A DNA stretch of 64,000 bases from Bradyrhizobium sp. ISRA430 (GTDB taxonomy: Bacteria > Pseudomonadota > Alphaproteobacteria > Rhizobiales > Xanthobacteraceae). The stretch's first letter is position 1. Every line of letters starts with the position of its first letter. This document shows, piece after piece, positions 1 to 64,000 of the stretch. The position numbers were made by a program, and so were the translations under genes. The notes under the pieces were generated by a model, which saw only the letters and a program-made list of their open reading frames with translations, made no database searches and was not told where the DNA came from. The stretch is taken from assembly GCF_029909975.1 (NCBI RefSeq), contig NZ_CP094516.1, positions 5,952,001-6,016,000 of the forward strand. The letters run 5' to 3'.

Positions 1-739
1 AATAGATCACCATCGCAAGCGCGGTGCAGACGGCCGCAAGGGTGACGACCGCCGTGATCGCCTGTGCCGTCAGCGCCAGCCTCCATGGCTGCTCGAGGAC
101 GGCGGCCGCGGGCAGCATCAGGATCGCGGCGCAGCTCATGGCACCGGCGGCCGTGACGATTGCGGGAAGGTTCGAGAACCGCTGTCCCCATATCGGCGCG
201 AGCGCGTAGCAAAGGCTCGCGCCGAGCACGGCCGCTTGCGCCAGCGGTGCCGCCGTGCCGATCCCGGAGAGCGCATCGATGCCCATTGTCACGGCCACGC
301 CTGCGAGGCCAAGACCGACACCGATGACCTTTTGGCTGCTTATGGTCCGGCGCCCGCGTCCGGTGATCATCGCGATCGCGAGCACGAACATCGGCGGGGT
401 TGCATTGAGCACGCCGGCCAGCCCGCTCGCGATATGCATCTCGCCCCAACTGATCAGGGTGAATGGCAGCGCGCTCTGCAGCAGCCCTTGCACGAAGAAA
501 GCGAGCCAGACCGACCCTTGGCGGGGAAGGAAGTGTCCTTGCGCGGTGGCGATCAGGGTCAGGAGAATGGCTGCGATCGTCACGCGTACGGCAACCATTG
601 TGAACGGCGGAATCGTCGGGATCGCCACCTTGATCAGCGTGAATGAGCTGCCCCAGATCAGCGAAAGGAGCAGTAACAGCCCGATCTCGCGCGCGAGTGT
701 GGTTTGCCCTGACCTTGCCTGTGGCGCCTGCGTGCTCAT
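1..739 (-). CDS. EamA/DMT-family transporter (partial, runs off window start)
   Basis: Reading the minus strand from an ATG at 739 gives an open frame of 246 codons that continues past base 1. The product is very hydrophobic with at least seven membrane segments. Near the N-terminus it has the hallmark LLSLIWGSSFTLIKVA, followed by the EamA-type stretch ALPFTLISWGEMHIASGLAG. This is the drug/metabolite transporter superfamily, inner-membrane carriers that usually export metabolites or amino acids; the substrate cannot be told. GGAG lies about 8 bases before the start. The C-terminal few membrane helices are outside the window. It is transcribed divergently from the Ada-type gene, with 131 bp between them. 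Confidence 0.88.
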   Translation of the reverse strand, partial: MSTQAPQARSGQTTLAREIGLLLLLSLIWGSSFTLIKVAIPTIPPFTMVAVRVTIAAILLTLIATAQGHFLPRQGSVWLAFFVQGLLQSALPFTLISWGEMHIASGLAGVLNATPPMFVLAIAMITGRGRRTISSQKVIGVGLGLAGVAVTMGIDALSGIGTAAPLAQAAVLGASLCYALAPIWGQRFSNLPAIVTAAGAMSCAAILMLPAAAVLEQPWRLALTAQAITAVVTLAAVCTALAMVIY

Positions 740-870
740 GGGATCTGCTCCGGAACTTGTCGCCACCATGATCCCGAACGGCGGCGCAGGCTGGCCGAAT
801 TCGGACCTCATCGCCCGATCGAGTCCGGTTTCGGCTACTCGGCGGGATGGGTTGAGACTACCTTTCCGTC

Positions 871-1467
871 ATGGCGAGAATTCCAGCCCATCGGCAAGTG
901 CTGCCGCCGCATCTCGATTGGGAGACCTGCGATCGGGCGCGGCTGGCGCGTGCCCGCGCGTTCGACGGCCTGTTCTTCTCCGGCGTTCGCTCGACGCGGA
1001 TCTATTGCCGGCCGGTCTGCCCGGTTCGCCCGGCGCGCTCCGAGAACGTCACCTTCTATGCGACCGCGGCCGCCGCCGAGCGGGCCGGTTTTCGCCCGTG
1101 CCTGCGCTGCCGGCCGGAAGCAGCGCCGGGGTCACCGGCGTGGATGGGGACAGCCACTACCGTTGCGCGCGGGATGCGCCTGATCAATGACGGTTTTCTG
1201 GATCGGGGGTCGATGGCGGAGCTCGCCGAAATCCTTGGAGTCGGGCCGCGCCATCTGCTGCGCCTGTTCATGCGCCACGCCGGCGCAAGCCCCAGCGAGA
1301 TTGCCGCGACGCGGCGCGTGCAGGAAGCCAAGCGCCTGATCGATCAGACCGATATGACATTGGCGGAGATCGCCTTCGCGGCCGGATTCGGCAGCGTTCG
1401 TCGGTTTAACGATGCCTTTGCCGCAACCTACAAGCGGCCACCATCGTCATTCCGGCGCCGGCGATAG
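871..1467 (+). CDS. AdaA-like methylphosphotriester-sensing AraC-type regulator
   Basis: This 198-residue protein joins an Ada metal-binding domain (about residues 15-90) to an AraC-type helix-turn-helix domain (about 95-195). The four zinc cysteines are present as YCRPVC (Cys46, Cys50) and CLRC (Cys77, Cys80). Cys46 lines up with the E. coli Ada residue that accepts a methyl group from DNA phosphotriesters and turns the protein into an activator of alkylation-damage genes. There is no C-terminal O6-methylguanine methyltransferase domain and no AlkA glycosylase domain, so this is the short AdaA type. No ogt or alkA partner lies next to it. No clear ribosome binding site supports the ATG, but the domain fits this start. 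Confidence 0.85.
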   Translation: MARIPAHRQVLPPHLDWETCDRARLARARAFDGLFFSGVRSTRIYCRPVCPVRPARSENVTFYATAAAAERAGFRPCLRCRPEAAPGSPAWMGTATTVARGMRLINDGFLDRGSMAELAEILGVGPRHLLRLFMRHAGASPSEIAATRRVQEAKRLIDQTDMTLAEIAFAAGFGSVRRFNDAFAATYKRPPSSFRRRR

Positions 1468-1503
1468 ACGTCGCGATGGTGTGAGCGAGCCGCGCTAAAA
1501 AAA

Positions 1504-2322
1504 TCAGCCGATCTGCTTCTCGCCGTGCCGTTCCGACAGCGTGAAGATCTCGACGCCCGTGGCGGTCACGCCGACGGAGTGCTCGAACTGCGCCGACAGC
1601 GAGCGGTCGCGGGTCACGGCGGTCCAGCCGTCGGAAAGGATCTTCACATGCGGCTTGCCGAGATTGATCATCGGCTCGATGGTGAAGAACATGCCGGGCT
1701 TGAGCTGGACGCCCTCGCCGGGTCGGCCGATATGGATGATGTTGGGCTCATCGTGGAACATGCGCCCGAGACCATGGCCGCAGAAATCACGCACCACGCT
1801 CATGCCCTGCGGTTCGACGAAGCTCTGGATGGCGTGGCCGATGTCGCCGGTGGTGGCGCCCGGCTTCACTGCGGCGATACCGCGCATCATCGCCTCGTAA
1901 GTCACCTCGATCAGCCGCTCGGCCTTGCGCGCGATCGGGCCGATCGCATACATCCGGCTGGAATCGCCATACCAGCCGTCGACGATGAAGGTGACGTCGA
2001 TGTTGACGATGTCGCCTTCCTTCAGCGGCCGATCGCCGGGCATGCCGTGGCAGACCACGTGGTTGAGCGAGGTGCAGGTCGAATAGCGATAGCCACGATA
2101 CATCAGCGTCGCCGGATAGGCGCCGTGGCCAAAGGCGAACTCGCGGACGTACTCGTCGATGCGCGAGGTCGGCACGCCCGGGCCGACGATGTCGGTGAGT
2201 TCGTCGAGACACTTGGCCACCAGCGCTCCCGCCTTCCGCATGCCGGCAAAGGCGCTCGGGCCATGCAGCTTGATCTGTCCGGTCTTGCGGAGCGAGGTAT
2301 CGGTGGCTTCGACGTAGCTCAT
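1504..2322 (-). CDS. map: Type I methionine aminopeptidase
   Basis: This cytosolic metalloenzyme removes the initiator methionine from nascent proteins. The 272-residue product is full length for the bacterial type I family. All five metal ligands can be seen: Asp109 (NIDVTF), Asp120 (YGDSS), His183 (CGHGLGRMFH), Glu216 (TIEPM) and Glu247 (FEHSVG), plus the conserved His92 in CHGMPG. It stands alone on the minus strand and converges with the Ada-type gene, 36 bp apart. The ATG at 2322 gives the usual short N-terminal extension before the pita-bread fold. Identification is secure. Confidence 0.97.
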   Translation of the reverse strand: MSYVEATDTSLRKTGQIKLHGPSAFAGMRKAGALVAKCLDELTDIVGPGVPTSRIDEYVREFAFGHGAYPATLMYRGYRYSTCTSLNHVVCHGMPGDRPLKEGDIVNIDVTFIVDGWYGDSSRMYAIGPIARKAERLIEVTYEAMMRGIAAVKPGATTGDIGHAIQSFVEPQGMSVVRDFCGHGLGRMFHDEPNIIHIGRPGEGVQLKPGMFFTIEPMINLGKPHVKILSDGWTAVTRDRSLSAQFEHSVGVTATGVEIFTLSERHGEKQIG

Positions 2323-2451
2323 CTGGTTGCGATCTTTACGGGCTCGAGGCTGGTCGCGATGTCGGCGGAAGGGCTTGATTTCACGCCCTAATCTAATGAT
2401 CGCCGGCCTTCATGCAAGCCAAGCTTGGCCGTCCTGCGTCTGAAAGGCGAC

Positions 2452-3768
2452 TCAATTCGGGACTTCTACGGTGGTTTCCACCGGCAGAGCGCCGCCGCGG
2501 ATGCGGATTTCGCGAACGGGGTAGGGAACCCGGATACCTTCGCGCTTGAAGGCCTCCCACAGCGCCAGCATGACGTCGCTCTTGACGTTGTCCATGCCGT
2601 CGGGATCGGCGAGCCAGAGGGTCAGCGAGAATTTCATCCCTGCCTCGGCAAACTCGGTCAGGATGCAGTTCGGCGGCTTGCCCTTCTGCGCGCGCGGGTG
2701 GGCGGCGGCGGTCTCGATCGCGAGCTTGCAGACGAGCCTCGGATCGGCGTCGTAGTTGGTGCCGAAGGTGATCTTCACCAGCGTGTTCTTGTCCGTATAG
2801 GTCCAGTTGACGACCTTCTGCGTCACCAAGTCCTCGTTCGGCACCAGGAATTCGCGGCCGTCGCCGGCGGCAACGGAAATATAGCGCGTCTTCATCGCGC
2901 TGATGCGGCCGGTATTGTCGCCGATGGTGACGAGATCGCCCGGCTTCACCGACTTGTCGGCGAGCAGGATGATCCCCGAGATGAAGTTGGCGACGATCTT
3001 CTGCAGGCCGATACCGATGCCGACGCCGACCGCGCCGGAAAACACCGCGAGTGCAGACAGATCGATGCCGACCGCGCCGAGCGCGATCACGATGGCGACG
3101 GTGAGAAGGCCGATCCGGATGATCTTGACCAGCAGCACCTGCACCGACGGCGTCAGGTCGGTCGTTGAGTTGATCCGGCTCTCGGCGAAATTGCTCGCGA
3201 CGTTGGTGAGCCAGAGCGCGATGATCAGGAGCGCGCCCGCCTTGATCAGCAGCAGCGGCGTCAGCCGCAGGCCGCCGAGCACGATCGCGAAGGAGTCGAG
3301 CATCTCCACCGTCGCATCGAGCTGGCCGATGATGGAGAGGGCCGCGACGAACCACGCCGTGATCGACACCAGCTTGACGATGAAGGCGTTGCGCAGCACC
3401 GAGGTCACGAGCCGAATCGCGAGCCAGGCCAGCCCCAGCTTCGCGGCGACCATCAGCAGGTAGCTCCGGCTCGGCCAGGTCGCATGATACATCACCACGC
3501 GGGAGATGATCACGAGCAGGGTGAACACCGCCGTGGAGGCGCTGGAGACCATCACGCGGGCGAAGTGGCGAAGTGGCAGCGGCCAGCGGATCGCCAGGTT
3601 CGTCATGTCCACGCGGTTGCGAATGCCCGCTTCCGCCGCATAGGCGATGCCGGCCGCGGTCAGGATGAGACCGAACTGGAGGTAGAACCACGGCGACGAG
3701 ATCTCGGCGCCGACGCTGCGCGCGGTCGTCTGCACGAACTCCGTGAGGTCTTTGAGGTCCATGTCCAT
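2452..3768 (-). CDS. MscS-family mechanosensitive ion channel
   Basis: This inner-membrane protein (438 residues from the ATG at 3768) probably opens under membrane tension to release solutes. Four to five hydrophobic segments precede the MscS pore helix, recognisable as the Gly/Ala-rich stretch GAVGVGIGIGLQKIVANFIS followed by SGIILLADKSVKPGDLV. A beta domain and a C-terminal alpha/beta domain follow. An ATG at 3864 would add 32 residues (Arg-rich, not membrane-like), so I prefer 3768; neither has a strong ribosome binding site. The gene is upstream of map on the same strand with a 129-bp gap, so it may or may not be co-transcribed. Confidence 0.87.
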   Translation of the reverse strand: MDMDLKDLTEFVQTTARSVGAEISSPWFYLQFGLILTAAGIAYAAEAGIRNRVDMTNLAIRWPLPLRHFARVMVSSASTAVFTLLVIISRVVMYHATWPSRSYLLMVAAKLGLAWLAIRLVTSVLRNAFIVKLVSITAWFVAALSIIGQLDATVEMLDSFAIVLGGLRLTPLLLIKAGALLIIALWLTNVASNFAESRINSTTDLTPSVQVLLVKIIRIGLLTVAIVIALGAVGIDLSALAVFSGAVGVGIGIGLQKIVANFISGIILLADKSVKPGDLVTIGDNTGRISAMKTRYISVAAGDGREFLVPNEDLVTQKVVNWTYTDKNTLVKITFGTNYDADPRLVCKLAIETAAAHPRAQKGKPPNCILTEFAEAGMKFSLTLWLADPDGMDNVKSDVMLALWEAFKREGIRVPYPVREIRIRGGALPVETTVEVPN

Positions 3769-4002
3769 TCGGGCGGTCTCGTCGGTGATCAGGGCGGGAC
3801 GGATGATTCGAGGGCGCCGCAGAATCCCACAAAGGGAGCGGCCGAACCATCGATACACCGCCATGTGATGCGAGTTAAGGCCGCAAAATACGGGCAGATT
3901 GCCGCGAGCGGGAGAAAATGGGTTGGCGCGGGAATGCGACGACGATAAGGATCATGAGCACATGTTTTCGAGCTGGGCAAATCTGTCGGTCGTGGCACAC
4001 CT

Positions 4003-4176
4003 CACCTCTCCCCGCTTGCGGGGAGAGGTCGAAATTCGAGCGCAGCTTGAATTTCGGGTGAGGGGGACTCTCCGCGAGTCTCTCAGTCACCGTCCCTGTG
4101 GAGACTCGCCCTCACGCCACCCTCTCAGGGCGAACTCTGCTCGTCCCGACCCCGCAAGCGGGCGAGGGAGTGGCCC
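4003..4176. repeat. Palindromic intergenic repeat cluster (CTCTCCCC type)
   Basis: The gap between the MscS channel and the antiporter (3769-4232) holds no gene I can support. It contains a strong hairpin at 4005-4028 (CCTCTCCCCGC paired with GCGGGGAGAGG). After it come an inverted pair around AAATTC (4031-4055) and further GC-rich partial copies ending near 4176. Similar CTCTCCCC...GGGGAGAG units occur at 27489, 37155, 37276, 44863 and 45656, always between genes. Confidence 0.7.
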
Positions 4177-4232
4177 GGCCAGTGCCCGTCTGAACTGAAT
4201 CCCGTCGATCTTGGAGTAACCCGCAGCACCAC

Positions 4233-6026
4233 ATGGCTTCTCTCGACTCGGTCAGCATCGCCATTCTGCTCGGCGCCGTCCTGGTGATGGCCGGCATCCT
4301 CTCGAGCCTGCTCGCGCTACGCTTCGGCGCGCCGCTGCTGCTGGTCTTCCTTGCGATCGGCATGCTGGCGGGCGATTCCGGCCCCGGGCAGCTCCAGTTC
4401 GACGATGTGCGCACGACCTATCTGGTCGGCTCGGTGGCGCTCGCACTGATCCTGTTCGACGGCGGCTTGCGGACGCGGTTTGCGAGCATCCGGACCGTGC
4501 TCGCGCCGTCGGTGGTGCTTGCGACCGCCGGTGTGCTCCTCACCGCGCTGATCACTGCCCCCTTCGCCAAATTCGCGCTCGACCTGAACTGGTCCGAGGC
4601 GCTCCTGGTCGGCGCGGTCGTCGCCTCGACCGACGCCGCTGCGGTATTCCTCCTGGTGCACACCCAGGGCCTGCGCTTGCGTCCGCGCGTCGGTGCGACG
4701 CTGGAGGCGGAGTCAGGCACCAACGATCCCTTCGCGATCTTCCTCACGCTGATGCTGGTGGAATACATCTCGCTGGGGTCGGGCACGGCGGGCCATGTGC
4801 TGATCGAATTCATCCAGGAGGCGGTGCTGGGCGCCGTCATCGGCGTGATCGGCGGACGCCTGGTCGTCGTGGCGCTCAACAAGGTGGCGCTGCCGCAGGG
4901 CCTGCATGCGCCGTTCGTCACCACCGCGGCGCTCGTCATCTTCGGCGGCTCGCAGATCGTGCACGCCTCCGGCTTCCTCGCGGTCTATCTTGCCGGCATC
5001 ATTATCGGCAACCGTCCGACGCGCGCCCACAATTCGGTGGTGACATTTCTCGACGCGGCGACCTGGCTCGCGCAAATCGTGATGTTCGTGCTGCTCGGCC
5101 TTCTGGTCTCCCCGCAGCGGCTCGGCGCCAGCGCATTGCCGGCCGTCGAAGTCGCCTTTGTGCTGATGCTGATCGCAAGACCGCTGGCGGTGTTCGTGTG
5201 CCTCGCCCCTTTCCGCTTCAACTGGCGCGAGAAGATCTTCATCGCCTGGACGGGCTTACGCGGTGCGGTCGCGATCTTCCTTGCATCTATCCCGATGCTG
5301 GTCGGATTGACGAAGGCTTATCTCTATTTCGACGTCGCCTTCGTCGTCGTCATCATCTCGCTTTTGCTGCAGGGCTGGACGCTGGCGCCCGCTGCGCGGA
5401 AGCTGCACGTGGCGCTGCCGCGCGCCGAGCGCGGGCCGCGCCGCGTCGAGCTGGACCTGCCCGGCCAGCTCGAGCAGCAGCTCGTCGGCTATTCCGTCCG
5501 TCCCAAGAGCCTGTATTTCCGCCGCGGTCTGATCCCGTCATGGTCCAAGCCGACGCTGGTGATCCGCAACGAGAGCATCCTGACGCCCAACGAGGCCGAT
5601 CCGATCGCGCCGGGCGACTACATCTATCTGCTCGCTCCGCCGGAAAAGGCCGAGTCGCTCGACCGCTTCTTCGTCGACATGCAGCCGAGCTCGGCGCCCG
5701 ATCCGCATCTGCTCGGCGACTTCATGGTCTCCGGCGAGCACACCCTCGCCGAGCTCGCCGAGATCTATGGCGTGAAGGTGAGCGAGGACGAGGGCAGGCT
5801 GACCCTGGCCGATTATTTCGACGTTCACCTCGATCGCGCACCGAAGGAGGGTGCGGAGCTCGCGCTCGGCGAGATCGTGCTGGTGGCCCGCTCGATCTCC
5901 GGTGGCCGCGTCAACGTCGTCGGCCTGCGCCTGCCGGAGGACGAGGAGAAGCCGGAGCCCGTGACGCGCGCGCAGGCCCTGCGGCGCAAGCTCGCCGATC
6001 TCTGGACCTCGGTGGCGGGGATTTAG
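4233..6026 (+). CDS. Potassium/proton antiporter (CPA1, NhaP2/CvrA type)
   Basis: The 597-residue protein has about a dozen membrane helices in residues 1-390, with the conserved CPA1 motif LEAESGTNDPFAIFLTLM (acidic Asn-Asp ion-binding pair). A TrkA-C-like domain follows (about 395-480, with the phrase DPIAPGDYIYLLAP) and then a CorC/HlyC-like C-terminal domain (about 495-580). That domain order is typical of NhaP2/CvrA cation/proton antiporters, which export K+ (or Na+) from the cytoplasm and help osmotic and pH balance. It lies alone downstream of the repeat cluster. Assignment of K+ over Na+ comes from the family, not from a residue seen here. Confidence 0.9.
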   Translation: MASLDSVSIAILLGAVLVMAGILSSLLALRFGAPLLLVFLAIGMLAGDSGPGQLQFDDVRTTYLVGSVALALILFDGGLRTRFASIRTVLAPSVVLATAGVLLTALITAPFAKFALDLNWSEALLVGAVVASTDAAAVFLLVHTQGLRLRPRVGATLEAESGTNDPFAIFLTLMLVEYISLGSGTAGHVLIEFIQEAVLGAVIGVIGGRLVVVALNKVALPQGLHAPFVTTAALVIFGGSQIVHASGFLAVYLAGIIIGNRPTRAHNSVVTFLDAATWLAQIVMFVLLGLLVSPQRLGASALPAVEVAFVLMLIARPLAVFVCLAPFRFNWREKIFIAWTGLRGAVAIFLASIPMLVGLTKAYLYFDVAFVVVIISLLLQGWTLAPAARKLHVALPRAERGPRRVELDLPGQLEQQLVGYSVRPKSLYFRRGLIPSWSKPTLVIRNESILTPNEADPIAPGDYIYLLAPPEKAESLDRFFVDMQPSSAPDPHLLGDFMVSGEHTLAELAEIYGVKVSEDEGRLTLADYFDVHLDRAPKEGAELALGEIVLVARSISGGRVNVVGLRLPEDEEKPEPVTRAQALRRKLADLWTSVAGI

Positions 6027-6076
6027 GTGCCGCGCGTTCCGTATCGAGTTTGGCAGGACGGAACCAGCCCCACTCT

Positions 6077-6156
6077 CGTCATTGCGAGCGCAGCGAAGCA
6101 ATCCAGAATCTTTCCGCGGTGAGAGTCTGGATTGCTTCGCTGCGCTCGCAATGACG
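6077..6156. repeat. 80-bp dispersed inverted repeat (ATTGCGAGCG family, copy 1)
   Basis: Two perfect 31-bp arms (6077-6107 and 6126-6156) face each other around an 18-bp centre. The arm starts CGTCATTGCGAGCGCAGCGA. Four related copies are at 13658, 38152, 42289 and 48989. The rest of the 6027-6355 gap holds no gene that I can support. Confidence 0.9.
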
Positions 6157-6355
6157 GAGTTTGTTGAAGCGCCATACCATAAAACGGCGTCCTGAAGTTC
6201 GGGAGAGAGTGGCGCCCATTTCGTAGGGAACCTGCCACCAAAACGCCGCAAGCGCCGAAAGTTTCCGCTGTTCCCTTAGGGTTGCGGCCGGAACGCATGC
6301 CCGTTCTGCTCGTTCTTAGCGGCGTAACGGTCAACGTCTTTGACAGGAGCAGTCC

Positions 6356-6616
6356 ATGCGAAAACTCATCTTGCCGGCCATCGTCGCGATCGGCTTAGGG
6401 GCGGCCGCGCCGGCGATGGCCTTCGATACGGGCGATCAGATCTCGATGCAGGCGGCGCTCGATGTCGCGACCGACATCGGCGTCATGACCGTCTCCCACA
6501 CCCAGTTCCTCGGCGACGAATGGCGGATCGAGGGCCGCGATCGTACCGGCCGCTGGATGCAGGTCTTTGTCGACGCCAGCACCGGCGACGTGCGCAACGT
6601 CGAGCGTGGGTGGTAG
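6356..6616 (+). CDS. Small exported PepSY-like protein
   Basis: The 86-residue product has a signal peptide (MRKLILPAIVAIGLGAAAPAMA, probable cut after AMA at residue 22). The remaining 64 residues fit a single PepSY-like unit: an alpha helix (ISMQAALDVATDIG) followed by beta strands ending in VFVDASTGDVRNVE. PepSY proteins are periplasmic or membrane-linked and often inhibit peptidases, but the role here is unknown. An AGGAG ribosome binding site at about 6342 supports the ATG. No operon partner is evident. Confidence 0.75.
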   Translation: MRKLILPAIVAIGLGAAAPAMAFDTGDQISMQAALDVATDIGVMTVSHTQFLGDEWRIEGRDRTGRWMQVFVDASTGDVRNVERGW

Positions 6617-6663
6617 GCCGGCGCGATCTGAAGATGACGCGATGAAATAGCGTCATCTTCACC

Positions 6664-6765
6664 GTCGTCCCGGGGCGCGCATAGCGCGAGCCCGGGACCC
6701 ATAACCACAGGATCGAGTTTGGCGAAGACTCGTGGGTTGCCAGTCTCGCGCCACAACTCCTCCCT
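6664..6765. repeat. Dispersed repeat, GTCGTCCCGG family
   Basis: The block starts with a hairpin (GTCGTCCCGGG...CCCGGGAC) followed by CCATAACCAC, the same ends as the inverted repeats flanking the GIY-YIG gene at 41.3-41.7 kb. Its tail (TTTGGCGAAGACTCGTGG onward, about 50 bases) is nearly repeated at 48895-48942. It lies between the convergent PepSY and modC genes. Confidence 0.75.
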
Positions 6766-6774
6766 GCCAACGCC

Positions 6775-7449
6775 TCACGACAACACCTTCACCCCGCCGA
6801 ACGACGTCACCCGGCCTTGCTTCAGCATCACGATTTGCGTGGCGAGCTGGCGCAACTCGGCGACGTCGTGGCTGACATAGACCATCGGCACATTGGCGTC
6901 GTCGCGCAGCCGCATCAAATAGGGCAGGATCTCCAGCTTGCGGCCTTCGTCCAGCGCGCCGAGCGGCTCGTCGAGCAGCAGCAGGCGCGGCTTGGACAGG
7001 AGCGCGCGTCCGAGCGCGACGCGCTGGCGTTCGCCGCCGGAGAGTTTCCCGGGGCGACGGTCGAGCAGCGCGCCGATGTCGAGCAGGTCGATGATACGCT
7101 TGTGCTGCACGGGATCGGGCGCGAGGCGATTCATCCGCCGGCCGTAATCGAGATTCTGCGCGACGTTGAGATGCGGAAACAGCCGCGCGTCCTGGAAAAC
7201 GTAGCCGATGCGGCGGCGATAGGTCGGTACGTGGATGCCGGCCGCGGTGTCGTCGACGACATCGCCGTCAATCGCGATGGTTCCGTGGTCGGGACGCAAG
7301 AGGCCCGCGATCATGTTGACGAGCGAGCTCTTGCCGGCGCCCGACGCGCCGAACAGGCCGGTGACGCGGCCCTCGCTGGTGAAGGAGGCGTGCAGCGAGA
7401 ACTCACCGAGTTGTTTTTCGACCTCGACATGCAGCATGTCAGTTTCCAT
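6775..7449 (-). CDS. modC: Molybdate ABC transporter ATP-binding protein, short form
   Basis: This is the ATPase of the ModABC molybdate importer, acting on the cytosolic face. The 224 residues carry Walker A (GASGAGKSS, about 34-42), the LSGGERQR signature (about 137-144), Walker B (LLLLDEPLGALD) and the switch His (YVSHD). Usual ModC proteins are about 350 residues because they end in a molybdate-binding TOBE/Mop domain; this one stops at the ATPase domain. A separate Mop protein is encoded at 9647-9856. Its start overlaps the end of modB by 11 bp, so the two are translationally coupled. Confidence 0.92.
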   Translation of the reverse strand: METDMLHVEVEKQLGEFSLHASFTSEGRVTGLFGASGAGKSSLVNMIAGLLRPDHGTIAIDGDVVDDTAAGIHVPTYRRRIGYVFQDARLFPHLNVAQNLDYGRRMNRLAPDPVQHKRIIDLLDIGALLDRRPGKLSGGERQRVALGRALLSKPRLLLLDEPLGALDEGRKLEILPYLMRLRDDANVPMVYVSHDVAELRQLATQIVMLKQGRVTSFGGVKVLS

Positions 7450-8134
7450 GCAATCGCGCGGTCGCGCGGCGAGCGAACCACTCGGCGACGATCAGCGCGC
7501 CGAGCGCGAGCACGATCGAGATGATGACGAGCCGGCCCGCGGCAGCGTCGCCATCGGGCGTCTGGATCAGCGAATAGATCGCCGAGGAGATCGTCTGGGT
7601 CTCGCCGGGAATGTTGGAGACGAAAGTGATCGTCGCACCGAACTCGCCGATTGCCTTGGCAAAGCCGAGCACCATGCCAGCGAGCACGCCGGGCAGCGCC
7701 AGCGGCAGTGTCACCGTGAAGAAGATTTTCCAGGGCGCCGCGCCCAACGTCTCGGCGGCCTGCTCGAGCCGACGATCAATCGCCTCGATTGACAGCCGCA
7801 TCGGCCGCACCAGAAGCGGAAACGACATCACGCCGCAGGCGAGTGCCGCGCCGGTCCAGCGGAAGGCGAAGACGATGCCGAGATGATCGGCGAGAAAGCC
7901 GCCGACGAGGCCGCGGCGGCCGAAGCTGAGAAGCAGGAGATAGCCGGTGACGACAGGCGGCAGCACCAAGGGCAGGTGCACCAGCGCGTCGACGAGCGAC
8001 TTGCCCCAGAAGTCGCGGCGGGCGAGCAGCCATGCCAGGGCAACGCCGAACGGCGTCGCCACCAGCGTTGCGATGACGGCGACCCTGAGCGAGAGCAGGA
8101 TCGCCGTCCATTCCGCAGGCGTGATCTCGGACAT
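7439..8134 (-). CDS. modB: Molybdate ABC transporter permease
   Basis: The 231-residue inner-membrane permease of the molybdate importer. It has about five helices and the EAA loop that docks ModC, seen as EQAAETLGAAPWKIFFTVTL. The C-terminal part shows the ModB phrase GEFGATITFVSNIPGETQT. I chose the ATG at 8134 (MSEITPAEWTAI); an in-frame TTG at 8158 would add eight residues with no better ribosome site. It begins 27 bp after modA and overlaps modC, giving the order modA-modB-modC. Confidence 0.94.
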   Translation of the reverse strand: MSEITPAEWTAILLSLRVAVIATLVATPFGVALAWLLARRDFWGKSLVDALVHLPLVLPPVVTGYLLLLSFGRRGLVGGFLADHLGIVFAFRWTGAALACGVMSFPLLVRPMRLSIEAIDRRLEQAAETLGAAPWKIFFTVTLPLALPGVLAGMVLGFAKAIGEFGATITFVSNIPGETQTISSAIYSLIQTPDGDAAAGRLVIISIVLALGALIVAEWFARRATARLHGN

Positions 8135-8161
8135 CAAATCGCAAACATCAAGTCGCAAAAA

Positions 8162-8947
8162 TCAAGTTGTCGGGCTGATCAGGAACTTGAAGCCGTACTT
8201 CTCCAAAATCTGCTTGGCCACCGATGAGCGCAGGAAGGCGAGATAGCCGCTGGTCTCCGGCTTCGCTGCCGTGGTCGCCGCGACCGGATAGATGATCGCG
8301 GGATGCGAATCCGCCGGGAAGGTGCCGACGATCTTGACGCCGGGCTCGACCTTGGCGTCGGTCGAATAGACGATGCCGAGCGCAGCCTCGCCGCGGGCCA
8401 CCAGCGTCAGTGCCGCGCGCACGCTCTCGGCCATGGCGAATTTCGCCTCCGCCGCCTGCCAAGCGTCGAGCTTCTCCAGCGCCGCCTTGGCATATTTGCC
8501 GACCGGCACCGCCTTCACGTCGCCGGTCGCGATCTTGCCGTCGCCGGCGAGCTTTGCGAGATCGAAGCCCTGGGCGATCGTCACGTGATCGATTTTGGAA
8601 TCCTTCGGCGCGATCAGCACGATGTTGTTGCCGAGCAGGTTGACACGGGTCTGTTCGTTGATGGTCTTCTTAGCCGTCGCGTAGTCCATCCAGTCGGTAT
8701 CGGCGGAGACGAACACGTCGGCCGGCGCGCCCTGCTCGATCTGCCTCGCGAGCACTGAGCTCGCGGCATAGCTGACGCTGAACTTGATGCCGGTCTTGGC
8801 GGTGTAGGCGGCGTCGATCTCGTCGAGCGCGTTCTTCATCGAGGCCGCGGCGAACACGGTGATGGTCTTGTCCTCGGCGGCGGCGGGCGAGAGGCTCGCG
8901 CCCGCGAGGATCACGAAGGCGGTGAAAAGTCCGGCAATGCGAAACAT
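8162..8947 (-). CDS. modA: Periplasmic molybdate-binding protein
   Basis: This 261-residue protein captures molybdate (or tungstate) in the periplasm and hands it to ModBC. The signal peptide is MFRIAGLFTAFVILAGASLS ending near PAAAEDK. The mature protein starts with the ModA signature ITVFAAASMKNALDEI, and further on shows SYAASSVLARQIEQGAPADV and ALGIVYSTDAK. GGAG about 8 bases upstream supports the ATG at 8947. A 191-bp gap separates it from the upstream exported-protein gene, and that gap holds the two-hairpin leader described at 9021-9069. Confidence 0.95.
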   Translation of the reverse strand: MFRIAGLFTAFVILAGASLSPAAAEDKTITVFAAASMKNALDEIDAAYTAKTGIKFSVSYAASSVLARQIEQGAPADVFVSADTDWMDYATAKKTINEQTRVNLLGNNIVLIAPKDSKIDHVTIAQGFDLAKLAGDGKIATGDVKAVPVGKYAKAALEKLDAWQAAEAKFAMAESVRAALTLVARGEAALGIVYSTDAKVEPGVKIVGTFPADSHPAIIYPVAATTAAKPETSGYLAFLRSSVAKQILEKYGFKFLISPTT

Positions 8948-9020
8948 GGATAGCGCTCCGTGCAAGCTCGCGCGTGCAGGCGCACGCGCAAATCTGGCGT
9001 TGGTGGGTCAGGCACGATGG

Positions 9021-9069
9021 GCGGAAGCGCTGTTCCGCGGGGCCCCGTAGCGGCTTACGGCCGACGGGG
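9021..9069 (-). promoter_or_regulatory. Candidate structured leader upstream of modA
   Basis: On the coding strand of modA, hairpin 1 (9069 to 9043) pairs CCCCGT with ACGGGG and encloses a second stem with loop CGTAA, containing the 10-base core GGCCGTAAGC (9053-9062). Hairpin 2 (9038 to 9021) pairs GCGGAA with TTCCGC. Hairpin 2 ends 74 bases before the modA start codon. The same layout occurs before mop (9923-9966). A metal- or cofactor-sensing RNA or a protein operator are both possible. Confidence 0.45.
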
Positions 9070-9138
9070 ATATCGCTGCTCGCGAAGATAGCAGGCTGAG
9101 GCTTCAGGTCAAAGGCGACGGTTTGTCTGGAGGCGGGT

Positions 9139-9645
9139 CTATTGCGCCGGCAGGATCGCGATCGAGACAGCGTTGTCCTTGGCGCCGCTGACCTGGAGCA
9201 CCAAGGGCTGTGCGGCAAGCTCGTATTTCATGGTCTTGCGGATGCCGTCGCAAGCGGTCGCGCCGCTGAAGGCGACGGGCTTGAGCACGTGCCCGTCCTG
9301 TATCACGTCGACCCAGGCGCCGGCCGAGAGGCTGACGGTGTAGAGCCCAGCCTTGGGCGCGGCCTTGAAGCTCGCGAAGCCGGCAAAGGTACCCTCCTTA
9401 GGCGTGCGTTCGGGGGGCGTCGGCAGCTTGGCGTCCGCGGGCGTCACCAGTCCCAGCGTAATGGCCGATGACGGCAAGGTCGCCTGTTCGCTCCCCGTTG
9501 CGAGCTTCGCACGGTCCGGCGTCGTGAGCGCGGCGCGCTCGCGCGCGATCGGCCATTTGAACTTGTCGCAGCCGCTCGGCTCTTCGGCCGCGAGAACGGG
9601 GCCGGCACCGAGCAGCAGCAGCGCGAGGATCAGAGACGTGCGCAT
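9139..9645 (-). CDS. Exported protein of unknown function, coupled to mop
   Basis: I do not recognise this 168-residue protein. It has a clear signal peptide (MRTSLILALLLLGAGPVLAA, cut near residue 20) and an otherwise soluble, beta-rich sequence with two mature cysteines (GCDKFKW and ATACDGIRK), which could form a disulfide in the periplasm. The ATG follows the mop stop codon by a single base, so its translation is probably coupled to mop. With modA downstream this suggests, but does not prove, a role linked to oxyanion handling. Confidence 0.8.
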   Translation of the reverse strand: MRTSLILALLLLGAGPVLAAEEPSGCDKFKWPIARERAALTTPDRAKLATGSEQATLPSSAITLGLVTPADAKLPTPPERTPKEGTFAGFASFKAAPKAGLYTVSLSAGAWVDVIQDGHVLKPVAFSGATACDGIRKTMKYELAAQPLVLQVSGAKDNAVSIAILPAQ

Positions 9646-9646
9646 G

Positions 9647-9856
9647 TCAGTCGACCGCGATCATGACGTCGGAGGCCTTGATCACGACGATGACCTGGCC
9701 CTGCACCTTGATGCCGAGATCGTCGACCGCCTCGTTGGTGATCGCGGAGGTCACGATCGTGCCGTTGCCGATGTCGACACGGACGTGGGAGGTCGTTGCT
9801 CCCTTCGTGACCTCGACGACGGTGCCCTTGATCTGGTTGCGTGCACTGATGCGCAT
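9647..9856 (-). CDS. Mop-type molybdate-binding TOBE domain protein
   Basis: This 69-residue protein is a single molybdopterin-binding (Mop/TOBE) domain. It begins MRISARNQIKGTVVEVTKGA and has the usual beta-barrel pattern with VRVDIGNGTIVTSAITNEAV and VIVVIKASDVMIAVD. Such molbindins oligomerise and store or buffer molybdate in the cytoplasm. It corresponds to the domain missing from the C-terminus of ModC. I chose the ATG at 9856 because the domain starts there; an ATG at 9934 would add 26 basic, non-homologous-looking residues. It is first in a short operon with the exported protein that follows. Confidence 0.88.
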   Translation of the reverse strand: MRISARNQIKGTVVEVTKGATTSHVRVDIGNGTIVTSAITNEAVDDLGIKVQGQVIVVIKASDVMIAVD

Positions 9857-9922
9857 GGAGCTCTCGCGACGCTGGCGCGCGCGACAATGCCGCGCGTGGG
9901 AGATGAATCGGATCGGTGAGGG

Positions 9923-9966
9923 CGGGATACGCATCCCGGTAAAGCCGCCCGCTTACGGCCAAGGCG
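9923..9966 (-). promoter_or_regulatory. Candidate structured leader upstream of mop
   Basis: On the mop coding strand, hairpin 1 (9966 to 9946) pairs CGCC with GGCG around the core GGCCGTAAGC (9951-9960), identical to the core before modA. After 7 bases, hairpin 2 (9938 to 9923) pairs CGGGAT with ATCCCG around a 4-base loop. Hairpin 2 ends 67 bases before the start codon. Confidence 0.45.
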
Positions 9967-10085
9967 ACGCCGCATCCTAGCGCATTCGCGCGGTGCAAGC
10001 CAGCTAGTGACTTGTCATCCGGCATAAGCGCATCGGTGCGATCTCGTCGTCGTTCCGGCTATCGCCAGGACGACGGCGGTGAGCG

Positions 10086-11030
10086 CTACGGCTTCGCATC
10101 CGGCGCATGCAGCACGGCTTTGCAGGCGGCCGGCATCTGCGCCAGTGTCATCGGCGGCTTGGGCTTGGGCGGGATCAGTGGCGGCTTCGGGTGCAGCACC
10201 GCATCGCTGAACCAGTAGGCGAGGTCGGAGGGCTTGCAGCCTTCGTCCTCGGACTGCGACTTCTGGCTCTCGCATTCACTGGCGCCCGGCGGGCAGCGCA
10301 TGCGGATGTGGAAGTGATAGTCGTGGCCCCACCAGGGGCGGATCTTCGACAGCCAGGAGCGGTCGCCCTTGGCCTCGCGGCACAGCGCCTTCTTGATCGC
10401 GGCATTGACGAAGATGCGCTGCACCGCCGGCTCCTGCGCGGCGTCGCGCAGCACCAGCACGTGACCTGACGTGAACACTCTCGGATCGATATCGAGCCGG
10501 TCCTCGCGCACCATCATCACTGCCGACATCTCCTCGCGCTCCTCGCGCGAAAGACGATGGTCGGGCATCGGCGTCAGCCAGATGTCGGCGTCCAATCCGA
10601 TCTGATGGCTGGCATGGCCCGACAATGCGGGGCCGCCGCGCGGCTGGCCGATGTCGCCCACCAGGATGCCCGGCCAGCCGGCGTCCTTGTGCGCCTTGGC
10701 CGCGAGCCGCTTGATCAGCGCGATCATGTCGGGGTGGCCCCAATTGCGATTGCGCGACAGCCGCATCACCTGCCAATTGTCGCCGTTGAGCGGCATCTGC
10801 GCGGCGCCGCCGATGCAGCCCTTGACGTAAGAGCCGATGACATGCGCCGGCCCCTTCGAGGGCAGGACTTGTCGCGCGAACAGCTCCTTGGCGCCGATCT
10901 TGGGATCGTTGGGATTGGCGAGCGGCGGCAGCGGATTTGGATTCACGCTGCCCTTGTCCTGGGCCAGCGCAGCGCCGGCGAGCAGGAGAGCCAACAGGAG
11001 CAGGAGAGGGGTGATGCGGCGGGGACTCAT
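10086..11030 (-). CDS. mepA: Penicillin-insensitive murein endopeptidase
   Basis: This periplasmic zinc endopeptidase cuts D-Ala-meso-DAP cross-links in peptidoglycan (M74 family). The 314 residues start with a signal peptide (MSPRRITPLLLLLALLLAGA...LAQ). The metal site is seen in SGHASHQIGLDADIW (His142 and Asp149) and in the later WWGHDYHFHIRM. Cysteines in GCIGG, RCPP, ASECES and EGCKPS fit a disulfide-bonded fold. The ATG at 11030 is chosen because the signal peptide begins there; an upstream ATG at 11189 would bury it behind 53 residues. It is transcribed divergently from the GGDEF-EAL gene. Confidence 0.92.
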   Translation of the reverse strand: MSPRRITPLLLLLALLLAGAALAQDKGSVNPNPLPPLANPNDPKIGAKELFARQVLPSKGPAHVIGSYVKGCIGGAAQMPLNGDNWQVMRLSRNRNWGHPDMIALIKRLAAKAHKDAGWPGILVGDIGQPRGGPALSGHASHQIGLDADIWLTPMPDHRLSREEREEMSAVMMVREDRLDIDPRVFTSGHVLVLRDAAQEPAVQRIFVNAAIKKALCREAKGDRSWLSKIRPWWGHDYHFHIRMRCPPGASECESQKSQSEDEGCKPSDLAYWFSDAVLHPKPPLIPPKPKPPMTLAQMPAACKAVLHAPDAKP

Positions 11031-11494
11031 GCAGACGTTGTTATAGCCCAACACAACGTCAGGGTTAAGATTTAGGTCATGCCTGCCTCCGGCGGCCTCT
11101 TTATTAACGCAGCGATAACCGTGTGTCGGATTGACCAAAATTCGCGCGAAGCAATCCGGAATGGGCCTGCCCTGTGTGCAAATGGACACGTCGCCGGACT
11201 TGATTCATGAAGAGCGCGCGTTTTTTTGCGCCATTCCACTCTTCGATCGAGACTGTATGCCTCGGCTGCCGCGCCAGCTTGGACGGCGGCGCCTCGCAAA
11301 CAGGCACAAAACTAAGATTCGCAACCTGTCGCAGCGGACGGCGCTGCAGGTCACGGCCCGAGATTACTGTTTTTTCAGACACTTGCCCGAAGACTTGCGG
11401 CCACTGGGTGCGAGTGGGACGTGTGACGTTGAGTTTGGGGTCTCGAAAAGCAAGAAAGCGAAAGCGGTTGGCCTGGAGCCGCGGGCGCTTGCGC
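11031..11494. other. Divergent intergenic region, no gene seen
   Basis: This 464-bp region lies between the divergent mepA and PAS-GGDEF-EAL genes. A plus-strand frame is open from 11207 into the GGDEF-EAL gene, but its 96 codons are rich in Arg, Cys and Ser and show no domain, so I read them as untranslated leader. A T-run at 11221-11226 is the only notable sequence. It probably holds both promoters. Confidence 0.55.
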
Positions 11495-13642
11495 ATGCCT
11501 GGCTCTGCGGCCGCAGCTCCGCAAAGTTCGTCTGTCGAGATCGACGAACTCATGCGCAGCCGCGCCGAGGCGGAGGCTGCGATCGCGGACGCGCGCAAGT
11601 CGCATGAACGCCTTCGCCAGGCCATCGACATCCTGCCGCAGGGCATCGTCTTTCTCGATGCCGAAGGCCGCTATGTCCTCTGGAACAGGAAATACGCCGA
11701 GATCTATCGCAAGACCGCCGATCTGTTCGCGGAAGGCGCGCGCCTCGAAGATACCTTGCGCGTCGGCGTCGCGCGCGGCGACTATCCGGAGGCGATCGGC
11801 CACGAGGACGAGTGGATCTCCGAGCGGCTGCAGAAACTCTATCAACCGGGCGCACGCCATGAGCAGAAGCTAGCCGACGGCCGCGTCATCCTGATCGAGG
11901 AGCGGCTGACCGATGATGGCGGCGTCGTCGGCCTGCGCGTCGACATCACCGAATTGAAGCAGCGTGAGGCCTCGTTCCGCCTGCTGTTCGACGGCAATCC
12001 CGTCCCCATGATCGTGTGCGCGCTCGATGACGAATGCATTCTCGGCGTCAACGATGCCGCCATCGCTCACTACGGCTATAGCCGTACCGAGTTCGAGAAG
12101 CTGACGATCCGGTCGCTGCAGGCGTTCGACAGCGAACCGCCCTGGACCACCGACCGCTCCAGCGAGGAGCAGGCCGCGCGCACCTGGAAGCACGTCAAGG
12201 CCGATGGCGCCCTGATCGATCTTGCGATCTACTCCCGCGAGCTGACCTATGCCGGCCGGCCGGCGGTGCTGCTCGCGCTGATGGACATCACCGAACGCAA
12301 GCGCGCCGAGGCGCGGCTCGCCTTCATGGCCCAGCATGACGGGCTCACGGGCCTTCCGAACCGCAACCTGCTGCGCCAGCAGATGGACGAGATGCTTCTG
12401 CACACGCGCCGCAGCGCCGAGAAGGTCGCGGTGCTGATGCTCGGGCTCGACAATTTCAAGGCGGTCAACGACACGCTGGGACACGCGGTCGGCGACAAGC
12501 TGCTGCGCGGCGTAGCCAAGCGGCTGCGCTCGACCTTGCGCGAGGAGGATGCGCTGGCGCGGCTGAACTCGGACGAGTTCGCCATCGTGCAGAGCGGGCT
12601 CGCACGCCCCGAGGACGCGGTGATGCTGGCCAAGCGCCTCCTCGAAGCCGTCGCCGATCCCTATCTGCTTGACGGTCATTCCGTGGTGATCGGCGCCTCC
12701 ATCGGTATCGCAATGGCGCCCGCCGACGGCGAGGATTCGGAGAAGCTGCTCAAGAGCGCCGACATGGCGCTGTCGCGCGCCAAGATCGATGCCCGCGGCA
12801 CCTTCGCGTTCTTCGAGGCTGCCCTCGATGCCAGGGCCCAAAGCCGCCGCAAGATCGAGGTCGAGCTGCGCGACGCGATCCAGAACGACGTGCTGCGGCC
12901 CTATTACCAGCCATTGGTCGATCTCTCCAGCGGGCGCATCACCGGCTTCGAGGCGCTGGTGCGCTGGCCGCATCCCGAACGCGGCATGGTCTCGCCGGCC
13001 GAGTTCATTCCGGTCGCGGAGGAAACCGGCTTGATCAATCCGCTCGGCGGCTTGATGCTGCGCCGCGCCTGCCTCGATGCTGCGACCTGGCCGGATGACG
13101 TCCGCGTCGCCGTCAACCTGTCGCCGCTCCAGTTCCGCAGCGGCAATCTGCTTTCGATCGTGACCGACGCCCTGAAGCAGTCCGGCCTGCTGCCGCGCCG
13201 CCTCGAGCTCGAGATCACCGAGACGCTGCTGCTCGAGAAGAGCGCGCAGGTGCTGGCGACGCTGCACGCGCTGCGCGCGCTCGGCGTGCGCATCTCGATG
13301 GACGATTTCGGCACCGGCTATTCCAGCCTCAGTTATTTGCGCAGCTTTCCGTTCGACAAGATCAAGGTCGACCAGTCCTTCGTGCGCGACTTAGGGGCCA
13401 ATCGCGAGGCGCAGGCGATCATTCGCTCGATCGTCAGCCTCGGCAAAGGTTTAGGGGTCACCATCACCGCCGAGGGCGTCGAGACCGAAGCCGAGTTGAG
13501 CTGCCTCAGGGCGGAAGGCTGTGACGAGGGTCAGGGCTTTCTGTTCAGCAAGGCCCGGCCCAATGCCGAGATCATCAGCCTGTTGGCCGCGCAGCGCGGA
13601 ATCGATGCCGCTGGTGACGAGGACGCCGCGCTTGTGGCGTGA
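11495..13642 (+). CDS. PAS-PAS-GGDEF-EAL cyclic-di-GMP protein, probable phosphodiesterase
   Basis: The 715-residue protein has two PAS sensor domains (about 39-140 and 158-275), a GGDEF domain (about 277-440) and an EAL domain (about 455-700). The GGDEF motif is degenerate: NSDEF at residues 358-362, although the RxxD inhibitory site (REED) is kept five residues upstream. The EAL signature is intact (GFEALVRW, Glu486; DDFGTGYSSLSYL near 600; KVDQSF). It is therefore predicted to hydrolyse c-di-GMP rather than make it, with the GGDEF part acting as a nucleotide sensor. No membrane segment is seen, so it is cytosolic. The start at 11495 is the first ATG close to the first domain, without a strong ribosome site. 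Confidence 0.88.
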   Translation: MPGSAAAAPQSSSVEIDELMRSRAEAEAAIADARKSHERLRQAIDILPQGIVFLDAEGRYVLWNRKYAEIYRKTADLFAEGARLEDTLRVGVARGDYPEAIGHEDEWISERLQKLYQPGARHEQKLADGRVILIEERLTDDGGVVGLRVDITELKQREASFRLLFDGNPVPMIVCALDDECILGVNDAAIAHYGYSRTEFEKLTIRSLQAFDSEPPWTTDRSSEEQAARTWKHVKADGALIDLAIYSRELTYAGRPAVLLALMDITERKRAEARLAFMAQHDGLTGLPNRNLLRQQMDEMLLHTRRSAEKVAVLMLGLDNFKAVNDTLGHAVGDKLLRGVAKRLRSTLREEDALARLNSDEFAIVQSGLARPEDAVMLAKRLLEAVADPYLLDGHSVVIGASIGIAMAPADGEDSEKLLKSADMALSRAKIDARGTFAFFEAALDARAQSRRKIEVELRDAIQNDVLRPYYQPLVDLSSGRITGFEALVRWPHPERGMVSPAEFIPVAEETGLINPLGGLMLRRACLDAATWPDDVRVAVNLSPLQFRSGNLLSIVTDALKQSGLLPRRLELEITETLLLEKSAQVLATLHALRALGVRISMDDFGTGYSSLSYLRSFPFDKIKVDQSFVRDLGANREAQAIIRSIVSLGKGLGVTITAEGVETEAELSCLRAEGCDEGQGFLFSKARPNAEIISLLAAQRGIDAAGDEDAALVA

Positions 13643-13657
13643 CGGCGCACCGCACTC

Positions 13658-13714
13658 CGTCATTGCGAGCCAACGGGTCCGCGCGACGCGCGGCCCCGTT
13701 GGCTCGCAATGACG
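13658..13714. terminator. Long perfect hairpin after the GGDEF-EAL gene (repeat family copy 2)
   Basis: Perfect 20-bp arms (13658-13677 and 13695-13714, arm CGTCATTGCGAGCCAACGGG) enclose a second small palindrome (CCGCGCG / CGCGCGG). It starts 16 bp after the stop codon and lies between convergent genes, so it may stop transcription from both sides. The outer bases match the 80-bp repeat family at 6077. Confidence 0.6.
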
Positions 13715-13825
13715 ATGCGGAACGAGACAATCTCCCGCCGATAGCGGCATCTCGAAGGATGGCCTCAACGGGGCTGCCTGCGCTTGCGCTCTCGGCATGC
13801 ACGGATTCAATCAAGACTCATCGCC

Positions 13826-14974
13826 TCATGACCCGGCGCCCGCGAGGATCACCTTGCCGACATCCTCGTAATGCGTGTCGCGGGCCTGGAGCTGCTGGGC
13901 GATCGCGTGCATGTCGCGAAACCGCCGCTCGAACGGATTGCTGCGGAATACGGCGGTCGCGCCCGCCATGTGATAGGCGGTGTCGACCACTTTTGCCGCC
14001 TGATGGATGGTCCAGGTCGCGGCCAGCCGGACCGCGGTGCGGTGCGCACTGCCGAACTCGCCGGTCGCGGCCAGGTCACGCCACATCGCGCTTGCCGTCG
14101 CGTAGAGATAGGCGCGGGCGGCGCGAAGATCGCCTTCGGTGCGGCCGATCAGGCCCTGGACAGCCTGGTTGTCGCGCATCGCGCTTGTGGCGAGCGACTG
14201 GTGTTTGCCGCGCGCCAGCGCAATTGCGGCATCCAGCGTGGCGCGCGCGACCCCGAGCGAGACCGCGGCGAAGCCGAGGCTGAAGGCCGAACCGGTCCCG
14301 AGCCTGTAGAGCGGGCCCGGCTCGCGCAGGGCCTGCGGTACATCACGAAACGTCGCGAAGCGCTCGGGGATGAAGAGGTCACGCACCTCGTACGAATCGG
14401 TGCCGGTGCCGGCGAGCCCGATCGCATTCCAGACGTCGTGGAGCGTCGCGCTCGCAACGGGAAACAGGATGGTGCGCACCTCCGGCGAGCCATCGGCATT
14501 CTTGCGCGGCGTGCCGTCGGCACCGAGGATGCGGACATGCGCGCCCAGCCAGCTCGCCTGCCGCGAGCCCGAGGCAAAATCCCAGCGCGCACTGACGCGA
14601 TAGCCGCCCTCGACCGCGCGCGCCTCATGTGCGATCGCGCCCCAGGCGAGGATGCCGGGCGGTGTGTTGAAGATCTCGTGCGCGGTGTCATGGTCGAGGG
14701 ACGCTGCAATCATCGCGCAGACGCTGCACTGGCCGAGGCACCAGGCTGTGGAGGCATCCGCCTTCGCGATCTCCTCCAGCATCTGCATGAAGGCTTCCGG
14801 CGCGGCTTCAGTGCCGCCGAGCTTCTGCGGCAGCAGCGCGCGATAGAGCCCGTTTTCGATCAGCGCGTCAGTGACGGCGGGCGTCAGCCGCCGCGTCCGC
14901 TCGATCTCGTCCGCCTCGCCCGCAATCAGCGGCGCGATCGCCCGCGCGCGCTCGACCAGACCAACCCCGTTCAT
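13826..14974 (-). CDS. Acyl-CoA dehydrogenase-like flavoprotein (monooxygenase/hydroxylase type)
   Basis: The 382 residues show the acyl-CoA dehydrogenase fold: an N-terminal helical domain (residues 1-115, with LYRALLPQKLGG), a central beta domain (about 120-215, GYRVSARWDFASGS) and a C-terminal four-helix domain (about 230-380). The C-terminal part belongs to the 'dehydrogenase type 2' group (SLGVARATLDAAIALA...HMAGATAVFRSNPFERRFRDMHA). That group includes FMN/FAD-dependent hydroxylases such as DszC and HpaB-like enzymes more often than fatty-acid enzymes. The substrate is unknown, and no flavin reductase lies beside it. Named by family only. Confidence 0.82.
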   Translation of the reverse strand: MNGVGLVERARAIAPLIAGEADEIERTRRLTPAVTDALIENGLYRALLPQKLGGTEAAPEAFMQMLEEIAKADASTAWCLGQCSVCAMIAASLDHDTAHEIFNTPPGILAWGAIAHEARAVEGGYRVSARWDFASGSRQASWLGAHVRILGADGTPRKNADGSPEVRTILFPVASATLHDVWNAIGLAGTGTDSYEVRDLFIPERFATFRDVPQALREPGPLYRLGTGSAFSLGFAAVSLGVARATLDAAIALARGKHQSLATSAMRDNQAVQGLIGRTEGDLRAARAYLYATASAMWRDLAATGEFGSAHRTAVRLAATWTIHQAAKVVDTAYHMAGATAVFRSNPFERRFRDMHAIAQQLQARDTHYEDVGKVILAGAGS

Positions 14975-15191
14975 TTCCGTGTTTCCTCGCCCATTCTATC
15001 GTGAGCGGTAGATGCGCGATGGTGGTCTATTTGACGGAGAGGATCAAGGCGGTGCCGCCGTCATTCCCCATTGCGCAAGTGCGCAATGGGGGCCCGCGAC
15101 TTGTGCGCCGAGCCCGGAATCTGGTGCCGCGATCTCCTTGGCGTGGACTCGGCCATGCGCGACTGTCGCTTGCCCGCCGCTGCCACCGTTG

Positions 15192-16700
15192 CTAGGCGGC
15201 GCGAACGTAGCCGTAGCGCAGGTTCGACGGTTGCTTCGAGGCTTGTGTGTACTCGCTCTTGAGCGCCGCGAGGCGGTCCTCGGAAAAGGCCGGCATCCTG
15301 GTATTCTCGGCCGCCTTCAGCTTGATTTTGTAGAACCTGGTTGCGTTGCCCGCGAAGATCATCTGCTTGGTAGCGCTATTGGCGTCGCCAAGCGCCGCAA
15401 AACCGTGCTTCCTCTGCATATCCTCGGGGATTTCGAGCCGGCGCAGCGCCTCGATCTGCCACTGTGGCGAACCGTACCAGACCGAGTCGGTGCCCCACAT
15501 GACGTGGTCGACACCCATCCCCTTGATCAGCGTGCCGACCAGCGCAGCGCAGAACTTCGGATGCGCCACGGCCGAGTTGGCAAAGGATGTGCCGAGCTCG
15601 GCATAGACGTTGGTGACGCCGAACTTCTGCGGGATTTCCGCGAGATCGGTGGCCCATTGGATACGGCCGGTCTGCTCGAAATCCGCCCAGGCCTGATCGG
15701 GTAGTTCGAGGAAAGGCCGCAGCGCCGAGTGATAGATCACGAAGTTCATCTGCGGCCAATCCTTCGCGGCCTTTCCGATGTCCCACGCCGTTGCATATTC
15801 CCATACGCCGGCGAACGACTTCTCATAATCGGGCGGCAGCAGCCCCTTGTGGATACACAGCGTGTTGATGCCGGCCTTCACTGCTTTCTCATAGAACGGA
15901 TACATCACCTGCTCGTCGTCGAGCCGCCATGGGAACTTCGAGGGCGCCAGCGGATCGCCAATCGTGTAGGACTTCCAGGAATCCGGCTTGTAGACCTCGA
16001 TCGCCTTGTCCACCTCATCCATCCAGCCGGGTTGCTTGGGCGTGATGACGCTGTGCGCGAGCAGGCGGCGCGAACCGGCGAAGTCGTTGATCAGTTCTCT
16101 TGCCTTGACGATCTGCTCGTTGGAGAGAAGCCACCAGCTCGGGTCGTCGAACGGCGCGCCGCTCAAGAGCGCCATGTTGGTGTCGCTGTCGTAATAGATC
16201 TCCTTCACGTAATTCTGGAACTTGTAGCGGGCGAGCGAGGAAACGCCTTCCTCTTTCATCTTGGGGTTCCAGTGCTGGCTCGCAAAGTCCGCCAGCCCCA
16301 GAAGCTCCTTGTGGTCGAAGTCGTCGCGCACGAAATGGGTCTGGACGTCAAAGATGAACTGGTCGGCGAGGCGTTGCGTCCGGGCCAGCATCAATTCGGG
16401 CTCACGGGCCTCGGCGGGTGCGACCTGGAAAACATTGCCGTAGATGTCGTTCATGGCGAGGAACGCCGCGGCCATGCCGCAGCTCGTGTGCAAGAACTGC
16501 CTGCGGCTCAAGCCGAGGTGCTTGCCGTTCACGTCGGCGAGCTCGTTGATCCGCGCCTCGACCCGTCTCTGGACCGCGCTCTGCGGGGGCGGGAGATACT
16601 CGCCGTTGGAGACAATCTGGGTCGGAATCGGCATTGCCGACGATGCTGCCTCCGCGCCCGCGACGAGACGCTGTTCTCGCTCACTAAGCCAGGTGCTCAT
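15192..16700 (-). CDS. Amidohydrolase-family protein with internal Tat motif
   Basis: The 502-residue protein belongs to the amidohydrolase-2 (TIM-barrel) group. Metal-site candidates are FIFDVQTHF (about 113-121), NFVIYHSAL and DHVMWGTDSVWYGS. A twin-arginine motif, LSRRQFLHTSCGMAAAFLAM, lies at residues 64-83, preceded by a 63-residue hydrophilic extension. This suggests Tat export of a folded metalloenzyme, if an internal motif is accepted by the Tat system. Otherwise the true start may be further downstream, but no ATG lies just before the motif. The reaction is unknown. It is divergent from the acetamidase-like gene 460 bp away, which has the same odd architecture. Confidence 0.82.
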   Translation of the reverse strand: MSTWLSEREQRLVAGAEAASSAMPIPTQIVSNGEYLPPPQSAVQRRVEARINELADVNGKHLGLSRRQFLHTSCGMAAAFLAMNDIYGNVFQVAPAEAREPELMLARTQRLADQFIFDVQTHFVRDDFDHKELLGLADFASQHWNPKMKEEGVSSLARYKFQNYVKEIYYDSDTNMALLSGAPFDDPSWWLLSNEQIVKARELINDFAGSRRLLAHSVITPKQPGWMDEVDKAIEVYKPDSWKSYTIGDPLAPSKFPWRLDDEQVMYPFYEKAVKAGINTLCIHKGLLPPDYEKSFAGVWEYATAWDIGKAAKDWPQMNFVIYHSALRPFLELPDQAWADFEQTGRIQWATDLAEIPQKFGVTNVYAELGTSFANSAVAHPKFCAALVGTLIKGMGVDHVMWGTDSVWYGSPQWQIEALRRLEIPEDMQRKHGFAALGDANSATKQMIFAGNATRFYKIKLKAAENTRMPAFSEDRLAALKSEYTQASKQPSNLRYGYVRAA

Positions 16701-17160
16701 TGTTCTCCTCCCGTTTGTTGGCCATCGACCGTGCTGGGCGGTGCTCGCATGAGGCTACGCGTTTGGCCAACTCCCAATCGGTTAGCTAGACCGACCAGGC
16801 GTACCTCTCCGGTTCACCACGCATGAAGCCATCACGCACGTCCCACTCCCAGGCGAATCTCTTCATCGCTTCATCTGCGAGAGCGGTAGGCATACTCGAA
16901 AACTACCTGAGCATTGGCGCGCCGTTGCTGATTCAAGGCTCAAACTTTTGTTGGCGCAAGCGATGTAATCCGACAGTCCCGCTGTCCCAACACGGCATCT
17001 TTCTTTCAGCTTATCGTTCTCAGGGCCGAAGTGTGAAAGGCTCGTTGTTCCAATGGACGGCCTGGGCTGGCGGCAGCGGGCATTCCGTTGACGGGACAAC
17101 TCAGCAGGAGTTTGCTGACGGCGCGAACCCCTAGCATCAGCTCTATTTGCGAGGGTCATC
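16701..17160. other. Divergent intergenic region between two hydrolase genes
   Basis: This 460-bp gap separates the amidohydrolase (minus) and the acetamidase-like gene (plus). I see no convincing gene, repeat or strong palindrome in it. Base composition is lower in GC and less codon-biased than its neighbours. It presumably holds both promoters. GAGGG at about 17148-17152 serves as ribosome site for the plus-strand gene. Confidence 0.5.
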
Positions 17161-18486
17161 ATGTCAGAGCTCGAGCGCGCACACCAACACACACACGATC
17201 ACCATCACGCCTGCGCCGACCTCTTCGGCTGCGGCGACGAGAAGGGAACGGGTATCATCCGCGAGGATATCAAGGACGCGGCCTTTGACAGTCGCGCCTC
17301 CGATCGCCTCCTCAATATGAACCACGTTGATCAGTGTACATTTGATGGCTATTTGTCAGCCCGTGGCCGCTGGCGCCGGAAGTTCTTGCAGGCGAGCAGC
17401 TTTATGGGTGTGCTGGCGGCTGTTGAGCCGTGGTTCACCAGTCTTGCGCAGGCGCAGCAGGAGCCCGGCGCTGGGCCTGTGCGCCGTTCCCAGCCTGAGG
17501 GTCGCGTGCACGTGATTCCTTCGACCAGGGAAACGGTTCGGCTCGGGGTCTTCGATGCCACCCTGCCGCCCATTCTCACCATCGAGTCGGGCGACATCAT
17601 CAGCTTCCCCGATACTTGGTCGCACTTCCTGAATGAAATGCAGCCAGGAGTGTCGATTGATACCCTGGCGCAGATGCGCGCAAGTAATCCCGGCCGGGGG
17701 CCACATTCCATCATCGGACCGATTGCTGTGAACCGCGCCGAACCGGGCGACGTGCTGGAAATCCGGTACCAATCGATCCGTCCCTACGAATGGGGCGCGG
17801 TGTTCAATAACCCGGGATCGCTCGGCTCCGGGCTGCTGCCGCAGGACTATGCGCAGGGGCAGGTCAAGTACGTTGATCTCGACCTTGGCGCCATGAAGGG
17901 CAAGTTTTTGCCTAACATCAGCATTCCATTGAAGCCGTTCCAGGGCACCCTGGGCGTCGCGCCACCCGACGGCTATTTTCCACCCTTGAGTCCCGGCGTG
18001 ACCAGCTCGGTGCCTCCAGGCCCGCACGCCGGCAATCTCGATCTCAGCGAGCTGTCCGAAGGCTCGACGCTCTACATCCCGGTGTGGAAGCCGGGAGCCC
18101 TCATCTACACGGGCGATAGCCACGCTGTGCAGGGGGACGGCGAGATTTCGCTCACTGCGCTGGAGACTCGGATGAAGGAGTTGCGCATCCAAATCATCCT
18201 CCACAAGCAGAAGAACCTGGCCTGGCCGGTGGCGGAGACGGACACACATTGGATCGTCATCGGGCTTGACAAGGACCTGAACGCAGCGATGACGCTTGCT
18301 GCGCGCAATGCGATCAAGTTTCTGGCGACGCGCGCGAAGATCAGTGAGCTGGACGCGTACGCCCTGTGCAGCATCGCCGCGAGCTTCCGCGTGACGCAGG
18401 TGGTCGACATCGTGCGCGGCGTTCACGCCCTGATCCCCAAGGCCATCTTCGCTCCCGATCTCAGGCGCGAAATGACGGTGGTATGA
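17161..18486 (+). CDS. Acetamidase/formamidase-family protein with His-rich N-terminus and internal Tat motif
   Basis: The 441 residues match the FmdA/AmdA fold from about residue 115, with ESGDIISFPDTWSHF, AVNRAEPGDVLEIRY and IYTGDSHAVQGDGEIS, the last being the family's metal-binding/catalytic region. Family members hydrolyse formamide or short amides to ammonia and an acid. Before it sit a His/Cys-rich leader (HQHTHDHHHACADLFGCG, residues 9-26) and a Tat-like motif RWRRKFLQASS (70-80) followed by a hydrophobic stretch ending near AQAQQ. Export to the periplasm is therefore likely. GAGGG about 8 bases before the ATG supports this long start, so the extension appears to be translated. Confidence 0.84.
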   Translation: MSELERAHQHTHDHHHACADLFGCGDEKGTGIIREDIKDAAFDSRASDRLLNMNHVDQCTFDGYLSARGRWRRKFLQASSFMGVLAAVEPWFTSLAQAQQEPGAGPVRRSQPEGRVHVIPSTRETVRLGVFDATLPPILTIESGDIISFPDTWSHFLNEMQPGVSIDTLAQMRASNPGRGPHSIIGPIAVNRAEPGDVLEIRYQSIRPYEWGAVFNNPGSLGSGLLPQDYAQGQVKYVDLDLGAMKGKFLPNISIPLKPFQGTLGVAPPDGYFPPLSPGVTSSVPPGPHAGNLDLSELSEGSTLYIPVWKPGALIYTGDSHAVQGDGEISLTALETRMKELRIQIILHKQKNLAWPVAETDTHWIVIGLDKDLNAAMTLAARNAIKFLATRAKISELDAYALCSIAASFRVTQVVDIVRGVHALIPKAIFAPDLRREMTVV

Positions 18487-18866
18487 GTGGCTCACTCTAC
18501 GGCGCAGCAACGGACCAACGGGGTCTGGCGCATAGCGCATGTTTATCCCGGAAAATACGACAGCGCTTCGGCATTCGCCGCTGTATGACGCGTTTGCCGC
18601 GTTCCGGAAATTGGAACGCCCTATGGTGTTACCCATACGCATTTTGCAATGGTGCCGCGTAACGCCTGAATCTAAGTCCTCAATGATCCTGCGAGACAAA
18701 AAGTCGCCTCGATCGCCCGTGTTTGGAGTTTATTTTTGAGATTGAGAGCTTCCGTGGCTGAACTGGATTTCGGAGCGCGTAGCGTCGGCGGATTTAAACA
18801 AAGTTTGAACCTGCCGCCCTATGCCATTCGAAATGCGCTGCGGCGGATGGTTCGCGGCGGGCCACA
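18487..18866. other. Intergenic region, no gene seen
   Basis: A 380-bp stretch between the acetamidase-like gene and the Crp-type regulator. Frames here are short and without recognisable domains, and the sequence is more AT-rich than the flanks (for example near 18690-18740). It probably carries the promoter of the regulator. No FNR- or CRP-like palindrome was recognised. Confidence 0.5.
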
Positions 18867-19610
18867 GTGACGCTTCCCAGCGGAGTTGGTAACCGACTTC
18901 TGGCTGCACTCCCGGCGGCCGACCTCGATCTGCTGGCACCCGAGCTGGAGATGGTCCCGCTCGATCGCGATGCGGTCGTCTCGCGCGCGGGTGACCAGAC
19001 CGAGCACGTCTTCTTCCCTCATAGCGGCGCCATTTCGGTGATGGTCGACATGGCGAACGGGCAGACGGTCGCCAGCGCTGCAATAGGGCGCGAGGGAGCG
19101 GTCGGCACTCTGTCCGTGCTGGGGCCGTCCCACACGGCCGTTACCGCCGTCGTTCGTGCTGCGGGCACCGCTTCGCGGATTCCGGCATCGCGATTCCACA
19201 CGGCCTTCAGCCGGAGCCCCGCGATCCGCCACGCAGTCCAGATTCACTTCAAGGCGATGCTGATACAGTTTCAAGTCGGCGGGGCCTGCAATGCGCTGCA
19301 TCCGGTGCAAGCCCGCATGGCACGCTGGCTGCTCCAGCTTCGCGACCGCATCGACGACGACGTCCTCCCGCTTACCCAGGAGGCACTTTCGCAGATACTG
19401 GGTGTGCGACGAACGACGGTGACGCTCCTGATGCGCAATCTGCGCGCTTCCGGAGCGATCAGATCTGAACGGCGCGGCGAAATCGAGATCGACCCGTCGC
19501 GGCTCGCAGCGGCGGCGTGCGAATGCCGCGATACCATGCGTCTCGAAATCGAAGAGATATTCTCGATGAATGCAGCCGGATCTCGCGCTTTGGTTCTGCC
19601 GACGCAGTAA
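18867..19610 (+). CDS. Crp/Fnr-family transcriptional regulator
   Basis: The 247 residues contain a cyclic-nucleotide-binding-type beta barrel (about 20-120; VFFPHSGAISVMVDMANGQ) and a C-terminal Crp winged helix (about 150-225; LTQEALSQILGVRRTTVTLL, the recognition helix). There is no N-terminal cysteine cluster, so it is not an oxygen-sensing FNR. The effector is unknown. It stands alone after the acetamidase-like gene in the same direction, so it could regulate that amide-hydrolase locus, but this is only positional. Confidence 0.87.
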   Translation: MTLPSGVGNRLLAALPAADLDLLAPELEMVPLDRDAVVSRAGDQTEHVFFPHSGAISVMVDMANGQTVASAAIGREGAVGTLSVLGPSHTAVTAVVRAAGTASRIPASRFHTAFSRSPAIRHAVQIHFKAMLIQFQVGGACNALHPVQARMARWLLQLRDRIDDDVLPLTQEALSQILGVRRTTVTLLMRNLRASGAIRSERRGEIEIDPSRLAAAACECRDTMRLEIEEIFSMNAAGSRALVLPTQ

Positions 19611-19727
19611 ATGAATCGGGCGATGCTGGCCGTTTCGGCGCGCGATTTTGCTCCGGGCGCCGATCGAGGGCCAAGGCGTTCGGCCAGCCCTCGATATGCT
19701 CCCTCCGTCAAACCATTATCCTCGCGC

Positions 19728-20162
19728 TTACTCGCAGTCCTGCTCGGCCGCCGTCACCTTTTTCTCGGACGGTGCGGGCTCGGCCGCACCGGCCGTCGCC
19801 TTCTTTGATTGTTCGGTGGGCGCTGGACGGGTCTGCTCCGTCGTGCCTGCCGTCCGATCCGGCGCCTGCGCGGAGGGTGCAGGCTTGGCCGCCGTTGATT
19901 GCTCGGCAGCGGTGGGCTGGCTCTGCATCTGCCGCTGCGCGTCTTCCGACGACGTTGCGGTGTTCTCCGAGGCTTTGCTCATCGAAGATGTCGGCGGTTG
20001 CTGCTTGGAATCAGTTGCTGTGGAACCGGTGGTTTGTCCCGTGTAGCCCGGGACCTTCCCCGATCCTGCATCGCGGCTCGCCGTGTTGCAGGGACCGGCA
20101 TAAACGGAGGTGGCGCTGAAGGCGAGCACCGCGCCCAAGATCATAAGTCTGTTAGCGATCAT
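19728..20162 (-). CDS. Small exported low-complexity protein
   Basis: The 144-residue product has a signal peptide (MIANRLMILGAVLAFSATSVYA, cut near residue 22). The rest is a Thr/Ser/Ala/Gln/Pro-rich, probably disordered chain with one cysteine near the start (GPCNTAS) and one at the end (EQDCE). The two could form a disulfide closing the chain. No domain is recognised. It is transcribed convergently with the Crp-type gene, and its start region borders a 420-bp non-coding gap. Confidence 0.72.
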   Translation of the reverse strand: MIANRLMILGAVLAFSATSVYAGPCNTASRDAGSGKVPGYTGQTTGSTATDSKQQPPTSSMSKASENTATSSEDAQRQMQSQPTAAEQSTAAKPAPSAQAPDRTAGTTEQTRPAPTEQSKKATAGAAEPAPSEKKVTAAEQDCE

Positions 20163-20286
20163 ATCCCTTCTCCTTTGAGCTCTCAGGACGATTGAACAAA
20201 AGTAGGGGCCTTCTGTTCCGGGCGCGCGAAAGCAGCGCCAACACTGACGAGTGGCTGAGTTCAGCGAGGCTCAAGATCTCCACCAA

Positions 20287-20310
20287 GAGGCCGCCTCAGT
20301 CGGCGGCCTC
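20287..20310 (-). terminator. Strong hairpin, probable terminator
   Basis: A perfect 9-bp stem (GAGGCCGCC / GGCGGCCTC) with a 6-base loop. On the plus strand it is followed by a pyrimidine-rich run; on the minus strand it directly follows a short acidic open frame. No gene has been identified that clearly uses it. Confidence 0.5.
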
Positions 20311-20568
20311 TCCCTCTTCGTCATCATCCGTGCCCTTTTCGCCTTCCACCACAAGGCGAACGTCTTGGGCAAACTGCGGCCGGCTAAGTTGAATGGACAC
20401 TGCGACTTTGATTGCTGCGACTTTGATTCAGGTCTTTCGCCATGGGCCATCTGAGCTGGAGGTCGTTAGGATCAATGTCCGCGGCGATAGAACGGTGACT
20501 AGCGCTGCGACATGTTCTCCTAAGCCAGGAACGCCCCTCGAGCGGCCGAGTTAAGCCGACAAAACTCC

Positions 20569-20574
20569 AAGGAG
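20569..20574 (+). promoter_or_regulatory. Ribosome binding site fixing a GTG start
   Basis: AAGGAG lies 8 bases before the GTG at 20583 and is the reason for choosing that start for the PhaC-like hydrolase. Confidence 0.75.
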
Positions 20575-20582
20575 CGGGCCGG

Positions 20583-21623
20583 GTGGAATCGTTACGACAG
20601 GCCCAATTTGCGGCCCTTGATCTCATGCGTCGAGTACAGGGCCATGCCCTGGGAGCTATCGGATTTGATCCTGCCGAACTGAAGCATCGGATACTTGCCA
20701 GTGGAGATCATTGGCGGCTGCGCGACTATGGCGGCCGAGAGCCACCGCTGCTCATTGTCGCTGCTCCAATCAAGCGGCCCTATATTTGGGATCTCGGGCC
20801 AAACCTCAGCGTCATCCGGAACTGTTTGAACCATGACCTGCGCATATACCTCCTCGAATGGATTGCACCGACAGCATCAGGAGGACATGTCGGGCTCGAT
20901 GAATGCGCAAGAGCCATATCCGAATGTGTGGCGAGGATCGCAACCGAGCCGAAATCGACAAAGCCCTTCCTGATCGGCCATTCGCTTGGCGGGACGTTAG
21001 CGGCAGTCTTCTGTGCATGCGAACCGCGAGCCGTGCGCGGTCTATTGCTTCTCGGTGCGCCGCTTTGCTTTCAACCGGCGACGAACAGATTTCGCGATGC
21101 GCTTGTTTCAATGATCCCGCCCGACCTGAGTGAAACGGACATCATCCCGGGCTCGCTGTTGTCGCATGCAAGCGCATTCGCCTCCCCCGATACGTTCGTA
21201 TGGCATCGGTTGACGGATGCAGCAATGAGCCTTGGCGACTTGCGTGCGCTGGATGTCCATGCGCGGGTTGAGCGCTGGGCTCTGGACGAGACTCCGCTTC
21301 CGGGCAAGCTGGTCCATCAGATTGCTGAATGGCTGTATCGGGAAAACCGGTTCTGCCGCGGCGACCTCACCGTGCTGGGTCACACGATTGGTCCATCATG
21401 TCTCGATATCCCGATGCTCGCGGTGGTCAACACGGCAGACGACGTTGCACCGCTCGCCTCGATTGAACCTTTCCTCGATGCGTTGCCTGCCAAGGATGTC
21501 GCGCTCATCAAATACCCCGGCGAAATCGGCATTGCATTGCAGCACCTCGGAATTCTTTTGGGGCGGGAAGCTTCCGCGCGTATCTGGCCGAAGATCATTG
21601 GTTGGCTGGCGTCTCATCGCTGA
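20583..21623 (+). CDS. PhaC-like alpha/beta hydrolase with serine nucleophile
   Basis: The 346-residue protein resembles the catalytic part of polyhydroxyalkanoate synthases: PPLLIVAAPIKRPYIWDLGP (near 55-74), RIYLLEWIAP (87-96), and acid and His regions NTADDVAP (Asp286/287) and ALQHLG (His321). The lipase-like box, however, is GHSLGG with Ser134, where true PHA synthases have Cys. It may therefore be a hydrolase (esterase or PHA-related depolymerase/thioesterase) rather than a polymerase. It is also shorter than class I PhaC (about 590). The GTG start has an AAGGAG site 8 bases upstream. It is convergent with the cyclase-TPR gene. Confidence 0.78.
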   Translation: MESLRQAQFAALDLMRRVQGHALGAIGFDPAELKHRILASGDHWRLRDYGGREPPLLIVAAPIKRPYIWDLGPNLSVIRNCLNHDLRIYLLEWIAPTASGGHVGLDECARAISECVARIATEPKSTKPFLIGHSLGGTLAAVFCACEPRAVRGLLLLGAPLCFQPATNRFRDALVSMIPPDLSETDIIPGSLLSHASAFASPDTFVWHRLTDAAMSLGDLRALDVHARVERWALDETPLPGKLVHQIAEWLYRENRFCRGDLTVLGHTIGPSCLDIPMLAVVNTADDVAPLASIEPFLDALPAKDVALIKYPGEIGIALQHLGILLGREASARIWPKIIGWLASHR

Positions 21624-21687
21624 TAGGCCGGTTCTGCGGCAAAGCTCGCTGCAAAGCAGGACGGATGACCCGAAGTTCAATGCAGCC

Positions 21688-23466
21688 TCACCCCCTCCAT
21701 CCGGCCTTACGCAGACCGTCGATGAGATGTGCGTGGTCCTCTGGCCGAAACCACGGAGCCCTGTTGCGGACATACATGTCGAATGCCCCCGGTGCACGCG
21801 ACACGGCCTTTTCCAGCTCTTCCCTCGCTTCCGCCGTGCGGCCAAGCTGGCCCAGCGCCGCCGCGAACCAGCGGTAGATCATCGGAAAATCGGGATACGA
21901 CCGGATCAGACGTTTTGCGGCCTCGATCGAAGCCGCGTATTCGCCGCAGAAATATAAGCCGCACGCAATGTGCAACAAGCGGACTGCCAGATAGGGGTCG
22001 CGGGGATCGAGCCTGATGCACGCCTTGAGAGCCGTGACCCCCTCCTCGGGCCGTTCAGCAAAGATCAGCGTCGCGCCTCGATGGCCATGCGCGATCGCCA
22101 GATTTGGACTCATGGAGAGAGCCCGCTCGATCTCCGCCAACGCATCGTCAGCCTCGCCGCGTGCTTGCAAGGCCCAGCCAAGGCACGAACGGGCTTCCGC
22201 ATCGGCGCCATCGAGCGCGACCGCCCGGCGGGCCAAGGCCTCCGCCGAGCGTTGCGCGTCTCGCAGGCCTATCTTCTGGTAGAGCGCGGCCGCTTGCAGT
22301 TGATAGAGCGCGAGCGCGCTGTAGCTGCCGCCGAAGGTTGGGTCGAGATCGATCGCCTGTCTGAAGAATTGCTCTGCGATCTCATCGTCGTCTGCGGTCG
22401 CTTTGCTCAGATGCCACAGGCCGCGCTGATAGGCTGCCCAGGCATCAAGGCTCCCCGGCGGCCTGCGCATGGCGCGTCGGAGCTCGGCGTCTGCAATGGC
22501 GGGGGCGAGCGCAGTCGTCAGCGCCTCGGTAAGCTCATCCTGCACGGCGAAAACATCCGCGAGATCGCGGTCGTAGCGCTCGGCCCACACATGATTGCTG
22601 GTCGCCGCCTCTATGAGCTGCGCGGTCACGCGGATCCGACCGCCGGCCTTGCGCACGCTGCCTTCAAGCACGTAGCGGACGCCGAGCTCGCGCCCGACCT
22701 GTCTCACATCAACCGCTCGCCCCTTGTAGGTGAACGACGAGTTCCGAGCGATGACGAACAGTGAGGGATAGCGCGATAGCGCCGTGATCACATCTTCGGC
22801 TATACCGTCGGACACGAATTCCTGCTCGGGGTCGCCGCTCATATTGGTCAGCGGCAGCACGGCGACGGACGGTTTGTCAGGCAACGCGAGCGCGGGAATC
22901 TCGCGTTTGGGCGTCGCAGTCCGCGGGGCGGGGTCGATGATGATGCGGTAAACGTGGACAGGCCGGGCGATGTTTTTCAGAGTTTGCTCGCCCGCTTCCT
23001 CGACGTCGAAAGGTACCTTATCGCGCGCGTGATTGAAGACAGTCTGAGAGATACAGATGCCGCCGGGTTCGGCGATGCTCTCGAGCCGCGCCGCAATGTT
23101 GACGCCGTCTCCAAAGATGTCATGGGCTTCGACGATGATGTCGCCGATATTGAGCCCCACACGGAAGAGAATGCGCCTGTCTTCCGCATCGTCGCTGGTA
23201 AGCTCGTTGATGCGGGACTGGAACTGCATGGCAGCCCGCACCGCTTCGACCGCGCTTGGAAACTCCGCCAAAAACCCGTCGCCGGTGTTCTTCACGATGC
23301 GGCCGCCGTGCTGCGCAATCGCGGGCTCGACACCTCCGGCGAGGAGTGCCGTCAGCTTGGCGTGGGTCGCCTCTTCGTCATTGTGCATGAGCCGAGAATA
23401 GCCAGCCACGTCGGCGGCCAAGATCGCCGATAATCTACGCTCGACTCGAACCCGCTCTTGCACCAT
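21688..23466 (-). CDS. Class III adenylate/guanylate cyclase with TolB-like and TPR domains
   Basis: The 592-residue protein has a class III cyclase domain (about 10-180): RRLSAILAADVAGYSRL holds the first metal Asp (Asp19), NTGDGFLAEF the second, and GDGVNIAARLE the transition-state Asn/Arg pair. It is followed by a TolB/FlgO-like domain (about 205-320; AVLPLTNMSGDPEQEFVSDG) and several tetratricopeptide repeats (about 340-580). This domain set is common in rhizobia and predicts a soluble cAMP-forming protein with a protein-interaction tail. Two ATGs are possible, 23487 and 23466; I chose the second because the domain starts soon after it. Confidence 0.88.
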   Translation of the reverse strand: MVQERVRVERRLSAILAADVAGYSRLMHNDEEATHAKLTALLAGGVEPAIAQHGGRIVKNTGDGFLAEFPSAVEAVRAAMQFQSRINELTSDDAEDRRILFRVGLNIGDIIVEAHDIFGDGVNIAARLESIAEPGGICISQTVFNHARDKVPFDVEEAGEQTLKNIARPVHVYRIIIDPAPRTATPKREIPALALPDKPSVAVLPLTNMSGDPEQEFVSDGIAEDVITALSRYPSLFVIARNSSFTYKGRAVDVRQVGRELGVRYVLEGSVRKAGGRIRVTAQLIEAATSNHVWAERYDRDLADVFAVQDELTEALTTALAPAIADAELRRAMRRPPGSLDAWAAYQRGLWHLSKATADDDEIAEQFFRQAIDLDPTFGGSYSALALYQLQAAALYQKIGLRDAQRSAEALARRAVALDGADAEARSCLGWALQARGEADDALAEIERALSMSPNLAIAHGHRGATLIFAERPEEGVTALKACIRLDPRDPYLAVRLLHIACGLYFCGEYAASIEAAKRLIRSYPDFPMIYRWFAAALGQLGRTAEAREELEKAVSRAPGAFDMYVRNRAPWFRPEDHAHLIDGLRKAGWRG

Positions 23467-23925
23467 GGCCCGCACATGGCCCACCAACCCACCAATATTC
23501 TACGATGGATCGGACTGCGGCGCCAAACGGGCTCTCACGGTCATTGCAGCTAAGTTGAAACGCGTCAGCCGCACTGACCGAGGTTTGTCTGGGATATGGA
23601 AAGAGCGCCAGTGCGCACCGCCGTATATGCCTGCAGCATAATTTGGCGCGGCAAGGAGAGCCCCTTTGCGGAATGTCGCTCTTGCCGACTGCGCCGTTTC
23701 GGCGGGTTCGCAAAGCCCACCGGGCCCACGAGCCGCGAGGATGGGCATCCTGCCGGTGTTTTGCCCGACGTGTCAAATGGGGTTTCGCAAAATCGAAAAA
23801 ACGTAATGCCGACAAGTCGCCGGCTACTGTGCATGGGGTTGTTTTCGAGATTCTTGCAGTCCGGTCGCGAAAATCTCGGACCGGACCTGATTCCGTCGCG
23901 CTTCAGGTGGCTTTCAGTCTTCGCC
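23467..23925. repeat. Intergenic region with probable dispersed repeat sequence
   Basis: About 460 bp between two minus-strand genes (cyclase and lepA). I see no gene. The part from about 23690 to 23870 has GC-poor, stop-free but domain-free frames. From memory of related genomes it looks like a dispersed intergenic repeat (including GTGCATGGGGTTGTTTTCGA), but this is unverified. No second copy occurs in this window. Confidence 0.3.
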
Positions 23926-25737
23926 TCAGCTATCCACCTTCAGCGCGGCAATGAAGGCTTCCTGCGGGATGTCGACCTTGCCGAACTGCCGCATCTTCTT
24001 CTTGCCTTCCTTCTGCTTTTCCAGAAGCTTGCGCTTACGCGTGATGTCGCCGCCGTAGCACTTTGCGGTGACGTCCTTGCGCAGCGCGCGCACGGTCTCG
24101 CGGGCGATCACCTTGCCGCCGATCGCCGCCTGGATCGGGATCTGGAACATGTGCGGCGGGATCAGCTCCTTCATCTTCTCGACCATGGCGCGGCCGCGGC
24201 CTTCCGCGCGGGTGCGATGCACCAGCATGGAGAGCGCATCGACCGGCTCGCCGTTGACCAGGATCTGCATCTTGACGAGATCGGCCGGCTTGTAGTCGGT
24301 GAGATGATAGTCGAACGAGGCGTAGCCCTTGGAGACCGATTTCAGGCGGTCGTAGAAGTCGAACACGACCTCGTTGAGCGGCAAGTCGTATTTCACCATT
24401 GCGCGGGAGCCGACGTAAGTGAGCTCCTTCTGCGAGCCGCGGCGGTCCTGACACAGCTTCAGCACGCTGCCGAGATACTCGTCCGGGGTGAGGATCGTGG
24501 CCTCGATCCAGGGTTCGTCGATCTCCGCGATCTTGACCACGTCGGGCATGTCGACGGGATTGTGGATCTCGATCTCGGTGCCGTCGGTCAGCTTCATCTT
24601 GTAGATGACGCTCGGCGCGGTCGCGATCAGATTGAGATCGAACTCGCGCGACAGCCGCTCCTGGATGATCTCCAGATGCAGCAGCCCGAGGAAGCCGCAG
24701 CGGAAGCCGAAGCCCAGCGCGGCCGAGGTCTCCATCTCGAAGGAGAAGCTGGCGTCGTTGAGCCTGAGCTTGCCCATCGCGGCGCGCAGCGTCTCGAAGT
24801 CGTCAGCATCGACCGGGAACAGGCCGCAGAACACCACCGGGATCGCCGGCTTGAAGCCGGGCAGCATGTCGGCAACGGGCTTCCTGTCGTCCGTGATGGT
24901 GTCGCCGACGCGGGTGTCGGCGACCTCCTTGATCGCGGCGGTGATGAAGCCGATCTCGCCGGGGCCGAGCTCCTCGACCTGCTGCATCTTCGGCGTGAAG
25001 AAGCCGACGCGCTCGACGTCATAGGCCGCGCCGGTGCCCATCATGCGGACGCGCTGGCCCTTCTTCATCACGCCGTCGACGATGCGCACGAGCACGACGA
25101 CGCCGAGATAGACGTCGTACCAGCTATCCACCAGCAGCGCCTTCAGCGTCGCGTCGCGGTCGCCCTTCGGCGGCGGCAGGCGGGTGACGATGGCTTCCAG
25201 CACATCAGGCACCCCGAGGCCGGTCTTGGCCGAGATCATCACCGCGTCGGACGCATCGATGCCGATGACGTCCTCGATCTGCTGCTTGATCTTCTCAGGC
25301 TCGGCGGCGGGCAGGTCGACCTTGTTCAGGACCGGAACGATCTCGTGGTTGTTGTCGAGCGCCTGGTAGACATTGGCGAGCGTCTGCGCCTCGACGCCCT
25401 GGCTGGCGTCGACCACCAGCAGGGAACCCTCGCAGGCCGCCAGCGACCGCGAGACCTCATAGGCGAAGTCGACATGGCCGGGCGTGTCCATCAGGTTGAA
25501 GATGTAATCCTTGCCGTCCTTGGCGCGGTACGAGAGCCGAACGGTCTGCGCCTTGATGGTGATGCCGCGTTCGCGCTCGATATCCATGGAATCGAGCACC
25601 TGCTCCTTGCCCGCCATTTCGCGGTCGGACAGGCCACCGGTCATCTGGATCAGGCGGTCGGCCAGCGTCGATTTGCCATGGTCGATATGGGCGACGATGG
25701 AGAAATTGCGGATGTTGGAAATGGGGACGGTCGTCAT
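23926..25737 (-). CDS. lepA: Elongation factor 4 (back-translocating GTPase)
   Basis: The 603-residue protein is full length for LepA/EF4, which binds ribosomes and moves stalled tRNAs back one step or aids 30S assembly. The GTPase motifs are intact: AHIDHGKST (G1, about 13-21), DTPGHVDF (G3) and NKVD (G4). EF-G-like domains follow, then the LepA-specific C-terminal domain ([23 protein letters not shown] near 550-572). I chose the ATG at 25737 ([20 protein letters not shown]) over an upstream ATG at 25776 because it matches the family start. It is divergent from the glycosyltransferase gene. Confidence 0.97.
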
Positions 25738-25851
25738 GGGCGCGGGATACCACTCACATCCCCGTGCGGCAACCATATTGCTGTATTTTCAGGGCCTTTC
25801 TTCACGCCAAGCTGATTCCACGAGGGCTCAAAACGCGCTACGCAACGGCCC

Positions 25852-27480
25852 ATGTCGACGACCTCGATCCCATCTGCCAGAGCGCGCGCGAAGACCCGGG
25901 TGAGCTTTGGCCGCTTCAAAGCCTGGCTGGTTGCCTGCGCGACCCGCCCCGAGGCCAGCCTGTGGCTGGTGATCCAGCTTGCCATCCTGCATGCGGTGCT
26001 CTGGACCTTCATCCTGATCAATCTCAAGGCGGCACAGGACGTTCATATGGACGTCGCAGAAGCCTATGCCTGGGGCCAGAAATTCCTGTTCGGCTACGGC
26101 AAGCACCCGCCGCTGTCGGGCTGGATCGCCGGCCTCTGGTTCAAGGCGTTCCCGGCGACGGACTGGGCGACCTACGCGCTCGCGATGGCGACCGTCAGCG
26201 TCGGCATGGTGATCTGCTGGCTCGTCGCACTGCGCGTGGTGGACGCCAGGCGCGCGTTCCTGGTCGTGGTGATGGTCGCGCTCTATCCGATCTTCAATTT
26301 CAAGGGGTTCAAGTACAACGCGGACCTGCTGCAACTCGTCACCCTGCCGCTCGTCGTGCTCGCCTATCTCAACGCGTTCGAGAAGCGGAGCTGGCAGTCC
26401 GGATTCTTTCTCGGGCTTGCCGGTGCGCTGGCGCTGATGACCAAGTATTGGGTGCTGACCATGATCGGCGCCATCGGGCTTGCGGCGCTGCTCCATCCGG
26501 AGCGGCTGAAGTTCCTGCGTTCGCCGGCGCCCTGGGTTGCGATCGCGACGCTTCTCGTCGCGATGATCCCGCACATCATCTGGCTGGCGGAAGCGCATTT
26601 CGTCCCGCTGACCTATGCGGGGGATACCTATAGTCTCGAAGGACACGAGAGCTACGTGCGGCAGCTCGTGTTCGGCTACGTCCTGCACAACGTCGCGCTG
26701 CTGGCCTTGCCGGTCGCGCTGGCTGCGCTCGCCATCGCGCTGGTGCCGCCGTGGTTCACGCTGCTCCTGCGCGCGCCCTTGCGCATTGTCACACGGGCCT
26801 GGGCGCGCGGCGCCAATTCCGGCGTCGACCGTTCGCAGGCGCTGAATGTCTGGATCATCCAGATCATCGTCGCGCTCGGCCCGCCGCTCGGCGCGCTCGC
26901 CTTCAGCGTCTACCTGAAGACCGATTGGGGCATATCGCTGTTTTTCCTGGTGCCGCTGGCGCTGGTCGCCATCCCTGCGCTGCGGGTGCAGGGCGCAAGC
27001 CTGTTCAACATCGCCGCGATCTGGCTCGTGCTCAGCGTCGCGACGCTCGCCGCCTCGCCATGGATTGCAACGCGCGAGATGGCCGCCAATGCCGGCAACA
27101 CGGCGACCTATGGCGCGCGCTCGGAGCTTGCGCGCGAATTGACGCACGCCTGGCATACCCGTTTCGCCTCGCGCTGGCCGGTGGTCGCCGGCACCATGGA
27201 AACCATCCAGCCGATGGTGTTCTACAGCCAGGATCATCCGAGCCCGTTCACGCCGAACGAAGCCTGGAGCTCGGGGCTGACCTCGCTGGAGGACGTCAAG
27301 AAGGAGGGCTTCATCGGCGTGTTCGATACGACCGATCCTCGCCTGCCTGCGTTCGAGAAATGGATGTCGGAAACCGCGCCGAATGCCGAGCGCATGGTGA
27401 TGACGACACGGCGCTTCACCCACGGCAAGGCCGGCCCGGCAATGACCTGGAACGTCTACATCGCGCCGCCGGCGAAGTGA
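25852..27480 (+). CDS. GT39-like membrane glycosyltransferase (ArnT/PMT family)
   Basis: The 542-residue membrane protein has about ten to eleven helices and the PMT/ArnT start of the first periplasmic loop: DVHMDVAEAYAWGQ, with the catalytic-type acidic pair, then YGKHPPLSGWIAGLWF. This family transfers sugars from a polyprenyl-phosphate donor to lipid A, proteins or other glycans outside the inner membrane. The acceptor is unknown. A soluble C-terminal part (about 430-542) is periplasmic. It is divergent from lepA (114 bp) and convergent with ptsH. Confidence 0.85.
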   Translation: MSTTSIPSARARAKTRVSFGRFKAWLVACATRPEASLWLVIQLAILHAVLWTFILINLKAAQDVHMDVAEAYAWGQKFLFGYGKHPPLSGWIAGLWFKAFPATDWATYALAMATVSVGMVICWLVALRVVDARRAFLVVVMVALYPIFNFKGFKYNADLLQLVTLPLVVLAYLNAFEKRSWQSGFFLGLAGALALMTKYWVLTMIGAIGLAALLHPERLKFLRSPAPWVAIATLLVAMIPHIIWLAEAHFVPLTYAGDTYSLEGHESYVRQLVFGYVLHNVALLALPVALAALAIALVPPWFTLLLRAPLRIVTRAWARGANSGVDRSQALNVWIIQIIVALGPPLGALAFSVYLKTDWGISLFFLVPLALVAIPALRVQGASLFNIAAIWLVLSVATLAASPWIATREMAANAGNTATYGARSELARELTHAWHTRFASRWPVVAGTMETIQPMVFYSQDHPSPFTPNEAWSSGLTSLEDVKKEGFIGVFDTTDPRLPAFEKWMSETAPNAERMVMTTRRFTHGKAGPAMTWNVYIAPPAK

Positions 27481-27488
27481 CGCCTTCA

Positions 27489-27512
27489 CCTCTCCCCGCA
27501 AGCGGGGCGAGG
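27489..27512. terminator. Hairpin between convergent genes (CTCTCCCC family)
   Basis: CCTCTCCCCGC...GCGGGGCGAGG forms a stem of about 11 bp with one mismatch, between the stop codons of the glycosyltransferase (27480) and ptsH (27532). It probably acts as a two-way transcription stop. Confidence 0.6.
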
Positions 27513-27531
27513 GCGCGCAGCCCAGCACGGG

Positions 27532-27858
27532 CTACGTCCCTTCCTCGTTGAACTTGCTCTCGACGAGTTCGGTAATCGCTGCGAGTGCAGCTTCAGCGTC
27601 GGTGCCGGCGGCCGCCACGGTGATGGTGGTGCCGGGGCCGGCAGCGAGCATCATCAGGCCCATGATCGAGGTGCCGCCGACGGTCTCGCCGCCGCGCGTC
27701 ACCCACACCTGCGCGTCGAAGCGCTCGACGGTCTGAACGAATTTTGCGGAGGCGCGGGCGTGCAGGCCGCGCTTGTTGATGATCAGAAGCTCTTTGGAGA
27801 TCGCTCCCGCGGGCACGCCTGTCCCGGCCTGGTTTCCGAGCGGCGCGTCGTCGCTCAT
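27532..27858 (-). CDS. ptsH: HPr, phosphocarrier protein of the PTS
   Basis: The 108-residue protein is HPr with an 18-residue N-terminal extension. The phospho-accepting His33 lies in GLHARAS and the regulatory serine, target of HPr kinase, in GGTSIMGLMML (Ser64). It passes phosphate from enzyme I to the EIIA encoded directly upstream. Its start overlaps the EIIA stop (TGA/ATG, 4 bp), so the two are translationally coupled. No sugar permease is in the window, which fits a regulatory nitrogen- or carbon-linked PTS. Confidence 0.95.
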   Translation of the reverse strand: MSDDAPLGNQAGTGVPAGAISKELLIINKRGLHARASAKFVQTVERFDAQVWVTRGGETVGGTSIMGLMMLAAGPGTTITVAAAGTDAEAALAAITELVESKFNEEGT

Positions 27859-28256
27859 TTGCCGGCGAGCACGCGGCTGGCGATGGTGACGTATTTGCGG
27901 CCCGCTTCCTGGGCCATCGCGATCGCGTCCGGCAACGAACGCTCCTCGCGAACCTTCGCGAGCTTCACCAGCATGGGAAGGTTGATGCCCGCGAGCACTT
28001 CGACCTTGGGCCGGCTCATGCAGGATATTGCCAAGTTGGAGGGCGTGCCGCCGAACATGTCGGTGAGGATCGCAACGCCGTCGCCGGAATCGACGCGGTT
28101 AACCGCCTCGATGATGTCGCTTCGACAGAGATCGGAATCATCCTCGGCGCCGATCGTGATCGCTTCGATTTGCTTTTGCGGACCCATGACATGTTCAAGC
28201 GCCGCCTTGAATTCGTCGGCAAGGCGCCCGTGGGTCACAAGTACTAGACCAATCAT
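27855..28256 (-). CDS. PTS EIIA component, mannose (ManX) family
   Basis: The 133-residue protein is a stand-alone EIIA of the mannose class. The N-terminal MIGLVLVTHG carries the phospho-accepting His9, and ILTDMFGGTPSNLA is the family's second signature. In alphaproteobacteria this protein receives phosphate from HPr and acts in regulation rather than transport, linked to HprK and the ChvG/ChvI system. I chose the ATG at 28256 because the fold begins there; an upstream start at 28313 adds 19 residues of no similarity. It lies 133 bp downstream of hprK in the same direction. Confidence 0.94.
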   Translation of the reverse strand: MIGLVLVTHGRLADEFKAALEHVMGPQKQIEAITIGAEDDSDLCRSDIIEAVNRVDSGDGVAILTDMFGGTPSNLAISCMSRPKVEVLAGINLPMLVKLAKVREERSLPDAIAMAQEAGRKYVTIASRVLAGK

Positions 28257-28389
28257 CGGAAAACTCCTCGCGGGCGCTCTTGGTGCGCCGCACGAACGCG
28301 CCACTTTGACCATCCAGAGCCCCTGCGCAAGAGGGGATGTTGCGTATCTCCCTGAATCTAGACGGATGGATGAGGGGAGCTGCGCCGGT

Positions 28390-28914
28390 CTATTCGGTCG
28401 CGATAGTGGGGTTCATATGGTTACCATTTCCCTTCAAACAATCGCCCGAAGGGTTAACGGAAGATGAACTTTTGGTAGTGGTCAAGGCTGCGACAACCAA
28501 AGGCAGCGGCGAATGGTCGCTGCCGACCGGGATTCGCGGTATTTCAACACCAAAAATGCGCGTTTTGAGCGCCTCGGGCGGTGGCAGGCGTTCGGCGTCC
28601 GGAGCGGCGAGATCGACCACGAGACCGACCGTCGCACGCTCCACGAAGTCGCAGCGGCGAATTCCGAGGCCACGGATCTCGATCAGGCCGGCCAACATGC
28701 GGGCAGGGCGGACCTCAATTTCGTTGCCGACTGTCGCCAGATGGACACGGTCATCGCCGACCAGAACGGCCGTTTCGACCACCCCGCTGCGCCCTGTCAT
28801 GATCAAATCAAAGGCAAGCCGCGACTTGCCGGAGCCCGAAGGCCCGCGGATCAGCACCGCCAAATTTCCCACTTTGACCGCGGAGGCGTGAACGCTCGGG
28901 CCGTCTTCGCTCAT
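28390..28914 (-). CDS. hprK: HPr kinase/phosphorylase, short (kinase-domain-only) form
   Basis: This enzyme phosphorylates and dephosphorylates the regulatory serine of HPr. The 174 residues correspond only to the C-terminal kinase domain of the about 310-residue Firmicute enzyme, as usual in alphaproteobacteria. Walker A is GPSGSGKS (24-31), the acidic pair is GDD (53-55) and the HprK signature is LIEIRGLGIRR (77-87). The C-terminal 25 residues are low-complexity. The start overlaps the chvG stop by 4 bp, coupling it to the sensor kinase and giving the order chvI-chvG-hprK-EIIA-ptsH. Confidence 0.93.
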   Translation of the reverse strand: MSEDGPSVHASAVKVGNLAVLIRGPSGSGKSRLAFDLIMTGRSGVVETAVLVGDDRVHLATVGNEIEVRPARMLAGLIEIRGLGIRRCDFVERATVGLVVDLAAPDAERLPPPEALKTRIFGVEIPRIPVGSDHSPLPLVVAALTTTKSSSSVNPSGDCLKGNGNHMNPTIATE

Positions 28915-30713
28915 AGCGCCGGCAACCTCACCACGAAGCGTGCGCCGGCAACCGTCGGGGCGCCGTCGGCGTCTGGCGGGCCTGCGCGGTTCTCCGCCCA
29001 GATGCGTCCGCCATGTGCATCGATGATCTGCTTGGAGATCGAAAGTCCGAGACCGGAGTTCTGGCCGAAGCCCTGATGCGGCCGGTCGGTGTAGAAGCGC
29101 TCGAAGATGCGCTCCAGCGCGTCCTCGCGGATGCCGGGGCCGTCGTCGTCGATCACGATCTCGATCTCGGCGCGCACGCGGCGGCAGGTGAGGCGCACCT
29201 TGCTGCCGCGCTCGGAGAAGGATTGCGCGTTGGAGAGCAGGTTGGAGACCACCTGTCCCAGCCGTGAATCATGACCGGGCACTGAAAAGTTGTCGGTCGG
29301 GCCACGGCCCTCGAAGCGCGCCTCGACCGCGACGTCGTGGCCGAGCTTGGTCTCGTTGGCGACCGAAACCAGCGTGCTCAAGAGGCGCCTGAGATCAACC
29401 GGAATCGCATCCTGCCGCTGCAGCTCGGCATCGAGCCGGCTTGCATCGGAAATGTCCGAGATCAGCCGGTCCAGCCGCTTGACGTCATGCTCGATCACCT
29501 CGAGCAGGCGTCCGCGGCTGTTCTCGTTGCGCGCCAGCGGCAGCGTCTCCACCGCGGAGCGCAGTGAGGTCAGCGGATTCTTCAGCTCATGGGCCACGTC
29601 GGCGGCGAACATCTCGATCGCCTCGATGCGGCTGTAGAGCGCATTCGTCATGTCGCGGAGCGCGCCGGAGAGATGGCCGATCTCGTCGCGGCGGCGGGTG
29701 AAGTCGGGAATCTCGACGCGGGTCTTGATGCGGCGGCGGACGCGCTCGGCGCTGTCGGCGAGCCGGCGCACGGGACCAGCGATCGTGCTTGCGAGCAGCA
29801 GCGACAGCATGATCATGACTGCGGCCGCGACGCCACCCACCTTCAGGATCGCGAGGCGTTCGGCGGTCACCATCTGGTCGATGTCGTCGCCCTGTGTCGA
29901 CAGCATCAGCGCGCCGTGGATGGCGCGTGAGCGCAGCACGGGGACTGCGACCGAGACGATCACCTCGCCGCGCGAATTGACCCGCACCATCGAGCGCTTC
30001 TGGCCTTGGAGCGCATCGGCCACCTCCGAATAGCCATTGCCGTTCTCCGGCCCGAGCTCGCGGTAGAGCGGCAGGTCGCCGCGGTTCAGCCAGGTGCGCA
30101 CCGCGACCATGCCGCGCTCGACGATGTTCGGCTTCTCGGCGGAGGGCGGCGGCAAATCGAGGCGCAGCACGTTCTCGAGGTTGCGGCTGTCGAGCAGCAG
30201 GCTGCCGTTCGGATCGTAGATGCGGGCGCGGGTCTTGGTCGGCGAGATCAGCGTGCGCAGCACCGGCGCCACGCGCTCCGGATTGATCGGGAAATCCAGC
30301 GGCGAATACTCGTCCGACCCACCATAGGTCTCGCCTGGCTTGAGGTCGAGCAGCCGGTCGGGATCGATGGTGATGGCGTTGGTCTGCACGGTGGCGGAGG
30401 CCGCGATTGCACCGGCGATGATTTCGGCCTGCACCAGGAGGCTCTGCGCGCGGGCGTCGATCAGGCCGGCGCGGAATTGCGAGAGATACAGGATGCTCGC
30501 GACCAGCGCGACGAGGCCCGCGAGGTTGAGCGAGACGATGCGGCGGGTCAGGCTCGAGAACGACAGAGCAAAGAAGAACTGCCCGGCGCGCTTGAGCCAG
30601 TTCAGCGGCCGCCAGCCTTGCGCGGGCGGCTTGTCCTCGACCGCACGATCCGGCACGCCGTGGATGGCGTCCTCGGCATTCACGCTCGAATGAGGCTGCG
30701 TTCGGTCAAGCAA
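28911..30713 (-). CDS. chvG: ChvG sensor histidine kinase
   Basis: The 600-residue inner-membrane kinase is the sensor of the ChvG/ChvI (ExoS/ChvI) pair, which responds to acid and envelope stress and controls surface polysaccharide and carbon genes. Membrane segments lie near 57-80 and 286-312, enclosing a periplasmic stimulus domain of about 200 residues. A HAMP linker follows, then the H-box DVAHELKNPLTSL with His375, an N-box (SNLLSNAQSF) and G-boxes (DDGPGI, GLGLSISKQI). It overlaps hprK by 4 bp. chvI lies 121 bp upstream, and that gap contains a 13-bp-stem hairpin. Confidence 0.95.
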   Translation of the reverse strand: MLDRTQPHSSVNAEDAIHGVPDRAVEDKPPAQGWRPLNWLKRAGQFFFALSFSSLTRRIVSLNLAGLVALVASILYLSQFRAGLIDARAQSLLVQAEIIAGAIAASATVQTNAITIDPDRLLDLKPGETYGGSDEYSPLDFPINPERVAPVLRTLISPTKTRARIYDPNGSLLLDSRNLENVLRLDLPPPSAEKPNIVERGMVAVRTWLNRGDLPLYRELGPENGNGYSEVADALQGQKRSMVRVNSRGEVIVSVAVPVLRSRAIHGALMLSTQGDDIDQMVTAERLAILKVGGVAAAVMIMLSLLLASTIAGPVRRLADSAERVRRRIKTRVEIPDFTRRRDEIGHLSGALRDMTNALYSRIEAIEMFAADVAHELKNPLTSLRSAVETLPLARNENSRGRLLEVIEHDVKRLDRLISDISDASRLDAELQRQDAIPVDLRRLLSTLVSVANETKLGHDVAVEARFEGRGPTDNFSVPGHDSRLGQVVSNLLSNAQSFSERGSKVRLTCRRVRAEIEIVIDDDGPGIREDALERIFERFYTDRPHQGFGQNSGLGLSISKQIIDAHGGRIWAENRAGPPDADGAPTVAGARFVVRLPAL

Positions 30714-30770
30714 TGCTTACGCCCGCGTTAGGTCAGCTCGTGCGATTGGGGGCCCCGCATCCTAGAACCA

Positions 30771-30799
30771 TATCGGTCCTGATGGAATCAGAACCGATA
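30771..30799. promoter_or_regulatory. Hairpin between chvI and chvG
   Basis: TATCGGTCCTGAT and ATCAGAACCGATA (12 of 13 positions paired) surround a 3-base loop. It has no adjacent T-run on the chvI/chvG strand, so it is not an ordinary terminator. An mRNA stability or processing element, or an operator, is possible. Confidence 0.5.
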
Positions 30800-30834
30800 C
30801 GGGCCCTGCAGCATTCATGAAGGCGTGCGCGCCT

Positions 30835-31536
30835 TTAGGCTTCCTTGAAACGGTAACCGACGCCGTACAGCGTCTCGATCATCTCGAACTCGTTGTCGAC
30901 CACCTTGAACTTCTTGCGCAGCCGCTTGATGTGGCTGTCGATGGTGCGGTCGTCGACATAGACTTGATCGTCATAGGCGGCGTCCATCAGCGCGTTGCGG
31001 CTCTTCACCACGCCGGGCCGCGTTGCCAGGGCCTGGAGGATGAGGAATTCGGTCACCGTCAGCGTCACCGGCTCGTTCTTCCAGGTGCAGGTATGCCGCT
31101 CGGGATCCATGCGCAGCAGGCCGCGATCGAGTGCCTTGGCGTCGTTCTCCTTCGGCACGGCGGCCGGATCCTTCGGCGCTGAGCGGCGCAGCACCGCCTT
31201 GACGCGCTCGACCAGAAGCCGCTGCGAGAACGGTTTGCGGATGAAATCATCGGCGCCCATCTTGAGGCCGAACAATTCGTCGATCTCTTCATCCTTGGAG
31301 GTGAGGAAAATCACCGGCAGGTCGGACTTCTGCCGCAGCCGCCGCAGCGTCTCCATGCCGTCCATGCGCGGCATCTTGATGTCGAGGATGGCAAGATCCG
31401 GTTGAGTGGTGCGGAAACCATCGAGCGCGGAGGCACCGTCGGTGTAAGTCATGATGCGGTAGCCTTCGGCTTCCAGCGCGATCGAGACGGATGTGAGAAT
31501 GTTGCGGTCGTCGTCGACCAAAGCGATTGTGGGCAT
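30835..31536 (-). CDS. chvI: ChvI response regulator (OmpR family)
   Basis: The 233-residue DNA-binding partner of ChvG. The receiver domain (about 1-120) begins [14 protein letters not shown] and has the phospho-acceptor Asp52 in [13 protein letters not shown]. The winged-helix DNA-binding domain (about 140-230) ends [12 protein letters not shown] chose the ATG at 31536, at the natural start of the receiver; an upstream start at 31611 would add 25 basic residues. It heads the chvI-chvG-hprK-EIIA-ptsH block and is divergent from hugZ. The ChvI direct-repeat target was not recognised in its own upstream region. Confidence 0.96.
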
Positions 31537-31681
31537 GAGCCTCTGCTTTCTGCTTTCCGTTTTGGGTCGTGGCTTGAAACGGCGAGCAATCCAGTGATGC
31601 GCCGCATACATGGGTCCCGAACTCGGGGTTCGACAAGGTCAACGAGCAATGCAAGCTGGGCTGAAGTGTGACCAAGTTCCA

Positions 31682-31709
31682 CGAAACACGGCAAATTTGC
31701 CGTGTTTCG
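31682..31709. promoter_or_regulatory. Perfect 28-bp palindrome between chvI and hugZ
   Basis: CGAAACACGGCAAA is followed directly by its exact reverse complement, with no spacer. It lies 146 bp upstream of chvI and 68 bp upstream of the hugZ-like gene. A palindrome with no loop suits a dimeric DNA-binding protein better than a terminator. Confidence 0.65.
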
Positions 31710-31777
31710 ACCCATAACCGGACCCTCGTTTACCCGAAAAAAGGCCTCCCTTGCAACCACCCGAGCCGAGAAAGCCG

Positions 31778-32512
31778 ATGCAACCGACCCCCGATTTCGA
31801 CCCCGCAAAGCTCGCCAAATCGCTGCTGCGGCGTTCCCGTCAGGGCGCCCTGGCAACGCTGATGGCCGGCAGCGGTGATCCCTATTGCTCGCTGGTCAAT
31901 CTGGCGAGCCATCCTGATGGTGCTCCGATCCTGCTGATCTCGCGCCTCGCCGTTCACACCAGGAACATCCTCGCCGACGCCAGGGTCTCCCTGATGCTGG
32001 ACGAGCGCGCCCCCGGCGATCCCCTGGAGGGGGCCCGGATCATGCTCTCGGGCCGAGCCGAACAGGTCGATGCCGAAAGGGAATTGCTGCAGCGGCGCTA
32101 TCTCAATGCTCATCCGTCGGCGGAGGCCTTTGTTTCTTTTAACGATTTCTCCTTCTTTCGGATTCGACCCACGGGAACCCATCTGGTAGCGGGCTTCGGC
32201 CGTATCATCGATCTCAAGCCGGAGCAGTTCCTTACGGATCTCGCCGGGGCCGAGGACCTGCTGGACGCGGAAGAGGCGGCCGTCGCGCACATGAATGCCG
32301 ATCACCGCGACACCATGAATCTCTACGCGACAAAGCTTCTCAATAGTGCCGCGGGAAACTGGCGCTGCAGCGGCTGCGATCCCGAAGGGCTCGATATGCA
32401 GACAGCGCAGACCGTGCTGCGGCTGGAGTTCCCGGAGCGTGTCACCAGCGGCGTCGCATTGCGCAAGATGCTGGTCAGGCTTGCGGGCGAAGCGCGGGCG
32501 AAGGCGGAGTAG
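31778..32512 (+). CDS. HugZ-family / pyridoxamine-oxidase-fold protein with DUF2470
   Basis: The 244 residues contain an N-terminal flavin-reductase-like split barrel (about 10-150; RRSRQGALATLM...YCSLVNLASHPDGAPILLIS) and a C-terminal DUF2470 domain (about 160-240; HMNADHRDTMNLYA). This pairing occurs in HugZ-type haem-binding/degrading proteins and in general 'pyridoxamine phosphate oxidase-like' proteins. The reaction here is not established. I chose the ATG at 31778, just before the domain; an upstream TTG at 31751 is possible. It is divergent from chvI and 88 bp ahead of the TPR-CHAT gene. Confidence 0.83.
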   Translation: MQPTPDFDPAKLAKSLLRRSRQGALATLMAGSGDPYCSLVNLASHPDGAPILLISRLAVHTRNILADARVSLMLDERAPGDPLEGARIMLSGRAEQVDAERELLQRRYLNAHPSAEAFVSFNDFSFFRIRPTGTHLVAGFGRIIDLKPEQFLTDLAGAEDLLDAEEAAVAHMNADHRDTMNLYATKLLNSAAGNWRCSGCDPEGLDMQTAQTVLRLEFPERVTSGVALRKMLVRLAGEARAKAE

Positions 32513-32600
32513 CTGCGACAAATTGAACGCCCCGGCGCATCGCTGCGACCCAACACGGTGTCGGCCGGACGTGGCCGGCGGTCGCCAGCCGAGAGGTTTC

Positions 32601-35191
32601 ATGACAGGTCGCCGTTTGACGCTGGTCGCCGGCTTGGCGCTCGCGCTCGCCGCATCGCTGGCAACGCCCGGCCTTGCCCAGAAGGGTGATCTCTCTGCTC
32701 AGAGCGCGCGGATCAACGCGCTCAGGAGCGCCGGCAAATATCCCGAGGCGCTGCCGCTGGCGCAGGCGATGGTGGCGAACCTCGAGAAGACAAATAACAG
32801 CCGCGACCTCGCGGCGGCGCTCAACAATCTCGCGCAGATATATGCAGACCAGGGCCGCGACGATCAGGCGGAGCCGCTCTACAAGCGCGCCATCGCGCTG
32901 ATGGAGAAGGGCGCCGGTCTCGACAGCGTCGAGATCGCGCCAGTGCTCAACAACCTCGCCGCGCTTGACCAGCGGCAGAGCCGCTTTGTCGAGGCCGAAC
33001 CGTTGTTCAAGCGCGCGCTCGCCATTCGCGAAAAGTCGCTGTCGCGCGAGCACCCTGATGTCGGCCAGTCCCTCAACAATCTCGCCACGTTCTATGTGAA
33101 GCAGGAGCGCCATGCGGACGCCGAGCCACTGTTCCGGCAGGCACTCGCGATCTACCAGAAGGTCGGCGGCCCCGAGCATCCGGCGGTCGCGACGCTCCTC
33201 AACAATCTCGGCCAGCTCGATCGCGACCTGAATCGCTATGCGGACGCCGAGGCGCCGATCAAGCGCTCGCTCGCGATTCGCGAAAAGGTGCTGGGGCCGG
33301 ATCACCCCGACGTCGCGCGCTCCCTGAACAATCTTGCCGGACTCTACGAGCATCAGCGCCGCTACACTGAGGCCGAGCCGCTCTATCGGCGCGCGCTGGC
33401 GATCCGCGAGCGTGCGCTTGGGCCCGATCATCCTGACGTCGCGACCTCGACCGGAAATCTCGCCTATTTCCTGTACGTGTCCGGGAACACCGCCGACGCT
33501 TTGCCGTTCGCGGAAAAGACGCTTCGCAACAATCGCGCGCAGTTACGCGTCGTGCTGCCGATCCTGTTCGCCGCGCGAGAGCAATCTCTGTTGCCCGCGG
33601 ACAAGTCCCTGGACGATGCGCTCGCCGCGATCCAGCGCGGCACGCAATCTTCCGCAGCCTTCGCCGTCAACAAGCTCGCGGTGCGCCTCGCCGCCGGCAG
33701 CGATCGGCTCGCCGAACTCGTGCGCAGCGATCAGGATCTTGCGGCTGAGGCCGAGACGCTCGACAAGGCCATCGTTGCCGCGGTGTCGAAACCCTCCACC
33801 CAGCGCGACGTCGCCGCCGAGCAGCGCAGCCGCGCGCGGCTCGTGGGAATCGCGAACGAGCGTTCAGGCTTACAGAAGACGCTCGCCGTCGAATTCCCCG
33901 ACTACGCCTCGCTCTCCAATCCGCTGCCGCTGACGGCGAAGGATATTCAGGCATTGCTATCAGCCGACGAGGCGATGGTGCTCTATTCCGTCGTCGACGA
34001 GCGGAGCTATGTCATCGCGATCACGCGCGAGGACGTCGACTGGAAGGAAATTTCGCTCGGTGCCGATTCGCTGGCGCTGAAATTGTCCGCCTTCCGCCGA
34101 GGGCTCGATGTCGGCAAGGCACGCGATGCATCGGGCAAGTCGGGATTGTTCGACCTTGCGCTCGCCAACGAGCTCTATGTCGCACTGCTCGGTCCGGTCG
34201 AGGCGTTGACGAAGGACAAGCGCAGCCTGCTGGTGGTGCCCTCCGGCGCGTTGACCGCATTGCCGTTTCATTTGCTTGTCACGGAGAAGCCGCAAGCTGC
34301 CATTCCCGATAAGCTCGAAGGTTATCGCAGCGCCGCCTGGCTGTTGCGGCGTCAGGCGGTTTCTGTCCTGCCGTCGGTGGTCAGCCTAAAATCGCTGCGC
34401 GCCTTTGCACGCAACAATCAGGGTGCCAAGCCGATGACCGGCTTTGGCGATCCTGTGTTCAACCCTGCCGAAGCCGGGACGGCCGACCGTCGCGCAAGCG
34501 GAAAGGTTGCGGCGCGCAGTCTGGCGGCTGTCGCCTATACCGACTTCTGGCGCGGTGCGGGCGTCGATCGTGCACGGCTTTCGCAAGCGCTGCCGCGGCT
34601 TCCCGACACCGCGGACGAGCTCAATGCCGTGGCGAAGGATGTCGGTGCGACTGAAGCCGATATCCATCTCGGGCGCGATGCCAGCGAGACGACGCTCAAG
34701 CGCGCAGCGCTTGCTCAATACAGCATCATCTATTTTGCAACCCATGGCCTCGTCGCCGGCGACGTCAAGGGACTGGGCGAGCCTTCGCTCGCGCTCTCCA
34801 TCCCCGACCAGCCTCCGAGCTCGACGACGGTCTGCTCACCGCGAGCGAAGTAGCTTCGCTCAAGCTCAATGCGGATTGGGTGGTGCTGTCGGCGTGCAAT
34901 ACGATTGCCGGCGACAGGCCGGGCGCCGAGGCGCTGTCGGGATTGGCGCGCTCGTTCTTCTACGCCGGGGCCCGCGCACTGCTGGTCTCGCATTGGGCGG
35001 TCGACTCGGAAGCTGCCACACGCTTGACCACGTCGACTTTCGATTTGCTCAAGAGCGAACCGGGAATGGGGCGCGCTGAAGCCTTGCGGCGCGCGATGCT
35101 GGCCTATCTCGACGACGGATCGTCACCGCGCAATGCATATCCCGCTATCTGGGCACCGTTCGCACTCATCGGCGAAGGTGCAGTACAGTAG
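32601..35191 (+). pseudogene. Exported TPR-CHAT protease-like gene with a frameshift
   Basis: The frame starting at 32601 (GAGAGG site upstream) encodes a signal peptide (residues 1-26, ending in GLAQ). It continues with a series of 42-residue TPRs of the kinesin-light-chain type (about 48-313, e.g. DHPDVARSLNNLAGLYEHQ) and a CHAT domain from about 434. The catalytic His715 (YFATHGLV) is in this frame, which stops at 34853. The rest of CHAT continues in the +2 frame with Cys in [10 protein letters not shown] (codon 34895-34897). One missing base near 34812-34814 would restore [15 protein letters not shown] proteins are caspase-like peptidases; as written, the two catalytic residues cannot be on one chain. 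A sequencing error is the alternative. Confidence 0.8.
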
Positions 35192-35236
35192 ATTGCCCCC
35201 ATGATTGTGCGTCGCAAAAACACCGGATAACGCTGA

Positions 35237-35258
35237 ATCGCGCGTTTGGTTGCGCGAT
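35237..35258. other. Inverted repeat upstream of pckA
   Basis: ATCGCGC (35237-35243) and GCGCGAT (35252-35258) flank an 8-base loop 46 bp after the TPR-CHAT stop and 216 bp before pckA. It could be a weak terminator or part of the pckA control region. The rest of the 282-bp gap shows nothing I recognise. Confidence 0.35.
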
Positions 35259-35460
35259 CATCCGCGAATTTTTGATGCGCCTGCTCAGAGCTGACATGCG
35301 CGACGTTTGGCGCGGTCCTTGAATAAACCAATTCCTGCGGGATCAGCTTGGCAACGCCAGCGTTCATCATTATTAGGTCGCCCAGCCGAGGCCGGATGGC
35401 CTATTATTCACGGTGACCGCGATGGCGCCAAACTTGGTCGCGCTGAGTGTCGCGGGTTCT

Positions 35461-35466
35461 AGGAGG
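35461..35466 (+). promoter_or_regulatory. Ribosome binding site fixing the pckA GTG start
   Basis: A perfect AGGAGG lies 7 bases before the GTG at 35474. This decides for that start over the upstream in-frame start at 35447. Confidence 0.85.
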
Positions 35467-35473
35467 ATTCTTC

Positions 35474-37090
<1,617 letters not shown>

Positions 37091-37109
37091 CTTTGTTCAA
37101 CGGAAATGC

Positions 37110-37140
37110 AAAGGGCGGCCGAGAGGCCGCCCTTTTTGTT
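37110..37140 (+). terminator. Rho-independent terminator of pckA
   Basis: AAAGGGCGGCC and GGCCGCCCTTT form an 11-bp stem with a 4-base loop (GAGA) followed by a T-run. It starts 20 bp after the pckA stop. Confidence 0.9.
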
Positions 37141-37154
37141 TGGGCGACTGCTGT

Positions 37155-37302
37155 CCCTTCTCCCCTTGTGGGAGAAGGTGGCGCGAAGCGCCGGATGAGG
37201 GGTTCTCTCTGCACGTTCGATTGATAGAGGTTCATTCGCGGAGAGAACCCCTCACCCCGCTTCGCTTCGCGAAGCGACCCTCTCCCACAAGGGGAGAGGG
37301 TC
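37155..37302. repeat. Long inverted repeat of CTCTCCCC-type units
   Basis: Two imperfect arms of about 55 bp (37155-37210 and 37238-37302) face each other. Each contains a small hairpin (CTTCTCCC / GGGAGAAG and CCCTCTCCC / GGGGAGAGGG) and the sequence GAGGGGTTCTCTC or its complement. It lies between pckA and the convergent thioesterase gene. Confidence 0.75.
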
Positions 37303-37307
37303 AGAAC

Positions 37308-38123
37308 CTACACCTTGAAATACGCGATCTGCGTCGTGGTCGCGAGCAGGCGGCCGTTCGGGGACCATAGCTCGCCGTTCTGATCGCCGTAGCTCTTGTG
37401 GAAGACCTTTGCATCGGCTGTCGCGAGGACGCGGGTGATGTCCTCGGCCAGAAGGCTCTCCGCATCCGTATGGAAATAGGTCGTCAGCGACACCGTACCG
37501 AACGGCACCAGCTCGCGCCGTGCGTGGAAGATGCGGCCGAAGAAGGCGTCCGACATCGACATCAGCGACAGCATGTCGAGCCTGCGCGGCGTGCGGTCGC
37601 CGATCCAGACCTTGGAATAAGTGCTTGCGAGCTCGGCTTGTGGCGGGCCGATCCGCATCTCGCCCTCGACGAAGCGGAATTCATACTGGTTGGCCCAGGA
37701 TGCCGCGATCTTTGGAAAAGGCAGGGTCTGCTCGAACGGCTTTGCGTCCGGGCATTTCGCGACCGCATGCGACCAGGACGGCCGGCGCTCGGCAAACACG
37801 GCGGTCGCGAGGGTCGCGACCTCGCCGCCGCCTTGTGACAGTTCGACGCTCCAGTGCTGGCTCGAACGGTTGGCCTTCACCAGCCGCACGTCGAGATCGA
37901 ATGGTCCCTTCGCGATCGGCGCGCAGTAATTGACGGTGAGCGCCAACGGATCGCCGGCGCGCTGTGGATGATCGATCAGCGCGCGCAGGATGGTCGCGGC
38001 GGTCGCGCCGCCGAATGGGCCGACAAAGGCCCAATAGTCGTCGCTGGTGTGCCCCTGCCATCGGCTGTCGCCGGCAGTAACGCGCGTCGCCTCGTCGAAG
38101 GGGTGCGGGAGTTTGGCGTGCAT
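37308..38123 (-). CDS. Acyl-CoA thioesterase, double hot-dog (TesB-like) fold
   Basis: The 271-residue soluble protein has two hot-dog halves: an N-terminal one (about 10-115; GFVGPFGGATAATILRALI-type helix at 34-52) and a C-terminal one (about 150-270; RRLDMLSLMSMSDAFF). This pattern is typical of the TesB/4HBT_3 thioesterase group, which cleaves acyl-CoA to fatty acid and CoA. The chain-length preference is unknown. It stands alone on the minus strand, with a dispersed repeat starting 29 bp upstream of its start. Confidence 0.85.
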   Translation of the reverse strand: MHAKLPHPFDEATRVTAGDSRWQGHTSDDYWAFVGPFGGATAATILRALIDHPQRAGDPLALTVNYCAPIAKGPFDLDVRLVKANRSSQHWSVELSQGGGEVATLATAVFAERRPSWSHAVAKCPDAKPFEQTLPFPKIAASWANQYEFRFVEGEMRIGPPQAELASTYSKVWIGDRTPRRLDMLSLMSMSDAFFGRIFHARRELVPFGTVSLTTYFHTDAESLLAEDITRVLATADAKVFHKSYGDQNGELWSPNGRLLATTTQIAYFKV

Positions 38124-38151
38124 AGTCAGTCCTCGAAGCCCGCCCGACCGA

Positions 38152-38229
38152 CATTGCGAGCGCAGCGAAGCAATTCAGAATCTTTCTGCGGAGGCAGTCC
38201 GGATTGCTTCGCTGCGCTCGCAAATGACG
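38152..38229. repeat. Dispersed inverted repeat (ATTGCGAGCG family, copy 3)
   Basis: Imperfect arms of about 30 bp (CATTGCGAGCGCAGCGAAGC at the left, its complement at the right) around a GGCA-containing centre. It carries a few mismatches compared with copy 1. It lies between the thioesterase and glgP genes. Confidence 0.85.
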
Positions 38230-38354
38230 GTGTTTGAGGCAACGGCGTCAGCGTCGCCGACGCCGCCTTGTGGGGATGATGACGATCATATCATCATCCT
38301 CCGCGCCTGATGCAATAACCTCGCGGGTAACGCGGATTTTCGCGTCGTGGAAAA

Positions 38355-40955
<2,601 letters not shown>

Positions 40956-41076
40956 TGCGCTGGCGTAATTTTATGCAAGGAATGGGCCGGTTTGGAAACC
41001 CGGGAGCCCACGGAGAAACCTGAATTCGGTGCTAGATTGCGCGCAAATTCGGCCATCAGTGTGGAGGAGGCGCCCC

Positions 41077-41310
41077 ATGAGACTGCTGATCGAAATCGCC
41101 GCTGCAGCCTTGCTCGTCGTCTGCATCACCGCGTCCAGCGCCGCCTTCGCCGCCGGCAAACCGGGCCGCAGCGCCGATGCCTTAAGCTGCGCCGTCTCGC
41201 TCCCGCAAAACGCAACGCCAGCCGTGCGCTGTGCCGCCATCAAGCGTCAATGCGGCGGCAAGTTTTACGCGAGCGCATGTGGCGACAGGCTGATGTCTGC
41301 GGTGAGGTGA
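41077..41310 (+). CDS. Small exported cysteine-rich protein
   Basis: The 77-residue product has a signal peptide (MRLLIEIAAAALLVVCITAS, cut near AFAAGK) and a mature part of about 50 residues with four cysteines (LSCAV, VRCAA, RQCGG, SACGD). These could form two disulfides in the periplasm. GGAGGAGG about 7 bases before the ATG at 41077 fixes the start. Function unknown. It lies just left of the palindrome-flanked GIY-YIG unit. Confidence 0.78.
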   Translation: MRLLIEIAAAALLVVCITASSAAFAAGKPGRSADALSCAVSLPQNATPAVRCAAIKRQCGGKFYASACGDRLMSAVR

Positions 41311-41335
41311 GGGTGATTGGTGTAACGAAGATGAT

Positions 41336-41368
41336 GTCGTCCCCGCGAAGGCCGGGACCCATAACCAC
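41336..41368. repeat. Left 33-bp inverted repeat of the GIY-YIG unit
   Basis: It begins GTCGTCCCCGCGAAGG and ends CCCATAACCAC. It matches the reverse complement of 41696-41728 at 32 of 33 positions. It also contains its own small hairpin (GTCCCCGC / GCCGGGAC). It ends 5 bp from the stop codon of the nuclease gene. Confidence 0.9.
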
Positions 41369-41373
41369 GGCTG

Positions 41374-41661
41374 TCAGAGAAGATGGGACAAGTCGCGCCA
41401 ATCGGGATGATCCCCCTCGATCAAACGAATCTTCCAGTCGCGATGCCATTCATTCAACGCCTTCTCGCGTGCGATCGCTTCGGCTGGCGAGGCGTATGTC
41501 TCGACGTAGACGAGTCGCGTCACGCCGTACTTCTTGACAAACTTCGAGCCTCTTCCTGAACGATGCAACGCAAGCCGACCGCTAAGGTCGTGGCAAATGC
41601 CGATGTACAGTGTGCCGTAGCGTCGGCTCGCTAAAATGTAGGCGTAATACGGGGCATTCAT
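41374..41661 (-). CDS. GIY-YIG nuclease-family protein
   Basis: The 95-residue protein is a single GIY-YIG domain of the UPF0213/YhbQ type: YYAYILASRRYGTLYIGICHDL (5-26) is the two-part signature, LSGRLALHRSG (26-36) carries the catalytic-type Arg29, and SPAEAIAREKALNEWHR (58-74) the Glu. It is predicted to cut DNA. Open frame extends upstream to 41808, but I chose the ATG at 41661, where the domain starts. The gene sits between two 33-bp inverted repeats (41336-41368, 41696-41728) with only 5 and 34 bp to spare, so it looks like part of that element. Confidence 0.88.
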   Translation of the reverse strand: MNAPYYAYILASRRYGTLYIGICHDLSGRLALHRSGRGSKFVKKYGVTRLVYVETYASPAEAIAREKALNEWHRDWKIRLIEGDHPDWRDLSHLL

Positions 41662-41695
41662 TGCTGGGCGCCCATTTCCGAAACGTCTGAAAGCA

Positions 41696-41728
41696 GTGGT
41701 TATGGGTCCCGGCCTTCGCCGGGACGAC
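41696..41728. repeat. Right 33-bp inverted repeat of the GIY-YIG unit
   Basis: It forms a perfect hairpin by itself (GTCCCGGC, loop CTTC, GCCGGGAC) and pairs with 41336-41368 at 32 of 33 positions. Partial similarity extends another 11 bp inward on each side. A related single copy is at 6664-6708. Confidence 0.9.
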
Positions 41729-41843
41729 ATTGTAGAAGCATTGGAACGAATTAAGAACACTTTAGCAAGTCTTTGATATATCATTGTGATTCGGTGCGTT
41801 GCCGACACAATATCTAGGGTCTGCCAGACTTCGCGAGGACTAC

Positions 41844-42275
41844 ATGTCCACCATTGCCTTCCATCAATTCGCCCTCACCCGGATCGCCGATTTCGCGCGC
41901 TCGTTGTCGCGCCTGCATCAGGCAGCGCGGCGTTACGCGGTCGATGACGACCAGTTCGACCGCGAGTTCAACGCGGTGTGCCAGTCGATCTGGGGCTACA
42001 CGGTCGACGATATCAGCGACGATCTGTTTTCGGTCGAGGATCACCTGTTCCTCGACACGCTGGATGAGGCGCATGCGCGCATCTTCGCGGCCGAGCAGGG
42101 CTATGACCTCGTCGACGACCAGGGCATGCTGACCGACTGGTGGGGCTTTTGCTGGATGATTCTGGCTGAGAGGCGCGGCCTGCTGACGCCGGAAAACCGC
42201 GCCGCCGCGCGTGCCGCGATCGAGGAGAAATATCTGGCGGCGCCGAACGTGATCGGGGTGATCATCGGGCGGTAA
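41844..42275 (+). CDS. Conserved-looking hypothetical protein, acidic
   Basis: I do not recognise this 143-residue protein. It is soluble and acidic, with a helical N-terminal half and a Trp-rich centre (GMLTDWWGFCWMILAERRGLL) ending in a helix and VIGVIIGR. Codon use is like that of its neighbours, which supports a real gene. The ATG at 41844 has GCGAGGAC upstream. It lies right of the GIY-YIG unit, and an 80-bp dispersed repeat follows its stop by 13 bp. Confidence 0.7.
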   Translation: MSTIAFHQFALTRIADFARSLSRLHQAARRYAVDDDQFDREFNAVCQSIWGYTVDDISDDLFSVEDHLFLDTLDEAHARIFAAEQGYDLVDDQGMLTDWWGFCWMILAERRGLLTPENRAAARAAIEEKYLAAPNVIGVIIGR

Positions 42276-42288
42276 CGCAAACATCCTT

Positions 42289-42369
42289 CGTCATTGCGAG
42301 CGAAGCGAAGCAATCCAGAGTGTCGCCGCGGGAGCATTTCTGGATTGCTTCGCTTTGCTCGCAATGACG
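42289..42369. repeat. Dispersed inverted repeat (ATTGCGAGCG family, copy 4)
   Basis: Arms of about 30 bp (left arm CGTCATTGCGAGCGAAGCGA) around a GGGAGCA-containing centre, between a plus-strand hypothetical gene and the convergent DUF2865 gene. Confidence 0.88.
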
Positions 42370-42388
42370 GCTTGGTTACAGTTGGGTC

Positions 42389-43201
42389 CTACTCCAGCCC
42401 CGCGCGCTTCGCCGGCTTCTGCGTCTGCGGCACCGACACATCAGGCGGGGTCTCGCGGACAATCTCCGCAGCCGGTGCATCCGTCGACACCGTCTCCGCG
42501 CGCACCGGGGCGACCTTCATTTCGCCGAGGCGGGCGCGGACCTGGGCGGTGAGGCCGGGATAGGACGCGACCGGCGTGAAATCCGCGGTCTGGTCGTTGC
42601 CGACGCGGATACCGGTATAGGCGACGAGGCCGTCGGAGGTGGCGATCACGTCGCCGGCTTTCAGCGACGAGTCCAGCGCGAGATCAACCGGAGCGAGGCC
42701 GACCGGCTCGCGGCCGTTGCACGTGCAATCGGACCGCAGCGCCTTGCGGTAGGCGAACGCGTTCTCGCTGTCGGCGTAACGCTCGCCGGTCTGCGCATAG
42801 GCGCCGTCGATGCTGGAGCCGAAATAGACCTTTGTCGCGCTGGCGGGACAGAAGGCCTGACACATCTGTGCAGGCGAGGCGAGCCCGCGCATCAACGGAA
42901 AGTATTTTCCGTCGCAGGTGCGCACGCAAAAGGCCGGACCCGAGCCGCCGACGGCCGCCGTCCGAGTCGGCGGGACATCTTGCTGAACCGGCGCATTCTG
43001 CTGGCCGGTGAAGGGATCGGTGTAGGTGCTTGCCTGCTGCGACCGCTGCCGCTGCAATCCGCCGAAGAAGAAGTCGAACAGGCCCTCAGCCGAAGCCGGG
43101 GCCGATGCCGCGAGCATCGGAGTTGCAAGGAGGGCGGCTACCTGCATCGTGCGCCGCCGCCGGCGCGCATGGGACAACTCTGTACGCAATGCTCGCTCCA
43201 C
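42389..43201 (-). CDS. DUF2865-type exported protein
   Basis: The 270-residue protein has an Arg-rich N-terminus and then a signal-like hydrophobic stretch (TMQVAALLATPMLAASAPAS, 18-37). Its conserved core (about 88-210) has six cysteines: AFCVRTCDGKYFPL, QMCQAFCPAS and SDCTCNG. This is the DUF2865 signature found in rhizobial genomes; the function is unknown, probably periplasmic or envelope-linked. The start is uncertain between GTG 43201 and the ATG of MQVAALL at 43147; the latter gives a normal signal peptide. Confidence 0.82.
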   Translation of the reverse strand: MERALRTELSHARRRRRTMQVAALLATPMLAASAPASAEGLFDFFFGGLQRQRSQQASTYTDPFTGQQNAPVQQDVPPTRTAAVGGSGPAFCVRTCDGKYFPLMRGLASPAQMCQAFCPASATKVYFGSSIDGAYAQTGERYADSENAFAYRKALRSDCTCNGREPVGLAPVDLALDSSLKAGDVIATSDGLVAYTGIRVGNDQTADFTPVASYPGLTAQVRARLGEMKVAPVRAETVSTDAPAAEIVRETPPDVSVPQTQKPAKRAGLE

Positions 43202-43458
43202 CCGACGCTACTGAACTGGCTGGGACCGAGGCCTCAGCACATGATTCACCATATTCCGGGATGGTAAATGAGCAGTTGCGCGGGGGCGGTTTCAAGACGA
43301 GGCGGTGACCTCTTTAAGGCCTGGCGCAGCTTCCGACGGATCGTTGCTTCCGGGTCACGGTTCCGCCAAAGGCTAGCCGAGCCACAACGGTGCTCAGCCG
43401 CCGAAGCTTGAGCGCAGGCGGCACGCCCCGGTATCACGGCGCAGGATGTTTCGTCGCG

Positions 43459-44022
43459 TTAGGCCTTCAAGAACTCCGAAGCCTTGTAGAGCGAGCGGAA
43501 CGGCAGGCCGGCTTGGCCGAACGTATCGGTGGCGCCTTCCTCGCGGTCGACCATGGTGAGCACCAGCACCACATCGGCGCCGGCCTCGCGCACCGATTCC
43601 ACCGCCTTCATCGCCGATGCGCCGGTCGTGGTGACGTCCTCGACGATCACGACGCGCTTGCCCTGAAGCGTCTCGCCCTTGGCGAGGCCCTCGATCGCCA
43701 GCTTGGCGCCGTGCTCCTTCGGCTTCTTGCGCACGAAGAAGGCCGCGATCGGATGCCCCTTGATCCAGGAGATCTGCGCCAGCGCGCCGGCAAGCGGCAC
43801 CGCGCCCATCTCGAGGCCGCCGATGAAATCGAGCCGGTCGTCCTTCAGCGCTTCATAGGTCAGCTCGGCGAGCAGCGTCGCGCCCTCCGGGTCGAGCATG
43901 GTCGGCTTGAGATTGAAGTAGAAATCGCTCTTGCGGCCCGACGCGAGCGTCACCTCGCCGCGGCCGAAGGAGCGCCGGCGGATGATTTCGAACAGGCGGG
44001 CGCGGGAGGCAGATTTCGACAC
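43459..44022 (-). CDS. pyrE: Orotate phosphoribosyltransferase
   Basis: This cytosolic enzyme joins orotate and PRPP to make orotidine monophosphate in pyrimidine synthesis. The 187-residue length is normal. The PRPP-binding motif [19 protein letters not shown] (about 122-140) is intact, with [14 protein letters not shown] upstream and the catalytic loop near [10 protein letters not shown]. It is transcribed divergently from the GST gene (203 bp between). Confidence 0.96.
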
Positions 44023-44225
44023 GTCGGTCCCTCGGGAGCGTTTTTGGAAGTGGCGGAATTTATCCCCCGCCGCGGTGACATTCCAGAGGGGGCGGGCCCG
44101 TCAAATCGCCCGTCAACAGGCGAGCGGCCGCGCCAGCGGCCGGTCCGCCATTCCGGCACGCCGGTTGTAGCAGTGCAACCTTCTGGAGTAGGTGAGGCCA
44201 CGTCTCTTGGGGAAGGAAACAGAGA

Positions 44226-44852
44226 ATGACCATCGAGCTCCACACCTGGAACACGCCGAACGGCCGGAAAATCTCGGTCGCGCTGGAGGAAATGGGGCTG
44301 CCCTACAAGGTGATCCCGGTGAACATCACCAAGGGTGAGCAGATGGCCCCAGGGTTCCTCAAGCTCAGCCCGAACAACAAGATCCCCGCGATCGTTGACC
44401 CCGAGGGTCCCGACGGCAAGCCCGTCAGCATATTCGAGTCCGGCGCGATCCTGCTCTATCTCGGCGAGAAGACCGGAAAATTCCTGCCGAAATCGCTGGC
44501 AGGCCGCATCCCTGTCTACGAATGGTTGATGTGGCAGATGGGCGGTTTCGGGCCGATGCCCGGCCAGGTGCACCATTTCATCGCGCTCGAGAACGAGCAG
44601 GACCGCGCCTACGGCTTGAAGCGCTTCATGGCGGAGACGCGTCGGCTCTATGGCGTGCTGGATCGTCGGCTCGAAGGCCGCGACTTTGTTGCGGGCGACC
44701 TCTCGGTCGCCGATTTCGCCATCCTCGGCTGGGCCTGGCGCCACCCGCGTCACAAGGTGGAGCTGGCAGATTTTCCCAACGTGAAGCGCTGGTACGAGGC
44801 CCTGATGGCGCGCCCGGCCGTGCAGCGGGGCATGGAGGCGAAGCTGGATTGA
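44226..44852 (+). CDS. Glutathione S-transferase family protein (Nu/Ure2p type)
   Basis: The 208 residues hold an N-terminal thioredoxin-like GST domain (about 1-85; NTPNGRKISVALEEMGLPYK and IFESGAILLYLGEK) and an all-helical C-terminal domain (about 90-205; DLSVADFAILGW). The TPNGRKISV start resembles YfcG/YghU disulfide-reducing GSTs, which use glutathione. The ATG has an AAGGA-rich upstream sequence. It ends 44 bp before the convergent LysE-type gene with a hairpin in between. Confidence 0.88.
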   Translation: MTIELHTWNTPNGRKISVALEEMGLPYKVIPVNITKGEQMAPGFLKLSPNNKIPAIVDPEGPDGKPVSIFESGAILLYLGEKTGKFLPKSLAGRIPVYEWLMWQMGGFGPMPGQVHHFIALENEQDRAYGLKRFMAETRRLYGVLDRRLEGRDFVAGDLSVADFAILGWAWRHPRHKVELADFPNVKRWYEALMARPAVQRGMEAKLD

Positions 44853-44862
44853 GGTCGTTAAT

Positions 44863-44888
44863 CCCTCTCCCCTTACAAGGGGAGAGGG
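44863..44888. terminator. Hairpin between convergent genes (CTCTCCCC family)
   Basis: CCCTCTCCCCTT and AAGGGGAGAGGG pair perfectly over 12 bp around a 2-base loop (AC). It lies between the GST (stop 44852) and LysE-type (stop 44896) genes, so it probably stops transcription in both directions. Confidence 0.65.
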
Positions 44889-44895
44889 AAGCGGC

Positions 44896-45531
44896 TCACA
44901 CCTTCCGCGCCTCGACCGCCATCCGCACCGCGAGCCCGGCCAGCACCGTGCCCATCAGCCAGCGCTGCACCAGCATCCAGCTTGGTCGGCTCGACAGGAA
45001 CAGCGCGATCGAGCCCGCCGCGAGCGCGATCATGGCGTTGACGCTGACGCTGATCGCGATCTGGATCGCGCCCAACACCACCGATTGTGCCAGCACGCTG
45101 CCGGCGGCGGGATCGATGAACTGCGGCAGCAGCGCCAGATAGAGCATCGCGATCTTCGGGTTGAGCAGGTTGGTGACGAACCCCATCGCGAACAATTTGC
45201 GCGGGCTGTCGATGGCGAGCTTCCTGACCTGGAACGGCGAGCGGCCGCCCGGCTTCACCGCCTGCCAGGCCAGCCACAACAGATAACCGGCACCGGCAAA
45301 GCGTAGCGCGTCATAGGCAAAGGGAACGGCGAGCAGCAGTGCCGTGATGCCGAATGCCGCGCACAGCATGTAGAACACGAAGCCGAGCGCGACGCCGCCG
45401 AGCGAGACGATGCCCGCCCCAGGCCCTTGCGTGATCGAGCGCGAGATCAGGTAGATCATGTTCGGCCCCGGCGTCAGCACGAGACCGAGGCAGACGAGGG
45501 CGAAGCCGAGCAGGGCGGAGGCGTGGGGCAT
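44896..45531 (-). CDS. LysE/RhtB-family amino-acid exporter
   Basis: The 211-residue protein has about six membrane segments and the LysE/RhtB hallmark near its start: GFALVCLGLVLTPGPNMIYL, with the loop GPGAGIVSLGGVALG. These carriers export amino acids or their lactones; the substrate is unknown. The gene ends against a bidirectional hairpin and starts beside a repeat-containing gap before polA. Confidence 0.9.
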   Translation of the reverse strand: MPHASALLGFALVCLGLVLTPGPNMIYLISRSITQGPGAGIVSLGGVALGFVFYMLCAAFGITALLLAVPFAYDALRFAGAGYLLWLAWQAVKPGGRSPFQVRKLAIDSPRKLFAMGFVTNLLNPKIAMLYLALLPQFIDPAAGSVLAQSVVLGAIQIAISVSVNAMIALAAGSIALFLSSRPSWMLVQRWLMGTVLAGLAVRMAVEARKV

Positions 45532-45690
45532 GGGTGAACCTGTGTGGGAGATCGCACCGTTCTAATATGCGCCGCGCCGCGCAGCCATCGCGCAATTGCA
45601 CGGAGGACAATTCGACTCTCGCGTCCGGACGCGGCGCAGCGCTCTCGCGGGCTCCCTGCCCCCGTTCTTGCGGGGAGAGGCGAGGACAGA

Positions 45691-48600
45691 TCAGTGCGCC
45701 TCGTCCCAGTTCGTCGCCGCACGTGCATCGACGTGCAGCGGCACCGAGAGCAGCACGGCGGGGAACGGTGCGTCCTGCATGACGTGCTGCACCACCGGAA
45801 GCGTCGCCTCGACTTCCGCGTCCGGCACCTCGAAGATCAGCTCGTCGTGCACCTGGAGCAGCATCTGCGCCGACAGCTTCTTCTCGGCCAGCGCGTCCTC
45901 GACGCGGTTCATGGCGCGGCGGATGATGTCGGCGGCGGTGCCCTGAAGCCGCGCGTTGATCGCAGCGCGTTCGTTGAACGCGCGCACCGAGGCGTTCGAC
46001 GCCTTGATGTCGGGATAGTGGCACTTGCGGCCGAACAGCGTGGTGACATAGCCGTAGCTCCGGCAGAACTCCTTGGTCTCGTCCATATAGGCGCGGATGC
46101 CGGGGAAGCGCTCAAAATACTTCTTGATGTAGGCGGACGCTTCCTCGCGGGCGATGCCGAGCTGGTTGGCGAGGCCGAACGCCGAGATGCCGTAGATGAT
46201 GCCGAAATTGATCGCCTTGGCGCGGCGGCGGATTTCGCTCGGCATGCCCTTGATCGGCACGCCGAACATTTCGGACGCGGTCATGGCGTGAATGTCGAGC
46301 CCGTCGCGGAACGCCTGCTTCAGGACCGGGATGTCGGCGATCTCGGCGAGCAGCCTGAGCTCGATCTGTGAATAGTCCGCGGACACCAGCTTGTGGCCGG
46401 GCGTCGCGATGAAGGCGCGGCGGATCTTGCGGCCATCCTCGGTGCGCACCGGAATGTTTTGCAGGTTCGGCTCGTTGGACGACAACCGGCCCGTCGTGGT
46501 CGCCGCCAGCGCGTAGGTCGTGTGCACGCGATGGGTCTGCGGATTGACGTAAGTCGGCAGCGCGTCGGTGTAGGTCGATTTCAGCTTCGAGACCTGACGC
46601 CACTCCAGAATCTTCTTGGGGAAGTCGTAGCCCTGCTCGGCGAGGTCGTCCAGCACCTGCGCCGTGGTCGACCACGCGCCGGTCTTGGTCTTGCTGCCGC
46701 CGGGCAATCCCATCTTGCCGAACAGGATGTCGCCGATCTGCTTGGGGCTGCCGACATTGACGGGCTCGCCCGCAATCTCCTGGATCTCGGCCTCGACCCG
46801 CGCCGCGGTCTGGGCGAACTCGCCTGACAGCCGTGACAGCACCTGACGGTCGATCGCGATGCCGCGCCGCTCCATGCGCGCGAGCACGGAGACCAGCGGC
46901 CGCTCCAGCATCTCGTAGACCGTGGTCATGTGCTCGGCGATGAGGCGCGGCTTCAAGACGCGCCACACCCGCAGGATCACATCGGCGGTTTCGGCCGACA
47001 GCGGTGTGGCCTTGTCGATCGGGACCTGGTCGAAGGTGAGCTTGTTCTTGCCGCTGCCGAGCAGGCCGTTCTCCGCCAGCATGGCGTGGCCGAACCAGCG
47101 TTCCGCGAGCGAGGCCAGCGCGTGCGAGCCGCGCCCGGCGTCGAGCACGTAGGAGATGAGCAGCGCGTCGTCATAGTTGCGCAGGCTGATGCCGTGCTGT
47201 GCCAGCGCGACAGCGGTGAATTTCACGTCGAAGCCGACCTTGAGGATGCCGATCGATTCCAGCACCGGCCGCAGCGCGTCGATGGCGTCGGCATGCTTGA
47301 CCTGATCGGGTGCGAGGCCGGCATCGAACAGGCCGGCGCCGCCGCCGGACTGCTTGTGCGCCAGCGGCACGTAGCAGGCATCGTTCGGCGCCAGCGCCAG
47401 CGCGATGCCACAGAGATCAGCCTGCATCGGGTTGATGGAGTTCGCCTTGGTTTCGATCGCGACGTGGCCAACCTCGTGAATGCGTGCGACGAAAGCGTCG
47501 AGCTCGGCGCGCGTCTTGATCGTCTGGTATTTGCTACGGTCGACCGGGAGCTTTTTCAGCGCCTCCTCGCGCGCGGCCGCGAGCGAGATCGGCGCGCCCT
47601 TTAGGCTCGCGGCCTTGTCCTCCTTGCCGGCGGTTTTATTGCGTTCCTTGGCGCCCGGTGCAGCTTGCGCCGCTGTGCCGGGGCCTGGTGCCGGCACGAC
47701 GTCCGAAGGCGGCAGCGGCGAGAACACGCTGGCACCGCTCTTGTATCCGGGATCGGCCTCTACATCGGCGGGGTCGATCTGCGAATAGTCGGCAACGCGT
47801 CGCGTCAGCGTGGAAAACTCCATCGCCTTCAGGAAGGCGATCAGCTTGCGCGCGTCGGGCTCGTGGACGACGAGGTCGTCGAGCGGCACGTCCAGCTTCA
47901 CCTTGTCGTCGAGCAGCACGAGCTGGCGCGAGATCCGCGCTTTCTCCGCATTCTCGAGCAGCGCCTCGCGGCGCTTAGGTTGCTTGATCTCGCCGGCGCG
48001 GAACAGCAACTGCTCGAGGTCGCCATATTCGATGATCAGTTGTGCCGCGGTCTTGACACCGATGCCGGGCACGCCCGGCACGTTGTCGGTGGAGTCGCCG
48101 GCCAGCGCCTGCACCTCGACCACCTTCTCCGGCGGCACGCCGAATTTCTCGACCACCTCGGGGATGCCGATGCGGCGATCCTTCATGGTGTCGTACATGG
48201 TGACGCAATCGGTCACGAGCTGCATCAGATCCTTGTCCGAGGACACGATGGTTGCGGTCGCGCCGCGCTCGCAGGCCTCGCGCACATAGGTGGCGATCAG
48301 GTCGTCGGCCTCGAAGCCGGCCTGTTCCAGGCAGGGCAGGTCGAAGGCGCGCACCGCCTCGCGGATCAGCGCGAATTGCGGGATCAGATCGTCCGGCGCC
48401 GGCGGCCGGTGCGCCTTGTAGTCGGGATAGATCGTATTGCGGAAGGTGACCTCCGACTTGTCGAACACGATCGCCAGATGGGTCGGCCGGTTGTCGGGGG
48501 GCATGTCGCGCAGCAGCTTCCACAGCATGTTGCAGAAACCGAGCACGGCATTGACCTGCAAGCCATCGGATTTGCGGTTGAGCGGCGGCAGCGCGTGGTA

Positions 48601-48780
48601 GGCGCGGAAGATGTAGGAGGAACCGTCGACCAGGAAGACGTGGTCGCCCTTTCCGGCGGCCTTGGCCGCGACCGGTTTGGCAGCAGACTTGGCAGCAGCG
48701 GGCTTGGTGTCGGCGGCTGCCTTGGGCGCAGCAGCCTTGGTGTCAGCTTTGGCGGTGGTCTTCGGGGAGGTTTTGGGCAT
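45691..48780 (-). CDS. polA: DNA polymerase I with inactive-looking proofreading domain and Lys/Ala-rich tail
   Basis: The 1029-residue enzyme repairs and finishes lagging-strand DNA. An unusual N-terminal tail (1-45) is rich in Lys, Ala, Pro and Thr, like a histone H1 tail. The 5'-3' nuclease follows (about 47-330; FLVDGSSYIFRAYHALP). The 3'-5' exonuclease fold is present, but its metal residues are replaced: ETK at 443-445 where E. coli has DTE, Thr522 for Asp424, Leu594 for Tyr497, Thr598 for Asp501. Polymerase motifs A (DYSQIELR), B (RRAKAINFGIIYG) and C (VHDELIFEV) are intact. Start 48780 is the ATG before the tail; the upstream open frame is repeat sequence. Confidence 0.95.
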   Translation of the reverse strand: MPKTSPKTTAKADTKAAAPKAAADTKPAAAKSAAKPVAAKAAGKGDHVFLVDGSSYIFRAYHALPPLNRKSDGLQVNAVLGFCNMLWKLLRDMPPDNRPTHLAIVFDKSEVTFRNTIYPDYKAHRPPAPDDLIPQFALIREAVRAFDLPCLEQAGFEADDLIATYVREACERGATATIVSSDKDLMQLVTDCVTMYDTMKDRRIGIPEVVEKFGVPPEKVVEVQALAGDSTDNVPGVPGIGVKTAAQLIIEYGDLEQLLFRAGEIKQPKRREALLENAEKARISRQLVLLDDKVKLDVPLDDLVVHEPDARKLIAFLKAMEFSTLTRRVADYSQIDPADVEADPGYKSGASVFSPLPPSDVVPAPGPGTAAQAAPGAKERNKTAGKEDKAASLKGAPISLAAAREEALKKLPVDRSKYQTIKTRAELDAFVARIHEVGHVAIETKANSINPMQADLCGIALALAPNDACYVPLAHKQSGGGAGLFDAGLAPDQVKHADAIDALRPVLESIGILKVGFDVKFTAVALAQHGISLRNYDDALLISYVLDAGRGSHALASLAERWFGHAMLAENGLLGSGKNKLTFDQVPIDKATPLSAETADVILRVWRVLKPRLIAEHMTTVYEMLERPLVSVLARMERRGIAIDRQVLSRLSGEFAQTAARVEAEIQEIAGEPVNVGSPKQIGDILFGKMGLPGGSKTKTGAWSTTAQVLDDLAEQGYDFPKKILEWRQVSKLKSTYTDALPTYVNPQTHRVHTTYALAATTTGRLSSNEPNLQNIPVRTEDGRKIRRAFIATPGHKLVSADYSQIELRLLAEIADIPVLKQAFRDGLDIHAMTASEMFGVPIKGMPSEIRRRAKAINFGIIYGISAFGLANQLGIAREEASAYIKKYFERFPGIRAYMDETKEFCRSYGYVTTLFGRKCHYPDIKASNASVRAFNERAAINARLQGTAADIIRRAMNRVEDALAEKKLSAQMLLQVHDELIFEVPDAEVEATLPVVQHVMQDAPFPAVLLSVPLHVDARAATNWDEAH

Positions 48781-48856
48781 GGCCGCAATGTATGAATTTT
48801 TGCGGCATTTGACAGCCTTGGATGGGGGAATTTTGGGCTGATTCCCACACTTCACT

Positions 48857-48958
48857 GTCGTCCCGGACAAGCGCAGCGCCGGGCAGCGCGGAGAAGTTTG
48901 GCGAAGACTCGTGGTTGCCGTCTCCCGCCACAACCTCTCCCTGGGGGTATGGGTCCCC
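48857..48958. repeat. Dispersed repeat, GTCGTCCCGG family (copy with 50-bp tail)
   Basis: It starts GTCGTCCCGG, carries the tail TTTGGCGAAGACTCGTGG...CCACAACCTCTCCCTG that is nearly identical to 6719-6763, and ends with GTATGGGTCCC. It occupies the gap upstream of polA. Confidence 0.7.
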
Positions 48959-48988
48959 GAGTTCAGCGGCGCTCGGCCGCTTCAACCC

Positions 48989-49068
48989 CGTCATTGCGAG
49001 CGCAGCGAAGCAATCCAGAGTCTTTCCGCGGAGGGATTCTGGATTGCTTCGCTGCGCTCGCAATGACG
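48989..49068. repeat. Dispersed inverted repeat (ATTGCGAGCG family, copy 5)
   Basis: Nearly the same as copy 1: arms of about 30 bp (left arm CGTCATTGCGAGCGCAGCGA) around a centre containing TCTTTCCGCGGAGG. Together with the repeat at 48857 it fills the gap 48781-49082, where no gene is seen. Confidence 0.9.
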
Positions 49069-49082
49069 GTGTGGAGAGAGCG

Positions 49083-50153
49083 TTACTCCGCCGCCTGCAA
49101 CACCGCCGCGGCCTTCTTCGGCGCGATCCAGAACGCCTCGGGCCGCTCGAACAGGAATTTGGCATTGAGCCGCAGCGCGGCCTGCCAGATCGCGAGCGAT
49201 CCGATCACGCCGAAGATGGTCACGATCAGCGACACCGTGCCGATGTCGGGAATGACGCCCGTGCGGAGCAGCAGCGTTCGGGTCGCGGCCATCGGCAGGA
49301 AGAAGGCGAGATAGATCACGATCGAATGCTCGCCGCAGAAGCGAAAGAAGTTCAGCCAGTGGGCGCGCGCGAGCAGCGTGCCGATCGTGATGATCGCACA
49401 GGCGCCGGAAAAGCCCAGCATCAGCGACACGATCTTCCATTCGCTCGCGCCGAGCGCGACGAGGCTTGCGTTGATGATCGCCCATGCTGCGAGCGCGGCG
49501 AGCGCAATCGCAGGGTGCCGCCGCGCGCGGTCCGACAGCGCGAAGACGTAATCGGCGAACAGATAGCCGGAGTAGAAATATACGAAGCGCGCGCAGAACT
49601 CGTCGATCACGGTCCAGCCGGTCGCGATGCGCGCCGTCTCCAGCGAGGCGGCAATGAGCCAAATCGCGAGCGGCGGGATTCGCCGTGTCAGTTTTGTGAC
49701 GACAAAGAAGATCGGCAGCAGGTAGATGAACCAGAGCGTGCCGAACGGCTCGATGAAGGATTCGAGATAGAGCAGGCCGACGGCGGCGCGCCAGCTCGAT
49801 GACGCGGCGAAGGCCGGTGCCTTGAAGGCGAACTGGATTGTCACCCAGACGACATAAAAATAAGCGAAATGCACGACCTTGCGGTCGAGATAGGTTCGCC
49901 AGTCCCGGCCGATCACGAGGGGAAGGAACAGGCCCGAAATCAGGAAGAAATCCGGCATCCGGAACGGCTTTGCGAAGGCCACCAGCACATGCATGAACCC
50001 GGTCTCGCCAGCGGCGAGCTCGACCCCCAGCACGGAATGCATCATCACCACCATGACGATGCAGATGCCCTTGGCGTAGTCGACCCAGTCGACGCGCGGG
50101 CCGGCCGGGCGCTTGGAGTCTCCGCTCGCGACCATTGTGCCTGATAGTGTCAT
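49083..50153 (-). CDS. Acyltransferase-3 family membrane protein
   Basis: The 356-residue protein has about ten membrane helices. The family start is VDWVDYAKGICIVMVVMMHS (about 21-40), with the conserved His39, followed by FRMPDFFLISGLF. Acyltransferase-3 proteins move acetyl, succinyl or other acyl groups onto surface glycans such as exopolysaccharide or periplasmic glucans. The acceptor is unknown. It is divergent from UDP-glucose dehydrogenase, which would supply uronic acid for such a polymer; that link is only positional. Confidence 0.87.
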   Translation of the reverse strand: MTLSGTMVASGDSKRPAGPRVDWVDYAKGICIVMVVMMHSVLGVELAAGETGFMHVLVAFAKPFRMPDFFLISGLFLPLVIGRDWRTYLDRKVVHFAYFYVVWVTIQFAFKAPAFAASSSWRAAVGLLYLESFIEPFGTLWFIYLLPIFFVVTKLTRRIPPLAIWLIAASLETARIATGWTVIDEFCARFVYFYSGYLFADYVFALSDRARRHPAIALAALAAWAIINASLVALGASEWKIVSLMLGFSGACAIITIGTLLARAHWLNFFRFCGEHSIVIYLAFFLPMAATRTLLLRTGVIPDIGTVSLIVTIFGVIGSLAIWQAALRLNAKFLFERPEAFWIAPKKAAAVLQAAE

Positions 50154-50346
50154 GGTGTCCCTTTTCGAGGCGCCGGCGCCCCGGATCTGTCCGGGGCCGG
50201 GGCAGTGTGGGGCCTCAGCGGTTTCCGACTTCTTTATCGGTACAAATCGCGTGCCGGTTTCCGAACGCGGGCTCTTCCCTCCCCTCGGGAAAATGCTAAA
50301 CCGCCCCGAATTGGGGTTTCGTTAACCAGGACAAACAGGGTCTTCT

Positions 50347-51663
50347 ATGCGAATCGCGATGATCGGCACGGGTTACGTGGGATTGGTATCCGGGGCCTGC
50401 TTTGCGGATTTCGGTCACGACGTTACCTGCGTCGACAAGGATCAGGGCAAGATCGCAGCGCTCCACCGCGGCGAGATCCCGATCTACGAGCCCGGGCTCG
50501 ACGAGCTGGTCGCAACCAATGTGAAAGCCAAGCGCCTGAGCTTCACCACCGACCTGTCCAAGCCGGTGGCGGAAGCCGACGCGGTCTTCATCGCGGTCGG
50601 CACGCCTTCGCGCCGCGGCGATGGTCATGCCGATCTGTCCTACGTCTACGCCGCCGCGCGCGAAATCGCGCAGTCGCTCTCGGGCTTCACCGTCGTGGTG
50701 ACGAAATCGACCGTTCCGGTCGGCACCGGCGACGAGGTCGAGCGCATCATCCGCGAGACCAATCCGCAAGCCGACGTCGTGGTCGCCTCCAACCCCGAAT
50801 TCCTGCGTGAGGGCGCGGCGATCCGCGATTTCAAGTTCCCCGATCGCGTCGTCGTCGGCACGTCGGACGAGCGCGGCCGCAAGTTGATGGGCGATATCTA
50901 CCGGCCGCTGTCGCTGAACCAGGCACCCCTGATGTTCACGGAACGCCGCACCGCGGAGATGATCAAATACGCGGCGAACGCGTTCCTTGCCACCAAGATC
51001 ACCTTCATCAACGAGATCGCCGATCTCTCGGAGAAGGTCGGCGCCAATGTGCAGGAGGTGGCCCGCGGCATCGGCCTCGACAACCGCATCGGCACCAAGT
51101 TCCTGCATGCGGGGCCCGGCTTCGGCGGCTCCTGCTTTCCGAAGGACACCAAGGCGCTGATCAAGATCGCGCAGGACTACGACGTGCAGCTTCGCATCGT
51201 GGAGTCCGTGCTGGCGGTCAACGAGAACCGCAAGCGCGCGATGGCGCGCAAGGTCAGCCACGCGCTCGGCGGCGCCCTGCGCGGCAAGACCATCGCCGTA
51301 CTCGGCCTCACTTTCAAGCCCGACACCGACGATATGCGCGATGCGCCGTCGATTCCGCTGGTGACCGGTCTGCTCGACATGGGTGCGAAGGTCCGCGCCT
51401 TCGACCCGGTCGGCATGGAGCAGGCCAAGACTGAGCTCCCCAGCATCACCTATTGCGAGGATGCCTATTCCTGCGCGCAAGGCGCCGACGCGCTGGTCGT
51501 CGTCACCGAATGGGTGCAGTTCCGCGGACTCGACCTCGACCGGCTCAGAAGCGTCCTGGCGCGGCCCGTCGTCGTCGACTTGCGCAACATCTTCCGCCCC
51601 GAGGACATGGCCGCAGCCGGCTTCGTCTATGAGAGCGTCGGCCGGCCGCCGGTGCAGGGCTGA
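50347..51663 (+). CDS. UDP-glucose 6-dehydrogenase
   Basis: This cytosolic enzyme oxidises UDP-glucose to UDP-glucuronate with two NAD+. The 438 residues have the N-terminal NAD fold (MRIAMIGTGYVGLVSGACF), the central domain (AEMIKYAANAFLATKITFINE), the catalytic Cys in FGGSCFPKDTKAL (about 257-269) and the C-terminal UDP-binding part (GLTFKPDTDDMRDAPS). UDP-glucuronate feeds exopolysaccharide, LPS or capsule. The upstream gap (50154-50346) has small GC-rich hairpins and the probable promoter. A repeat pair follows the stop. Confidence 0.96.
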   Translation: MRIAMIGTGYVGLVSGACFADFGHDVTCVDKDQGKIAALHRGEIPIYEPGLDELVATNVKAKRLSFTTDLSKPVAEADAVFIAVGTPSRRGDGHADLSYVYAAAREIAQSLSGFTVVVTKSTVPVGTGDEVERIIRETNPQADVVVASNPEFLREGAAIRDFKFPDRVVVGTSDERGRKLMGDIYRPLSLNQAPLMFTERRTAEMIKYAANAFLATKITFINEIADLSEKVGANVQEVARGIGLDNRIGTKFLHAGPGFGGSCFPKDTKALIKIAQDYDVQLRIVESVLAVNENRKRAMARKVSHALGGALRGKTIAVLGLTFKPDTDDMRDAPSIPLVTGLLDMGAKVRAFDPVGMEQAKTELPSITYCEDAYSCAQGADALVVVTEWVQFRGLDLDRLRSVLARPVVVDLRNIFRPEDMAAAGFVYESVGRPPVQG

Positions 51664-51677
51664 CGCTACATCTTATT

Positions 51678-51774
51678 GTCATACCCCGCGAAGGCGGGGT
51701 ATCCAGTAACCCGCGATCTTCGTAACAACTTGGATCCGAGCTTACTGGATCGCCCGCCTGCGCGGGCGATGACG
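51678..51774. repeat. Pair of opposing REP-like hairpins after UDP-glucose dehydrogenase
   Basis: Hairpin 1 (51681-51702) is ATACCCCGC / GCGGGGTAT and hairpin 2 (51749-51770) is ATCGCCCGC / GCGGGCGAT. Each has CCAGTA or TACTGG on its inner side, giving two REP units in opposite orientation. It ends just before hrpB and may also terminate transcription. Confidence 0.85.
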
Positions 51775-51784
51775 GATAAATAGT

Positions 51785-54262
51785 TTGCCCCGCAGCTTCG
51801 ACACGCCCCTTCCGATCGACGCCGTGCTCGACGATCTGTCGCGCACGCTGGATCGGCACAACGCCGCCGTTCTGGTGGCGCCGCCGGGGGCCGGCAAGAC
51901 GACGCGGGTGCCGCTGGCGCTACTGGATGCGCCCTGGGCCAGGGACAAGAAGATCATCGTGCTGGAGCCGCGGCGCATCGCTACGCGCGCCAGCGCCGAT
52001 CGCATGGCCAAGTCGCTCGGCCAGCGTGCCGGCGAGACCGTCGGCTACCGCGTCCGCTTCGGCTCGAAGATATCGCGGGCAACGCGCATCGAGGTGGTGA
52101 CCGAAGGCATCTTCACCCGCCAGATCCTCGACGATCCCGAGCTCTCGGGCGTGGCCGCCATCCTGTTCGATGAATTCCACGAGCGGTCGCTTGACGCCGA
52201 TCTGGGCCTCGCCCTGGCGCGCGACGCGCAACTCGGCCTGCGCGAGGATTTGCGCATCCTCGTGATGTCGGCAACACTCGACGGTGCACGTGTCGCAAGG
52301 CTGCTGGGCGAAGCGCCCGTCGTCGAAAGCGAGGGCCGCGCTTATCCCGTCGAGACGCGCTATCTCGGCCGTAAGGCCGATGCGCCGGTGGAGCGGCAGA
52401 TGGCGGATGCGATCGCGTCCGCGCTGCGTGCAGACAGCGGCTCCGTGCTGGCGTTTCTGCCGGGCGCGGCCGAAATCCGCCGCACGCAGAATTTTCTCGC
52501 TGAGCGCGTGCAGGATGCCAGCACCGAGATCGTGCCGCTGTTTGGCGCGCTCGACGCCGCCGTGCAGGACCGCGCGATTGCGCCGGCGCCCAAGGGGATG
52601 CGCAAGGTGGTGCTTGCGACCTCGATCGCGGAGACCTCGTTGACCATCGAAGGCGTGCGCATCGTCGTCGATTCCGGGCTCGCCCGCGTGCCGCGTTACG
52701 AGCCGGATATCGGGCTGACGCGGCTCGAGACCGTGCGTGCCTCGCGCGCGGCGGTGGACCAGCGTCGCGGCCGTGCCGGCCGAACCGAGCCTGGCGTCTG
52801 CTACCGGCTCTGGGACGAGCCGCAGACGGCATCGCTTGCGCCCTACACCCAGCCGGAAATCCTCAGCGCCGATCTGTCGTCGCTGGTGCTCGACCTCGCG
52901 CAATGGGGCGTTGCCGATCCCGCCGCGCTGTCGTTCCTCGATCCGCCGCCGCAGCCGGCCTGGAAGGAAGCCAGGAGCTTGCTCGCTGAACTCAACGCGC
53001 TCGATGGCGATGGTCGCATCACCGCGGAAGGCAAGAGCCTGCGCGCGCTGGCGCTGCCGCCGCGGCTCGCGCGCATGATCGTGGATTCGCATCGCGCGGG
53101 CGCAGGCGAGGCGGCGGCCGAGATCGCCGCCATCCTCACCGAGCGCGGGCTCGGCGGCGATAGCGTCGATCTCGAGCACAGGCTCGATCAATTCCGTCGC
53201 GACCGTTCGCCGCGCGCGACCAGTGCCCGCGATCTGGCGCGGCGCTGGGCTTCGCAGGTGGCGGGTTCAGAGAAGGCCCCGCCGGAGCAGGATGACCTCT
53301 CCACAGGCCTGATGCTCGCCTATGCCTTTCCCGACCGGGTCGCGCGCAACCGCGGCAATGGCAGCTTCGTCCTCGCCAACGGCCGCGGCGCCGCGGTCGA
53401 GCAAACCTCCTCGCTCGCGCGCGCGCCCTACATCGCCGTCGGGGAAATGACGGGAACGGCGGCGAGCGGACGCATCCTGCTGGCGGCGCCGATCACACAG
53501 GATGACATCGAGCGGCATTTCGCCGAGCATGTCGAGGTCACTGATGAGATCTCGTTCGATCGCAGCGCTATGGCGCTGCGGGCACGGCGCAAGCGCGCGC
53601 TGCATGCGATCACGCTCTCGGAGGCGCCGCTTGCGCTCTCGCCATCGGAAGCGACCGCGCGCATCCTTGCCGACGGGCTGATCGCCGCCGGGCTCGAGCG
53701 GCTGCCGTGGTCGAAACAGGCCGGGCAATGGCGCGACCGCGTGATGTTCCTGCGCAAGGCTGAAGGCGAAAGCTGGCCCGACGTCTCGGACGACGGGCTG
53801 ATAGCGCGGCGCGACGACTGGCTGGTGCCGGCGCTCTACGACAAGACCGCGCTCAAGGATGTGTCCGCCGGCGATCTCTCCGATGCACTGATGGCGCTGC
53901 TGCCCTGGGAATTGCGTGCGCGACTCGATCGCGAGGCGCCGACCCATTTCGAGGCGCCGACCGGCACCATGCTCGCGATCGACTATGAGGCCGAGCAGGG
54001 ACCGACCATCGCGGTGCGGCTCCAGGAGTTGTTCGGGCTCAACACGCATCCTTCGATCGCGGCCGGCAAGGTGCCGCTGGTGCTGGAATTGCTGTCGCCG
54101 GCGCAGCGCCCGGTGCAAGTGACGCGCGACCTTCCCGGCTTCTGGCGCGGAAGCTACAGCGCGGTGCGCTCGGACTTGCGCGGGCGCTATCCGCGCCACC
54201 CCTGGCCGGACGATCCCGCAAGCGCGCTGCCGACCCGGCGGGCCAAGCCGCGCGGCACGTGA
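51785..54262 (+). CDS. hrpB: ATP-dependent helicase HrpB
   Basis: The 825-residue DEAH-box helicase shows Walker A VAPPGAGKTTRVP (about 31-43), the DEAH-type box as DEFHERS, motif III VMSATLDG and the motif VI region DQRRGRAGRTEPGVCYRLW. The C-terminal HrpB-specific domain follows (GRYPRHPWPDDP at the end). RNA or RNP remodelling is expected, but its exact role in bacteria is not clear. The start is a TTG at 51785 directly after the REP pair with no strong ribosome site, so the true start could be a little downstream. Confidence 0.93.
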   Translation: MPRSFDTPLPIDAVLDDLSRTLDRHNAAVLVAPPGAGKTTRVPLALLDAPWARDKKIIVLEPRRIATRASADRMAKSLGQRAGETVGYRVRFGSKISRATRIEVVTEGIFTRQILDDPELSGVAAILFDEFHERSLDADLGLALARDAQLGLREDLRILVMSATLDGARVARLLGEAPVVESEGRAYPVETRYLGRKADAPVERQMADAIASALRADSGSVLAFLPGAAEIRRTQNFLAERVQDASTEIVPLFGALDAAVQDRAIAPAPKGMRKVVLATSIAETSLTIEGVRIVVDSGLARVPRYEPDIGLTRLETVRASRAAVDQRRGRAGRTEPGVCYRLWDEPQTASLAPYTQPEILSADLSSLVLDLAQWGVADPAALSFLDPPPQPAWKEARSLLAELNALDGDGRITAEGKSLRALALPPRLARMIVDSHRAGAGEAAAEIAAILTERGLGGDSVDLEHRLDQFRRDRSPRATSARDLARRWASQVAGSEKAPPEQDDLSTGLMLAYAFPDRVARNRGNGSFVLANGRGAAVEQTSSLARAPYIAVGEMTGTAASGRILLAAPITQDDIERHFAEHVEVTDEISFDRSAMALRARRKRALHAITLSEAPLALSPSEATARILADGLIAAGLERLPWSKQAGQWRDRVMFLRKAEGESWPDVSDDGLIARRDDWLVPALYDKTALKDVSAGDLSDALMALLPWELRARLDREAPTHFEAPTGTMLAIDYEAEQGPTIAVRLQELFGLNTHPSIAAGKVPLVLELLSPAQRPVQVTRDLPGFWRGSYSAVRSDLRGRYPRHPWPDDPASALPTRRAKPRGT

Positions 54263-54347
54263 TCATTTCGCGCCGCTTCTCGGCGCTAGCGGCGATCTCC
54301 AAAGAGTGCTTAGATTTGCGGACCGGATCACGGAAGCGCCAGTACCC

Positions 54348-54353
54348 AGGAGG
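54348..54353 (+). promoter_or_regulatory. Ribosome binding site fixing a TTG start
   Basis: AGGAGG lies 5 bases before the TTG at 54359, which decides the start of the NCS1 permease. Confidence 0.8.
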
Positions 54354-54358
54354 CCGCT

Positions 54359-55810
54359 TTGGAGATCAAGAACGCCTCGCCATCGCTCTACAACGAAGAT
54401 CTGGCACCGGCGCGGGTCCGCAATTGGGGCGCCTTCAGCATTTTCAACGTCTGGACGTCGGACGTTCACAGCCTCTGGGGCTATTACCTCGCCGCCAGCC
54501 TGTTTCTCCTCTGCGGCACATTCATCAACTTCATCCTGGCGATCGGACTAGGTTCGCTCGTCATCTTTTTCCTGATGAGCTTGATCGGCAATGCCGGCGT
54601 CCGAACCGGCGTGCCCTATCCGGTTCTGGCGCGCGCCTCCTTCGGTGTATGGGGCGCGAACCTCCCCGCTCTGGTGCGGGCGATCGTCGCGTGCTTCTGG
54701 TATGGCGCGCAGACTTCGGCCGCCTCGAATGCGATCGTCGCGCTGCTGACGCGCATGGATGCCTTCAAGTCGTTCCACGAATCCAGCCATGTGCTCGGAC
54801 ATTCCGGTCTCGAGGTCATCTGCTTCGTCGTGGTTTGGGCGTTGCAGCTTTTGATCATTCAGCACGGGATGGAGACCGTGCGCCGCTTTCAGGATTGGGC
54901 CGGACCTGCCGTTTGGTTGATGATGCTGATCCTTGCGATCTATCTTTGCGTCAAGGCCGGCGGCATCTCGGTGATCTCGCCGATCCCGCACGACGTGCTG
55001 TTGGAGAAGACCAAGGATGCCGGCGTACCCGGCGTGCCCGGCTCTCCAGCCGCGCTATTCGCTGTTGCTGCGACCTGGATCACCTACTTCGCCGCGCTCT
55101 ACCTCAATTTCTGCGACTTCTCTCGCTACGCGCCGGATGCCGCCGCGTTGCGCAAGGGCAATATCTGGGGTCTGCCCGTCAACTTGATCCTGTTCTCGCT
55201 GGTCGCGGGCGTGACCACGATTGCGGCTTTCCACGTTTATCAGGAGGTGCTGCTGCATCCCGACCAGATCTCGGCGAAATTCGATAGCTGGTCCCTGGCA
55301 CTGCTCGCGGCGATCACGTTCGCGGTGGCAACACTCGGCATCAATGTCGTCGCAAATTTCGTCTCGCCGGCGTTCGATTTCTCGAACGTTTTCCCCAAGT
55401 ACATCGATTTCAAGAAAGGCGGCTATATCGCGGCTCTGATTGCGCTACTGCTTTATCCCTTCGCGCCTTGGGAAGGGAGCGCCGCTTCATTCGTCGGGGG
55501 GATCGGCGCGACGATGGGACCGATCTTCGGCGTCATGATGGTCGACTATTATCTCATCGCGAAGGGCAGGGTGAACGTGCCGGCCCTGTATCAGGAAAAT
55601 GGCGAATACCATTTCCAGAACGGCTGGAACGTCAGCGCGTTCATCGCCGCCGCGATCGGTGCGCTGTTCTCGTCCATCTTGCCGAACTTCACGTCCATCC
55701 TGCCGTCCTGGTGGGCGGTCTATGGATGGTTCTTCGGTGTGGCGATCGCGGGCGCGGTTTATTATGTGCTGCGTGTCACGATGTCGAGTCCCGTCGCGAA
55801 AGCCGCCTGA
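54359..55810 (+). CDS. NCS1-family nucleobase/cytosine/allantoin permease
   Basis: The 483-residue protein has about twelve membrane helices. Its N-terminus shows the NCS1 features NEDLAPARVRNWGAFSIFNVWTSD (about 10-33) and GNAGVRTGVPYPVLARASFGVWGA (about 80-103). These sodium- or proton-coupled symporters import cytosine, uracil, allantoin, hydantoin or related compounds; the exact ligand is unknown. No catabolic gene is beside it. The TTG start is supported by AGGAGG 5 bases upstream. Confidence 0.9.
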   Translation: MEIKNASPSLYNEDLAPARVRNWGAFSIFNVWTSDVHSLWGYYLAASLFLLCGTFINFILAIGLGSLVIFFLMSLIGNAGVRTGVPYPVLARASFGVWGANLPALVRAIVACFWYGAQTSAASNAIVALLTRMDAFKSFHESSHVLGHSGLEVICFVVVWALQLLIIQHGMETVRRFQDWAGPAVWLMMLILAIYLCVKAGGISVISPIPHDVLLEKTKDAGVPGVPGSPAALFAVAATWITYFAALYLNFCDFSRYAPDAAALRKGNIWGLPVNLILFSLVAGVTTIAAFHVYQEVLLHPDQISAKFDSWSLALLAAITFAVATLGINVVANFVSPAFDFSNVFPKYIDFKKGGYIAALIALLLYPFAPWEGSAASFVGGIGATMGPIFGVMMVDYYLIAKGRVNVPALYQENGEYHFQNGWNVSAFIAAAIGALFSSILPNFTSILPSWWAVYGWFFGVAIAGAVYYVLRVTMSSPVAKAA

Positions 55811-56017
55811 CAAGTCGAGAATCGACAGCGTTGCTTCCGGCCTGCTCACGGGCAAGGCCGCCATTTGTCGGCATCATGGGTCCGCTCCGCACATTCGCAA
55901 GCTCGCATTAACGCTTCCGTCACCCTTTTCGCCAAAATGGCACCGTTCCGGCCGCGCCCTTGCTCGCGGGCCGGCGCCTTGCGTGGTGAAATCGAGCTTT
56001 CGGTTCCGAGTGGTGTC

Positions 56018-56530
56018 ATGCGTAACATTATGATCTTCGCGGCCATCATGATCGGCCTGGGCACCTTCATGGCGCAGATGGCGGACAAGATGAGCTCCGC
56101 GTCCGCGACATCCGCGCCGCGCACGACGGTTGCCCTTGCAGCCACCCCGCCGGCCAGTAGTCGCAGCCTCACCATCCCCCGCGACGCGCGCGGCCATTTC
56201 CAGACCGAAGGGCGGATCGACGGACAGCGTATCGGCTTCATGGTCGATACCGGCGCCTCCGTGGTGGCGCTGAACGAGACTTCGGCCGCCCGCTTCGGTC
56301 TGCGGCCTTCACGCAGCGACTACAACGCGACCGTCTCTACTGCCAACGGGACCATCAAGGCCGCGCGTACCCGCATCGCCATGCTCGAAGTCGGCGGCCT
56401 CATCGTGCGCGACGTCGATGCCATGGTGCTGCCGGACGAGGCGTTGTCCGAAAACCTGCTCGGGCTCTCCTTCCTGTCCCGCCTCAAGCGCTTCGAATAC
56501 GCCAACGGACAGATGGTGCTGGAGCAGTAA
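56018..56530 (+). CDS. Retropepsin-like aspartic protease, membrane-anchored (TIGR02281/clan AA type)
   Basis: The 170-residue protein has one N-terminal membrane helix (NIMIFAAIMIGLGTFMAQM, 3-21) and then a single clan AA protease domain (about 50-168). The active Asp is in GFMVDTGASVVALNE, and the ending LLGLSFLSRLKRFEYANGQMVL is the family's closing motif. It is predicted to sit in the periplasm and to work as a dimer. Targets are unknown. I chose the ATG at 56018 because the membrane segment starts there; a longer frame from 55865 has no domain. Confidence 0.85.
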   Translation: MRNIMIFAAIMIGLGTFMAQMADKMSSASATSAPRTTVALAATPPASSRSLTIPRDARGHFQTEGRIDGQRIGFMVDTGASVVALNETSAARFGLRPSRSDYNATVSTANGTIKAARTRIAMLEVGGLIVRDVDAMVLPDEALSENLLGLSFLSRLKRFEYANGQMVLEQ

Positions 56531-56765
56531 GCGGGCTTGAACGCCTGCCGTAGCGCGGGGACGTACAAGTCCAGTCAGCGATGTCGACTTGTTGCTCGAC
56601 GGTGTCGGAGCGCCTAGCAGCCAGAATCGACCCCGGGTAACCTTTTTGCGCGTTACCAAACTGCCGCAATTATAAGCCATAAGCTGGCAATCCCGCCTTT
56701 CGCTGCGGCCCGGCATTCGCTAAGGCTGCAGCGATTTTCCTGCCCCGTTCCACGAGACCCGCTCA

Positions 56766-58265
56766 ATGTTTCCCAAGCCGAAGTCCGTATTGTTGCCCAA
56801 TACCTACGCCTTCGAATCCGAGCCGATGGTGAAGGCCACGGGCTTCCGCGAATACGACGCCCGCTGGCTGTTCAACAAGGAAATCAACCTGATGGGGGTG
56901 CAGGCGCTCGGCATGGGGCTGGGCGCGCTGATCGCCGAACTCGGCGTCAGCCAGGAAATCGTCACCGGTCACGACTTCCGCGGCTATTCCGCCTCGATCA
57001 AATATGCGCTGATCTCGGGCCTGATGGCTGCGGGGTGCAAGGTGCACGACATCGGGCTCGCGGTGACGCCGATGGCCTATTTCGCGCAGTTCGACCTCGA
57101 CGTGCCCTGCGTCACGATGGTCACGGCTTCCCACAACGACAATGGCTGGACCGGAGTCAAGATGGGCGCCAACCGTCCGCTGACCTTCGGCCCCGACGAG
57201 ATGACGCGGCTGAAGCAGATCGTGCTCAATGCCGAATTCAACAACAAGGCCGGCGGCTCCTACCAGTTCCACGAAAACTATCCGGCGCGCTACATCGCCG
57301 ATCTCACCAACCGTCCGAAGCTGAAGCGCAAGCTCAAGGTGATCGCGGCCTGCGGCAACGGCACCGCCGGCGCGTTCGCGCCGCAGGTGCTGGAAGCGAT
57401 CGGTTGCGAGGTGATCCCGCTCGACACCGAGCTCGACCACACCTTCCCGAAATACAATCCGAACCCGGAAGATCTCGAGATGCTGCACGCGATCCGCGAT
57501 GCGGTGCTGCATCACAAGGCCGACGTCGGCCTCGGCTTCGACGGCGACGGCGACCGCTGCGGCGTGGTCGACAACACCGGCGAGGAGATCTTTGCCGACA
57601 AGGTCGGCGTGATGTTGGCGCGCGACATGTCGGCGATCCACAAGGACGCGCAATTCGTCGTCGACGTGAAGTCCACCGGCCTCTTCATCACCGATCCGGT
57701 GCTGCAGAAGCAGGGCGCGAAGGCAGCCTATTGGAAGACGGGCCATTCCTACATGAAGCGCCACACTAACGAGATGGGCGCGCTCGCCGGCTTCGAGAAG
57801 TCCGGCCACTTCTTCTTCAACAAGCCGTTTGGCCGCGGCTATGACGATGGCCTCGTCTCGGCACTTGCGATCTGCGACATGCTCGACCGCGCGCCCGGCA
57901 AGTCGATGGCCGATCTGAAGAACGCGCTGCCGAAGACGTGGTCGTCGCCGACGATGTCGCCGCACTGCGCCGACGAGGTCAAATACGGCGTCATCGACGC
58001 CGTGGTGAAGCATTTCGAGGCGCTGCAGAAGAAGGGCGAGAAGATCGGGGGACAATCGATCCGCGATCTCGTCACCGTCAACGGCGTTCGCGTCACGGTG
58101 CAAGACGGAAGCTGGGGCCTGGTGCGCGCCTCCTCGAACAAGCCCGAGCTCGTGGTCGTCGTCGAGAGCCCGGTCTCCGAGCAGCGCATGCGCGACATGT
58201 TCGAGATGGTCGATAGCGTGCTGCGCACCCATCCCGAGGTCGGCGAGTACAATCAGAAGATCTGA
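56766..58265 (+). CDS. Phosphomannomutase/phosphoglucomutase
   Basis: This cytosolic enzyme interconverts hexose-6-phosphate and hexose-1-phosphate through a phosphoserine. The 499 residues carry the catalytic Ser122 in VTASHNDNGW, the metal site DGDGDR (259-264), the sugar-binding loop near GFEKSGHFFF and the phosphate-binding C-terminal domain near GLVRASSNKPELVVV. Both sugar-nucleotide routes (GDP-mannose, UDP-glucose) can use it. The upstream gap (56531-56765) holds no gene. Confidence 0.93.
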   Translation: MFPKPKSVLLPNTYAFESEPMVKATGFREYDARWLFNKEINLMGVQALGMGLGALIAELGVSQEIVTGHDFRGYSASIKYALISGLMAAGCKVHDIGLAVTPMAYFAQFDLDVPCVTMVTASHNDNGWTGVKMGANRPLTFGPDEMTRLKQIVLNAEFNNKAGGSYQFHENYPARYIADLTNRPKLKRKLKVIAACGNGTAGAFAPQVLEAIGCEVIPLDTELDHTFPKYNPNPEDLEMLHAIRDAVLHHKADVGLGFDGDGDRCGVVDNTGEEIFADKVGVMLARDMSAIHKDAQFVVDVKSTGLFITDPVLQKQGAKAAYWKTGHSYMKRHTNEMGALAGFEKSGHFFFNKPFGRGYDDGLVSALAICDMLDRAPGKSMADLKNALPKTWSSPTMSPHCADEVKYGVIDAVVKHFEALQKKGEKIGGQSIRDLVTVNGVRVTVQDGSWGLVRASSNKPELVVVVESPVSEQRMRDMFEMVDSVLRTHPEVGEYNQKI

Positions 58266-58328
58266 GGCGGCTGCGATAGCGGCGAACCGATCACCGGAAC
58301 GCCGCCGTTGATGCGTTGCGAGGGCGGC

Positions 58329-59795
58329 TCAGGCCGCCTGGAGCGAGCCGAGAAAAGCGGCGACCTCGGATTTCAGGCGATCGGACTGCGACGAAAGGCC
58401 ATTCGCGGCATCGAGCAGCCGCGCGGTCGCCTGGCTTGCCTCTTCGGAGGCGTGGCTGACGCTGATGATGTTCTTGTTGACGTCCCTTGTACGGTCGGCC
58501 GCCTGTTGCAGGTTTCCGGCGATCTCACGCGTCGCGCCGCCCTGCTGATCTACAGCGGCTGCAATCTCGCCGGAGATCCGATCGATCTCGGCGATCGTGC
58601 CGCCGATCGCCGAGATCGCGCTGACGGCCTCGCCGGTCGCGGCCTGAATCTCCTGGATCTGCGCCGAAATTTCCTCGGTCGCCTTTGCCGTTTGATTGGC
58701 CAGGGCCTTGACCTCGCTCGCGACGACTGCAAACCCGCGGCCGTGTTCGCCGGCGCGGGCCGCCTCGATGGTCGCATTCAAGGCCAGGAGGTTGGTCTGG
58801 CTCGCGATGCTCTGGATCAGCGTCACGACCTCCCCGATCTTCTGCGTGCCGGCAGCAAGCATTTCCACGACGGTGTTCGTGCGACGGGCTTCGTCGGCTG
58901 CCTTGGCCGCAATCTGGGCGGAGCGCGTCACTTGCTCGGCGATGCTGTTGATCGAAGCCGTGAGCTCTTCTGTCGCTGCTGCAACGGTGTCCACATTTGC
59001 CGAGGCTTGCGTCGAGGCCGCGGTTGCCGCAGTCGTCTGCTGGATTGCTTCGGCATTGCTGCCGTTCATGGACGCCGAGAGTTGCCGCATCTCGCTTGCT
59101 GCCAGCGCAACCGCCTCGACGACGTCGCTGATCCTCTGCTCGAAGCCGGCTGCGAGTTTGCGCCTGCCTTCGTCCCGGTTTCGCTTGGCCTGTTCAGCCT
59201 CATTTCGCTCGGCGTTGGCGCGGGCCTCGGCAGCGCTTGCGGCTGTAGCTTCCGCTGTCTTCCGTGCTGCCATCTCGAACAGTTGCGTGAGCGTGTGCGC
59301 GAGCCAGATCAGGATGCCGGCCTCGATCACGAGAATCACGGCATGGAGGACGACCCGGCCGAAATCGGCGCCGCCCGGGTAGATGGCCGCGGGCAAAAAG
59401 AAGTTCAGCGTCAGATGGTGCAATGCAACGGCGACCGTGCCTGCGACGATCGGCCGATAGTCGCAATAGGCGACGAGACATGCGAGCGCCGCGAAGAAAT
59501 ACATGTGCATGTCGACCTGCCACGCATGACCTTCGAACTGGAAGACCAGCATCGACACGCCGGCCATCAGGGCGACGGCAACGATCATGCGGGTCGAAGC
59601 CTCGTTCCCCGCGAGATACCATGACGCGGTCGACGCCAGCGCCATCGCGGCCATAAACGCTGCCGGCATGAGCCAGCCGGTCCCGAGCGTCAGGCCGACG
59701 ACGACGGCGATCGGGACATGCAACCAGAGTACCGCGAACAATATCTTGCTCGCCGTTTCGCGCAGGATTGCCAGCTCATCACCTTCGAAGGTCAT
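58329..59795 (-). CDS. Methyl-accepting chemotaxis protein with a six-helix membrane sensor
   Basis: The 488-residue receptor has about six membrane helices in residues 10-185, with no large periplasmic ligand domain. A short coiled linker (190-215) precedes a cytoplasmic signalling domain with the hairpin tip [20 protein letters not shown] (about 335-354). It presumably senses a signal in the membrane and controls CheA. There is no CheB/CheR tail pentapeptide. Its ATG overlaps the stop of the upstream small gene (ATGA, 4 bp), so they are translationally coupled. A longer open frame upstream is antisense-like and was not used. Confidence 0.92.
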
Positions 59796-60145
59796 TCCCC
59801 AATCCCCAATGATTTGTTTTTGAAACAGGCATCGATCGCTTGCGGGTCGAGGGCCAGCCAGGCCCCCGCCTCGCGCAGCTTTTTCAATCCGTCGTGGCCG
59901 TCGGGGCGCAGCACCAGGACGGAAGGCACAGCCGTCATTCGCACGAACGCGGCATTCGCCGATGCGGCGGCCAGCAACGCCCGCTGGGTATTCCACCATG
60001 GCGGGAATGCCACGGCCACCACCTCGGCGTCCGGTCGCACCTGCAACGAAAATGCTGCGACCGCAACCCAGCTCACCAGCAGCAACGCTGCTGCGGGAAG
60101 CCATGCGGGCAGCCATGTCCTTCTGACGACGTTCCCCGACTCCAT
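59792..60145 (-). CDS. Small single-helix membrane protein coupled to a chemotaxis receptor
   Basis: The 117-residue protein has one N-terminal membrane helix ([20 protein letters not shown], 13-32) and a soluble part of about 80 residues, probably periplasmic, with a thioredoxin-like or substrate-sensing look ([12 protein letters not shown]...[18 protein letters not shown]). I do not recognise its family. It overlaps the receptor start by 4 bp (ATGA), which strongly suggests a shared function, perhaps as the sensory subunit the receptor lacks. No CXXC redox motif is present. Confidence 0.7.
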
Positions 60146-60229
60146 CAGCGAGGATCATATCGTCACGAAGCTAACCGCGCGTAAATCTCTGGTTGAAGAA
60201 AGGTCGAACTCTCGCCGGCCCTGGCGCGC

Positions 60230-60739
60230 TTACGTCGCCACCACCGCCGGGATCGGCAGCGCGGTGACCGACTTGATCTTCTCCATCGCAAAGCGCGAAG
60301 TGACGTTCTTCAGCGGCACGGCACTGATCAGCTTCTTGTAGAAGACGTCGTAGCTCTGCATGTCCGCCACCACGACGCGCAGCATGTAGTCGACGTCGCC
60401 GGCCATCCGGTAGAACTCCATCACCTCGGGCATGGCGCTGACAGCCTCGGCGAACTTCTTCAGCCAGGCGTCGGAATGGTCGGAACTCTCGACCGAGACG
60501 AATACGGAGATACCGAGCCCGATCTTGTTCTGGTCGACCAGCGCCACCCGCTTCAGGATCACGCCGTCGGCCTCGAGGCGCTGGATGCGCTTCCAGCAGG
60601 GCGTCGAGGACAGCCCAACCCGGTCCCCGATCTCGGCAACCGACAAGGAGGCGTCTTCCTGGAGCACCATCAGGATCTTGCGGTCGATGGCGTCGAGGCG
60701 GCGGCTGGTCTCGGGGATCGGGACGGCGAAGTCGGTCAT
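60230..60739 (-). CDS. Lrp/AsnC-family transcriptional regulator
   Basis: The 169-residue protein has an N-terminal winged helix (about 14-65; LDAIDRKILMVLQEDASLSV and GLSSTPCWKRIQRLEADGVI) and a C-terminal RAM/AsnC ligand domain (about 75-160). It likely binds an amino acid and regulates nearby or distant amino-acid genes. The ATG at 60739 is preferred; an in-frame TTG at 60763 would add eight residues. It lies downstream of the PfkB kinase gene with a 67-bp gap. Confidence 0.92.
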   Translation of the reverse strand: MTDFAVPIPETSRRLDAIDRKILMVLQEDASLSVAEIGDRVGLSSTPCWKRIQRLEADGVILKRVALVDQNKIGLGISVFVSVESSDHSDAWLKKFAEAVSAMPEVMEFYRMAGDVDYMLRVVVADMQSYDVFYKKLISAVPLKNVTSRFAMEKIKSVTALPIPAVVAT

Positions 60740-60806
60740 CTGAAGAACTTTGTTCCATTTCAAGGGTCAATTTCCCTGATATAGAGAAAATCCTTCTATA
60801 GCAAGC

Positions 60807-61760
60807 CTATATTCTTGGCGACGGGCCGGGGTCGAGTCCCCGCGGTGCGCGCAAAAACTCTTCAACTTCAATACGTTGCGGGGCGGCCAGGCCGCCGCCG
60901 AGGCGTGTGCATTTCAGCGCGGCCGCAGCCGCGGCAAATCGCAGCGCTTCGCGCACGTCCTCTCCCTCGGCGAGGCGCAGCGTGAAGGCACCATGGAAGA
61001 TGTCGCCGGCGCCGAGCGTGTCCACGGCCTGGACGGGAAAGGCCGGTGTCTCCTCCAATGCGCCGGCCTCGTTCAGCCAGACCGTGCCGTGCGGGCCGCG
61101 GGTGGCGGCCAGGAAGGCCGGCGTCAGCTTCGCCAAGATCCGCAGTGCCTCCTCGTCGTCGGCAGCGCCTGCAGTCTCCTGCACTTGCTCGCTCGCGAAC
61201 AGGAGATGTGAGGCGGCCGTGAGCAGGCTGTCGCTCAGCGACATCGCGCGATCGACGCCGACGATGACGGGAATGTCGCGCCGGTGCGCCTCGGTGCAGA
61301 GATCGCCGCAGAATGCAGCGCAGCGGCTTTCGACCAGGATCGCGCGACAGTCGGCGAGCAGCTCATCGGCATCGGGCAGTCTCACCGTCCACAGAGCCGG
61401 GTCGCGATAGATGACGAGCGTCCGCTCGCCGGAGGGCTCGATCATGATCGCCGAGACCGGCGTGGTCAGGCCCGGCATGCGGATGACGTGTCTGGCGTCG
61501 ATTCCCTCAACGGCCATCCGCTCGAGAATGAAGCCGCTGGATGTCTCCCGCGTATCGCCCATGGGACCTGCGAAGGCGACGCGGCCGCCGAGCCGCGCGA
61601 TCGCAATCGCGGCATTGAGCGCGTTGCCGCCGCAGATTTCCGTGAGATCGTTGGCGTTGGCCTTGCTGCCACGCTTGGGCACGCCCTCGACGCGAAAGCT
61701 GAGGTCGCGCACGGGAATGCCGACGCAGAGGATGCGCGGCGCGATTCTTGTTGAAGCCAT
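60807..61760 (-). CDS. PfkB-family carbohydrate kinase
   Basis: The 317-residue ribokinase-type kinase shows the N-terminal sugar-binding GGNALNAAIAIARLGGRVAF (about 44-63) and the C-terminal signature VDTLGAGDIFHGAF with the catalytic Asp. Substrates of this family include ribose, fructose, sulfofructose and nucleosides; which one is used here is unknown. Four minus-strand genes (HIT, nudC, this kinase, Lrp regulator) are closely spaced but not overlapping. Confidence 0.9.
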   Translation of the reverse strand: MASTRIAPRILCVGIPVRDLSFRVEGVPKRGSKANANDLTEICGGNALNAAIAIARLGGRVAFAGPMGDTRETSSGFILERMAVEGIDARHVIRMPGLTTPVSAIMIEPSGERTLVIYRDPALWTVRLPDADELLADCRAILVESRCAAFCGDLCTEAHRRDIPVIVGVDRAMSLSDSLLTAASHLLFASEQVQETAGAADDEEALRILAKLTPAFLAATRGPHGTVWLNEAGALEETPAFPVQAVDTLGAGDIFHGAFTLRLAEGEDVREALRFAAAAAALKCTRLGGGLAAPQRIEVEEFLRAPRGLDPGPSPRI

Positions 61761-61772
61761 CGACCCGTGCCG

Positions 61773-62717
61773 CTAGTCGCCGCTGGCGTCGTGCACCCAG
61801 CGTCCGAGCAAATGATGCGCGATGGCGAAGGGGTGCGGGCCAGCGAGCCCGTCGGGATGGGTTCGCGCCAGCATCAGGCGTGCTTCGTCGCGCGTGAACC
61901 AGCGTGCGTCCTCCAGCTCCGTCCGGTCGACGACGACGTCCTCATTGAGCGCCCGCGCGCTGCAGCCGATCATCAGCGACGAGGGATAGGGCCAGGGCTG
62001 GGTCATGTAGTACTGGACGTCGGTGCAGCGGATTCCGGACTCCTCGAGGATTTCGCGGCGCACGGCGTCCTCGATGGTCTCGGCCGCCTCGACGAAGCCG
62101 GCGAGGCAGGAATACATGCCCGGCGGAAAGTGCTTCTGGCGGCCGAGCAGGCATTTGTCGCCGGAGGCTACCAGCATGATCACCACCGGATCGGTGCGCG
62201 GGAAATGCTCCGCCTTGCAAGCAGGGCAATCGCGCTTCCAGCCACCTTCTTTCATCGCGCTGCGCGTGCCGCAATTGGCGCAATAGCCGTGGCGCTGGTG
62301 CCAGCTCACCATCGATTTCGCCATCGCGACCGCTGAGAGTTCATCGGGCGGGATCGCGCCCTGCATCGCCATGCCGCGCAGCTCGGTGACGGTGTAGTCG
62401 TCGCGGCCGACCATCTTCTCGGCCGCGGCCTGCGACAGGCCCATGCCGAACACCGCCGCGCCGTCGCGCAGGCCCAAGAAGATCGTGCCGGGGTTGGCGC
62501 CGCATTTCAGCGCCTCGTCGATCGACAGCAGCGCGCGCACGCGCTCGCCCTCGCGCTTCACCAGCAGCGAGTCGCGGTAGACGACGTAGGCGCGCGACGA
62601 CGGCTTCTGCTCCATCGCAAACAGCTTTTCATCATCGCGGCGCAGATGCGCGGCACGATCGAGGACGTTGGTGACGAAGGCCGGTTGCCCCAGCGGAAAC
62701 GAACTGAATGCTGACAT
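61773..62717 (-). CDS. nudC: NAD+ diphosphatase (Nudix; NAD-decapping enzyme)
   Basis: The 314-residue protein cuts NAD(H) and NAD-capped RNA into mononucleotides. It has the central zinc ribbon CANCGTRSAMK...CPACKAEHFPR (about 180-212) and the Nudix box GFVEAAETIEDAVRREILEE (near 230-250), whose EE residues bind metal. The NADH-type QPWPYPSS motif follows. I chose the ATG at 62717. It starts 11 bp after the HIT gene, so the two are probably co-transcribed. Confidence 0.95.
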   Translation of the reverse strand: MSAFSSFPLGQPAFVTNVLDRAAHLRRDDEKLFAMEQKPSSRAYVVYRDSLLVKREGERVRALLSIDEALKCGANPGTIFLGLRDGAAVFGMGLSQAAAEKMVGRDDYTVTELRGMAMQGAIPPDELSAVAMAKSMVSWHQRHGYCANCGTRSAMKEGGWKRDCPACKAEHFPRTDPVVIMLVASGDKCLLGRQKHFPPGMYSCLAGFVEAAETIEDAVRREILEESGIRCTDVQYYMTQPWPYPSSLMIGCSARALNEDVVVDRTELEDARWFTRDEARLMLARTHPDGLAGPHPFAIAHHLLGRWVHDASGD

Positions 62718-62728
62718 TTCTTGTTCTT

Positions 62729-63148
62729 TCAACCCAACCAGATCTTGCGGCGAAGCGCGCTGATGAAATTCTGCACCTCGGTGGCGTCATGTGCCAAGGG
62801 CGGCATCACGCCCCACACCGGCCGCGGCCAGGCGGCATCGCCGGTTCGTCGCGCTATGATGTGAACATGAAGCTGCGGCACGAGATTGCCCAGCGCTGCG
62901 ACATTGAGCTTGTCGCATTTGGTGATCTCCTTCAGCGCGCGCGAGACGCGCGAGATCTCCGTCATGAGCTGGGCCTGCTGCACCTCATCGAGATCGATGA
63001 TCTCGACCGTGTCAGCGCGCCGCGGCACCAGCAGCAGCCAGGGGTAATGAGCGTCCTTGATGACGAGCACCTTCGACAGCGGCAGATCGCCGATATCGAT
63101 GGTGTCCTCTTTCAAGCGGGAGTGCAGCGACCAGGCGGGTTCGGGCAT
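62729..63148 (-). CDS. HIT-family nucleotide hydrolase/transferase-like protein
   Basis: The 139-residue protein is a HIT domain with the active motif LVPQLHVHIIAR (89-100); His94 and His96 are kept and the first position of the triad is Gln, as in many proteobacterial members. It likely hydrolyses an adenylated or dinucleotide compound. I chose the ATG at 63148, at the domain start; the open frame to 63289 adds 47 unrelated residues. It sits 11 bp ahead of nudC, another nucleotide-diphosphate enzyme. Confidence 0.88.
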   Translation of the reverse strand: MPEPAWSLHSRLKEDTIDIGDLPLSKVLVIKDAHYPWLLLVPRRADTVEIIDLDEVQQAQLMTEISRVSRALKEITKCDKLNVAALGNLVPQLHVHIIARRTGDAAWPRPVWGVMPPLAHDATEVQNFISALRRKIWLG

Positions 63149-63278
63149 GAAGGGTTTCCGGATGGCCCGACGGAAGCGGGCGGAGAGGCAAGGCCTCTGA
63201 TTGGTTGGTCCCGACCATACGATACCGCTTCCGATAGGGGAAGGATCGCGCTCTGCGCAGCCCGCATACTCAATCATC

Positions 63279-63375
63279 GTCGCGGGCAAGCGTAGCGCTG
63301 TCCCGTAGCGAAGCGCCGATCCGGGACCCCCGCGCGAGCGCTTGCGCGCGTCGCGATAACCACAGGATTGAGTTG
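63279..63375. repeat. Dispersed repeat related to the GTCGTCCCGG family
   Basis: Contains TCGTCGCGGGCAAGCGTAGC, CCGGGACCCC and ends GATAACCACAGGATTGAGTT, matching the end of the 6664 copy. It lies in the gap 63149-63489, where no gene is seen, directly beside the chimeric SDR/enolase gene. Confidence 0.6.
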
Positions 63376-63489
63376 TCGAGCACGCTGGCGGCCACCAGCC
63401 GTCGCAACGACTTCTCGGGGTCTGCGCTTACGCCTGCCCAGGACGACGATTGAGTTTGCGGCAACTCCGGCCGCTATGCCGACACGCCT

Positions 63490-64000
63490 TTACGCCTCCA
63501 CCAGATCGGCGGCGAAATCCAGATCGGCGATCGAGAGCGAGAGGGGAATCGTATCACGCACGCGGCCGCCGAGCAGGTCGGCAACCGAAAGCCCGGACGA
63601 TTTCCCGACGATATCGAGCAGCGCCATCTCGATCGCGACCGCTTTCGGTGAGGCCAGGAAGGCGATGATCTCGGCCACTTCGTCCGGGCGTCCGCGATGG
63701 CGCATCGGGATCAGCGCTTCCGTCGCTGCGATCTGCTCGGGCGAAAGTCTGCTCTCGCTCGGCTTGTCCTTGACGATGAGGCCGGGCGCAACCGCGTTGA
63801 CGGTGATGCCGTCCTTGGCGAGCTCGACCGCGGTGAGGCGCACCAATGCTTCCAGCGCCGAGCGGCGCGGCAGTGACAGCGCGGCATCGACCGGCCGCGT
63901 GAAGGTCAGCGCGGATTCGTCCATCGCGCGGCGGAACTCGTCCGGAGGCGTGCCGATGGCGCTGGCGGCGCCGGTGACGAGATAGACGCGATTAATGTCG
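63490..64000 (-). pseudogene. Chimeric SDR / enolase-superfamily gene remnant (partial, runs off window end)
   Basis: The minus-strand frame continues past base 64000. Its first part is short-chain dehydrogenase sequence: VRLTAVELAKDGITVNAVAP and RGRPDEVAEIIAFLASPKA. Directly after SPKA the frame becomes enolase-superfamily (muconate-cycloisomerase type): AIEMALLDIVGKSSGLSVAD, LLGGRVRDTIPLS and so on, for about 48 codons, then TAA. The usual SDR ending (GQVLRVDGG-like) is missing, as are the YxxxK catalytic pair within the visible part and the rest of the enolase barrel. It looks like an in-frame deletion that joined two genes. Whether it is still expressed is unknown. Confidence 0.72.

What the first reader, a model, noticed from the sequence alone, without database searches (positions are those of the whole stretch)
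41336..41728. GIY-YIG nuclease gene enclosed by 33-bp inverted repeats: possible minimal mobile or REP-maintaining unit
A 288-bp gene for a single-domain GIY-YIG protein sits inside a 393-bp block bounded by 33-bp inverted repeats that match at 32 of 33 positions, with weaker similarity a further 11 bp inward. The right repeat is itself a perfect hairpin (8-bp stem). Single relatives without the gene occur at 6664-6708 and, more diverged, at 48857 and 63279. The situation recalls REP palindromes maintained by RAYT transposases, but with a different nuclease fold, so the nuclease may cut or move these palindromes.
Basis: partly seen in the sequence, partly recalled or inferred. Interest (0 to 1): 0.75.

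Follow-up and report, generated by a model that had tools for sequence, protein, structure and literature searches.

The report
Nuclease gene inside its cognate repeats
A small DNA-cutting enzyme gene sits between two copies of a short hairpin-forming repeat that is scattered through the same genome, and relatives in many kinds of bacteria show the same pairing, so the enzyme is probably what acts on and keeps up these repeats.

Summary
Window 41336-41728 is a 393-bp unit: a 95-codon GIY-YIG nuclease gene (minus strand, 41374-41661) between two outward-tagged CGTC-type REP palindromes. The repeat is dispersed (62 matches up to 3 mismatches in the 8.56-Mb genome, reversed-pattern control 0), often as ~120-bp head-to-head dimers. 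The four short GIY-YIG genes found in this genome each have inverted repeats of a different dispersed family nearby. In 71 named loci, 68 have such a REP within 450 bp (sliding windows 249 of 3633); 41 have the tag-out pair (15 of 3633). In the genus this class sits mainly at one address, but gene and both REPs change together between strains with ~95% identical flanks. Genomes with the gene class hold a median 47 exact REPs, those without 0 (30 and 68 genomes); IS200/RAYT-type genes make no difference. I read it as a dedicated single-strand/hairpin nuclease of CGTC REPs, working like RAYTs with another fold, exchanged as a cassette, not a free transposon. From memory it belongs to the recently described Ssn nucleases (paper not held). 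Cleavage and dispersal are inferred.

The parts
41336..41728 (.). whole unit: REP - GIY-YIG gene - REP, 393 bp
   Evidence: arm-to-arm length 368-404 bp in the 44 slices of the same locus that have gene and inverted repeat
41336..41368 (+). left CGTC-tagged REP, tag outward, one mismatch in the stem
   Evidence: similarity extends inward to 41378
41696..41728 (-). right CGTC-tagged REP, tag outward, perfect 8-bp stem and 4-nt loop, CCA tail
41374..41661 (-). GIY-YIG nuclease gene, 95 aa
   Evidence: PF01541 E 5.3e-12; confident model, pLDDT 94.8; nearest solved fold UPF0213 1zg2 at E 4e-4, then 1ywl and Slx1 at E above 0.01; purifying selection, median dN/dS 0.09 over the 251 pairs with dS 0.1-1.2
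41662..41730 (-). in-frame extension: an ATG at the outer end of the right REP would translate the REP itself (MSSRRRPGPITT...) into the protein; probably not the real start (inference)
   Evidence: sequence
41735..41843 (+). conserved upstream region of the right neighbour, used as anchor of the orthologous site
6664..6708 (+). related solo CGTC REP with a different stem-loop, same tag and tail
   Evidence: by eye

Best explanation
The gene encodes a dedicated, sequence-specific GIY-YIG nuclease of CGTC-tagged REP palindromes, and the two REPs around it are its own target sites. Shown: gene and REP occur together in many taxa; REP type follows nuclease lineage; genome-wide REP number goes with presence of the gene class. 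Inferred: the enzyme recognises the REP as single strand or hairpin (tag CGTC, stem, CCA tail) when DNA is single-stranded in replication, repair or uptake, nicks it, and the repair or copying that follows spreads or maintains REP dimers, as RAYTs are thought to do for GTAG REPs. The gene is kept at a chromosomal address and is replaced from time to time, together with both ends, by a divergent allele.
For: Own genome: 62 REP matches; 13 tag-out neighbour pairs, 11 of 112-141 bp, one of 212, and the 393-bp one that holds the gene. Four short GIY-YIG genes, four inverted-repeat families with 62, 30, 34 and 226 genomic matches, reversed-pattern controls 0. Genus: IR score >=20 in 29 of 30 full-flank loci, largest shift control 14 of 120 (best-matching loci only); >=18 in 34 of 40 further loci (no shift control). 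Phylum draw: 16 of 24 full-flank loci >=20, 12 of 20 outside the genus, 0 of 96 controls. Named loci: 33 of 71 against 10 of 3643 overlapping sliding windows; REP nearby 68 of 71 against 249 of 3633, tag-out pair 41 against 15. REP type follows the gene, not the flanks: partial Mantel r 0.76, 0 of 2000 permutations, 41 loci. REP counts 47 against 0; no effect of Y1 transposases. Purifying selection.
Against: No biochemical or mobility data. The association of gene and REP number is over related genomes and not corrected for phylogeny, and the gene list was made by hand. 8 of 68 genomes without the gene class hold >=10 exact REPs, and 5 of 30 with it hold fewer than 10; G050 has the gene but its two flanking REPs are its only exact copies. 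In G004, G044 and G070 the flanking REP type (GTCGCC...) has no exact copy elsewhere, while the genome has 47-54 copies of the other type, so flanking and dispersed repeats can differ. 30 of 71 named loci lack a tag-out pair by the finder, and 10 have tag-in pairs (16 of 3633 controls). The best inverted repeat around L003 of the own genome is tag-in, and the copies near it are mixed in orientation. Many named loci are metagenome bins, so their taxon labels are uncertain.
Confidence: 0.65

Rival explanations
1. Ssn-type control of DNA uptake or recombination: the nuclease cuts incoming or exposed single strands at the repeats and so tunes transformation and gene exchange; REP spread is a by-product or has another cause.
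For: Recalled (not held) work on the Neisseria Ssn nuclease; the unit lies in a swappable site with high synonymous divergence (median dS 1.61 against 0.46 for the neighbour), which fits frequent exchange.
Against: Does not by itself explain why REP copy number goes with the gene class or why the ends co-vary with the gene. Not exclusive of the best explanation.
Confidence: 0.2
2. A minimal autonomous transposon with the REPs as terminal inverted repeats, moved by its own GIY-YIG enzyme.
For: Gene plus matching ends behave as one cassette; units with one REP type (CCCTGCGAACGCAGGG) are found in flank clusters of 20 and 8 loci and in singletons.
Against: The window's class is at one address in the cluster of 30 loci; no excess of target duplications. 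GIY-YIG domains are not known to me as DNA transposases (recalled). Copy number of one class within one genome was not tested systematically.
Confidence: 0.08
3. REPs are spread by RAYT/IS200-type enzymes or other transposases and only accumulate next to these genes, for instance as terminators.
For: Y1_Tnp genes occur in 59 of 98 genomes.
Against: No Y1_Tnp at E 0.001 in the own genome; REP counts do not differ with Y1 presence (medians 1 with, 3 without, p 0.33), and 15 genomes with the GIY-YIG gene and no Y1 hold 2-90 REPs; other positions in the same loci are rarely flanked. Other transposase families were not tested.
Confidence: 0.05

Closest known systems
Ssn, site-specific single-stranded nucleases of the GIY-YIG superfamily (recalled: Chenal, Veyrier and colleagues, Nature Communications 2025; not held, nothing of it seen here)
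   Same: single-domain GIY-YIG protein; a repeat in many genomic copies as cognate sequence; thousands of homologues with their own sequences (as recalled)
   Different: here the repeat is the CGTC REP, arranged as tag-out dimers, and the gene lies inside such a pair; whether the paper makes the REP link could not be checked
CGTC-tagged REPs (Di Nocera et al. 2013, PMC3733652; abstract, passages and section 6 seen)
   Same: tag, 8-bp stem, 4-nt loop, CCA tail, head-to-head dimers, reported from Bradyrhizobium; Neisseria dRS3 counted among them
   Different: [quoted passage not shown] here a nuclease gene is regularly found among them
RAYT / REPIN (GTAG REPs)
   Same: nuclease gene flanked by REPs of its own type, dispersed dimers (features recalled and from PMC3733652 passages)
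   Different: HUH tyrosine transposase there, GIY-YIG here; CGTC tag instead of GTAG
UPF0213 proteins (PDB 1zg2, 1ywl) and Slx1
   Same: nearest solved folds
   Different: 25-28% identity to the UPF0213 structures; whether UPF0213 genes lie in repeats was not tested

Membership tests
CGTC-tagged REP | CGTC/TGTC tag, 8-9 bp stem, 4-5 nt loop, CCA tail | tested here: met
   base before GTC is C or T in 97% of unit ends; definition from PMC3733652 section 6. The finder itself requires GTC, stem and CCA.
CGTC-tagged REP | high copy, head-to-head dimers | tested here: met
   62 matches, 26 of them in 13 tag-out pairs; the eight single copies fetched mostly have a diverged partner, by eye
RAYT/REPtron | Y1_Tnp (HUH, catalytic tyrosine) domain | tested here: not met
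   protein is PF01541; no PF01797 match in the genome
Ssn nuclease family | stand-alone GIY-YIG domain | tested here: met
Ssn nuclease family | cognate repeat present in many copies and near the gene | tested here: met
   definition recalled
Ssn nuclease family | site-specific cleavage of single-stranded DNA only | not testable with these tools
   needs purified protein
Ssn nuclease family | sequence relationship to Neisseria Ssn | not tested
   no Neisseria Ssn sequence was fetched
Insertion sequence / transposon | target-site duplication | tested here: not met
   no excess for 2-6, 8 and 9 nt at offsets 0-3
Insertion sequence / transposon | copies at scattered sites | tested here: inconclusive
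   73 loci: flank clusters of 30, 20, 8, 4, 3 and eight singletons

The most novel reading that the evidence does not exclude
GIY-YIG nucleases are the missing dedicated enzymes of CGTC REPs in bacteria at large: a second REP-dispersal system, evolved independently of RAYTs and built on an Slx1-like single-strand/hairpin cutter, in which gene and repeats co-evolve as a cassette and several such pairs coexist in one genome.
Probability: 0.45. Interest if true: 0.8.

Novelty: new member of a known kind. Interest (0 to 1): 0.62.

Why it matters
CGTC REPs (which per PMC3733652 include Neisseria dRS3 and Rickettsia RPE-4 and RPE-6) were left without an enzyme. A nuclease gene that sits among them in many taxa, co-varies with them and goes with their copy number makes the question testable with one protein and one oligonucleotide. 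It would also tie the Ssn nucleases to REP biology, and a genome with four such genes and four repeat families offers built-in specificity controls.

Tried and rejected
Tried: RAYT as the mobiliser (no Y1_Tnp match in the own genome, no relation to REP counts). Target duplications (no excess). Rfam on window 41000-42100 (no match to E 0.1). NCBIfam (no match to E 0.001). Free transposon (main address conserved). Protein search: 7995 of 8000 scored candidates at E <= 1e-10, 120 listed, those with a name called GIY-YIG nuclease family protein, GIY-YIG nuclease or putative endonuclease; it told nothing on function.

Literature: ten searches, of which I saw the listings only (capped at 20-25 rows where more papers matched), plus passages of PMC3733652, PMC12306157 and PMC1564403. 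No listed title or abstract joins GIY-YIG to REPs; no held paper has both dRS3 and GIY-YIG; five hold GIY-YIG and a word beginning with 'repin', all with other subjects by title. The Ssn paper is recalled only; a lookup of a recalled DOI, which may be wrong, failed. So I cannot say that the REP link is unpublished.

Weak points of my own analysis: the genus name Bradyrhizobium is my guess from resemblance; no call names the genome. In one search the left-neighbour peptide used as anchor was translated out of frame and served only as a sequence anchor, so gap lengths are approximate; 37 of 92 slices had no left anchor there. In one search my text rule labelled L025 and L070 type A although they are type B; the Mantel test does not use labels, but the A/B means and lists do. 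In one search two genomes at the locus (G053, G065) were counted as without the gene; one search repeats the test with them moved. The list of genomes with the gene was put together by hand, and the counts were typed into scripts. Searches list or keep only the best matches. Rows dropped before counts: L005 (690-aa frame), L006 (same as L004), L013, L017 and L026 (short contigs), six short contigs, 9 of 80 without room. One search's 40 loci are the next 39 in order of E-value plus G075 again; L240 and L266 repeat genomes. Slices include at least three genomes twice (L008/L076, L022/L059, L033/L058); the 40 slices were picked by hand. In one search, L086 and L087 repeat L024 and L001 and one pair had an impossible length. 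In one search saturated distances were set to 9. Searches ended in script errors after printing; one search repeats 19.

Full report
What is there. Window 41336-41728 is a 393-bp unit: two 33-bp inverted repeats (32 of 33 identical; 45-nt arms at 93%) around a 288-bp minus-strand gene for a single-domain GIY-YIG protein. The right repeat is a perfect 8-bp hairpin with a 4-nt loop, the left has one stem mismatch. Each repeat has a GTC tag outside, a palindromic stem, and a CCA tail inside, which is how Di Nocera et al. 2013 describe CGTC-tagged REPs (PMC3733652; abstract, passages and section 6 seen). That paper reports CGTC REPs in Bradyrhizobium, says they are predominantly head-to-head dimers, and concludes that they apparently lack a dedicated transposase.

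The repeat is dispersed. The 28-mer core has 62 matches with up to 3 mismatches in the 8.56-Mb genome, and the reversed pattern has 0. Thirteen neighbouring pairs are tag-out: eleven of 112-141 bp, one of 212, and the 393-bp one with the gene; the only two tag-in neighbours within 1.5 kb span over 1.3 kb. The short pairs share an interior that is not the gene's interior (by eye), so they are REPIN-like dimers and not simple deletion products of this unit.

The short GIY-YIG genes here are flanked. One search found four of them plus a 690-aa frame, presumably UvrC. Each of the four has a strong inverted repeat nearby, of a different family. Those families have 62, 30, 34 and 226 matches in the genome, controls 0. 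The one at L003 is the least clean: its best inverted repeat is tag-in and the copies near it are mixed in orientation.

It is general. In the genus (98 genomes), 29 of 30 best-matching loci with full flanks, the four own ones included, score >=20, and the largest of 120 shift controls is 14. Of 40 further loci 34 score >=18; two of the six low scorers, L253 and L266, were read by eye and have unlike or decayed REPs on both sides. In a draw of 299 genomes of the phylum, 178 have a match; of the 30 loci kept 24 had full flanks, 16 of these score >=20 (12 of 20 outside the genus), controls 0 of 96 with maximum 13. Among 80 named loci (the best of at least 578), labelled Planctomycetes, Nitrospirae, Anaerolineae, Patescibacteria and others besides Proteobacteria and many of them metagenome bins, 71 had room on both sides: 33 score >=20 against 10 of 3643 overlapping sliding windows in the same loci. 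A motif-based finder gives any REP within 450 bp in 68 of 71 against 249 of 3633, tag-out pairs 41 against 15, tag-in pairs 10 against 16; REPs elsewhere in these loci are 88 in 707 kb, and shuffled sequence gave 1 in 210 kb. A common form is CGTCATTCCCGCGAAGGCGGGAATCCAG; PMC3733652 equates Neisseria CGTC-1 with dRS3.

Gene and repeats are one cassette at an address. Window-like units of the genus share flanking DNA, so they sit at one locus (cluster of 30 loci). At that site 48 of 92 slices have the gene, 44 of them with a strong inverted repeat; of the slices without the gene most have no left anchor, so the synteny itself differs. Genomes with about 95% identical flanks can carry units with only 71-75% identical genes and another REP type on both ends, for example L014/L020 and L080/L083; the window and L033 have 94% flanks and 72% genes. 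Over 41 loci the REP tracks the gene with flanks held constant (partial Mantel 0.76, 0 of 2000 permutations). Median synonymous divergence is 1.61 for the gene against 0.46 for the right neighbour, larger in 98.8% of 496 pairs; codon bias of the neighbour could add to this. The gene is under purifying selection (median dN/dS 0.09 in 251 pairs).

Repeat number goes with the gene. Exact copies of the two main REP types: median 47 in 30 genomes with the gene class, 0 in 68 without; 25 of 30 against 8 of 68 have ten or more (p 3e-12, not corrected for phylogeny, counts). Taking off the flanking pair leaves a median of 45. Of the eight exceptions, G043 has a remnant of the gene at the locus (L057) and G084 lacks it there (L197), so repeats may outlive it. 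Y1 transposases, the RAYT superfamily, have no match in the own genome and their presence makes no difference (p 0.33). A third REP type has, in three genomes, exact copies only as the pair around the gene; in a fourth, G074, it has 23. So the two ends can change together without the dispersed copies following.

Structure. AlphaFold2 gives pLDDT 94.8. The nearest solved fold is UPF0213 1zg2 (28% identity, the only match below E 0.001); Slx1 follows at E 0.05 and more. Slx1 is a branched-DNA nuclease (titles), which suits action on hairpins, but this is analogy.

Mechanism. Shown: association, specificity by lineage, copy-number link, selection. Inferred: recognition and nicking of the REP as single strand or hairpin and copy spread through repair. 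Unit lengths cluster near 340-420 and 500 bp, in 103 of 174 entries with a tag-out pair within 300 bp, and no excess of target duplications was detected, which speaks against an ordinary cut-and-paste element. Some sites that lack the gene keep half a REP ending at the loop (L208, L230) or two half REPs fused into one hairpin (L060) (by eye): a hint, with small numbers, of breakage at the hairpin.

Place among known things. It works like RAYT/REPIN but is not a RAYT. From memory, not from any call, a 2025 Nature Communications paper describes the Ssn family: GIY-YIG nucleases specific for single-stranded sites, with a Neisseria repeat in hundreds of copies and many homologues with their own sequences. 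If that recollection is right, this is a member, and what may be new is the CGTC-REP dimer link, the cassette exchange, the copy-number relation and four gene-repeat sets in one genome. I rate novelty as new member of a known kind and interest 0.62.

Noticed in passing
L060 (G096), L197, L205, L208, L225, L230, L074: At the same site these slices lack the GIY-YIG gene; L060 has a single fused hairpin in its place, the others hold another shared segment of some 200 bp that may be a small ORF (by eye, not checked), L208 and L230 with a half REP ending at the loop.
   Followed up: partly
L057 (G043): Truncated GIY-YIG remnant next to the same other segment, in a genome still rich in REPs (69 + 7 exact copies).
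   Followed up: partly
G004, G044, G070: The REP type GTCGCCCCGGCG... has exact copies only as the two flanking the gene: concerted change of both ends, unexplained.
   Followed up: no
window 41662-41730: The REP is open in frame with the gene and preceded by ATG, so automatic annotation may add a REP-encoded N-terminus (SSRRRPGPIT).
   Followed up: no
own genome, for example window 42290-42316: The family GTCATTGCGAGCGAAGCGAAGCAATCC has 226 matches up to 3 mismatches in the genome; among the listed ones, many are head-to-head pairs with starts about 50 bp apart.
   Followed up: no
L128, L172, L173: GIY-YIG loci whose best inverted repeats are tag-in, not tag-out.
   Followed up: no
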